DNA of 30,814 nt, from the IMG/VR virus record IMGVR_UViG_3300017719_000099, positions 1 to 30,814 of that record; one strand, given 5' to 3'. Positions 1 through 30,814 of this stretch are shown piece by piece. Position 1 is the stretch's first letter. Every line of letters begins with the position of its first letter. Source of the DNA: a virus. A program made the position numbers and the translations under genes. The notes below the pieces were generated by a model that saw nothing but the letters and a program-made list of their open reading frames with translations, did no database searches and was not told the DNA's origin.

Positions 1-401
1 CCCCCATTATCCCTATCTGTAAACTTAAAGCCTCCAACAGAGGTAAACATTTCTAGCACAGGGTCTCGGGCTGACTCCATATACAGACCAATGAAATCCC
101 TTTCTTTTCTTTTATAACCCCAGAAGTCTTCAGGTCGTTCACCAGAGGCCATATCGGGATAATCTCTATACTCCACATAACTGCGCCCATCCTTACGGGC
201 ATTCTCTACAGCAGTTCTTAAAACATCCTTGGCGCGTTCCTCGAGTTCTCCAAGATCAATATCCTGCCCCTTAGACTCAACGACATTGCCAGACACTCTT
301 TGCATCATTCTGTATGGGTCAAGTTTAGAAAGAGAGTTTCCTAAAATATACCTAGCAAAAGCTACAGCATTCTGTGGGAGGGGTTTGAACGTCTCAGCCA
401 T
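1..401 (-). CDS. Late-strand protein, N-terminal part, cut by window edge
   Basis: This reading frame starts with ATG at 401, about 9 nt after an AGAGGTG ribosome-binding site, and stays open for 133 codons to the left edge, so the C-terminus is missing. The product begins MAETFKPLPQNAVAFARYIL and is a charged, soluble-looking protein without a motif I recognise. It lies downstream of the small-terminase-like gene and points towards the terminase/portal block at the right end. The partial gene at 30233-30814 on the same strand lacks its start, and the two may be one protein of roughly 325 residues if the window is a linearised circle. Its function is unknown. A structural or packaging role is inferred only from position. 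Confidence 0.75.
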   Translation of the reverse strand, partial: MAETFKPLPQNAVAFARYILGNSLSKLDPYRMMQRVSGNVVESKGQDIDLGELEERAKDVLRTAVENARKDGRSYVEYRDYPDMASGERPEDFWGYKRKERDFIGLYMESARDPVLEMFTSVGGFKFTDRDNG

Positions 402-658
402 TTAGGCGCACCTCTGGTTAAAAAATATATTTTCACTTCAATGCAGTATACTTTTTTTTACGAGCTTTGAGAAGGAATAATTCGTGGGTAAGACCTGGGC
501 TATGTCCGCGACTACGGCTTTTTGGCCCCCACCCCCTGACACACAGTGATTCAGTATGTTGCCGCGAGGATATGCGACGTCGCCCCTTTGGCGACCCGCA
601 TGCTCTACAAAGAGTCATGTGAGGCTTACGCCGAACATGTCCGTTTCAACTCCGGCGT
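402..658. other. Gene-free GC-rich spacer with a 33-nt stem-loop
   Basis: No convincing gene is present between the small-terminase-like gene and the gene starting at 401. Positions 572-601 form a hairpin: ATGCG (572-576) pairs with CGCAT (597-601) and GTCGCC (579-584) with GGCGAC (590-595). Neither side is followed by a T-run, so it is not an ordinary terminator. The part nearest 401 is instead A/T-rich and carries a promoter-like sequence. Lying beside the small terminase gene, the spacer is a reasonable place for a packaging recognition site, but nothing in the sequence proves this. Confidence 0.45.
445..473 (-). promoter_or_regulatory. Candidate sigma70-type promoter
   Basis: Reading the minus strand, TTCTCA (468-473, 4 of 6 consensus bases) is followed after exactly 17 bp, which include an eight-A tract, by TATACT (445-450, 5 of 6). 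It would start transcription near 438 and drive the gene at 401 and the late genes beyond it. This is a pattern match only. Confidence 0.4.
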
Positions 659-1036
659 TCAACCTAGATCTATCTCTACCTTGATGTCTCCAGCATGCAG
701 ATGCATGTGCTTGTCAGGTGCCTTCAGCCCCGCTCTGTCGAGCAGGTCTTTCGACGCTTCTAATTGCACATACTCACTCTTTGCTGTCCTCGCTAAGTTC
801 GTCACCGTGGATAGGGCTAGCGTTGCACGAGTTCCTAATTCATCCCTTATCCTCTGCATCATATACGCTTGGACGTGTGGGAGAGCTAAAGCCTTGGATG
901 CACTCACTCTTCCACTGTCACCTTCCGCATATCCAGCGACTTGACTTGCGTCTTTTATCGTTCCGCCATTTGCTACGAGGTGTTCAACCAACGCCTCTTG
1001 CTTGCCTGTCAATTTCCGTTCCGTCAAGTCGCCCAT
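659..1036 (-). CDS. terS: Small terminase subunit-like protein
   Basis: The product of 125 aa probably recognises the packaging site and hands DNA to the large terminase. It opens MGDLTERKLTGKQEALVEHL, followed by a helix-turn-helix-like stretch (roughly residues 8-45) in which a T-I-K-D-A helix, A-G-Y-A-E and a helix ending in S-K-A-L-A-L-P-H-V occur. This is the usual arrangement of phage small terminases, which tend to begin L-T-x-K-Q-x. The C-terminal part is helical and ends in a short acidic strand. ATG at 1036 is chosen because GAGGTG lies about 5 nt before it; a GTG at 1057 in frame has no such site. Gene-free structured DNA flanks it on both sides. The assignment rests on fold-like pattern and position, not on a database match. 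Confidence 0.7.
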   Translation of the reverse strand: MGDLTERKLTGKQEALVEHLVANGGTIKDASQVAGYAEGDSGRVSASKALALPHVQAYMMQRIRDELGTRATLALSTVTNLARTAKSEYVQLEASKDLLDRAGLKAPDKHMHLHAGDIKVEIDLG

Positions 1037-1146
1037 TCTACACCTCAATGCAAACACATAATCCTATAACTCGCTTCTGAAGAAGCTCCTTAAGCGGAGT
1101 TTAAGAGGGTTCGTCAACATAAATCAAGTGGCAATTTTGCAACACC

Positions 1147-1555
1147 CCTTACATCCAAGGAATACGCGGCTCACCCGTCCAGGGGACAGGTTCGCCCCGT
1201 TAGGGGCATCATGCCACAAACACATATACAGCACATCCCCAGCCTACGACATGCCTCCAAGCGTCCTCGCCCCTTGGGCTGTGGGCGCGTCGGCATGCGG
1301 CTGGGGTAGGGTAAGCACTCTCACAATTCAAGCAGGGTGTCATAGCCGAAAGCTATTGCAAGGATGCTATTACTGGTCTGGGTGCAAGTGGTCAGGTGTC
1401 GTCAGACTACACGGGCGAAACTTCGTTTCTCCCTAGTTATACCTTGTTGGCGGTCTACCAGTGACAGGCTGATCGCCCGTCACACACTGTCAAGTAATAG
1501 CCCCAGCGAAGCTGGCCTTCGGTCCTTGCAATACCCCATGCGGCTATGACCCAGG
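1147..1555. ncRNA. Candidate large structured RNA (or structured DNA element)
   Basis: This gene-free region consists almost entirely of stems. Long-range helices, all perfect: P1 GTCATAGCCG (1339-1348) with CGGCTATGAC (1541-1550); P2 TATTGCAAGGA (1354-1364) with TCCTTGCAATA (1523-1533); P3 GCTATTACT (1366-1374) with AGTAATAGC (1493-1501). They nest correctly inside one another. Inside P3 are a hairpin at 1405-1438 (GACTA/TAGTT, GGG/CCC, GAAAC/GTTTC) and one at 1461-1483 (GTGAC/GTCAC). Between P3 and P2 on the 3' side are CCAGC-GAA-GCTGG (1503-1515) and a C-TTCG-G tetraloop (1517-1522). The 5' half adds hairpins at 1173-1191, 1194-1207 (GCCCC-GTTA-GGGGC) and 1237-1306 (CCCCAGCC/GGCTGGGG plus CATGCC/GGCATG). 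The transcribed strand is undecided: plus would make it a 5' leader of the gene at 1620, minus a leader of the terminase operon. No known RNA class was recognised. Confidence 0.6.
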
Positions 1556-1578
1556 GGGAAATTGTAGAGAGAGTAGTC

Positions 1579-1607
1579 TCTATAAGTTAAGTAAATCAGC
1601 TATTAAA
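1579..1607 (-). promoter_or_regulatory. Weak candidate promoter pointing into the structured region
   Basis: On the minus strand TTTAAT (1602-1607, 3 of 6 consensus bases) precedes TATAGA (1579-1584) with a 17-bp spacer. If real, it would transcribe the whole structured region as a leader of the small terminase gene. The -10 overlaps an inverted repeat TAGAGA (1565-1570) / TCTCTA (1577-1582), which could be an operator. Confidence 0.25.
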
Positions 1608-1619
1608 GGAGTATAGCAA

Positions 1620-2033
1620 ATGTCTAAAGTATCAAATAAAGCAGTTAAGCAATCAGAAGTATCTTCAAACGTAGAGGCTGTTGCCTCTAACATCAAGGTG
1701 TTGCTAGACAGCATCTATCCTAACCACGCAGATGGCTTGCTAGCCTATGCGCGCGCACGCTTCGTCGAGAACCTAGTCTGGCGCGCAGACAAAGACTTCG
1801 AGTTCCAAGAAGGCAAAGCGGCAGAAGCGCAAGTCAAGTATGACGAAGCGATGTTCATCCAGCGTGCCATCACAGAACAGCAGAACCGTGAGGGCGAAGA
1901 CCAAGGTATGGTCTACGATACACAGGTCGAGCGCTCTCAACGCTGGAATGAACGCATGCAAATTCAGCTTCAGGGCGCATCTGAGTTCCGCGACGCGGCG
2001 CACCTGGCGCTTGAATCACTGTCTCAGGACTAA
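1620..2033 (+). CDS. Unknown early protein, own transcription unit
   Basis: The 137-aa product has no motif I recognise. It is soluble, rich in Ala, Glu and Gln, and mostly predicted helical by eye (for example around residues 55-80 and 105-135), with no membrane segment. ATG at 1620 follows AAAGGAG by about 8 nt. It is the first gene of the plus strand and is closed by a strong terminator six bases after its stop, so it is expressed separately from the operon downstream and probably very early or at high level. Its codon use is more GC-rich (many GCG, CGC, GGC codons) than that of the next genes, which hints at a different origin or strong expression. Confidence 0.75.
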   Translation: MSKVSNKAVKQSEVSSNVEAVASNIKVLLDSIYPNHADGLLAYARARFVENLVWRADKDFEFQEGKAAEAQVKYDEAMFIQRAITEQQNREGEDQGMVYDTQVERSQRWNERMQIQLQGASEFRDAAHLALESLSQD

Positions 2034-2039
2034 CAACAC

Positions 2040-2076
2040 GGGGCCGGGCGGCATTGGCCGCCCAGCCCCTTTTTTT
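2040..2076 (+). terminator. Strong rho-independent terminator
   Basis: GGGGC (2040-2044) and GGGCGGC (2046-2052) pair with GCCGCCC (2057-2063) and GCCCC (2065-2069) around an ATTG loop, followed directly by seven T (2070-2076). It ends the transcript of the gene at 1620-2033. Confidence 0.93.
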
Positions 2077-2101
2077 ATGTCGGTGCTGGACTATTAATCA
2101 G

Positions 2102-2137
2102 ACACCTGTTGACAAGGTGTGTAATAGTTGGTAACAA
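2102..2137 (+). promoter_or_regulatory. Candidate early promoter with overlapping operator-like dyad
   Basis: A perfect TTGACA (2109-2114) is followed at 17 bp by TAACAA (2132-2137), a poor -10. The -35 lies between the arms of an inverted repeat, ACACCT (2102-2107) and AGGTGT (2115-2120), so a bound repressor would block it. It sits just after a strong terminator and just before the long plus-strand operon, where a new promoter is required. Confidence 0.5.
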
Positions 2138-2161
2138 ATAGGACACGAAAGGGACAATAAA

Positions 2162-2254
2162 ATGATTCAGATAATTTTTACAGCACTCCAAGTCGGAGTA
2201 ATCATATCCGCAGTCTATTTAATTCTAATGATTAGCTATGTAATAGGAGGATAA
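2162..2254 (+). CDS. 30-residue single-pass membrane microprotein
   Basis: A short frame starts with ATG at 2162, preceded by AAAGGGAC, and ends at TAA 2252-2254, one base before the next ATG. The product, beginning MIQIIFTALQVGVIISAVYL, is almost wholly hydrophobic and would form one transmembrane helix. The ribosome-binding site of the next gene (GGAGG) lies inside its last codons, so the two are probably translationally coupled. It could instead be a leader whose translation controls the next gene. Function unknown. Confidence 0.55.
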   Translation: MIQIIFTALQVGVIISAVYLILMISYVIGG

Positions 2255-2255
2255 A

Positions 2256-2504
2256 ATGAGAGTAGTATATGAAACCGAGACCTTCCATTTTGAAACCATT
2301 GAAACATTAACACATTTCCTCAAGGAAGAAATGTCATACGAAGACATGGACGTTGACCTGTTGCTCGAAGAAAAGTTCGAGGAAGATGAATACTGCGATG
2401 CTCACGAGAAAACAACGACAATCGTCAGGTTGATAGCTGCTGATGCTGGAGGCTTCACGCTAGCCTATGAGCGCACAGGCATTGAATATGACAACTATTT
2501 ATAG
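2256..2504 (+). CDS. Small acidic unknown protein
   Basis: The 82-aa product is strongly acidic, with Glu/Asp-rich stretches near residues 27-48 (E-E-M-S-Y-E-D-M-D-V-D and E-E-K-F-E-E-D-E). ATG at 2256 is preceded by GGAGGATAAA, a very good ribosome-binding site. Small acidic early phage proteins are often inhibitors or DNA mimics, but there is no direct sign of that here beyond the charge. It is the second cistron after the promoter at 2109. Confidence 0.75.
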   Translation: MRVVYETETFHFETIETLTHFLKEEMSYEDMDVDLLLEEKFEEDEYCDAHEKTTTIVRLIAADAGGFTLAYERTGIEYDNYL

Positions 2505-2513
2505 GAGTATAAA

Positions 2514-2735
2514 ATGAAATCAATACACGAAATCAAATTCCCAGCGCATGGCTCACCTGCTGATCGAGGCAGTGCCGACAAATACTATGGTCGGCCATGC
2601 AATCCACACTGGTGGCCCAATGGAACTTACATGGGGCATCGTGTGCCTGCTGAAGATATGACTGAGGATGAAATCAGTTTGTATAAAGAAGCATACAGAA
2701 ATGAAAAAGATGTAAAGGATTGGGGCGATGAGTAA
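2514..2735 (+). CDS. Small conserved-looking unknown protein
   Basis: The 73-aa product has a polar N-terminus with A-D-R-G-S-A-D-x-Y-Y-G-R-P (about residues 16-28) then N-P-H-W-W-P-N-G-T-Y, a motif pattern that I recall from small phage proteins of unknown role, and an acidic C-terminal half. ATG at 2514 follows AGGAG by 7 nt. Its last codons overlap the start of the antirestriction gene by 8 bp, showing co-transcription and likely coupling. Confidence 0.75.
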   Translation: MKSIHEIKFPAHGSPADRGSADKYYGRPCNPHWWPNGTYMGHRVPAEDMTEDEISLYKEAYRNEKDVKDWGDE

Positions 2736-3606
2736 GTTTACTACAAAAGACTTTGTAAATAAGATTGCAAAGCAAATCGAACAGCTGATGGAAGAACATG
2801 GAACCAACTGGACAAAGCCCTGGATTGGGCAAGGCGGTGGCATCCCATACAATCCATCACGTCAACAACAATACACTGGAGCCAATGTGTTTGGCCTTTG
2901 GATTCAGGGTGCTAACGCTGGATACACATCAAATGAATGGGGAACATACAAACAATGGGAAGCCCTTGGCAAACAAGTAGACAAGGGACAGAAGTCAGAA
3001 GCCTTCTCAATATTCTACACTAAGATAGAACGAGAAGATGCTGATGACTACCACGTTATGCGATTGAGCCGAGTGTTCAATGCCGAACAACTTGCTGGCT
3101 ATGAGCCAGACATTCTCAAAGAAAAAGTAAATGAGGTTCATCAACTAGATGCTGTCGATGCATTCATCGAAAGCATACCATCTGTTGTAAAGACTGGTGG
3201 TAGTCGAGCCTTCTATGATCCAGTAGAAGACTACATAATGATGCCACCAACAAAGGCATTCATTGACACAGAAGATGCGACTGCCACTCAAAGCTATTAT
3301 GCAACGATGTTGCATGAACACGCACACTGGACGGGACACAAGTCCCGCCTGGACAGAATCCCAAACAACCAGGACAAGAAGTCATACGCATACGAAGAGC
3401 TTGTGGCAGAGCTAACTTCTGTGCTGATGTCTGCCCATTTGGGTATAGCCAAGACACCAACAGCAGACCACGCCAAGTATCTAAACTCTTGGCGCCAAGC
3501 AATCCACGATAACCCACGGGTTATTATGAAGGCTATGGCTGATGCGGAAAAAGCAATGAAGCACCTCAACAAATACAGCCAGATTGTGGCAGACAAAGCC
3601 GCTTAA
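2728..3606 (+). CDS. ArdC-like antirestriction protein with zincin domain
   Basis: The 292-aa product joins an ArdC-type ssDNA-binding N-terminal domain (about residues 5-120, including N-W-T-K-P-W, N-P-x-R-x-x-x-Y-x-G-A-N and W-x-T-Y-K-Q-W) to a metallopeptidase-like domain with H-E-H-A-H-W-T-G-H (196-204) and E-E-L-V-A-E-L (223-229), which would supply the two zinc-binding His, the catalytic Glu and the third ligand. In plasmids ArdC protects incoming single-stranded DNA from host restriction, and the domain pair also occurs in phage polyvalent proteins. As an early gene, it fits a role soon after DNA entry. Length is close to that of stand-alone ArdC. Protease activity is inferred from the motif only. 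Confidence 0.88.
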   Translation: MSKFTTKDFVNKIAKQIEQLMEEHGTNWTKPWIGQGGGIPYNPSRQQQYTGANVFGLWIQGANAGYTSNEWGTYKQWEALGKQVDKGQKSEAFSIFYTKIEREDADDYHVMRLSRVFNAEQLAGYEPDILKEKVNEVHQLDAVDAFIESIPSVVKTGGSRAFYDPVEDYIMMPPTKAFIDTEDATATQSYYATMLHEHAHWTGHKSRLDRIPNNQDKKSYAYEELVAELTSVLMSAHLGIAKTPTADHAKYLNSWRQAIHDNPRVIMKAMADAEKAMKHLNKYSQIVADKAA

Positions 3607-3608
3607 TC

Positions 3609-3667
3609 GGGCGTTGTCCACATCCCCGCCCCGCCCATGTGGGGGCGGCGGTTGTGGTCAATCGCCC
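3609..3667. other. Long stem-loop with DnaA-box-like arms
   Basis: The spacer after the ArdC-like gene folds into one long hairpin. GGGCGTTG (3609-3616) pairs with CAA-t-CGCCC (3659-3667), CCACA (3618-3622) with TGTGG (3653-3657), and CCGCCCC (3626-3632) with GGGGCGG (3642-3648). There is no T-run, so it is not a standard terminator. The outer arms contain TTGTCCACA (3614-3622, one change from the DnaA box TTATCCACA) and, inverted, TTGACCACA (3653-3661, two changes). It could be an mRNA processing or pausing structure, or a cruciform origin. Confidence 0.6.
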
Positions 3668-3688
3668 TTCATGTAAAGGAGTAGAAAC

Positions 3689-4009
3689 ATGACACCATCA
3701 CTATCAGACCTAGAAAATATGATGCTCGACCAGTTACGGCAAGGCAGATTAAAAAATGAATTGAGCCAGCTAAAAGTATTGGAAGCAGTTCAGAATGTTG
3801 CACCACAAAATGATCAGCTAAACTTCTTGGCTGTCTTGTATGCAACAGACCCGCACACTCTCAATCAATTTGATGAGGGAGGTATGGTATCGGAGTTGCT
3901 GTATCACAATGTTCGACGACACCTAATCGAGTTCGGTAAAAAGTATATCGAATCAAGTAACGCACACGAAGAAAAGTATGGGGTAGTTCACCCCAGGGAA
4001 TGGAGATAA
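3689..4009 (+). CDS. Unknown helical protein
   Basis: The 106-aa product begins MTPSLSDLENMMLDQLRQG and appears mainly alpha-helical and soluble, with no catalytic or metal-binding motif visible. ATG at 3689 follows AAAGGAGTAGAAAC, a leader nearly identical to that of the gene at 4650. It is the first gene after the long stem-loop at 3609-3667, so its expression could be set by that structure. Function unknown. Confidence 0.75.
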   Translation: MTPSLSDLENMMLDQLRQGRLKNELSQLKVLEAVQNVAPQNDQLNFLAVLYATDPHTLNQFDEGGMVSELLYHNVRRHLIEFGKKYIESSNAHEEKYGVVHPREWR

Positions 4010-4011
4010 AC

Positions 4012-4206
4012 ATGACACAAAACACAATGTTCTTTCGTCGGCACTACGAGTTCTTAGCAGAACAAGTAGGCCCCCTACTATCAACACCAACAGACGCTGA
4101 GCGCCTGGCTGATATGCTGGAGCAAGACAACCCAGCGTTTAAGCGTGGAGTGTTTGTAAGTAAAGCAATCTCCTATTGGGAGAAACGAAACCTGGAGGTA
4201 GAGTAA
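4012..4206 (+). CDS. Small unknown protein
   Basis: The 64-aa product begins MTQNTMFFRRHYEFLAEQVG; its C-terminal part (N-P-A-F-K-R-G-V-F ... Y-W-E-K-R-N) resembles short phage proteins of unknown role. ATG at 4012 is preferred to the in-frame ATG at 4000 because TGGAG lies 6 nt before it. Its coding sequence begins just after the stop of the previous gene, and its stop overlaps the next start as TAATG, so it is translated as part of the operon. Confidence 0.7.
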   Translation: MTQNTMFFRRHYEFLAEQVGPLLSTPTDAERLADMLEQDNPAFKRGVFVSKAISYWEKRNLEVE

Positions 4207-4478
4207 TGATTGTTTATACATTTAAGTTTGGTCAGTTAGATTCATTTGTTCGCCGCACTTTTTCTAGCAAGACAGTTGCAGAAAGAGAGCGTCGTAAATA
4301 TGCAAGAGTTCTTAACCCATCATCAAGAGATGAAAGAACCTGGTGGCTTAATACGCACCCGCTAGAGACAGTGTCTCTTGATTACAAGCATGAGATTGTA
4401 GAGTTCATGGAAGACATTTCAAATGAGCATCGAAATGATCTGAACAAAAGAATAGGGGTGAATTACTGGAATGGCTAA
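4206..4478 (+). CDS. Small unknown protein
   Basis: The 90-aa product begins MIVYTFKFGQLDSFVRRTF and has a basic middle with several Arg and a more acidic C-terminal helix (E-I-V-E-F-M-E-D). ATG at 4206 shares TAATG with the preceding stop and has GGAGGT about 7 nt upstream; a longer frame from 4176 would bury that site. No domain is recognised. Confidence 0.72.
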   Translation: MIVYTFKFGQLDSFVRRTFSSKTVAERERRKYARVLNPSSRDERTWWLNTHPLETVSLDYKHEIVEFMEDISNEHRNDLNKRIGVNYWNG

Positions 4479-4653
4479 GAGGAGCAAGAAGAACACGATC
4501 CAGCCACAACAATGTGGCAAGTGCGGGTTGGTGCATGACAACTGGGTCATGCAACTGACCCGCATTGAACCAGAGGAGCATCAGATATTGTGCGACCCTT
4601 GCTACCTCGCAGAGTTTGCGAAACCCATCAGAGAATACGGAGTAGAAACATGA
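4471..4653 (+). CDS. Small zinc-ribbon-like protein
   Basis: The 60-aa product has a basic N-terminus (M-A-K-R-S-K-K-N) and two Cys pairs, C-G-K-C at residues 15-18 and C-D-P-C at 41-44. Two C-x2-C knuckles about 22 residues apart would bind one zinc ion in a ribbon fold. Such small proteins usually bind nucleic acid or another protein. The start overlaps the previous gene by 8 bp and the stop overlaps the next start as ATGA. The partner is unknown. Confidence 0.72.
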   Translation: MAKRSKKNTIQPQQCGKCGLVHDNWVMQLTRIEPEEHQILCDPCYLAEFAKPIREYGVET

Positions 4654-4838
4654 ACATGGATAAAGGTAGATACGACACAGCTATGCACATGCTGAATAGC
4701 TTATGCGACTTATTTGAAAGGGTCGCTGTAAAAGAATGGAACACTGAAGAATCTTTTGGTCTTAATACATTTACAGAATTAGAAGCCATCAGACATAAGG
4801 TCGATGAAAGAAACAAAGGTATAGACAATGACCAGTAA
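4650..4838 (+). CDS. Small unknown protein
   Basis: The 62-aa product begins MNMDKGRYDTAMHMLNSLCD and seems to be two amphipathic helices with an acidic face. ATG at 4650 has GGAG 7 nt upstream and overlaps the previous stop; the upstream extension of this frame is coded within the zinc-ribbon gene and has no ribosome-binding site. The end overlaps the nuclease gene start by 11 bp. Function unknown. Confidence 0.68.
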   Translation: MNMDKGRYDTAMHMLNSLCDLFERVAVKEWNTEESFGLNTFTELEAIRHKVDERNKGIDNDQ

Positions 4839-5181
4839 AAGTAAACAGAAGGGAACATATCACGAGAACTATTTTGTGAAGCTGTTCAAGGAATGGGGCA
4901 TCAAGGTGCGTAAGCAACCGCTATCAGGTGCGCTTGGGGGTGAATACTCTGGCGACCTGGTCGTGACCATTGGAGGAGAGGACTACATCGCCGAGGTTAA
5001 ATACCGCAAAGAGAAAGGCTTCCCCTCCCCCTTCACAGTCTTAAAGAATCGAGATGTTGCGCTGTTCAAGCTGGGAAAAACAGAGCCAGACTCACCCAAA
5101 TGGGTGCTGATTATACCAGACTATATTGTAGAAAAAATACTAAACAAAGGACGCCATGATGATAGACCAAAAGGAAGTTAA
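4828..5181 (+). CDS. PD-(D/E)XK nuclease, Holliday-resolvase-like
   Basis: The 117-aa product has the layout of small PD-(D/E)XK nucleases: E13 in a first helix, D43 in S-G-D-L-V-V, and E56-V-K58 in the next strand, with a basic N-terminus (K-S-K-Q-K-G). Family members such as Hjc-type resolvases cut branched DNA. Here the likely task is resolving junctions made during recombination-dependent replication or before packaging. The gene is followed with overlap by the DnaA-like gene. The specific substrate cannot be read from the sequence, and a VRR-NUC or restriction-like role is also possible. Confidence 0.78.
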   Translation: MTSKSKQKGTYHENYFVKLFKEWGIKVRKQPLSGALGGEYSGDLVVTIGGEDYIAEVKYRKEKGFPSPFTVLKNRDVALFKLGKTEPDSPKWVLIIPDYIVEKILNKGRHDDRPKGS

Positions 5182-5464
5182 AAACATTCGAATGCATGAA
5201 TATGTCAGAGAGTTTTGCGATGAACATAATGTTGAGTTCACATCAATTACAGAACGCAGACGAAACAGAAACTGGGTAATACAGTTGCGCCAAAAATTGT
5301 TCTATGAACTACACATCAGAGGACACTCACTGCCAGAGATAGGAGCGTTCCTAAACAGAGACCACACTACAGTCCTATGGGGAAAGCGACAGCATTTGAA
5401 ACGCATTACAAAAGAAAACAGACGAGAGAAAAGGAGAAAGAGAAATGAACTTCGATCAACGTGA
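5156..5464 (+). CDS. DnaA domain IV-like DNA-binding protein
   Basis: The 102-aa product carries the signature of the C-terminal DNA-binding domain of DnaA: S-L-P-E-I-G-A-F-L-N (58-67) followed by R-D-H-T-T-V (68-73), the loop and helix that read the DnaA box, then a very basic tail (K-R-I-T-K-E-N-R-R-E-K-R-R-K-R). The AAA+ ATPase part of DnaA is absent. A second ATG at 5159 is equally possible. The protein could mark the phage origin, recruit host replication proteins, or compete with host DnaA. It overlaps both neighbours, the nuclease upstream and an unknown gene downstream. Confidence 0.85.
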   Translation: MMIDQKEVKNIRMHEYVREFCDEHNVEFTSITERRRNRNWVIQLRQKLFYELHIRGHSLPEIGAFLNRDHTTVLWGKRQHLKRITKENRREKRRKRNELRST

Positions 5465-5972
5465 GCATACAATTCATAACAATTTTGTGTCAAAGATGGG
5501 CAAGCTATACGGCCCACCAAACAACATCAAACATGACTCTGATGCACAACGTATTTACAGTCAGGAGTTGCGCCGAGCAATCAACAACAGACTGCCAACA
5601 GACGTAACAGATGACACATTCAAACTACTGCTAGACAAAGTGTGGGACAGGTGTGTTCAAGAAAACACTTACCGCGTTTGGTTCTTACCAGCGATGGTAT
5701 CCAAACACGCATCTAAAGTTGCGTCAGAATTTATCTCTAAACAAAAATCTTTAGATGCAAAGTTCAATCTTACTTATGAGGGGCAGGAGAAAGAACGCCC
5801 CAGGGGTGACAAGTCCAGGCCAGAAACAATGGGGTGGACGATTGAGAAATGTGATGAGCATATCGCCATGACTAAACAACTGATGCAAGATGGAAAGCTC
5901 AACATTCATATGGGCAACACCCTGATTCGCATCCCAATGAAAGCAAAAGAAAGGTTACTTGGAAATGTTTAA
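5445..5972 (+). CDS. Unknown protein, possible replication accessory factor
   Basis: The 175-aa product starts at ATG 5445 after AGGAGAAAGAG. Its middle part (residues 50-95) has L-P-T-D-V-T-D-D-T-F-K-L-L-L-D-K-V-W followed by a conserved-looking W-F-L-P-A-M helix, a pattern loosely like phage proteins that load helicase or organise the replisome; I cannot confirm that. The second half is charged. Overlap by 20 bp with the DnaA-like gene suggests that both act in the same process, but this is inference. Confidence 0.72.
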   Translation: MNFDQREHTIHNNFVSKMGKLYGPPNNIKHDSDAQRIYSQELRRAINNRLPTDVTDDTFKLLLDKVWDRCVQENTYRVWFLPAMVSKHASKVASEFISKQKSLDAKFNLTYEGQEKERPRGDKSRPETMGWTIEKCDEHIAMTKQLMQDGKLNIHMGNTLIRIPMKAKERLLGNV

Positions 5973-6186
5973 TGCAGTTATTTTAATGTGTGCAATCGTA
6001 GAATTTAATGTTCCATCTACTAAATGCACCAACGTAGATTTGGGTCTTCATCGGACAAAGAGTCAGTGCGAAACAGTTCTAGATCTTGGGAAAGATAGGA
6101 TGATGAGAATTTATATTGAAGAGGACAAAGACAATTTTGTGCTTATGAAAGAAGGTTTTTGCTGGAAAGAAGACACGCCAAGCTAG
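5965..6186 (+). CDS. Small Cys-containing, possibly exported protein
   Basis: The 73-aa product begins MFNAVILMCAIVEFN, a short hydrophobic start resembling a weak signal or membrane anchor, and has further Cys residues at C21, C35 and C66 that could form disulphides outside the cytoplasm. ATG at 5965 is preferred; an in-frame TTG at 5959 is possible. It overlaps the end of the previous gene by 8 bp. I recall similar short proteins in marine phages without known role. Confidence 0.6.
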   Translation: MFNAVILMCAIVEFNVPSTKCTNVDLGLHRTKSQCETVLDLGKDRMMRIYIEEDKDNFVLMKEGFCWKEDTPS

Positions 6187-6246
6187 TAAATATAGCTGGA
6201 CAAACGCAGTAGAAATGACTAGATTTGATAGTGAAAGGGATCAAAC

Positions 6247-7071
6247 ATGACAGATATGAACGAAAAAGCAGAGGACGAATTGCGCCGACAAACCATTGGA
6301 GGTAGCTGTGCATTACGAATAATGGATGGTGACTGGCACAAACTTTGGCTAGACAAGATGGGGTATCGCGGACGCGATGACCTGTCCGATGTCTTGCCCG
6401 TGCAGTTAGGCATCTGGACAGAGCCATTTAACATTAGCCTGTTCAAGAAACACATGGGTGTGCAGGTTCAAGAGCAAGTGAGATACCATTACAAATGGGG
6501 ATCAGTGCCTTGCCGTGGCACACTGGACGGTGAGTTTATGTATAACGGAGAGCGCATGGGGCTGGAGGTAAAGCATACCTTTGAGATGAACACTATGCGC
6601 AAACAGCTAGAGCGTTACATGCCACAGCTACAGCTATACATGGAAGTTGCCAAGCTAAATTATATGTATTTCGCAAACCTGTTTGGCAACAGGCGCTATG
6701 AATATGTAAAGGTAGCAAGAGACCAGGGATACATAGACACAATGTATGTCCACCTCAAAGAGTTCTGGTCATATGTAGAACAAGAAAAAGAACCGCCACA
6801 ATCAATGCCACACATCACAACAGGCATAGATCAGATTGCTATCGACGATATGGTGGCGCGGGACGCACGACAAGACAACGAGTTTATTTATCAGGCGCAT
6901 GAGTATGTCTCGACAATGCAAGCCGCAAAGGAGCATGAGTCTGCTAAGAAGCAACTCAAAGCAATGGTAGCAACAAACGAAAGAGAAGTTTATTCGGACA
7001 TTGTTACCCTCAAACGAGCCAAGAACGGCTCACTACGCATCAACGTAAACAAGGAGTATACAGATGAGTAA
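6247..7071 (+). CDS. YqaJ-like PD-(D/E)XK exonuclease
   Basis: The 274-aa product matches the layout of YqaJ/lambda Exo-type viral recombinases: I-G-G-S-C (17-21) near the start, E59 in G-I-W-T-E, D94 in G-T-L-D-G, E107-V-K109, and a following P-Q-L-Q-L-Y helix at 126-131. Enzymes of this family chew one strand of duplex DNA to leave a single strand for annealing. The nearby putative annealing protein and SSB-like protein complete the usual recombination set. ATG at 6247 follows AAAGGGA. About 60 bp of gene-free DNA precede it. It is a full-length member by size. Confidence 0.87.
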   Translation: MTDMNEKAEDELRRQTIGGSCALRIMDGDWHKLWLDKMGYRGRDDLSDVLPVQLGIWTEPFNISLFKKHMGVQVQEQVRYHYKWGSVPCRGTLDGEFMYNGERMGLEVKHTFEMNTMRKQLERYMPQLQLYMEVAKLNYMYFANLFGNRRYEYVKVARDQGYIDTMYVHLKEFWSYVEQEKEPPQSMPHITTGIDQIAIDDMVARDARQDNEFIYQAHEYVSTMQAAKEHESAKKQLKAMVATNEREVYSDIVTLKRAKNGSLRINVNKEYTDE

Positions 7072-7297
7072 GGACAACGAAACACAGAATGAAAAAATTC
7101 TTTCCTACTTGGAAGAAGGCAACAGCATCTCGCCAATGGATGCACTCAACCACTTTGGTTGCTTTCGATTGGCTAGCCGCATACACGACCTGCGATCAGA
7201 TGGGAAACTAATCGAGACTGTCCGCAAGGCAGGTAAAAAATATGCTGAATACAAACTGGCCGATGCGGGAGTAGACGCATCGACCAGCACCGTGTGA
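7064..7297 (+). CDS. Winged-helix type HTH protein
   Basis: The 77-aa product has I-L-S-Y-L-E-E-G-N-S-I-S-P-M-D-A-L at 13-29 and F-R-L-A-S-R-I-H-D-L-R-S-D-G at 34-47, the typical layout of the short phage helix-turn-helix proteins that sort variable sites or regulate genes. A beta-wing-like K-K-Y-A-E-Y-K-L follows. It overlaps the exonuclease gene by 8 bp, with GGAG upstream. It may regulate this operon or assist recombination; the target is unknown. Confidence 0.78.
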   Translation: MSKDNETQNEKILSYLEEGNSISPMDALNHFGCFRLASRIHDLRSDGKLIETVRKAGKKYAEYKLADAGVDASTSTV

Positions 7298-7311
7298 AAG
7301 GAGAAACCACA

Positions 7312-7755
7312 GTGACTAATGATAACATGAAAGTATGGGATAGTGTTGCACAATCTGACGGGCAGTATCTCAAAAAGGTGAGCTTTGGTTCACGTTCATT
7401 TACCAGCATCGACCCGATGTATCAGGTGCGGGAGGCAACACGCGCCTTCGGCCCAGTAGGACAGGGCTGGGGATGGACTTCAGAAACAGAAACAATCACC
7501 ATGTCGAATGGTGATGTCGCATTCCTGGCACACGTTACAGTGTGGCACGGATGCAATGACAACAGCTTCGGGCCGTTTACTGGATGCCGCACCTTCTTCA
7601 AGAAGGAACGGATTGCAGAAGACGCACCCAAGATGGCTGTCACAGATGGGCTGACCAAGGCATTGTCGCACCTTGGTTTCAATGCTGATGTGTTCCTTGG
7701 AGAACACGACAACAAATATGCGGCAGATAGCAAACCTACGAATGGAGAATGGTAA
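7312..7755 (+). CDS. Putative Rad52-like single-strand annealing protein
   Basis: The 147-aa product ends its fold with E-D-A-P-K-M-A-V-T-D-G-L-T-K-A-L-S-H-L-G (103-122), closely like the T-D-A-x-K-R-A-L-x-x-F-G helix of Rad52-superfamily annealing proteins. Such proteins coat resected ssDNA and pair it with complementary strands. The setting, with a YqaJ-like exonuclease just upstream and an SSB-like protein just downstream, supports this. GTG at 7312 is chosen because AAAGGAG lies 8 nt before it; the in-frame GTG at 7294 would precede that site. It is shorter than most Rad52-like phage proteins, so the match needs a structure-based test. Confidence 0.68.
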   Translation: MTNDNMKVWDSVAQSDGQYLKKVSFGSRSFTSIDPMYQVREATRAFGPVGQGWGWTSETETITMSNGDVAFLAHVTVWHGCNDNSFGPFTGCRTFFKKERIAEDAPKMAVTDGLTKALSHLGFNADVFLGEHDNKYAADSKPTNGEW

Positions 7756-8123
7756 TGAGCCAATACGATAACACAGATAGCGGAGCGGTATTCCCACCCC
7801 GTGACAACCACCAGATGATCTTGTCTGGCAAGGCAAACAACAACGGCAAGGACTCGCAAGTCATTGTCACAAAGTCCACACTTCCTGATGGGCGTGTAAT
7901 TATGGACATCTACGAGAAGACAGGGACACTCTTCCCCAATGAAAAGAAGACAAGTGACAAAGCCCCTGACTATACAGGGCCAATCGGAACACGCCGAGTG
8001 GCCGCATGGCGCAAGTCAAAAGACAATTTGAGCTACATGTCACTGAGCTTTAGCGACAAGATGGAGGGCGGAGCATCCAATGGACAACAACAGCAACCAA
8101 TCGACGACTCAATCCCGTTCTAA
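7755..8123 (+). CDS. SSB-like single-stranded DNA-binding protein
   Basis: The 122-aa product has a beta-rich body (residues 18-100) and a Gln/Gly-rich linker leading to a terminal D-D-S-I-P-F (117-122). Bacterial SSB proteins end in D-D-D-I-P-F, the tail that docks partner proteins such as RecO, PriA and exonuclease I. The body also resembles short DUF736-type proteins (N-L-S-Y-M-S-L-S-F), so the OB fold is likely but not certain. ATG at 7755 shares TAATG with the previous stop and has GGAG 7 nt upstream. Probable role: protect ssDNA during replication and annealing. Confidence 0.7.
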   Translation: MSQYDNTDSGAVFPPRDNHQMILSGKANNNGKDSQVIVTKSTLPDGRVIMDIYEKTGTLFPNEKKTSDKAPDYTGPIGTRRVAAWRKSKDNLSYMSLSFSDKMEGGASNGQQQQPIDDSIPF

Positions 8124-8295
8124 GTTGCTAACGATCGAAGAGGTGGGGGCGATATTAGCCGCTCCCCCTCAAGACGTTAAGAAACTGTGTCGGAAATATG
8201 GCGTGCCTGTGGTAAAAATAGGGCATAAGATACGAATGACAAACGAGAGCCTTGAAGACCTGATCAGAAAGATGACGGTGCAATATGTCAGATGA
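8080..8295 (+). CDS. Excisionase/MerR-type HTH protein
   Basis: The 71-aa product has L-L-T-I-E-E-V-G-A-I-L (16-26) and V-P-V-V-K-I-G-H-K-I-R-M (42-53), the pattern of small DNA-binding proteins of the excisionase family. No integrase is present, so it is more likely a regulator than an excisionase. ATG at 8080 has GGAG 6 nt upstream but lies 44 bp inside the SSB-like gene in another frame, so the start overlaps the codons for the SSB tail. It overlaps the next gene by 11 bp. Confidence 0.72.
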   Translation: MDNNSNQSTTQSRSKLLTIEEVGAILAAPPQDVKKLCRKYGVPVVKIGHKIRMTNESLEDLIRKMTVQYVR

Positions 8296-8515
8296 TGAAA
8301 AGTTTGAGATGGAAAAGCCTTCTGAAACACCAGACCTGTGTTACATACGACCATCGCCAATGCGTCGCTTTCCCGCAGAAATGTGCGTAAAGTATGGGAA
8401 TGAATTTTTTGTGGTGGTAGTCACACAGAGTCAGCTGGAAAACATTGTCCAGTTAGGCTTAAAGTATATGAAAGAGTTTGATAAGCGTCCCGTCGAAGAC
8501 GTAGACGTAGAGTAA
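8285..8515 (+). CDS. Small acidic unknown protein, last early gene
   Basis: The 76-aa product begins MSDDEKFEMEKPSETPDLCY and ends in an acidic tail (V-E-D-V-D-V-E). The middle (F-F-V-V-V-V-T-Q-S-Q-L-E-N-I) could form a strand and a helix. No motif is recognised. It is the last cistron of the plus-strand operon and is followed within six bases by a strong terminator. Confidence 0.72.
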   Translation: MSDDEKFEMEKPSETPDLCYIRPSPMRRFPAEMCVKYGNEFFVVVVTQSQLENIVQLGLKYMKEFDKRPVEDVDVE

Positions 8516-8520
8516 TGAAA

Positions 8521-8548
8521 GGGGCGGCACTCAAGCCGCCCCTTTTTT
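8521..8548 (+). terminator. Terminator between convergent early and late strands
   Basis: A perfect 8-bp stem GGGGCGGC (8521-8528) / GCCGCCCC (8535-8542) with an ACTCAA loop is followed by six T on the plus strand. On the minus strand the same stem is followed by TTTCATTA, so it may also stop late transcripts weakly. It overlaps the stop codon of the phosphoesterase gene. Confidence 0.93.
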
Positions 8549-9587
8549 ATTTTGATCGCAAGTAATTAAGAAACTCAACACCAGTTTCGACATCAACAAA
8601 ACAATGACTAAAGCCTTCTGGAGTATTTGTCTTCGGATTGATCACCTGCAAAATAGCCTGACCAAAGTTCTGTTCTTCATACCCACGCACCATTGCATAG
8701 GTGTCATGCGCTTTGTAGCCACGCGCCCTGGCAAGCCAAGACACATGCCCCTCTTCCACCTGTTCCATCTGGGCTAGTTCCCAGTTGTGCTTATGTCCAG
8801 CAATGTATAGGTGTGCGTTGCTTCGGAACATTGCCATCTTCTTCTGACCATGCAATGGGTTCCATTGACTGTGACCAGGCATGTCATGTGCCGCATGAAT
8901 CTTACACTCTTGCCCGTTAGGGAAATCAATAGCTATCTGTGCAGACCAATCCTCGCTGATAGTATGAGGCTCTGTCATCCACTGTAGCGGATCACCTGGG
9001 CCAGACCACATGTCGTGGTTGCCACCAATAAGAATAAGGGGATTAATCTCACGAACAAACCATTCAACCAACCGCCATGCAGTATGATGAGATGTGTCCT
9101 GCTCGGCATACAACCGAGACAAGCGACCAATCCAGTTGTTCTGATAGTCACCAAGTCCACAACCGTAAACGCCCTCGTTGTTCTTTACCAGGTCAACGTG
9201 CCTACGCAATGCAGTCCAGTCGCAGTAGTTGTCATCAAGGTGTGGATCACCAAACCAAAGCAAGCCGATTGGCTCGTCCGATTTCATTGATACTCGTTGC
9301 CATTCTTTCGCATCGACGTGTTCCATGCGGGTCACATACCTGTCTGTCAGGTGTTCGATGATGTCTTCGATTGGCTCGTCGCTGGGTGGGAGGATGTTCC
9401 TTTTGTATGTGTCTGTCTCAACGACAGCTTCGTCCATAAGGCCTCTCTTGCGGGCGCTCATCAGTCGGTGGCGGAATGTAGAGCGTGATAAATTCAATGC
9501 CTTTGCCGCACCTTGCTCACTGCCAATCTGATAATACATTTCAACACATGAAAGAAGAATATCTTCTGGGATTTCTTTACCTGCCAT
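8547..9587 (-). CDS. HTH-metallophosphoesterase fusion
   Basis: The 346-aa product has a Fis-type helix-turn-helix at its N-terminus (residues 8-45, with G-A-A-K-A-L-N-L-S-R-S-T-F-R-H-R-L) joined to a calcineurin-like phosphoesterase. Metal-binding blocks are all present: G-D-P-H-L-D (113-118), G-L-G-D-Y-Q-N-N (144-151), G-G-N-H-D-M-W (188-194), H-A-A-H-D (231-235) and A-G-H-K-H-N-W (263-269). The enzyme part would hydrolyse a phosphodiester or phosphomonoester using two metals; the HTH suggests DNA as substrate or docking site, as in SbcD-like nucleases. It is the last gene of the minus strand and belongs, with the gene at 9599, to a block separated by terminators from the lysis genes. Confidence 0.87.
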   Translation of the reverse strand: MAGKEIPEDILLSCVEMYYQIGSEQGAAKALNLSRSTFRHRLMSARKRGLMDEAVVETDTYKRNILPPSDEPIEDIIEHLTDRYVTRMEHVDAKEWQRVSMKSDEPIGLLWFGDPHLDDNYCDWTALRRHVDLVKNNEGVYGCGLGDYQNNWIGRLSRLYAEQDTSHHTAWRLVEWFVREINPLILIGGNHDMWSGPGDPLQWMTEPHTISEDWSAQIAIDFPNGQECKIHAAHDMPGHSQWNPLHGQKKMAMFRSNAHLYIAGHKHNWELAQMEQVEEGHVSWLARARGYKAHDTYAMVRGYEEQNFGQAILQVINPKTNTPEGFSHCFVDVETGVEFLNYLRSK

Positions 9588-9598
9588 AGTCTTTACTC

Positions 9599-9784
9599 CT
9601 AGTTAATTACCTTGTCTTCTTCAGGAATGAGAGTTTTATAAATCTCTTCCGCTAAAATTTCTGCTCGTTCCATTGTTTCAATGCCATGAAACTCTAGCAC
9701 AATTAAAGGCTGACCCTTTTCGCCTTTAACAATATACATCTTAAAGTCTAATTCTTCTTCATCGTCCATAACTTGAAAGTCCAT
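9599..9784 (-). CDS. Small acidic unknown protein
   Basis: The 61-aa product begins MDFQVMDDEEELDFKMYIV and could form a three-stranded sheet with a helix near residues 36-50 (E-T-M-E-R-A-E-I-L-A-E-E-I-Y). ATG at 9784 follows AGGAG by 6 nt. It is the first gene after a control region with two palindromes and directly precedes the phosphoesterase gene by 11 bp, so the two are co-transcribed. Function unknown. Confidence 0.7.
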   Translation of the reverse strand: MDFQVMDDEEELDFKMYIVKGEKGQPLIVLEFHGIETMERAEILAEEIYKTLIPEEDKVIN

Positions 9785-9805
9785 GATCCACTCCTAAGTT
9801 GTTCA

Positions 9806-9841
9806 TAGTTTCAAACTAGACAGTGTTTCTATAATTGTCTA
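9806..9841. promoter_or_regulatory. Control region with two palindromes and a perfect -10
   Basis: TAGTTT-c-AAACTA (9806-9818) is a near-perfect 13-bp palindrome and TAGACA (9817-9822) / TGTCTA (9836-9841) a second dyad with a 13-bp spacer. Inside the second lies TATAAT (9830-9835) on the plus strand, with only weak -35 matches (GTTTCA at 16 bp). On the minus strand TAGACA then TAGTTT at 17 bp is a weak promoter for the gene at 9784. The dyads look like operator sites. Confidence 0.45.
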
Positions 9842-9880
9842 TAAAAAGAAATGCCAGGTCGATTCCCTTTCTCCCTGGCA
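9841..9880 (-). terminator. Late-strand terminator after the lysin gene
   Basis: On the minus strand TGCCAGG (9874-9880) pairs with CCTGGCA (9852-9858) and is followed by TTTCTTTTTAT. The 15-nt loop is large but the T-run is good. It would end the lysis transcript before the two-gene block at 8547-9784. Confidence 0.7.
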
Positions 9881-9918
9881 AGGGGGCCAGCTACTCTCCT
9901 TAAGCTGGCCCCTATTTT
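9842..9918 (+). ncRNA. Candidate small RNA with intrinsic terminator
   Basis: Transcription from the TATAAT at 9830-9835 would begin near 9842, read through a hairpin TGCCAGG/CCTGGCA (9852-9880) and stop at the plus-strand terminator 9883-9918. The result is about 77 nt, all gene-free until its last bases, which are antisense to the 3' end of the lysin gene. Evidence is only the order of signals, and the -35 is weak. Confidence 0.35.
9883..9918 (+). terminator. Plus-strand terminator opposite the lysin 3' end
   Basis: A perfect 10-bp stem GGGGCCAGCT (9883-9892) / AGCTGGCCCC (9903-9912) is followed by TATTTTATTTT on the plus strand. It has no T-run on the minus strand. It would stop a plus-strand transcript that has no protein gene, which is why the small RNA at 9842 is suggested. 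Confidence 0.7.
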
Positions 9919-10430
9919 ATTTTGGTGTAGCGCTTGCCATTGTAAGAAAGAAACTGTTTTCTATTTTTTCCATCTGCCCTGTAACTACAATGCACCCAAC
10001 CACTGTTAGGTTCATTAGGATTGTAGAACTCTAAGATAAGCTGATCGAACTCAAGATTGTCTTGTATCCATTCAGCAAGCACAAGGTTAGAAACGCCAGG
10101 CACTTCAAAGTCTACAGCCTGGCCCTTGGCATGTTGGCTAGTTGCCTTACTGCCGATTGCTTTACACAATTCCTTGCTTCTGTAGCCCGATGAAGGGGTG
10201 ATACTACGGGCAAATTGTTTTCTACACGGCTCTAGGATGTGTATACACAAGACTTTTAGAGCTTTTTCATGCGCTGGAGAGGGTGTGTTATCAATGCCAA
10301 GGCGAGACGCTGTTTGGCTTTTTACCATTTCTGCCAGGCTAAAGTTTTTGGTTAGCATTTGAGAGTGAGAAGCAAGGCTAGTAACCTCACTAGAATCTGT
10401 AAAAAGGTTTAGAATCTGTTTAATAAACAT
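9912..10430 (-). CDS. Endolysin, peptidase M15 family
   Basis: The 172-aa product is an M15-type zinc peptidase (D-Ala-D-Ala carboxypeptidase fold). It has S-G-Y-R-S (81-85), S-Q-H-A-K-G-Q-A-V-D-F-E (98-109) with H100 and D107 as metal ligands, and G-W-V-H-C-S (144-149) with H147 as the third. In phages such enzymes cut peptidoglycan cross-links at the end of infection. No signal peptide is evident, so it should need the holin candidates encoded just upstream. An internal ATG at codon 25 is an alternative start; neither has a good ribosome-binding site. Confidence 0.88.
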   Translation of the reverse strand: MFIKQILNLFTDSSEVTSLASHSQMLTKNFSLAEMVKSQTASRLGIDNTPSPAHEKALKVLCIHILEPCRKQFARSITPSSGYRSKELCKAIGSKATSQHAKGQAVDFEVPGVSNLVLAEWIQDNLEFDQLILEFYNPNEPNSGWVHCSYRADGKNRKQFLSYNGKRYTKIK

Positions 10431-10439
10431 TGCGGTTTA

Positions 10440-10619
10440 CTAATTAACCTTAAGTAAAATCGCCACGCAAACGCTAAACAAAGCGGAGATCAAAGCACCA
10501 CCGCCAATACATGCCCAACTAATACGCCAATGCAAGTTAGTTAAACGCTCGTCCATCAATTGGCGGAACATCGCACATTCTTTTTCGTGTGCTTCTAACT
10601 GGGCCTGTGTGCTGTTCAT
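10440..10619 (-). CDS. Small membrane protein, lysis accessory or holin candidate
   Basis: The 59-aa product begins MNSTQAQLEAHEKECAMFRQ, a polar helix, and ends in one transmembrane segment (about residues 35-57, I-S-W-A-C-I-G-G-G-A-L-I then A-L-F-S-V-C-V-A-I-L-L) with a Lys at the tail. This layout, soluble helix then membrane anchor, resembles XhlA-type haemolysin-like proteins that assist lysis. It sits between a holin-like gene and the M15 endolysin gene, completing a lysis cassette. The start lies one base before the previous stop. Confidence 0.65.
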   Translation of the reverse strand: MNSTQAQLEAHEKECAMFRQLMDERLTNLHWRISWACIGGGALISALFSVCVAILLKVN

Positions 10620-10620
10620 T

Positions 10621-10818
10621 TTATTTATCCTTGGCTTTCAGAATGTTTAGGGCCAAGAAGTCAATTAACTTGTAGGCTTTGGCGACATACGTTTTGGCCT
10701 TTGATACAGCCTCATCATCTTTGGGTGTAGGTGTAACAGCCGCAATGATTGAAGCGGCAGAAATAATTGCCGTTACATAGCTACCATAAGATGTAAAGTT
10801 TGAGATAATAAATTCCAT
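10621..10818 (-). CDS. Putative holin
   Basis: The 65-aa product has one hydrophobic segment (about residues 12-30, S-Y-V-T-A-I-I-S-A-A-S-I-I-A-A-V) followed by T-P-T-P-K-D-D and a basic amphipathic tail with L-I-D-F-L-A-L-N-I. The T-P-T-P-x-D-D motif after a small-residue membrane helix is common in short phage holin-like proteins. It would form holes in the inner membrane to release the M15 lysin. ATG at 10818 follows AAGGACT by about 8 nt. Confidence 0.72.
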   Translation of the reverse strand: MEFIISNFTSYGSYVTAIISAASIIAAVTPTPKDDEAVSKAKTYVAKAYKLIDFLALNILKAKDK

Positions 10819-10845
10819 AATACAGTCCTTAATTAAGATTAAAAC

Positions 10846-10874
10846 ATTCTACCACAAGTTGAAAAGATGAACAA
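10846..10874 (-). promoter_or_regulatory. Candidate promoter for the lysis genes
   Basis: On the minus strand TTGTTC (10869-10874) is followed after 17 bp by TAGAAT (10846-10851, 5 of 6 consensus bases), about 30 bp before the holin start. It would allow separate timing of lysis. Pattern match only. Confidence 0.35.
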
Positions 10875-11591
10875 TTAAGATACAGATATGTGGTTGGAAG
10901 CTAATATCTGTGCCGCGCCTTCGTCGTTAGCATCTACGTTTACGTCTGCAAGTGTAGTGTTTTGAATTATATATCCAAGCCTATGGTTTAGCTCTAAGTG
11001 GTTTACTTCAGAGCCAAGGATTTGTTCCGCAAAATCTGCATCCCAAGTTGGCGTGGTAAATGTAGCTGATTTATCAGTGCCGAATGTAGCCTTGAAACCC
11101 AACACGATTACAGGTGCAACGGAAGCAACAGTCGTTACATTTTGAACCTGTAGGGTTTGGTCGCCATTTGTTCCCTGAAACTCAGTATCATACCCCTGCA
11201 CATTTGTAATAGGCAGAGTAGGAGTAAAGAACAAAATGGTGGAGTAATGATTTTCAGCTTGGCCAGTTGTAACAGTTCCAGAGGCAGCGTCAGAAGCAGT
11301 CAGCACCTTTGTAGTAACCATATAACGATGCTCTGCATCTGTATTATAAGTTCCTCCTGACGCAAAAGACCAGCCACTTGGATTGAAAAACGGTGGCATC
11401 GTAGTCGAGGCGCTGTTAATTCTGTAATCAATAAGCACGGCCAAGTCACCTTCAGAACCAGCAGTTAAACTGATGCTATTGGTAGAGGTAGAAGATGTAG
11501 TAAGCCGCTCGTCATAGGTGCGAGTATTAAACGCAAGCGTCATAGCTGAATCAGCTACATGCGAAGACGCAACAATGCCCAGGTTCAACAT
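10875..11591 (-). CDS. Putative tail or fibre-associated structural protein
   Basis: The 238-aa product is rich in Thr, Ser, Asn and Ala with short alternating strands throughout, typical of beta-structured virion surface proteins. No catalytic motif is seen. It directly follows the fibre gene; ATG at 11591 lies 5 bp past the fibre stop with GGAG about 10 nt upstream, while TTG and GTG codons at 11615 and 11612 would overlap the fibre gene. It may be a fibre tip, a fibre chaperone or a host-binding protein. Identity remains unknown. Confidence 0.6.
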   Translation of the reverse strand: MLNLGIVASSHVADSAMTLAFNTRTYDERLTTSSTSTNSISLTAGSEGDLAVLIDYRINSASTTMPPFFNPSGWSFASGGTYNTDAEHRYMVTTKVLTASDAASGTVTTGQAENHYSTILFFTPTLPITNVQGYDTEFQGTNGDQTLQVQNVTTVASVAPVIVLGFKATFGTDKSATFTTPTWDADFAEQILGSEVNHLELNHRLGYIIQNTTLADVNVDANDEGAAQILASNHISVS

Positions 11592-11595
11592 ACCG

Positions 11596-13449
11596 CTACG
11601 ACTCCAAGTCACCAACCAGCAACCAGGTGTCTGTTGCGGTTTTAATGCAAGAGGCGGCAGAGTATTGGTCGCGCAGATTCAGGGTCGGCGTCGCATTAAC
11701 AGTTACACCACCTGCTCCAGCAACTGTTACCTGACCCGCACCCAACTGAGCAAAGTCAATCTTCGTGCCAACAGGGTAAGCAACGGAAGAGTTAGCAGGA
11801 ATGGTAAGGGTAATAGCAGAGCCGTTGTTAAGCGTTACCAGCTTGGACTGGTCAGCAAGAACCGTTGTGTAGGTAGTACCAGTCTGTGTATTGATTGCGA
11901 CTTCAGATACTACATTACCTGTTACCTCAATGCCTGTGGTGGTGGTGTTAAACTTTTGATTCCCATTGTGACTAAGTTGAACTGCGCCTCCATCAATAAA
12001 AGCTGCCATAGTTTGTGTGCTACCACTGCCAGTTCCTTGAATGTTTAACCTAGCACCGTTGGTCTGAAGGTTTAAGTTTCCAGTGCCAGCGTCCTGCACA
12101 TAGCTATTAGACCCATCGTGATAAATCTGCAAGTCAGAGCCAGCACCGAAGATGGCTTTGTTACCATCGCCGAAGGACAGGTCGCCAGTCATTGTGTCGC
12201 CAGCCTTGGCAACAAATGATGTGCCGTCAACATAAGACTCAACCCAAGATGTTCCGTTGTAAACCTTCATCGCGTCGTCGGTTGTGTTGAAGTAAAGCGC
12301 ACCAGCTACCAGGGCGTCCCCATCGTTATCAACTGTAGGATCAGAAGCTTTTTCTCCAAGATACTTATCGTCGAAGTTATCGAAGGCGGCAAGCGCACTA
12401 TCACGGGCCGCTTCAGCCGCAGTCTGAGCAGAAGACGCGCTAGAGGCAGAGGAGGACGCGCTAGATGCAGACGAAAACGCGCTACCTGCAGACGAGTTCG
12501 CATCGGCGGAATATAATCCCGCATTGGTAGCACTAGTCGCCGCATTGGTTTCACTAGTCGCCGCGTTGGTAGCACTAGTAGATGCTTCAGACGCCTTTGT
12601 TGTGGCAGTAGAAGCAGAAGAAGAGGCAGAAGAAGCTGAGTTAGATGCGTTTGTAGCTGATGTAGCCGCGTTAGCCTCTGAGGTAGCCGCAGAGGAGGCC
12701 GAGGACGCGGCGGCAGTAGCACTACTGGACGCGCTAGATGCGCTTGTAGCGGCATTTGTAGCGTTTGTAGAGGCATTCTGAATATCAGTGAGGTTATCCG
12801 TAATGTTTTGCATGTTGGTGGTCTGGCCAGCAACAGTAGTTACATCAGAAGAAACACCCGCAACAGTAGTTACATTAGCGGAGATGCCAGCAACAGTAGT
12901 TACATTGGCCGAGATACCAGCAACCGTGGCAATATCAGCTTTGATCTGTGCCACAGTGTTTGTATCAGCAATAGTTGGGCCAACCTCAACAGCACCAGTT
13001 GTTGCATTAAACGCAAGAACCGTTCCTTTGCGTTCATTAGTGGCCGCAAGTGTAAGTCGCTCTGTGACATCTGAGTCAGAAAGACGAAGGCCACGATTTG
13101 CCAAGTCTTGCAAGTCAGCAATCATAGCAACCAACTTATCTAACTCTACGTTTAAGGATGCAACCTGGAACGGGCCAGAGGTAGGAAAGTCAGTGACGCG
13201 CTCTAGTGTAACGTCACGGGTAATAACAATAACGTCACCAACAGTAGCACCAGTAACCAATGTCACCGTTCCTGTTGATCCACTTCCACCAGCTACAGTG
13301 TAATTAGTAGTAATGGTTTTTAACACATCATTAATAAACACATTCAGGTCTGAGTTATCAAAAAACTCAAACGGAACTGTAAATACAGTCTGTCCTGCTG
13401 TAGCCGTATATGAAATACGAGGGCTGTTATCGCTAATTAAAATCGTCAT
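11596..13449 (-). CDS. Tail fibre protein with T7 gp17-like N-terminus
   Basis: The 617-aa product begins with a domain like the T7 gp17 virion anchor (residues 1-110: S-Y-T-A-T-A-G-Q-T-V-F-T-V-P-F-E, D-L-N-V-F-I-N-D, T-R-D-V-T-L-E-R-V-T-D-F). It continues with T-T-V-A-G repeats (173-208), a 125-residue Ala/Ser/Thr coiled-coil-like shaft (225-350) and a beta-rich distal part (380-617) with Y-H-D-G-S-N-S-Y and G-T-T-Y-T-T-V-L-A-D. It is a trimeric fibre by analogy and would bind the host surface through its C-terminal half. It lies next to the ejection proteins, as in T7-like phages. Confidence 0.88.
   Translation of the reverse strand: MTILISDNSPRISYTATAGQTVFTVPFEFFDNSDLNVFINDVLKTITTNYTVAGGSGSTGTVTLVTGATVGDVIVITRDVTLERVTDFPTSGPFQVASLNVELDKLVAMIADLQDLANRGLRLSDSDVTERLTLAATNERKGTVLAFNATTGAVEVGPTIADTNTVAQIKADIATVAGISANVTTVAGISANVTTVAGVSSDVTTVAGQTTNMQNITDNLTDIQNASTNATNAATSASSASSSATAAASSASSAATSEANAATSATNASNSASSASSSASTATTKASEASTSATNAATSETNAATSATNAGLYSADANSSAGSAFSSASSASSSASSASSAQTAAEAARDSALAAFDNFDDKYLGEKASDPTVDNDGDALVAGALYFNTTDDAMKVYNGTSWVESYVDGTSFVAKAGDTMTGDLSFGDGNKAIFGAGSDLQIYHDGSNSYVQDAGTGNLNLQTNGARLNIQGTGSGSTQTMAAFIDGGAVQLSHNGNQKFNTTTTGIEVTGNVVSEVAINTQTGTTYTTVLADQSKLVTLNNGSAITLTIPANSSVAYPVGTKIDFAQLGAGQVTVAGAGGVTVNATPTLNLRDQYSAASCIKTATDTWLLVGDLES
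12400..12777 (-). repeat. Ala/Ser/Thr low-complexity shaft in the fibre gene
   Basis: Fibre residues 225-350 consist almost only of Ala, Ser, Thr and some Asn/Glu with a near-heptad spacing of Ala and Ser. Such stretches often act as length-variable shafts. The DNA is degenerate rather than exactly repeated. Confidence 0.7.
12826..12933 (-). repeat. Tandem 30-bp repeats in the fibre gene
   Basis: About 3.5 copies of a 30-bp unit encode N-V-T-T-V-A-G-I-S-A repeats at fibre residues 173-208; the string GCAACAGTAGTTACAT recurs on the plus strand. Later copies differ by a few bases, as expected of repeat expansion followed by drift. Confidence 0.85.
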
Positions 13450-13474
13450 GTCTGCATCCTAACACTATTTAAGT

Positions 13475-16400
13475 TTATTTTCCACTAATTGCATCACCAA
13501 TAAGGTCTTGAACATCGTCTTTCATTCCAAATAAAGGCAGGATAGGAAGAGAGTATTTAAGTCTTTCTGCTTGCTCTGTGCTTCCACCATCAAACAAATC
13601 TTTTAGCCCCCTAGCATAGTCATACATAAGACCAGGGCCAGCACCTGCCAAGCCACCAAATACTTCACCGACTCCAGTAGGTTTATACTTACCGCCAGTA
13701 TCTACGATACCGCCACCAATCAATGCGTGTATGCCTGTATACGCTAACTCACCATAAATGCCAGGAACACCAGAGGCATCAATAGACCGCAACAGCAAGT
13801 CGCCCTTGCTTCTGTTTTCAAACCACCAGTCTTCGTGCTTGAACTGCAAGCCAACATAACCGAGTCCGATTAGTGATGCCATACCAATTAGGCGATGCTT
13901 TTTGTAGGGATCAAACATTGCACCTGTAATACCTGCGGTTGCGGCAAGTGAGTAACTCATAAACTGGAATGGCATACCCATCGCCTTGGACTCAAGGCGT
14001 GTGTATTTAATGTTCTTGGTAGAAACTCGCTCATCAATAACAAAACCGCCAGCCTCCATCCACGGATGCCACTCAACATACAAAACACCATCCATAAGGA
14101 TTGGGCGCTCAGATATGTTTGCCATTAGAATAGAGTTACCAACCCCAATGTTTAGGGCGGTTTCTACCTGTGCCTTGAGTTCTCTGTCTAGCTTTGTGGC
14201 AGAGGGCCAAGCGTCCATATTGCCAATAAAAAAACCATCTACTTCTTCAAAGGGCATCTGCGCAATCTTACGAGCAGTCATTTCATCAATGCCAAGTTTT
14301 GCAAGGTCGCGCCGAGTTGCATCATCTAACCTTGTATAATTGATTGAACCCTCAATAATTTGGTTCATTCGCATGGGCGCATCCACACGCTTGCCAAGCC
14401 TAGTCACAAAGCCAAGGTTGTTACCAAGAAGTGGTATGTTGTAAAACGCGCCAGTAAATGAATTAAAAACACGCTCAACAGAGTTAGGATTAATTTGTGT
14501 TGTTGTATCGGAAAGCACACGTTGTTGCGCGCCATTCACCGCAAGGTCTAAGCCAACTACATACTTTTCTAGCTCTGCCAAAGATGCAAGCCGCCCTTGT
14601 GATTGATGCTTTGCAACACCCATATCAAAAGACTTTTGAAAGCCGTGCTGTAAGATAATGTTACCAGCGTCAGTAACAGATGCTATACCAGCCTTACCAA
14701 GAAATGCCACCGATGCAATGTCCTGAATAATTCTAACCATTCGGGCATCAAGACGCTCCGGATTTCTTAAGTGAATACCCAGCACGCGCTCGTAATCAAA
14801 CGTAATATCGCGGCGCATTTGAGCAATCTCTGACTCGGTCATTTTTCCCTCTTCGATTGCCGCGTATTCTGCGTCATCAAGAAGGTCATCAATAGTTGCC
14901 CTGCCAAACCTATTGCGATACTCGAGTCGATTACCCATTTGACGAGCGTAATGTAGAATTACTTCTGGGGTTTTAATTGTAAACTCAGCGACCTTCCACT
15001 CGGGAATGTTTAACTGACGCGAACGAAGACTTTTAGAAGATGGTGGGCCATTGTAATCCAAGTCTGCCACATTATCATCAATCATGTTGTCTACAATCTC
15101 ATCGGCAATAACAGCTGGATCACGAACAGTCTCACGATCTACATACCTGCCTAACTCCTCGTCGTAAAACTTAGTAAACAGTTCTGGATTTTCTTCGATA
15201 TGTTGAGAAATAGTCTGCTTGAAGCGCTCACGAAACTCTGGCTCTGCCTTTAAGCGTTGCTTGTCATAGTAAATGGGGAAGTAGAAACGGTCAGAAACCA
15301 TTCCATTTTGTTGCATAACAGATAGTGTTTCAAATTCTTCCCGCAGTCTAGCAAGGCGCTTCTCGTTAAGGTCAAGAAGCTGTTGCTGCTTTGGTGTAAC
15401 AGTTCCCTCTTCCAGAGCTTTGATGCGCTCTTCATTGCGCTTGAGAAGAGCTAATTGTTTCTTACTGTAGGCATTATTGTTTGCACGGGCTTGAGCTTCA
15501 ATAGATTCATTTTGTTTTCGCATACGCTCCAGGTCGGCTTGCTTCTGTGCAGACTGGCCATTAATAGAATCTGTTTGGGCTTGTATTCTATTTATCTCAC
15601 GCTGTGCGGCCTTAAGAGACTCTACCAAATCCCCCGAAGACTTGAATGCACCAGTGTCTTCTGCAAACTCTCTGTAAAACTTAAAGAACTCGTTAAAGTA
15701 TCCGTCAACCTCTAGCTCAAAATCTTGCTTTGGCCCCATAAAAGAACCTTCACTATTACGAATATAGCGATCAGAGTGAAACGCAAAGAACTCATCAAAC
15801 GTCATGCCAGCACGCATACGCTCAATAAGAGGGCTTGTTGCGCCTACAAACTTTGACACCTGACTTGTTTGCTTATCGTAGATCTGTCTAATAGCAGATA
15901 GCAAAGCAAGGCCCTTTGCTTCATGGCGCTTTGATCGAGCTTCTACTGATTGCGTTCCATCCCCAAACATATTTCTTTCGGTAGCCATTCGACCACCACC
16001 AGCAAGCATGTTGTATGTTCTTTTTGCAATGTCTGGAATCTTATCATCAAGAAGTATGCGCTTGCCTGGGGAGGTTATCATTTTGTAAAAGAAGCTATTG
16101 GTAAACACGTTCTTGTCTTGACCATGCCCTTTATAGGTTCTATCAAGTGCTTCTTTATTAATTCTATCGTTATACCGTGCGCTAGTTTCACCAGGCTCAC
16201 GGCTTCTTTCAGAACGCAACTTTGCCTGATGGATTAGGAAGTTTTTATATTCGTTGGGGCTATTGATGTCCCTGTCTCGCAGAGGTGTTGCGCCCTCAAC
16301 ATCTGGCACAACCCATGCACCTTCATCAAACATGTCATCAATACGTTCGTCATTCACATGAATAGTGTTTGTTTCTGCATCAAACTTAACTGGGAATGGG

Positions 16401-17515
16401 GTAGTAAGTTTATCTCGACGCGTTCTTATCTCAGCCAAAGCATAAGAGTTCATTAAGTTTTCTACAAACGCATCAAAGTCAGCATCAGGAACATCTGGAT
16501 TTTGTTTTCTTATATCTGTTTTTTTGTTAATTGTGTGAAAGATTTCATGGAGCCTAACAAACTCAACCCACTCGTCTGCGTCAAGAAACTCATCAGCGTC
16601 CAGGGCTTTTACGCCCTTTACCTTTGGTTTTGTCCAGGGCTTGTCTGCAAATGTTCCAGCAATATATTCTACGTCAATGTAAATAGTATTGTTTTCGCCT
16701 ACATAAGTAGCAGGAACATACCGAGTTCCAATATATTTACCAGTAGGGCCTTCTACAATCGTTGCATCTGTGGCTGGCTCATCGTAGTTGGCGCTGTATG
16801 TATCATCACGAGTGCTGTTAATCGTAGTGCCTTCATACATATTGTCTTTGAAAGAACCAGTGTCAGTATGAATGTTTTTAATGCTATGCACGCTCTTGCG
16901 CAGTGCTGGCCCAAAGTTTCTATACGCAGAAGGAACTGAGCCAATAATTGTGCCGAAGGCTGTGGTGGTAATTAAGTTGGTAAGAACCTCTTGTTTGGTT
17001 GCAAGCGGATCAAAAGGAGCGCGATAGGTTTCAGCAATCACACCCGCCGCTAGACCACCCTTGGCCGATGCCTTGGCCGCTTGAGCCATAGTCATAGTGC
17101 TTTTAGCTACCAACCCCATCTGCCCAACAACAGGAAGGTAAAAGGGAAGGTTAGCCAAGTCTAGTGTGCCAGCAATTAATTGCGACGGGTAATACCAAGA
17201 GGTATCTTCTAAAACTTGTCGGCGTTCAAGGTTGTTATTAATACTACTCTTAATAAACTTAGCGTGGTCTTCGCTGGTTGCGCGAGAAAGTTCGGAGTAA
17301 AAGTTTTCATAGCCTTCAAGGTCTGACTTAAAGTCATAGTTTTCATCAGCATTACTTCCATCAAAGAGAAAAGTTTCCTGCGCCCTGGATGCCATTGGCC
17401 CGAACTGATAGCCCATTGCCGCCCCAAGGTTTTCTGAAAAACCACGCTCACGCAAGGTTTCATCTATCTCGACAGATGAGCCTCTTTCAAAAAGATCGTA
17501 AATTTTATCTGACAT
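13475..17515 (-). CDS. Large internal virion (ejection) protein with HExxH motif
   Basis: The 1346-aa product matches T7 gp16 in size and gene position, the last internal virion protein before the fibre; in T7 it is ejected to make a DNA channel. It has hydrophobic stretches in its N-terminal 200 residues and in its C-terminal 250 residues, plus a long coiled coil (about 620-720). Notable is L-H-E-I-F-H-T-I, with H323, E324 and H327 and acidic candidates E352 and E362, a zincin-type site; I see no lytic transglycosylase motif as in T7. ATG at 17515 is preferred over an upstream GTG at 17575, which would overlap the previous gene. Role in cell-wall passage is inferred. Confidence 0.8.
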   Translation of the reverse strand: MSDKIYDLFERGSSVEIDETLRERGFSENLGAAMGYQFGPMASRAQETFLFDGSNADENYDFKSDLEGYENFYSELSRATSEDHAKFIKSSINNNLERRQVLEDTSWYYPSQLIAGTLDLANLPFYLPVVGQMGLVAKSTMTMAQAAKASAKGGLAAGVIAETYRAPFDPLATKQEVLTNLITTTAFGTIIGSVPSAYRNFGPALRKSVHSIKNIHTDTGSFKDNMYEGTTINSTRDDTYSANYDEPATDATIVEGPTGKYIGTRYVPATYVGENNTIYIDVEYIAGTFADKPWTKPKVKGVKALDADEFLDADEWVEFVRLHEIFHTINKKTDIRKQNPDVPDADFDAFVENLMNSYALAEIRTRRDKLTTPFPVKFDAETNTIHVNDERIDDMFDEGAWVVPDVEGATPLRDRDINSPNEYKNFLIHQAKLRSERSREPGETSARYNDRINKEALDRTYKGHGQDKNVFTNSFFYKMITSPGKRILLDDKIPDIAKRTYNMLAGGGRMATERNMFGDGTQSVEARSKRHEAKGLALLSAIRQIYDKQTSQVSKFVGATSPLIERMRAGMTFDEFFAFHSDRYIRNSEGSFMGPKQDFELEVDGYFNEFFKFYREFAEDTGAFKSSGDLVESLKAAQREINRIQAQTDSINGQSAQKQADLERMRKQNESIEAQARANNNAYSKKQLALLKRNEERIKALEEGTVTPKQQQLLDLNEKRLARLREEFETLSVMQQNGMVSDRFYFPIYYDKQRLKAEPEFRERFKQTISQHIEENPELFTKFYDEELGRYVDRETVRDPAVIADEIVDNMIDDNVADLDYNGPPSSKSLRSRQLNIPEWKVAEFTIKTPEVILHYARQMGNRLEYRNRFGRATIDDLLDDAEYAAIEEGKMTESEIAQMRRDITFDYERVLGIHLRNPERLDARMVRIIQDIASVAFLGKAGIASVTDAGNIILQHGFQKSFDMGVAKHQSQGRLASLAELEKYVVGLDLAVNGAQQRVLSDTTTQINPNSVERVFNSFTGAFYNIPLLGNNLGFVTRLGKRVDAPMRMNQIIEGSINYTRLDDATRRDLAKLGIDEMTARKIAQMPFEEVDGFFIGNMDAWPSATKLDRELKAQVETALNIGVGNSILMANISERPILMDGVLYVEWHPWMEAGGFVIDERVSTKNIKYTRLESKAMGMPFQFMSYSLAATAGITGAMFDPYKKHRLIGMASLIGLGYVGLQFKHEDWWFENRSKGDLLLRSIDASGVPGIYGELAYTGIHALIGGGIVDTGGKYKPTGVGEVFGGLAGAGPGLMYDYARGLKDLFDGGSTEQAERLKYSLPILPLFGMKDDVQDLIGDAISGK

Positions 17516-17528
17516 AGGTTTCTTTCTA

Positions 17529-19646
17529 TTACGGAGCAACGGTAAACTGAGGAAGACTGCGTCGTAGTTTTTCACGCTCTACCTCGGCTTCTTGCAGTTT
17601 TCCTTCAAACGCTAGGTTCTCAGCAATCAAGGCTTGGTTTGCTTTCATCTTAAGCATTTTTTCAGCGCCTTTTGTTGTAATCTCTATTACGTTACCACTT
17701 ACATCTAGGACTGGGCTACCCTCATGATTCACAACCATAAAACTTCCGCTTTGAGCATCATTTTTTGGGTTTGGCTTAACAAAGAAATCCGTTCCATATG
17801 TAGGAAAATTAGGCATTGTCCCAAATCTACCGCCTGGCAACTCTTTAATCTTTGCCTGAACCGTGTTCTGAACATGCGCATTAAACTTAGAATGTCTGCT
17901 TGAACGACTTTTGTCTGGATAGACTAAAGACGTAAAAATACTTCTATCTGTTCCCGAGCCATCCTGAAAATAGTAAGCAGGGGAATAGGCCACAGTTTCT
18001 CGCCCAGGAACTAAATATGCACCTGCGTCCTCAACGTGTCTTTCTTCGTAAATTTGTGAAACGGTTTCAACGGCACTATCCACATCCATTCCTGGTATAG
18101 CAAGTTGCTTTGCGTAAGGATAAACAAACTCCTCAAGATCAGCTATATTAATTCCTGGGTTGTTTTTTATTAAAGATTGCTTTGCCATTTCGTAAACACT
18201 TGAACCTTCGGACTCTGTCTGAGCGCGAATAACAGAAACAAATTCAGAATCATTATTTAGTATTTTCCTAGCATCTTGATGTAACTCTGCGGCTCTTGCG
18301 ATACCATACTTATCAACAAGGTTGGTAAAGCCGTCCAAGAAAAATGCCTCGTCAGCGCTTAAACCTTTATACCGCCTCGTTCCGTCGGCGTTAATGGTAA
18401 AGTTTTTGGCAACATTAACCATAGTCAAGGCTCCGTTTACTCCGCCTGGAAAATCTTGAATCGTGCCTGTTGTTAATTGAGAAATAGACTTTTTAATAAA
18501 TGTCGGCATACTACTTGTTTGCCTCATAAATGCTTGAGCCTTAGGATCGCTTAATTTTGCAGGATCAAATGTCGATAAAAACAAAGCGATACTGTCTGTG
18601 TTTGAACCAGTAAATTGACCGAACGCCTTTGCAGACTGATTTCCCGTCCCAACAAATCCATTAAGAATATAAGTTTGAAAATCTGTTTCTTCTTTGTCTA
18701 CCTTGTTTTCATTGAACACCATCTGACGAACAGAGTTCATTTCAGATTCGGCACCGTCTCTTGATTGCTCTGGTATCTGCTGGAAGGCCGCAAATAAATC
18801 TGGCTCTTCCTTCGCAATCTTGCTGTCTGTTTTATTGGTGCGTAGATCAAGAATGGCAGTGTTAATTTCTGCCTCAGACTTCCCTCTAAAAGATATTTCC
18901 ATTTTTCTTTCAAAGGCAGAACGCTTGATTGTGTTTTGAAGATCTTGCGCATATCTAGGCGATGCACCAAAAATACCTTCTGCATTTTTTGATATATCAC
19001 TTGCGAAAGAATTAACTTCCTCAATAGACATTTCGCCATTGGCAAACCTCTGAGCTATGTCGCCAGCAATCATACCGTAATGATCTTTAGCGGTAGCAAG
19101 AGCTTCTGCGTTTTCCAACGCAACAAGATTGTTTTCCATTCTAAGGGTGTATTCAGAAGCAAGGCCATAGCCTTGCGCTCCAACTATATCAGCAAGAGCC
19201 TCGTCACCCTGTTCTTTTAAGACCGCTTGCGTTTGAGACAGTAGATCTCCAGAAAATATCTTAAACGCATTTGGATCGTTAGGTTTTACTTTTGCAAAAT
19301 CATTAAATGCTTTTGAAGTATCAACTTTCCATTTTGCTAAATAACGCTCATCTAAAATTTTCTTTGCATCTTCACGGCCAGCCCTACCAAAGAACGTGTT
19401 TTCTGGAAGTGATGCTGGTAGTAATACTCCATTCTCGTCGCGAGCCTCAAGAGGCGCGCCCATTGCATACTCTTTAGCTTCAGACCTACCTAGCTGTGCG
19501 GCAAGGCGCAGACCGCTTTGACTAATTTGGAAGAAAGCATTGGCCTGGGCCTGATACGCAGACACTTTGTCTTCGCGCGTATTTACAACACCAATCCTTT
19601 TGTTGGTGAAGGATTGACCTGCACTAGTTCTTTTAATTTCTACCAT
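17529..19646 (-). CDS. Internal virion protein, T7 gp15-like by position
   Basis: The 705-aa product is soluble, helical and rich in Ala, Glu, Lys and Gln, with no membrane segment or catalytic motif that I can see. Its place between a small Ala/Arg-rich protein and the 1346-residue ejection protein mirrors gp14-gp15-gp16 of T7, so it is likely the second core protein that enters the cell with the DNA. The C-terminal end (residues 655-700) is a charged helix. The call is by order and size, not by sequence match. Confidence 0.68.
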   Translation of the reverse strand: MVEIKRTSAGQSFTNKRIGVVNTREDKVSAYQAQANAFFQISQSGLRLAAQLGRSEAKEYAMGAPLEARDENGVLLPASLPENTFFGRAGREDAKKILDERYLAKWKVDTSKAFNDFAKVKPNDPNAFKIFSGDLLSQTQAVLKEQGDEALADIVGAQGYGLASEYTLRMENNLVALENAEALATAKDHYGMIAGDIAQRFANGEMSIEEVNSFASDISKNAEGIFGASPRYAQDLQNTIKRSAFERKMEISFRGKSEAEINTAILDLRTNKTDSKIAKEEPDLFAAFQQIPEQSRDGAESEMNSVRQMVFNENKVDKEETDFQTYILNGFVGTGNQSAKAFGQFTGSNTDSIALFLSTFDPAKLSDPKAQAFMRQTSSMPTFIKKSISQLTTGTIQDFPGGVNGALTMVNVAKNFTINADGTRRYKGLSADEAFFLDGFTNLVDKYGIARAAELHQDARKILNNDSEFVSVIRAQTESEGSSVYEMAKQSLIKNNPGINIADLEEFVYPYAKQLAIPGMDVDSAVETVSQIYEERHVEDAGAYLVPGRETVAYSPAYYFQDGSGTDRSIFTSLVYPDKSRSSRHSKFNAHVQNTVQAKIKELPGGRFGTMPNFPTYGTDFFVKPNPKNDAQSGSFMVVNHEGSPVLDVSGNVIEITTKGAEKMLKMKANQALIAENLAFEGKLQEAEVEREKLRRSLPQFTVAP

Positions 19647-19664
19647 AATTCACCTGTATTACTA

Positions 19665-20111
19665 TCAGCTTATAGCCGCAACAGTTATTGCTGTATTAAG
19701 AAGACTTCCGTAAGTTTGAGCTTTGATTGCTTTTGATTGCGCCATACCAGCCGCGCGAGTTGCAGTAGCTTGGCTGTAAAGATTTGCAACTTCCCGCTCT
19801 TCCTGCGAGCGAATGCGCTCTACATCACGGCCATATAGTGTGGCCTCGCGTCTACGAAGTGCCTCGATGCTTCGATCACTACGCCCCATGTAGGCGGCGG
19901 CGGCTCTGTTCTGAGCTACAGTTTGAGAGTATTGGTCTGTTCTACTAAGATGCTGTTGTGTTGCAATTTCTCTTACCTGAAAACGCTGAAGCTCAATTTC
20001 AGCGGCCTGACGCTGGGCCTCACGCCTCGCGGCATTAGCCGCCTTCTTACCAGCGCTAAATCCTGCTATTCCCGATACTGCCGATAGTGCGTATAATGCT
20101 GTTGCTGGCAT
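19665..20111 (-). CDS. Internal virion protein, T7 gp14-like by position
   Basis: The 148-aa product begins with a small-residue hydrophobic stretch (residues 4-20) followed by a long Ala/Arg/Glu/Gln coiled coil (22-120) and a second hydrophobic end. This pattern is common for the smallest podovirus ejection protein, which in T7 inserts into the outer membrane. Its start shares TAATG with the stop of the tail tube B gene. Confidence 0.72.
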   Translation of the reverse strand: MPATALYALSAVSGIAGFSAGKKAANAARREAQRQAAEIELQRFQVREIATQQHLSRTDQYSQTVAQNRAAAAYMGRSDRSIEALRRREATLYGRDVERIRSQEEREVANLYSQATATRAAGMAQSKAIKAQTYGSLLNTAITVAAIS

Positions 20112-22333
20112 TAGAATGTTACCTCAATTATCATACCGTTAATCTGCAAGTCGAATGGAACAGACTGCGTTACAACCACAGTAGGGTCTCGCCCAATTCC
20201 AATCAACCTAAACTCTTTTCTACCTGTAAACTTATTCCTATTAAGAGAAAAGTCATCGGTAGTATTTCTAATAATCATGTCTTTGCCGTTGACTGAGGCA
20301 GACAGTGTGTCTTCAAGATCGAGAGTAACCATATCAATCTTGCGAGGGCCAGCAGTAATCGGCCCACCAGATGTCATTGTATCAATAGGCATTGTCTCCA
20401 GGATAGGATTAAACTGATACCCAATGTAGGCGGTGGTAACTTCTTTAACAGAAGATACATCCACCTGACCGCCAGACACAGTAAACTCGCCCAGATAATC
20501 CGTGCCGCTAACTACCTTTACGACAGCACCATTGCTAAACTGAGAGCTAACAGTAAACACACCAGCAGTCCCAGTAAACTCGCCACAGAAGTCCATTGGC
20601 ATTTCAGTGTTAAACTTCTCAAGGAAGTAAGCATCCGTGCCGTTACCATCATCCCGAATTGTAATAGCGTATACATTGCGATCTACGGAACACATACTAT
20701 GAAACTTGCCAGGCGTGTTCCATAACATCCACCCCGCCCTTTGATCACCGCGAGAGGAGTAGAAAATAGAAACTGTATTGTCATCATTGACCATAAAGCA
20801 GTAAGACTCTGCTCGACCAAAGCCGCCCTTGATACTTGCAGACTGAATGGGATTACGCATCAGATGTTGTGCAGTCACAGAAACATTCTCAGTGTTATAA
20901 GCGCGCTCCACCTCACTATACACATAAGAACCTAGCATTTTGCCAGAGGCTTGCGTGTAGAGCGTTGCGCCATCAAATGGCTGGGGTCGCATAGCAGAAC
21001 ACCCAAACGGCGTCTGACGCTTTACTATGGCGTTTGCAGGGGTAACTGGGCGGTCATTAAAGGCAGGAATAAAAGACTCGGAACTTGCAGAAAAGATTTG
21101 AAGGTCACGATTAACCACCAAGTGCAAGATCTGGGAGTATTCGCCAAAGTTTGAGTTAAGGTCAATGGCATCGTCATCGTTACCAATTCCAACGTCAAAG
21201 TTAAAGAAGCTAGCAGACTTGGAGGCCCAAACATGACCAGGCTGTGACGTTGATCCAGCAAACCACAACCTTCCCTCGTGAAATGCAACAGCGCCAGGAT
21301 AGCCGCGCACGATAGAATAAGACTGCTCATACCATTCAAGAGTTGGGGCCGTAGAAGAAATCTCTACTGAGCCACCGCCAATGGCAGAGGAAGATGCGTT
21401 AGAACCAGCAGCGTATTCAAATGTATTTAGATCAATAACACGAGCTACTGTTTTGGTTCCTTCGATGTGACTTGCGTTAAGACCACCCAAAGAACCCACA
21501 CGATCAATGTCAAAAGAGTCACCAACAGCCAAACCATGGAGAGCCATAGTAACTTGAACAACACTAGTGCCATCAAACACTTCAATAGAATCTGGAAACA
21601 ATCTGCGAAGAATTGTTCCAGTAACATCCACAGTAACTTCAGTTGCACTGACATAAGTTTTGATTTCGCACGGCGTGTTCCCAATTAAAAGATATGACCC
21701 AACATGATCTGTTACAAAATAATCGGCACTAGATGTAACAGTAATTCCTGTTCCTGTAACCGCAGAAGGAGTAAGGGTTACACCAGGAGCTTGAAACTTA
21801 AAGTATGGATGTGTTGGGCTACTATCATTGCCATTATCGTCAAACGCAAATAATTCAGAATCAAAAGCCTTGAGAGCAGTTCTGCGTAATACGCGCGTTG
21901 GAATGGTTGGGTGACAGATAATAGTTACATCCCCAGATGAAGCAAGGGTAAGGCTAGGAATTATAGCGGCAGTCCAGGGGCAGTCAGTTGCGCCAGTAAG
22001 GGTGATTGGGGTTGTATCAACCTCTCCAGTAGAGGGGTTAATAAAGAATATATCTAGCGCATTGTGCTTGAAGCACAGGATGTATTCCTCATCGTCAGAA
22101 AAAGTAAATGGCTCTGCCCGAACCTCAAGGCGATTGGCGGTATCTACGCTATCAGGAAACTTGTAGATAAACTCTCCGCCAGGACGCTTCTTTACACCAC
22201 CCTCGTTAAGAATAATAAAGTTACGCACCTTTTGACCACCAGCCTGATAGACTGCGGCATCGACGCGAGATGTAAAGGATGGGCTTAGTTCACCGTATTG
22301 AAAGCTGTGAAGCGGTATCTTTAGCTTCGCCAT
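20111..22333 (-). CDS. Tail tubular protein B (nozzle)
   Basis: The 740-aa product has the typical podovirus nozzle opening: S-F-Q-Y-G-E-L-S-P-S-F (10-20), then V-D-A-A-V-Y-Q-A-G and V-R-N-F-I-I-L-N-E-G-G-V-K-K-R-P-G. The rest is beta-rich, with G-A-V-A-F-H-E-G-R-L-W-F-A-G-S near 350, a conserved patch of this family. It forms the hexameric nozzle at the end of the tail tube. It follows tail tube A with a one-base overlap. Confidence 0.9.
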   Translation of the reverse strand: MAKLKIPLHSFQYGELSPSFTSRVDAAVYQAGGQKVRNFIILNEGGVKKRPGGEFIYKFPDSVDTANRLEVRAEPFTFSDDEEYILCFKHNALDIFFINPSTGEVDTTPITLTGATDCPWTAAIIPSLTLASSGDVTIICHPTIPTRVLRRTALKAFDSELFAFDDNGNDSSPTHPYFKFQAPGVTLTPSAVTGTGITVTSSADYFVTDHVGSYLLIGNTPCEIKTYVSATEVTVDVTGTILRRLFPDSIEVFDGTSVVQVTMALHGLAVGDSFDIDRVGSLGGLNASHIEGTKTVARVIDLNTFEYAAGSNASSSAIGGGSVEISSTAPTLEWYEQSYSIVRGYPGAVAFHEGRLWFAGSTSQPGHVWASKSASFFNFDVGIGNDDDAIDLNSNFGEYSQILHLVVNRDLQIFSASSESFIPAFNDRPVTPANAIVKRQTPFGCSAMRPQPFDGATLYTQASGKMLGSYVYSEVERAYNTENVSVTAQHLMRNPIQSASIKGGFGRAESYCFMVNDDNTVSIFYSSRGDQRAGWMLWNTPGKFHSMCSVDRNVYAITIRDDGNGTDAYFLEKFNTEMPMDFCGEFTGTAGVFTVSSQFSNGAVVKVVSGTDYLGEFTVSGGQVDVSSVKEVTTAYIGYQFNPILETMPIDTMTSGGPITAGPRKIDMVTLDLEDTLSASVNGKDMIIRNTTDDFSLNRNKFTGRKEFRLIGIGRDPTVVVTQSVPFDLQINGMIIEVTF

Positions 22334-22920
22334 TATGACCGCCTTTCGGTGATGAACCTCGATGTCGTTAGTTTGCGTGTAGTGTTTTGCTGGCTGTCCA
22401 GGTTACGCGCCTTTGACATCAGGATAGATTTCTTCTGCTCCATGATGGAGGTCAGAGATTCATTTCGAGCAATAGAACTAGCAAAGATAGCCGCTAGGCT
22501 ATACTCAACAGCAAGCGTAAAGTAAGAGGGCCAGTTGATTTCCTCGGCGCGGAATATAAAGTCTGCAACGACTTCCTCATTCTCGCTAGCATCACAAAAG
22601 ACTTTGTCGCCGTATACTGTGTAATTGATTGGCTGGTCTGCGATAGTGACTGCGTTCAGCATAAGCGTCCCTGCTGGCAGTTGATATGCGGCGTCAAAAC
22701 GGCCAGTAGGTTTTTCAGATAGTCGGGCAAGCTGAGCTTGCTCAGTAGCAAAACGCCAGCGTGTGTCGCACAGACTTGCTTGCGCCACATCTTCATACAT
22801 ATTTACAGCAACCAGAGCCTCGGTTGTATTATCTTCAAACGAAGTAATAGGCTCTGCCCCAATAAGGATCAAAGCCCGTGAACAAATGTCGATTGCACTA
22901 TTAGCTACTGTGGATGCCAT
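22333..22920 (-). CDS. Tail tubular protein A (gatekeeper)
   Basis: The 195-aa product matches the T7 gp11 family in length and pattern: I-D-I-C-S-R-A-L-I-L-I-G-A (residues 10-22), then W-R-F-A-T near 58 and F-D-A-A-Y-Q-L-P near 75. It forms the dodecameric ring between portal and nozzle. Gene order (capsid, small protein, tube A, tube B) is as in T7-like phages. Confidence 0.9.
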   Translation of the reverse strand: MASTVANSAIDICSRALILIGAEPITSFEDNTTEALVAVNMYEDVAQASLCDTRWRFATEQAQLARLSEKPTGRFDAAYQLPAGTLMLNAVTIADQPINYTVYGDKVFCDASENEEVVADFIFRAEEINWPSYFTLAVEYSLAAIFASSIARNESLTSIMEQKKSILMSKARNLDSQQNTTRKLTTSRFITERRS

Positions 22921-22932
22921 ACTATTTTCCTA

Positions 22933-23175
22933 CTAGCGTTTGAAATAAGATCGACTAAGTTCACTGTTTGATTTTGCCATATTTTTTTCATAAATCCTAA
23001 AGATACCTTTTTCAATATCTTCTTGACTCTTGACGCCTTCAATTTTTCCAGCCTGTGCTTTATTGATAAATGAATTGACTTCATAGCCAATTTTTTCAAA
23101 TGTTCTCTTTTGTGAAACTGGAGAGCGCGAGGCTTTTCTTTGTTGAAACAAACTTCTTTTCATCTTTTTTGCCAT
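22933..23175 (-). CDS. Small basic unknown protein
   Basis: The 80-aa product begins MAKKMKRSLFQQRKASRSPV and is strongly basic at both ends with a helical middle. ATG at 23175 follows AAGGTG. It lies between the capsid terminator and tail tube A. It could be a small virion or head-completion protein, but nothing shows this directly. Confidence 0.68.
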   Translation of the reverse strand: MAKKMKRSLFQQRKASRSPVSQKRTFEKIGYEVNSFINKAQAGKIEGVKSQEDIEKGIFRIYEKNMAKSNSELSRSYFKR

Positions 23176-23195
23176 TTTATCACCTTAAGATAATA

Positions 23196-23224
23196 GGTAA
23201 AAGGGGCAGGACGAACCTGCCCCT
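23196..23224 (-). terminator. Terminator after the capsid gene
   Basis: On the minus strand AGGGGCAGG (23216-23224) pairs with CCTGCCCCT (23202-23210) around a 5-nt loop, followed by TTTACC (the last stem base gives a run of four T). The stem is strong but the T-run short, so partial readthrough to the tail genes is likely. Confidence 0.78.
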
Positions 23225-23237
23225 CCAAACACTAGAC

Positions 23238-24050
23238 TTAGTTGTTGTCCAGAATTTCGTAGATACCATTGCTGTCGATAGCAATAGAACCCATGCTCAT
23301 GTGAGCAGTTACCAAGTGAGCCACTTTCTGTGGAACGTAGTTCACTTCGGTAGCGACATCTGAACCAACAGCCAGACCAACAGCAGAACTGTGATAGGCA
23401 AAGTTTTTGCCACCAGCAACAGAAGACGTTGAGAAGATCTTGAAGCCCAAGAACTCTTTCATTGTCATGCCGCCAGCAAATGGCAGGTTCTGATCACCAA
23501 CGTAATCGCTTGATGCAAACTCTTCGATGCTGAAGAGATCAGCATAACCAGCAGGTGACATAGCGATGTAACGCTGTCCGTCTTCTGGAATATCGGCTGA
23601 ACCAAACAACTCGAAAGTTGTCAGCAGGTCGCCTTTAACCAAAGCACCACCAGTGTCAGCAACTTGCGTTGCGTTTGCACCAGCATCAAGAGCGGCGATG
23701 ATAAGTTCGTCGGTCTTGCGGCCAAGTGCGTAGGCGGCTGATTGGGCGACAGCTTGGCGCTCGTCGATGTTGATTTTCAACTCGTCGAGCTTGTCGATAT
23801 ACTCAGGTGCATAGTGATCTGTCAGTGTGGCAGTTACGTTGGTGTGTGCCAACTCCATGCCAGTAACGTCACCGTTGCGTGTTTTGGTATTGGCAGTGCC
23901 TTTACCGATGATTTGGAATTTTGCAGTAGAGCCAGTTACATTGCTTGCTTGGCGAACAGTGTTACGGAGCTTGGAACCCATACGCTGATAAGCAAGGTGA
24001 ACCTCAGACTCGAACTGCGTGATAAAGGCTTGGTCGATTGTATTAGCCAT
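23238..24050 (-). CDS. Major capsid protein
   Basis: The 270-aa product lies after the portal and scaffold genes and has the pattern of phage coat proteins: an N-terminal helix (Q-F-E-S-E-V-H-L-A-Y-Q-R), a G-x-A-x-x-K-x-R-x-G-D segment at 48-61, D-x-x-D-E-L-K-I-N-I-D-E-R near 87-98, and a helix A-Y-A-L-G-R-K-T-D-E-L-I-I-A-A-L-D-A-G. An HK97-type fold is expected. It is shorter than T7 gp10. ATG at 24050 follows AAGGAC. A terminator precedes and another follows the gene, so it may form its own transcript. Confidence 0.85.
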   Translation of the reverse strand: MANTIDQAFITQFESEVHLAYQRMGSKLRNTVRQASNVTGSTAKFQIIGKGTANTKTRNGDVTGMELAHTNVTATLTDHYAPEYIDKLDELKINIDERQAVAQSAAYALGRKTDELIIAALDAGANATQVADTGGALVKGDLLTTFELFGSADIPEDGQRYIAMSPAGYADLFSIEEFASSDYVGDQNLPFAGGMTMKEFLGFKIFSTSSVAGGKNFAYHSSAVGLAVGSDVATEVNYVPQKVAHLVTAHMSMGSIAIDSNGIYEILDNN

Positions 24051-24200
24051 TTCAATAGTCCTTATAAAAAGAAGTTTACATTAATGTCAGGAATGGTTGT
24101 CCGAGCATCGCATCATCTGGTTATCCCTATGTGGGGCCATCCGCTATCAACGGGCCGCTAACAGAATGATAATGCCTGAAATGGTGTATTTTTGCAACAG

Positions 24201-24230
24201 AAAAAGGGAACGCCCGTGTGGACGCTCCCT
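24201..24230 (-). terminator. Terminator between scaffold and capsid genes
   Basis: On the minus strand AGGGAGCG (24223-24230) pairs with CGTTCCCT (24205-24212), including one G-T pair, and is followed by TTTTTCTGTT. The rest of the 202-bp spacer (24051-24252) holds no gene and no clear promoter. Confidence 0.75.
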
Positions 24231-24252
24231 CTACGCTCTTGGGGGTAGCGCA

Positions 24253-24957
24253 TTATTTGTAGAGTTTTGCAAACCCATCATCGACTTGTTTGACAAACTC
24301 AGGGTCACGCTGAACATTATTCCAGTAACGAGGGTCTTTCATCATAGACTCAAGCTCCCCTTTGGACAAACCAGTCGTCGCCGTTTCTTCGCTATTTACT
24401 GCTTGGCCTTGCATCTCGCCCATAACAAACTCAAGAAGCTCGATACCTTCAGCAGTTTCACCCATGCGGATGATCTCTTCGCTAAGATTTTCTGGCACAG
24501 TCTTTTTGGCCCAAAGAGCTACAGCCTCAATGCGAGCCTCTGCATTGTCGCCAAGTTTAGCCGCTTCTGCCTCAAGGTCAGGGCCATCTCCAATAAACTG
24601 AGACAGACCTTGCTCAAACTCTTCCTGGCTCATGCCTTTGTCCCAGGCAAGTTTTGACCACCAATCAACATTTGGGTCATCTGCTAGCTCTTCAGTTCCC
24701 TCTGGGAGTGTATAGTCACCAGCACTTTCAGGGCGGTTCTCATACTTTGATGCCTCGAACTCTTCAGCCAAAGTCTTCTTTAGCTCTTCCTCGCCCTTAC
24801 CCAGCTTACCTTCCAGTGCTGAGTATGAAGTCACCAGGTCTTCTGGTGTCTTAAACTTTTCAGGCAACCACTCTGGGCGGTCACTTGTTTCTACTCCTGC
24901 CGCATCTGCGTCAGGTGCAACACCCTCTGGTGCTACATTATCTGTTGCTTCAGTCAT
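24253..24957 (-). CDS. Capsid scaffolding protein
   Basis: The 234-aa product is acidic, Glu/Ala-rich and mostly helical, with P-E-W-L-P-E-K-F-K-T-P-E-D-L at 28-41 and S-Y-S-A-L-E-G-K-L-G-K at 44-54, the usual opening of podovirus scaffold proteins. A short C-terminal helix with F-V-K-Q-V-D-D-G-F may bind the capsid protein. It lies between portal and capsid genes, its expected place. It would guide procapsid assembly and then leave. Confidence 0.87.
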   Translation of the reverse strand: MTEATDNVAPEGVAPDADAAGVETSDRPEWLPEKFKTPEDLVTSYSALEGKLGKGEEELKKTLAEEFEASKYENRPESAGDYTLPEGTEELADDPNVDWWSKLAWDKGMSQEEFEQGLSQFIGDGPDLEAEAAKLGDNAEARIEAVALWAKKTVPENLSEEIIRMGETAEGIELLEFVMGEMQGQAVNSEETATTGLSKGELESMMKDPRYWNNVQRDPEFVKQVDDGFAKLYK

Positions 24958-25205
24958 TTGCTTTCTACTTTCTCTGCATGTTGAATACGCTTTTCAATAA
25001 GCGCGACTAAAAAGCGCTGGCCTTCGAGGTGTCGAAGTTCTCCATCGCTAATGCCCCCGCCAGCCACAGCATCCAGTGTAATGGATCGCAGATAACTGAG
25101 GACTTCCTTGCCTGACGGATTGCCAAACAATGCCTTTAGATCTCTTGAAATCTTTTCGTCTACCTCTTTAGGGCGAGGATAACCATCTACTCCAATGTGT
25201 GACAT
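24954..25205 (-). CDS. Small Bbp19-like phage protein
   Basis: The 83-aa product has F-G-N-P-S-G-K-E-V-L-S-Y-L (27-39) and L-E-G-Q-R-F-L-V-A-L-I (64-74), the pattern that I recall for the short Bbp19-like proteins found next to portal genes. Role unknown; position suggests head assembly. Start follows the portal stop directly and the end overlaps the scaffold start as ATGA. Confidence 0.75.
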   Translation of the reverse strand: MSHIGVDGYPRPKEVDEKISRDLKALFGNPSGKEVLSYLRSITLDAVAGGGISDGELRHLEGQRFLVALIEKRIQHAEKVESK

Positions 25206-26744
25206 CTATTCTCCACCGCCACCTTGCTGTTGCATCATCTGTTGCATTTGCGCCATCTGTTGCATCTGCTGTTGTAAGGCTTCTCGATCAGCCTGATCCC
25301 TAATTAGTCCGTCTGGAACCCCAAACTTTTTAGCAAGGTAAACCGCAGTTTCTTCTGAGTCAATCAGCATATTAACCATATCAGGGCCAAAGTTTGCACC
25401 AACAACCTCAAGGAAGCGAGCTACAGTTGTAATGTCTTGATTGGACTGAGCCTGTGCCAAAGGTGACACACTGCGAACCTTTACCTCACGACCGTTCACT
25501 GTAGGCAGATCAATACGCCCCTGTTTTTTCAGGATGTAAACTACACGCTGAAGAATAGGCTGAACCATCTCTGCTTGCAGTCGGCCAAACGCAGAGCCAA
25601 TACGACGAGACAAGTCTGCCATGCGCTCTGCAATCTCTGTGGCTGTGGCTGGTGTTCGGTTTGGATCACCGAGCATGTCGTTATACAGCGCACGTTTAAT
25701 GTTCATACGCATGTCATTAAGAACAAGACTTGCCACATCAAAGTTACCTGCGGCGGCTACTGGTTGCAGTCCACCAGAGCCAGGGGCTTTAGGGATAACC
25801 GTGCCAGGCACAAGGTTAATTGTATCAACATTAATAATCCCGTCATCATCCATCTGGTAGATACCAGAGATAGCCATCTGAGCGTTCTCAAGAATAAGCT
25901 GGATAGTAAGGTTTGTAGTCTTAATGGAAGACAGGGCGTTGACCAAAGGCCCACGGCCATACACTTCGCCAGCCGCTTTAGACCAACGGAAACATACAAA
26001 CGGATTGCTCCCCACACCCTCAAAGACCTCTTCGACCACACACTCTCTGTTTGTCTTGTCGATTACATAGTATGCGTGACGCTCTTGGTTAGGCTTGTCA
26101 TACAGGCGACAGACAACCTCAAGCAACTTAACCTTCTCGTCAGGCTTCTTATTAATGGAATCTTGCATCTTCGGAGAAATCTTTGGCTTCTTAAACGCAG
26201 TTGTAATATCACGGTAACGAACCTCACGCTCACGATAAACGTGATCGATCCTATCGTCTGGGCCGTTTTCAAGAACTACCTTGGGAAGCGGAACTGCATT
26301 AAAGCGAATAGGGTTTACAGCATCGCCTTCCTCAACCAGAAGACAACCAGTGCCTACAGCCAAGTCCATAAAAGACTCATGCACTTCTTGTGCAAAGTTA
26401 CTGTTAGCCAAGATCTCAAAGATATACTCGGTCACTTCATCTAGGCTATTGTTTACTTCATCAGCTTCTTCGGCTGGAACTTCACTGCCAGCAAGTAGGT
26501 CAGCCCAACGAGCAAAGTTAGGAACAAGCCCAGACTGTAAACGGGAAGCAAACTCTTGCACGCCAACTACAGCAGTCTCGTCAAAGATGCGATCATCTCG
26601 GCGTTGACCTGGTGCATTGTAGTAAAAGCCCTCGCGCTGTGGCAGGGCATAGTCATAGCACTCTTGGAACAAGTCCTCAAAGGGTGTGCGTAAAGACTTG
26701 GCCGACTCATACTTCTTTAAGTAATTCTTGGCTATCTCATCCAT
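25206..26744 (-). CDS. Portal protein (head-to-tail connector)
   Basis: The 512-aa product is a T7 gp8-type connector: an N-terminal helix (Y-E-S-A-K-S-L-R-T-P-F-E-D-L-F-Q), P-Q-R-E-G-F (36-41), and G-V-Q-E-F-A-S-R-L-Q-S-G-L-V-P near 60-75. Later segments carry G-R-G-P-L-V-N-A-L and T-P-A-T-A-T-E-I-A-E-R. The C-terminal end is a Gln/Met repeat (about 485-507) followed by glycines. It forms the dodecameric ring through which DNA is packed. Length is close to T7 gp8 (536). Confidence 0.92.
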   Translation of the reverse strand: MDEIAKNYLKKYESAKSLRTPFEDLFQECYDYALPQREGFYYNAPGQRRDDRIFDETAVVGVQEFASRLQSGLVPNFARWADLLAGSEVPAEEADEVNNSLDEVTEYIFEILANSNFAQEVHESFMDLAVGTGCLLVEEGDAVNPIRFNAVPLPKVVLENGPDDRIDHVYREREVRYRDITTAFKKPKISPKMQDSINKKPDEKVKLLEVVCRLYDKPNQERHAYYVIDKTNRECVVEEVFEGVGSNPFVCFRWSKAAGEVYGRGPLVNALSSIKTTNLTIQLILENAQMAISGIYQMDDDGIINVDTINLVPGTVIPKAPGSGGLQPVAAAGNFDVASLVLNDMRMNIKRALYNDMLGDPNRTPATATEIAERMADLSRRIGSAFGRLQAEMVQPILQRVVYILKKQGRIDLPTVNGREVKVRSVSPLAQAQSNQDITTVARFLEVVGANFGPDMVNMLIDSEETAVYLAKKFGVPDGLIRDQADREALQQQMQQMAQMQQMMQQQGGGGE

Positions 26745-27472
26745 TATCGAAAGTATCCTTGTAAAAATCCTGCGCCACCCGCAGTGCTAGACAAAAGCGC
26801 TCTACGCCCACTTCTCTGTTCAAGTCTTTGTTGTTGGCCCTGGATAAGAGACTTACGCTGTTGCCTAACTTCCCCAAGCACCCTTTGGACACGACCTTCA
26901 GATTCAGCCCTTTTAGTAATATCTTTTTTCAAAACAGAAAGGTTTGAGCCACCCATACCGACGTTTTCGTCGTTAAAGTAACTACCAGTATAGGTATCTT
27001 TACCAGTCTCTCTGATTACAGAAGCTCGTTTTTTGTAAAAATTACCAACCATTCCGCTTCTTTTAGCCGCGTTGCCTAATATACGCTGATACTCTGAGGT
27101 AAGCCTATTGCCCTCACGAACATAAGCCGCAATAGTGCGAGGATCAGAGCCACCAGCTTGAGCATCTGCTATTGATTCGGCAGTTGGTGAAAATTGTTTT
27201 TGCTGTGCTAAGATTTTTTGATACTGACGCAACCTTGCTTGTTCTCGAGCGCCTTCTGACCTTGCCTGTGCGCTACTAGCGGGGGCCGCGTCCAAAAACT
27301 GGTTTATTGCCTGAGACTTTTGATACTCACCATAGTTAAAATCTGGACTAATTGGATCAAGAACCGCCCCTTCACGAACAGCAATACCCTGACCAGCCAA
27401 AAAGTCTCTTTGACTTTTAACATTTCTTAGTCGCGTCTGCTCTTTTCTTTTTACTTGTGAAGGTCTTAACAT
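26744..27472 (-). CDS. Unknown protein between terminase and portal
   Basis: The 242-aa product is basic, rich in Arg and Gln, and has several coiled-coil-like helices (about 80-95, 195-225), ending in a small Ala/Gly segment. No motif is recognised. It lies directly between the large terminase and portal genes with one-base or two-base junctions, so it is probably a head or packaging component, but this is positional inference. Confidence 0.7.
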   Translation of the reverse strand: MLRPSQVKRKEQTRLRNVKSQRDFLAGQGIAVREGAVLDPISPDFNYGEYQKSQAINQFLDAAPASSAQARSEGAREQARLRQYQKILAQQKQFSPTAESIADAQAGGSDPRTIAAYVREGNRLTSEYQRILGNAAKRSGMVGNFYKKRASVIRETGKDTYTGSYFNDENVGMGGSNLSVLKKDITKRAESEGRVQRVLGEVRQQRKSLIQGQQQRLEQRSGRRALLSSTAGGAGFLQGYFR

Positions 27473-27474
27473 AC

Positions 27475-28992
27475 TTACATCCTGTTCCAGAAAGATTTTT
27501 TGGCTTGCTTGGATTTCCTAGTAAATATATCAAATTCTCGCTTCATAGTAAATGGCTTGGCAATTTTCTGATGCCCAAGCACTTCCCTGCCCTCGCCACC
27601 GCCGAGCATTAAATACTGCAAAGCATCGTGAATGTGAGAGAACCTATTCTTGTCAGGCTTATCGTCGAAACGCTCACCACTAACTTGCATGCGCCTATAA
27701 CCATAACCTCCATCGAAGCCCTTTATAAGTTCTTTGCATCTAGGGTCGATAAGTATACCAGACTTTCCATCAACTAACCTGTTCAAAGTTGCGGCTACCG
27801 CCTCAATGCGAAGAGCAACGTCATTGCTTTGTGCTGGTCTTGCAACCAAGCCAGCCCCTCGCAACACCTGGAACGGAGTGCTTTCATCGGTCTGTGCGCG
27901 GAAGTCACCCGCAGGGTCGCCAATAATTGACACCTCGCAGTCGGAATAGCGTGTAGCTATCTCTGCCCGAAGCAGTTCAGAAAACCGCACAATCCCCATA
28001 TCAAAAGCCACGATCTCTTGCAGAATAAGCCATCGACCACGAACCTTCTGGCCGAATACAGCCGCAGGGGTTAGGCCAAAGTCGAGGCCCACGAACACAG
28101 GAACACCAGAAGCCACTGGTATTTCTTCTCTCGCAATGTGTAGGTCGGGTGCAAACATTTGATATACAGGCTTTCCTTCGTTGATAGCCCCCAGTTTATT
28201 CATAACATAAACGTCAATCCAGCTTTTTGTCTTACCTTGAATGAGGTTGGGGTAGTAGGATTTCATCATATTGTCTTTGTTCTCTGCCTTATCGTTGGGC
28301 AAGTATTCCTTAACAGAGCCAGACTCATCCTTCTCTTCAGTCATTCCAGGGGGCTGGGTATAGAACACCCAGTTGGTTGGGGCCACCAGCATCTTGGCTT
28401 CATCTGCCGAGATGTGGTCTGGCACTGGCACTTCGCCAGACATAATAGGCCACCAGTGATCTTCTTCGGGAGCATTAGTGTCAGCGATAACTCCAGTCCA
28501 ACTAGGGCCGCCATCTCGCATAGAGGGGAAACGACCGACACGCATGGTGCAAGCATCAATGATTGACTTAGGTAATTCCCTCGCCTCGTTAATCCAAATG
28601 CCCGTGAGTTCCAGGGACAACAGTTTCTTTACGTCTTCTGGGCGATCGAGGGCAAGAAAGATAACCTCTAGGTCAAGATCACCTTGCTTAATGTGGTGGG
28701 TGTATGGAACTTCCCAGCGAAACCTTCCCCATTGATCTTCGGGAAACCAGTCCAGCCAGGTCTTGATTGTAGTTGTTTTAAGCTGTGGGTTTGTATTACG
28801 AATAATAGCCCAACGAGAACGACGAATACCCTCATTGTTTTTTTTCTGCTGTAACGCACGCCTGAATACCTCAACACAACACCCCACCGACTTGCCAGAG
28901 CCTACAGGCCCACGGATACCTCGAAAGAATGTATCATCTTTCATAAATTGTTTTAATACATCACCATCTGGCTTATACTTAAAGGCTGTCAA
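27475..28992 (-). CDS. terL: Large terminase subunit
   Basis: The 505-aa product is the packaging motor. The ATPase has Walker A G-P-V-G-S-G-K-S (28-35) and a Walker B-type I-W-I-N-E (132-136). The nuclease domain has G-L-D-F-G (302-306, D304), I-I-G-D-P-A-G-D (356-363) and a late acidic residue in H-I-H-D-A-L-Q-Y (D456). The start codon is TTG at 28992, 8 nt after AAGGA and inside the 3' end of the previous gene; the first ATG, codon 17, would cut conserved-looking sequence. Partner: the small-terminase-like gene, which joins this block only if the window is circular. Confidence 0.93.
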   Translation of the reverse strand: MTAFKYKPDGDVLKQFMKDDTFFRGIRGPVGSGKSVGCCVEVFRRALQQKKNNEGIRRSRWAIIRNTNPQLKTTTIKTWLDWFPEDQWGRFRWEVPYTHHIKQGDLDLEVIFLALDRPEDVKKLLSLELTGIWINEARELPKSIIDACTMRVGRFPSMRDGGPSWTGVIADTNAPEEDHWWPIMSGEVPVPDHISADEAKMLVAPTNWVFYTQPPGMTEEKDESGSVKEYLPNDKAENKDNMMKSYYPNLIQGKTKSWIDVYVMNKLGAINEGKPVYQMFAPDLHIAREEIPVASGVPVFVGLDFGLTPAAVFGQKVRGRWLILQEIVAFDMGIVRFSELLRAEIATRYSDCEVSIIGDPAGDFRAQTDESTPFQVLRGAGLVARPAQSNDVALRIEAVAATLNRLVDGKSGILIDPRCKELIKGFDGGYGYRRMQVSGERFDDKPDKNRFSHIHDALQYLMLGGGEGREVLGHQKIAKPFTMKREFDIFTRKSKQAKKSFWNRM

Positions 28993-29173
28993 TTTTCATA
29001 TCCTTACCTACTTTCATCAGTCGTTCTACAACGTCTGGTGCAATAGCGGATATAATCTTATCAGCCTCGTAATCATTTACAAAGTCTTTGGGGTGATGCT
29101 TCATGTGAACGCGCTTCACGATACTACGCAGGATGCGGCGCTCTTCTGCTTTGATCGTATGAAGAAAACTCAT
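28979..29173 (-). CDS. Small unknown protein upstream of large terminase
   Basis: The 64-aa product begins MSFLHTIKAEERRILRSIVK, is helical and basic at first, and has an acidic helix later (D-Y-E-A-D-K-I-I). Its end overlaps the TTG start of the terminase gene by 14 bp, pointing to translational coupling. It could assist packaging; no motif supports that. Confidence 0.7.
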   Translation of the reverse strand: MSFLHTIKAEERRILRSIVKRVHMKHHPKDFVNDYEADKIISAIAPDVVERLMKVGKDMKIDSL

Positions 29174-29424
29174 GTTCTATACTTCCGCGTCTTATTTGCA
29201 ATGCTCTCGGGCTGTTTGGATACCTGCTTGCCAGCAGAGGTAGTCTTGCGTTTAGCGGCCGTAGTGCGAGAATACTCAGCAGATGTCAAAGACCTAATAG
29301 CCCTCTCTGGCAGGTAGCGCTCACCCGTGGCCTTCGGCCCTTGAGTGCTAGGCTTACCAGACTTAGTGCGCCACTTCTGCTTACCCCAACTTACTAGGGA
29401 CTTTTGTGATTTAGCTAACGCCAT
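29170..29424 (-). CDS. Small basic protein, DUF5872-like
   Basis: The 84-aa product is very basic: K-Q-K-W-R-T-K-S-G-K-P-S at 15-26, G-P-K-A-T-G-E-R-Y-L-P at 29-39, then a Lys/Arg/Thr-rich end with K-Q-P-E-S-I-A. The first motif resembles DUF5872-type proteins as I remember them. Highly basic small proteins can bind DNA or fill the capsid. Start and stop overlap neighbours. Confidence 0.68.
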   Translation of the reverse strand: MALAKSQKSLVSWGKQKWRTKSGKPSTQGPKATGERYLPERAIRSLTSAEYSRTTAAKRKTTSAGKQVSKQPESIANKTRKYRT

Positions 29425-29588
29425 TACCGATAGCCTCCACCCTTTGCTTTGTATTGCTTGGCAAGCATCTGAGCTTTACGCGCAGACCACTGACCAGGAG
29501 CCGCACCCTTGCCGCCAGCTTTGATGCGGTTGAATAAACTCTTCCGCATCCCAGGCTTGGTGTAGTTACCTGCCGCATTAACAGCCAT
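29424..29588 (-). CDS. 54-residue basic protein
   Basis: ATG at 29588 to TAA at 29424-29426 encodes a 54-aa product starting MAVNAAGNYTKPGMRKSLFN and containing A-P-G-Q-W-S-A-R-K-A-Q and a G-G-G-Y-R end. It shares TAATG junctions with both neighbours, a strong sign that it is real. The pattern recurs, from memory, in small proteins of marine and other phages without known role. Its charge suggests contact with DNA or with the packaging machinery. Confidence 0.75.
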   Translation of the reverse strand: MAVNAAGNYTKPGMRKSLFNRIKAGGKGAAPGQWSARKAQMLAKQYKAKGGGYR

Positions 29589-29833
29589 TAGTCTGTAGCC
29601 TCAGTGCCTAGCTTACGCAGAGAGGTGGGAGTGTTTTTAGTTTTAACCTTCTGCACACGCTTCTCAACAACGTGAGCAACGGCTTCAATCCCACGAGCAT
29701 CTAGCTCTTCCAGGGTGAACAAACGCTCGCTGTCACCAGTAAAGGTCTTGCCTGAATGGGCGCGACCATCTGCTGTCATTACGAAGTCCTTACCGATGTA
29801 TTCAGCACCAGTTACTTTGTATAGCTTGCTCAT
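29588..29833 (-). CDS. Small unknown protein, beta-rich N-terminus
   Basis: The 81-aa product begins MSKLYKVTGAEYIGKDFVMT; the first half looks like short strands, followed by an acidic helix (L-E-E-L-D-A-R-G-I-E-A-V) and a basic tail. No motif is recognised. It overlaps both neighbours at ATGA and TAATG junctions, so it is part of the compact late operon. Confidence 0.7.
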   Translation of the reverse strand: MSKLYKVTGAEYIGKDFVMTADGRAHSGKTFTGDSERLFTLEELDARGIEAVAHVVEKRVQKVKTKNTPTSLRKLGTEATD

Positions 29834-29949
29834 TTACCATATCCCTTCAGCATAGATTTCTTTTTCTCATCTTCCTTCTTACGCTCCATCTTAGCCTTCA
29901 TCAGACCAGCAGGGGTGTAAGGGAACTTCTTTTTGCCAACTTGAGGCAT
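29830..29949 (-). CDS. 39-residue Lys-rich protein
   Basis: ATG at 29949 to TGA at 29830-29832 encodes a 39-aa product beginning MPQVGKKKFPYTPAGLMKAK and ending in a Lys/Glu cluster. The K-K-K-F-P-Y-T-P-A-G segment is one that I recall from very short phage proteins. It overlaps the next start as ATGA. It may bind DNA or a capsid component; unknown. Confidence 0.72.
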   Translation of the reverse strand: MPQVGKKKFPYTPAGLMKAKMERKKEDEKKKSMLKGYGK

Positions 29950-29954
29950 ATCAA

Positions 29955-30236
29955 TCACCATTTAACCTTGTTTGCCCAGTATGCCGCAGACATCTTGCCC
30001 TTGGCAATGTTTTTCCTATGACGCGCCTTAAAACTTGCACGTTTCTTTTTCATCTTCTCTGACTCACCCGCCTTGGGCTTGCCAGCAGTCTTAGCACCCT
30101 GCTCACCAAAGCGAATGGTTTTGATCTTGTTGCCTACCTTGGCAACTACAACGTGGGACTTAGTGGGGTGGTTAGGAGTTCTCTTTGGTTTATTATACCC
30201 ACTCACCCCAATGCGATCCAACAGAGACTTGCTCAT
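29955..30236 (-). CDS. Small strongly basic protein
   Basis: The 93-aa product has a folded-looking N-terminus (S-H-V-V-V-A-K-V-G-N-K-I-K-T-I-R-F-G-E-Q-G) and a very basic end (K-M-K-K-K-R-A-S-F-K-A-R-H) closing with M-S-A-A-Y-W-A-N-K-V-K-W. Similar proteins are, from memory, widespread in marine phages and unassigned. The start overlaps the previous stop as ATGA. It could act in packaging or be an internal DNA-binding protein; inference from charge and place. Confidence 0.75.
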   Translation of the reverse strand: MSKSLLDRIGVSGYNKPKRTPNHPTKSHVVVAKVGNKIKTIRFGEQGAKTAGKPKAGESEKMKKKRASFKARHRKNIAKGKMSAAYWANKVKW

Positions 30237-30814
30237 ACCTCTTCCTTATACTTTGTTGTGTATGGGTCGCCGCGCCAGTTAAACACTTCTTTTCCTGCGG
30301 CGCGATTGCGAGCAAATGCCTTACCAAAAGATAGTTTGTCATCGTTTTGGTAGTGACTATCTACCATGCGCTGAGACAAAGCAACAGCCTGGTCGCTTTT
30401 AATTACAGCAGGAACACGAGGGTTTTCTGCGTCAACACTAAAGCTAACATCAGGGATGCGCCCAACTGGACGCTCGCGCGGTGCTATTGGAATCTGGAAC
30501 TCAAGCTCTTCATTAGCGATAACATGCCCTTCCTCTGTCGGCACAACAACAGAGCCTTCAAGGAAGTCCGCATTTGCATTAGCATCGGGCAGTTTGACAT
30601 CTGCAAGAGGGAAAGCAGAAGTAGTAGGATTTTTAGCAACATGTTCCTCGATACCCCGCCGCATAAACTGGGTAAACTCTACTGGAACTTTATCTGGGTT
30701 AATATCCCCTTCACCAAACAACTGGTCACGCAGACTGTTATATGCGCCAGCTATTGCATTGCTAAAGTAGAATCCAGAAATGCCTACGCTCTCTGGTTTG
30801 TCAGCAGAAGAAGA
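30233..30814 (-). CDS. Late-strand protein, C-terminal part, cut by window edge
   Basis: The frame is open from the right edge for 193 codons to TGA at 30233-30235; an internal ATG at 30721 exists but the frame continues upstream without a stop, so the true start is outside. The product ends with F-A-R-N-R-A-A-G-K-E-V-F-N-W-R-G-D-P-Y-T-T-K-Y, a tail pattern I associate with short phage structural proteins. It heads the terminase/portal block and probably continues the gene whose start is at 401. Confidence 0.72.
   Translation of the reverse strand, partial: SSSADKPESVGISGFYFSNAIAGAYNSLRDQLFGEGDINPDKVPVEFTQFMRRGIEEHVAKNPTTSAFPLADVKLPDANANADFLEGSVVVPTEEGHVIANEELEFQIPIAPRERPVGRIPDVSFSVDAENPRVPAVIKSDQAVALSQRMVDSHYQNDDKLSFGKAFARNRAAGKEVFNWRGDPYTTKYKEEV

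Follow-up and report, generated by a model that had tools for sequence, protein, structure and literature searches.

The virus record analysed here, hereafter the window (30,814 bases, numbered throughout over the whole record), carries a large base-paired structure between the gene of the terminase small subunit (TerS) and a rightward gene for a 137-aa protein. We read this structure, with a probability of roughly 45%, as a selectively maintained regulatory element of an insulated one-gene unit, likely an RNA, that controls translation of the unit gene. What comparison with relatives shows is conserved pairing, a constant location, linkage to that gene and, outside the lineages of the window and of the Pelagibacter phage Hodr, a G-U bias in the pairing. 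Somewhat more tentatively still, we propose a new class of phage regulators: a giant, fast-evolving hairpin for which the 5′ end of a gene would have been copied in inverted, non-coding form. Its antisense arm would be selected for G-U-tolerant RNA pairing, and the hairpin would control one small phage protein. Structure and position would be conserved across a marine clade to which an isolated SAR11 phage belongs, and the window would hold a branched variant withdrawn from the gene start. What we consider new is this class of hairpins, seen as a pattern of structure and evolution; the function that we give it is a proposal.

Leftward genes of the window encode the small and large terminase subunits and a podovirus-type head-tail connector, and rightward genes (1620-8515) an ArdC-like anti-restriction protein, a RecE-like exonuclease and an exonuclease/ERF-type protein. 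Besides its recombination and anti-restriction genes, this 30.8-kb phage shows no DNA or RNA polymerase and no replication initiator among the ten proteins scanned. A tRNA/tmRNA search of the window returned none, and DNA similarity to known phages was limited to short, chance-level matches of about 35 nt. A second gap with no convincing gene lies at 433-660, between TerS and the next late gene. The features discussed below are listed in Table 1. The block in front of TerS (TTGACGAACCCTCTTAAACTCCG plus the TGCAA/TTGCA dyad) is also kept, 85-93% identical, in some relatives that have no hairpin; it is likely the late promoter with its operator.

Table 1. Features of the window around the structured element (strand "." where no strand is assigned).
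Feature	Position	Strand	Evidence
Terminase small subunit (TerS), first late gene	662..1057	−	PHROG 2538 and 51
Conserved block: TerS (late) promoter-like TTGATT-17-TTAAAC and TGCAA/TTGCA dyad	1095..1141	−	85-93% DNA identity in relatives, upstream-sequence listing
Whole structured element	1143..1584	.	Fold z-scores; covariation in six orthologs
Two small hairpins, 1173-1191 and 1194-1207	1173..1207	.	Folds
Second hairpin, apical 1262-1286 strongly conserved among orthologs	1237..1306	.	Compensatory changes 1254/1293, 1258/1289, 1270/1278
Core branched hairpin, basal helix 1318-1329/1559-1571 then three long-range helices	1318..1571	.	Exact complementarity, compensatory changes, consensus fold
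Local hairpin inside core; pairs around 1413-1433 covary	1405..1438	.	Compensatory changes 1419/1427, 1421/1425
Local hairpin on an insertion absent from L002, not conserved	1461..1483	.	Alignment with L002 (nearest relative)
Unit gene, 137-aa helical protein; Shine-Dalgarno about 1607-1611	1620..2033	+	ORF, conserved in orthologs
Intrinsic terminator-like GC-rich stem with T-run directly after unit gene	2040..2077	+	Sequence
Promoter-like TTGACA-17-TAACAA, putatively for next early operon	2109..2137	+	Sequence

A preliminary description of this region had proposed three nested long-range helices with no mismatch, and these are indeed exact and nested (1339-1348/1541-1550, 10 of 10 pairs; 1354-1364/1523-1533, 11 of 11; 1366-1374/1493-1501, 9 of 9); the local hairpins that it placed at 1405-1438, 1461-1483, 1173-1191, 1194-1207 and 1237-1306 all fold. 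Comparison of both strands with shuffled sequence, the check that it suggested, showed folding better than that of dinucleotide shuffles (z −3.3 to −5.6): −3.27 (+) and −4.18 (−) for 1147-1555, −3.77 (+) and −4.88 (−) for 1147-1620, and −3.76 (+) and −5.59 (−) for 1313-1585. Its end at 1555 proved too short, since the basal helix of the consensus fold extends the element further. As for the TTCG tetraloop that it saw at 1517-1522, TTCG is present at 1518-1521, but in the local fold CTTCGG does not close into a tetraloop, the hairpin there being formed by 1503-1507/1511-1515. That the element belongs to no known class is in line with a search of the window with the Rfam 15 covariance models, which gave no match at the gathering cut-off or at relaxed E-values; the same search of 12 relatives matched no family, GOLLD, ROOL and other phage RNAs included. 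When the window region is simply aligned as a palindrome, its score of 112 is within the shuffled range, so that the evidence in the window consists of fold z-scores and covariation and not of an inverted-repeat score; the orthologs L002 and L005 score 221 and 236, above the null maximum of 187.

Searches with TerS in viral contigs, together with a motif scan, provided five distinct orthologs of the element (L002, L005, L172, L173 and L174). The preliminary description had staked its reading on covarying changes in the helices, and pairing is conserved both relative to L002 and across the six orthologous sequences. Relative to L002 (85% identical), eight pairs changed on both sides and still pair, two changed on one side and still pair, and two broke; the compensatory changes in the core are 1344/1545, 1357/1530 and 1358/1529. 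In the six-sequence alignment, 29 of the 72 pairs covary, compared with at most 4 after sliding the partners by 1-3 columns, the six sequences being split into two sub-groups so that these counts are not independent events; 93.4% of the cells are paired, compared with 33-41% when the partners are slid. Compensatory changes exceed the shuffled and the slid controls. The pairing in the window lineage is real, and it is compatible with RNA or DNA and with either strand: the core fold energies of the two strands differ by only about 1-7 kcal/mol, the early strand being the more stable in five of the six sequences and the TerS strand in that of the window. Two pairs of hairpin 1173-1191 covary in this alignment, and hairpin 1194-1207 is also found in L002. 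The tip of the second hairpin (1262-1286; GCCCACAGNCCAAGG..CGAGGACG on the minus strand) is far better conserved in sequence than the remaining element, and the motif scan found it in six viral stretches; this tip may be a protein-binding site.

Among relatives, the structure takes the form of a giant hairpin. An inverted repeat scoring at least 180 lies upstream of TerS in 95 of 127 distinct related regions, compared with 10 of the 837 control windows taken within these loci (highest control score 215; Markov-resampled regions, at most 187). Stems reach up to 412 aligned positions (L007), and many relatives have a single long, mostly unbranched stem. In the isolate Pelagibacter phage EXVC031P Hodr, the strongest repeat of the genome, at 894, sits at the TerS junction, the next one away from it scoring 189. 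The 95 hairpins fall into 49 groups with no blastn similarity to one another, which means that structure and place were retained and sequence was not. One arm takes in the start codon of the unit gene at 48 of 64 loci and then contains the first 27-295 nt of the gene; in the window lineage the start codon is outside the arms, which end before the Shine-Dalgarno sequence. Our literature search on a hairpin element upstream of TerS found nothing.

Repeat-scan scores of HTVC010P, HTVC202P, MEP301 and BcepC6B were judged to be compositional noise; the junction alignment of HTVC010P contains 107 transversion mismatches, with a weak fold for 1.2 kb. About 21 of 163 contigs stop at most about 265 nt upstream of TerS, compared with about 8 on the other side; contigs ending just upstream of TerS include L003, L009, L012, L023, L037, L049, L061, L074, L091 and L097, and such ends probably result from the giant repeat breaking short-read assembly. 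A like hairpin arrangement was also seen in contigs binned into marine archaeal and bacterial metagenome-assembled genomes (L175-L179), which are probably mis-binned phage contigs.

The way the arms evolve bears on what is maintained. Comparison of related phages, 26 pairs in all, showed 68 base pairs that had switched from one Watson-Crick pair to another on both sides; single changes numbered 68 between Watson-Crick and mismatch and 49 between Watson-Crick and G-U. At a divergence of a few percent, 68 double changes are beyond chance expectation: the arms co-evolve. We also tallied the two transition mismatches, G-U and A-C, on the strand-symmetric DNA alignment. When read on the TerS strand, which is antisense to the unit gene, G-U exceeds A-C in 36 of the 47 informative groups (358:180), and within the coding part only the tally is 340:96, where flank composition predicts a ratio of about 1.3. 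Strand mutation bias could be a partial source of this excess. G-U bias is slight in the Hodr clade and absent or reversed in the window lineage; since the latter favours neither strand clearly, we dropped the view that the TerS-strand bias is universal. Mismatches are equally frequent at all three codon positions, and the second arm is therefore no coding copy.

The gene that accompanies the hairpin encodes, in most located cases, a protein of 118-207 aa. AlphaFold predicts helices at 16-32, 42-91 and 98-136 for the protein of the window (pLDDT 86), and a short helix and then two long helices is the layout predicted for each of two unit proteins unrelated in sequence (pLDDT 86 and 90). Unit-protein families (window 1620-2033; L164:3920-4327; L084:3196-3636) have no profile similarity to one another, homology between them not being significant in profile comparison, and two of them have this same predicted layout. 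Comparison of the unit protein with Pfam, PADLOC and PHROGs gave nothing convincing, and PDB and viral fold searches no match at E ≤ 0.001; given its fast divergence in sequence, it is possibly an arms-race protein. A terminator follows 56 of the 89 located unit genes; the consensus terminator scan lists the one of the window only in its minus-strand form. The TTGACA boxes of the next operon are alike in five orthologs, that of the window (2109-2137) being missing from the stricter promoter scan. The TerS promoter generally lies between the hairpin and TerS, and in the Hodr clade inside the far end of the hairpin; with the late promoter in these places, we rejected the hairpin as leader of the TerS mRNA. 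With its own terminator and separate promoter-like sequences on either side, the unit therefore looks insulated, and the succession of unit gene and terminator is present in the window and its orthologs. A unit gene with no hairpin occurs at 4 of 32 loci, including the window's own sequence; the reverse figure, hairpins with a unit gene (90 of 95), is partly circular, as the gene set was collected from hairpin loci.

From the maintained pairing, the tie to the gene start, the insulation and the antisense-strand G-U bias, we infer RNA-level control of the unit gene, and with it transcription of the element, a strand of action and regulation. A unit made of hairpin, small helical protein gene and terminator would stand between late promoter and early operon in a marine podovirus-like phage clade, and the element, most likely as RNA, would set the timing or the occurrence of translation of the unit gene. 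In most relatives the hairpin spans the ribosome-binding site and first codons of this gene, one arm providing, on the TerS strand, a perfect antisense of the mRNA start. A read-through transcript of the full repeat would lock the start of the unit gene in a duplex; alternatively, a hairpin made from the antisense strand would bind the mRNA by base pairing, making it a target for RNase III. In the window lineage, whose branched hairpin ends about 35 nt before the Shine-Dalgarno sequence, the element might be a structured leader or a separate antisense-strand RNA, with no direct occlusion. Counting against RNA control, this lineage has neither a clear strand preference nor a TerS-strand G-U excess; our search for a promoter of RNA spanning the whole hairpin found no convincing candidate. 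One has to keep in mind that a structure conserved without its sequence escapes homology searches, which may explain its absence from Rfam despite its presence in most sampled phages of the clade. If acting as RNA, these hairpins would be the bacterial-virus counterpart of gene-derived fold-back RNAs, with many natural replicates for how long stems arise and persist; the isolate Hodr makes the hairpin hypothesis testable.

The element could also act as DNA, being a replication origin, a single-strand origin, a cruciform or a pac site for the adjoining terminase, a possibility that the preliminary description had partly raised and that we find rather unlikely. The position next to TerS, pairing about equally conserved on both strands in the window lineage and the absence, among the scanned proteins, of any polymerase or replication initiator would all suit such a role. 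However, six relatives with an orthologous TerS (L004, L013, L014, L016, L019 and L021) have no sizeable repeat in 1-1.9 kb, so that the hairpin is not needed for packaging or replication, whereas a pac site or origin would be expected in all relatives that share the terminase. The hairpin goes instead with one small gene, often overlapping its start, and the one-strand G-U excess fits single-strand, RNA-like pairing, although a hairpin of single-stranded DNA could tolerate G-T too.

The very long, near-perfect duplexes, with no sequence conserved between groups, indicate that length and pairing matter and not the letters, as would hold for a trans-acting hairpin RNA that occupies host RNase III or some other host factor, as a decoy or sponge, and borders the gene by chance; this is improbable, as the arms follow the 5′ end of the neighbouring gene in those 48 of 64 loci, which is needless for a general decoy. 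No less improbable is a mutational by-product with little or no function, in which an inverted duplication would be homogenised by template switching between the arms. Template switching in DNA replication can create and maintain hairpins and yield double changes (PMC8794818), the adjacent double change 1357-1358/1529-1530 resembles such an event, and there are known cases elsewhere of long inverted repeats that run into coding sequence (PMC6649704); yet the process would need to have struck a single place again and again, in 49 sequence groups, while sparing nearly all the rest of those loci, and by itself it predicts no strand-specific G-U excess. We give very little credence to kinship with the ornate phage RNAs (GOLLD/ROOL type) or with a put-type antiterminator leader, which size, phage setting and leader position had suggested, because neither the window nor 12 relatives match Rfam, many relatives have one long, mostly unbranched stem unlike the multi-domain ornate RNAs, and no feature of put-type antiterminators was found, a strong terminator standing right after the single downstream gene; what stands of the preliminary interpretation is a large, evolutionarily maintained paired element in no Rfam family.

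An RNA hairpin controlling the unit gene would have several partial counterparts. Phage lambda OOP and P22 sar are phage cis-encoded antisense RNAs, and the likeness lies in a phage RNA, putative here, that is complementary to the site where translation of an adjacent gene begins; here, however, the antisense stretch forms one side of a hairpin that can run to several hundred base pairs, the opposite arm repeating the gene start in inverted, degenerate form, and the arms of the window lineage stop short of the gene. The type I toxin-antitoxin system hok/sok, with its short membrane peptide, resembles our unit in having a small monocistronic gene and control of its translation start by RNA structure or antisense (putative here), but the unit protein is soluble-looking, helical and mostly 118-207 aa long, the antisense lies within a giant fold-back, and we found no short hydrophobic toxin peptide, the 137-aa protein being predicted as long helices. 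GOLLD, ROOL and OLE are large structured ornate RNAs of unknown biological role (PMC12286853); our element would share with them a large structured bacterial or phage RNA, but it is conserved by pairing and place instead of sequence and in relatives consists mostly of a single long stem. The mitochondrial genes of nematomorphs contain coding palindromes, likewise long inverted repeats that overlap coding sequence, in which both arms encode protein (PMC6649704), whereas the second arm of the phage hairpin has no codon-position pattern. Finally, RNA hairpins produced by template switching (PMC8794818) likewise have long stems with paired double changes, but the element described here is found time and again at one gene start within a phage clade, and one strand has an excess of G-U.
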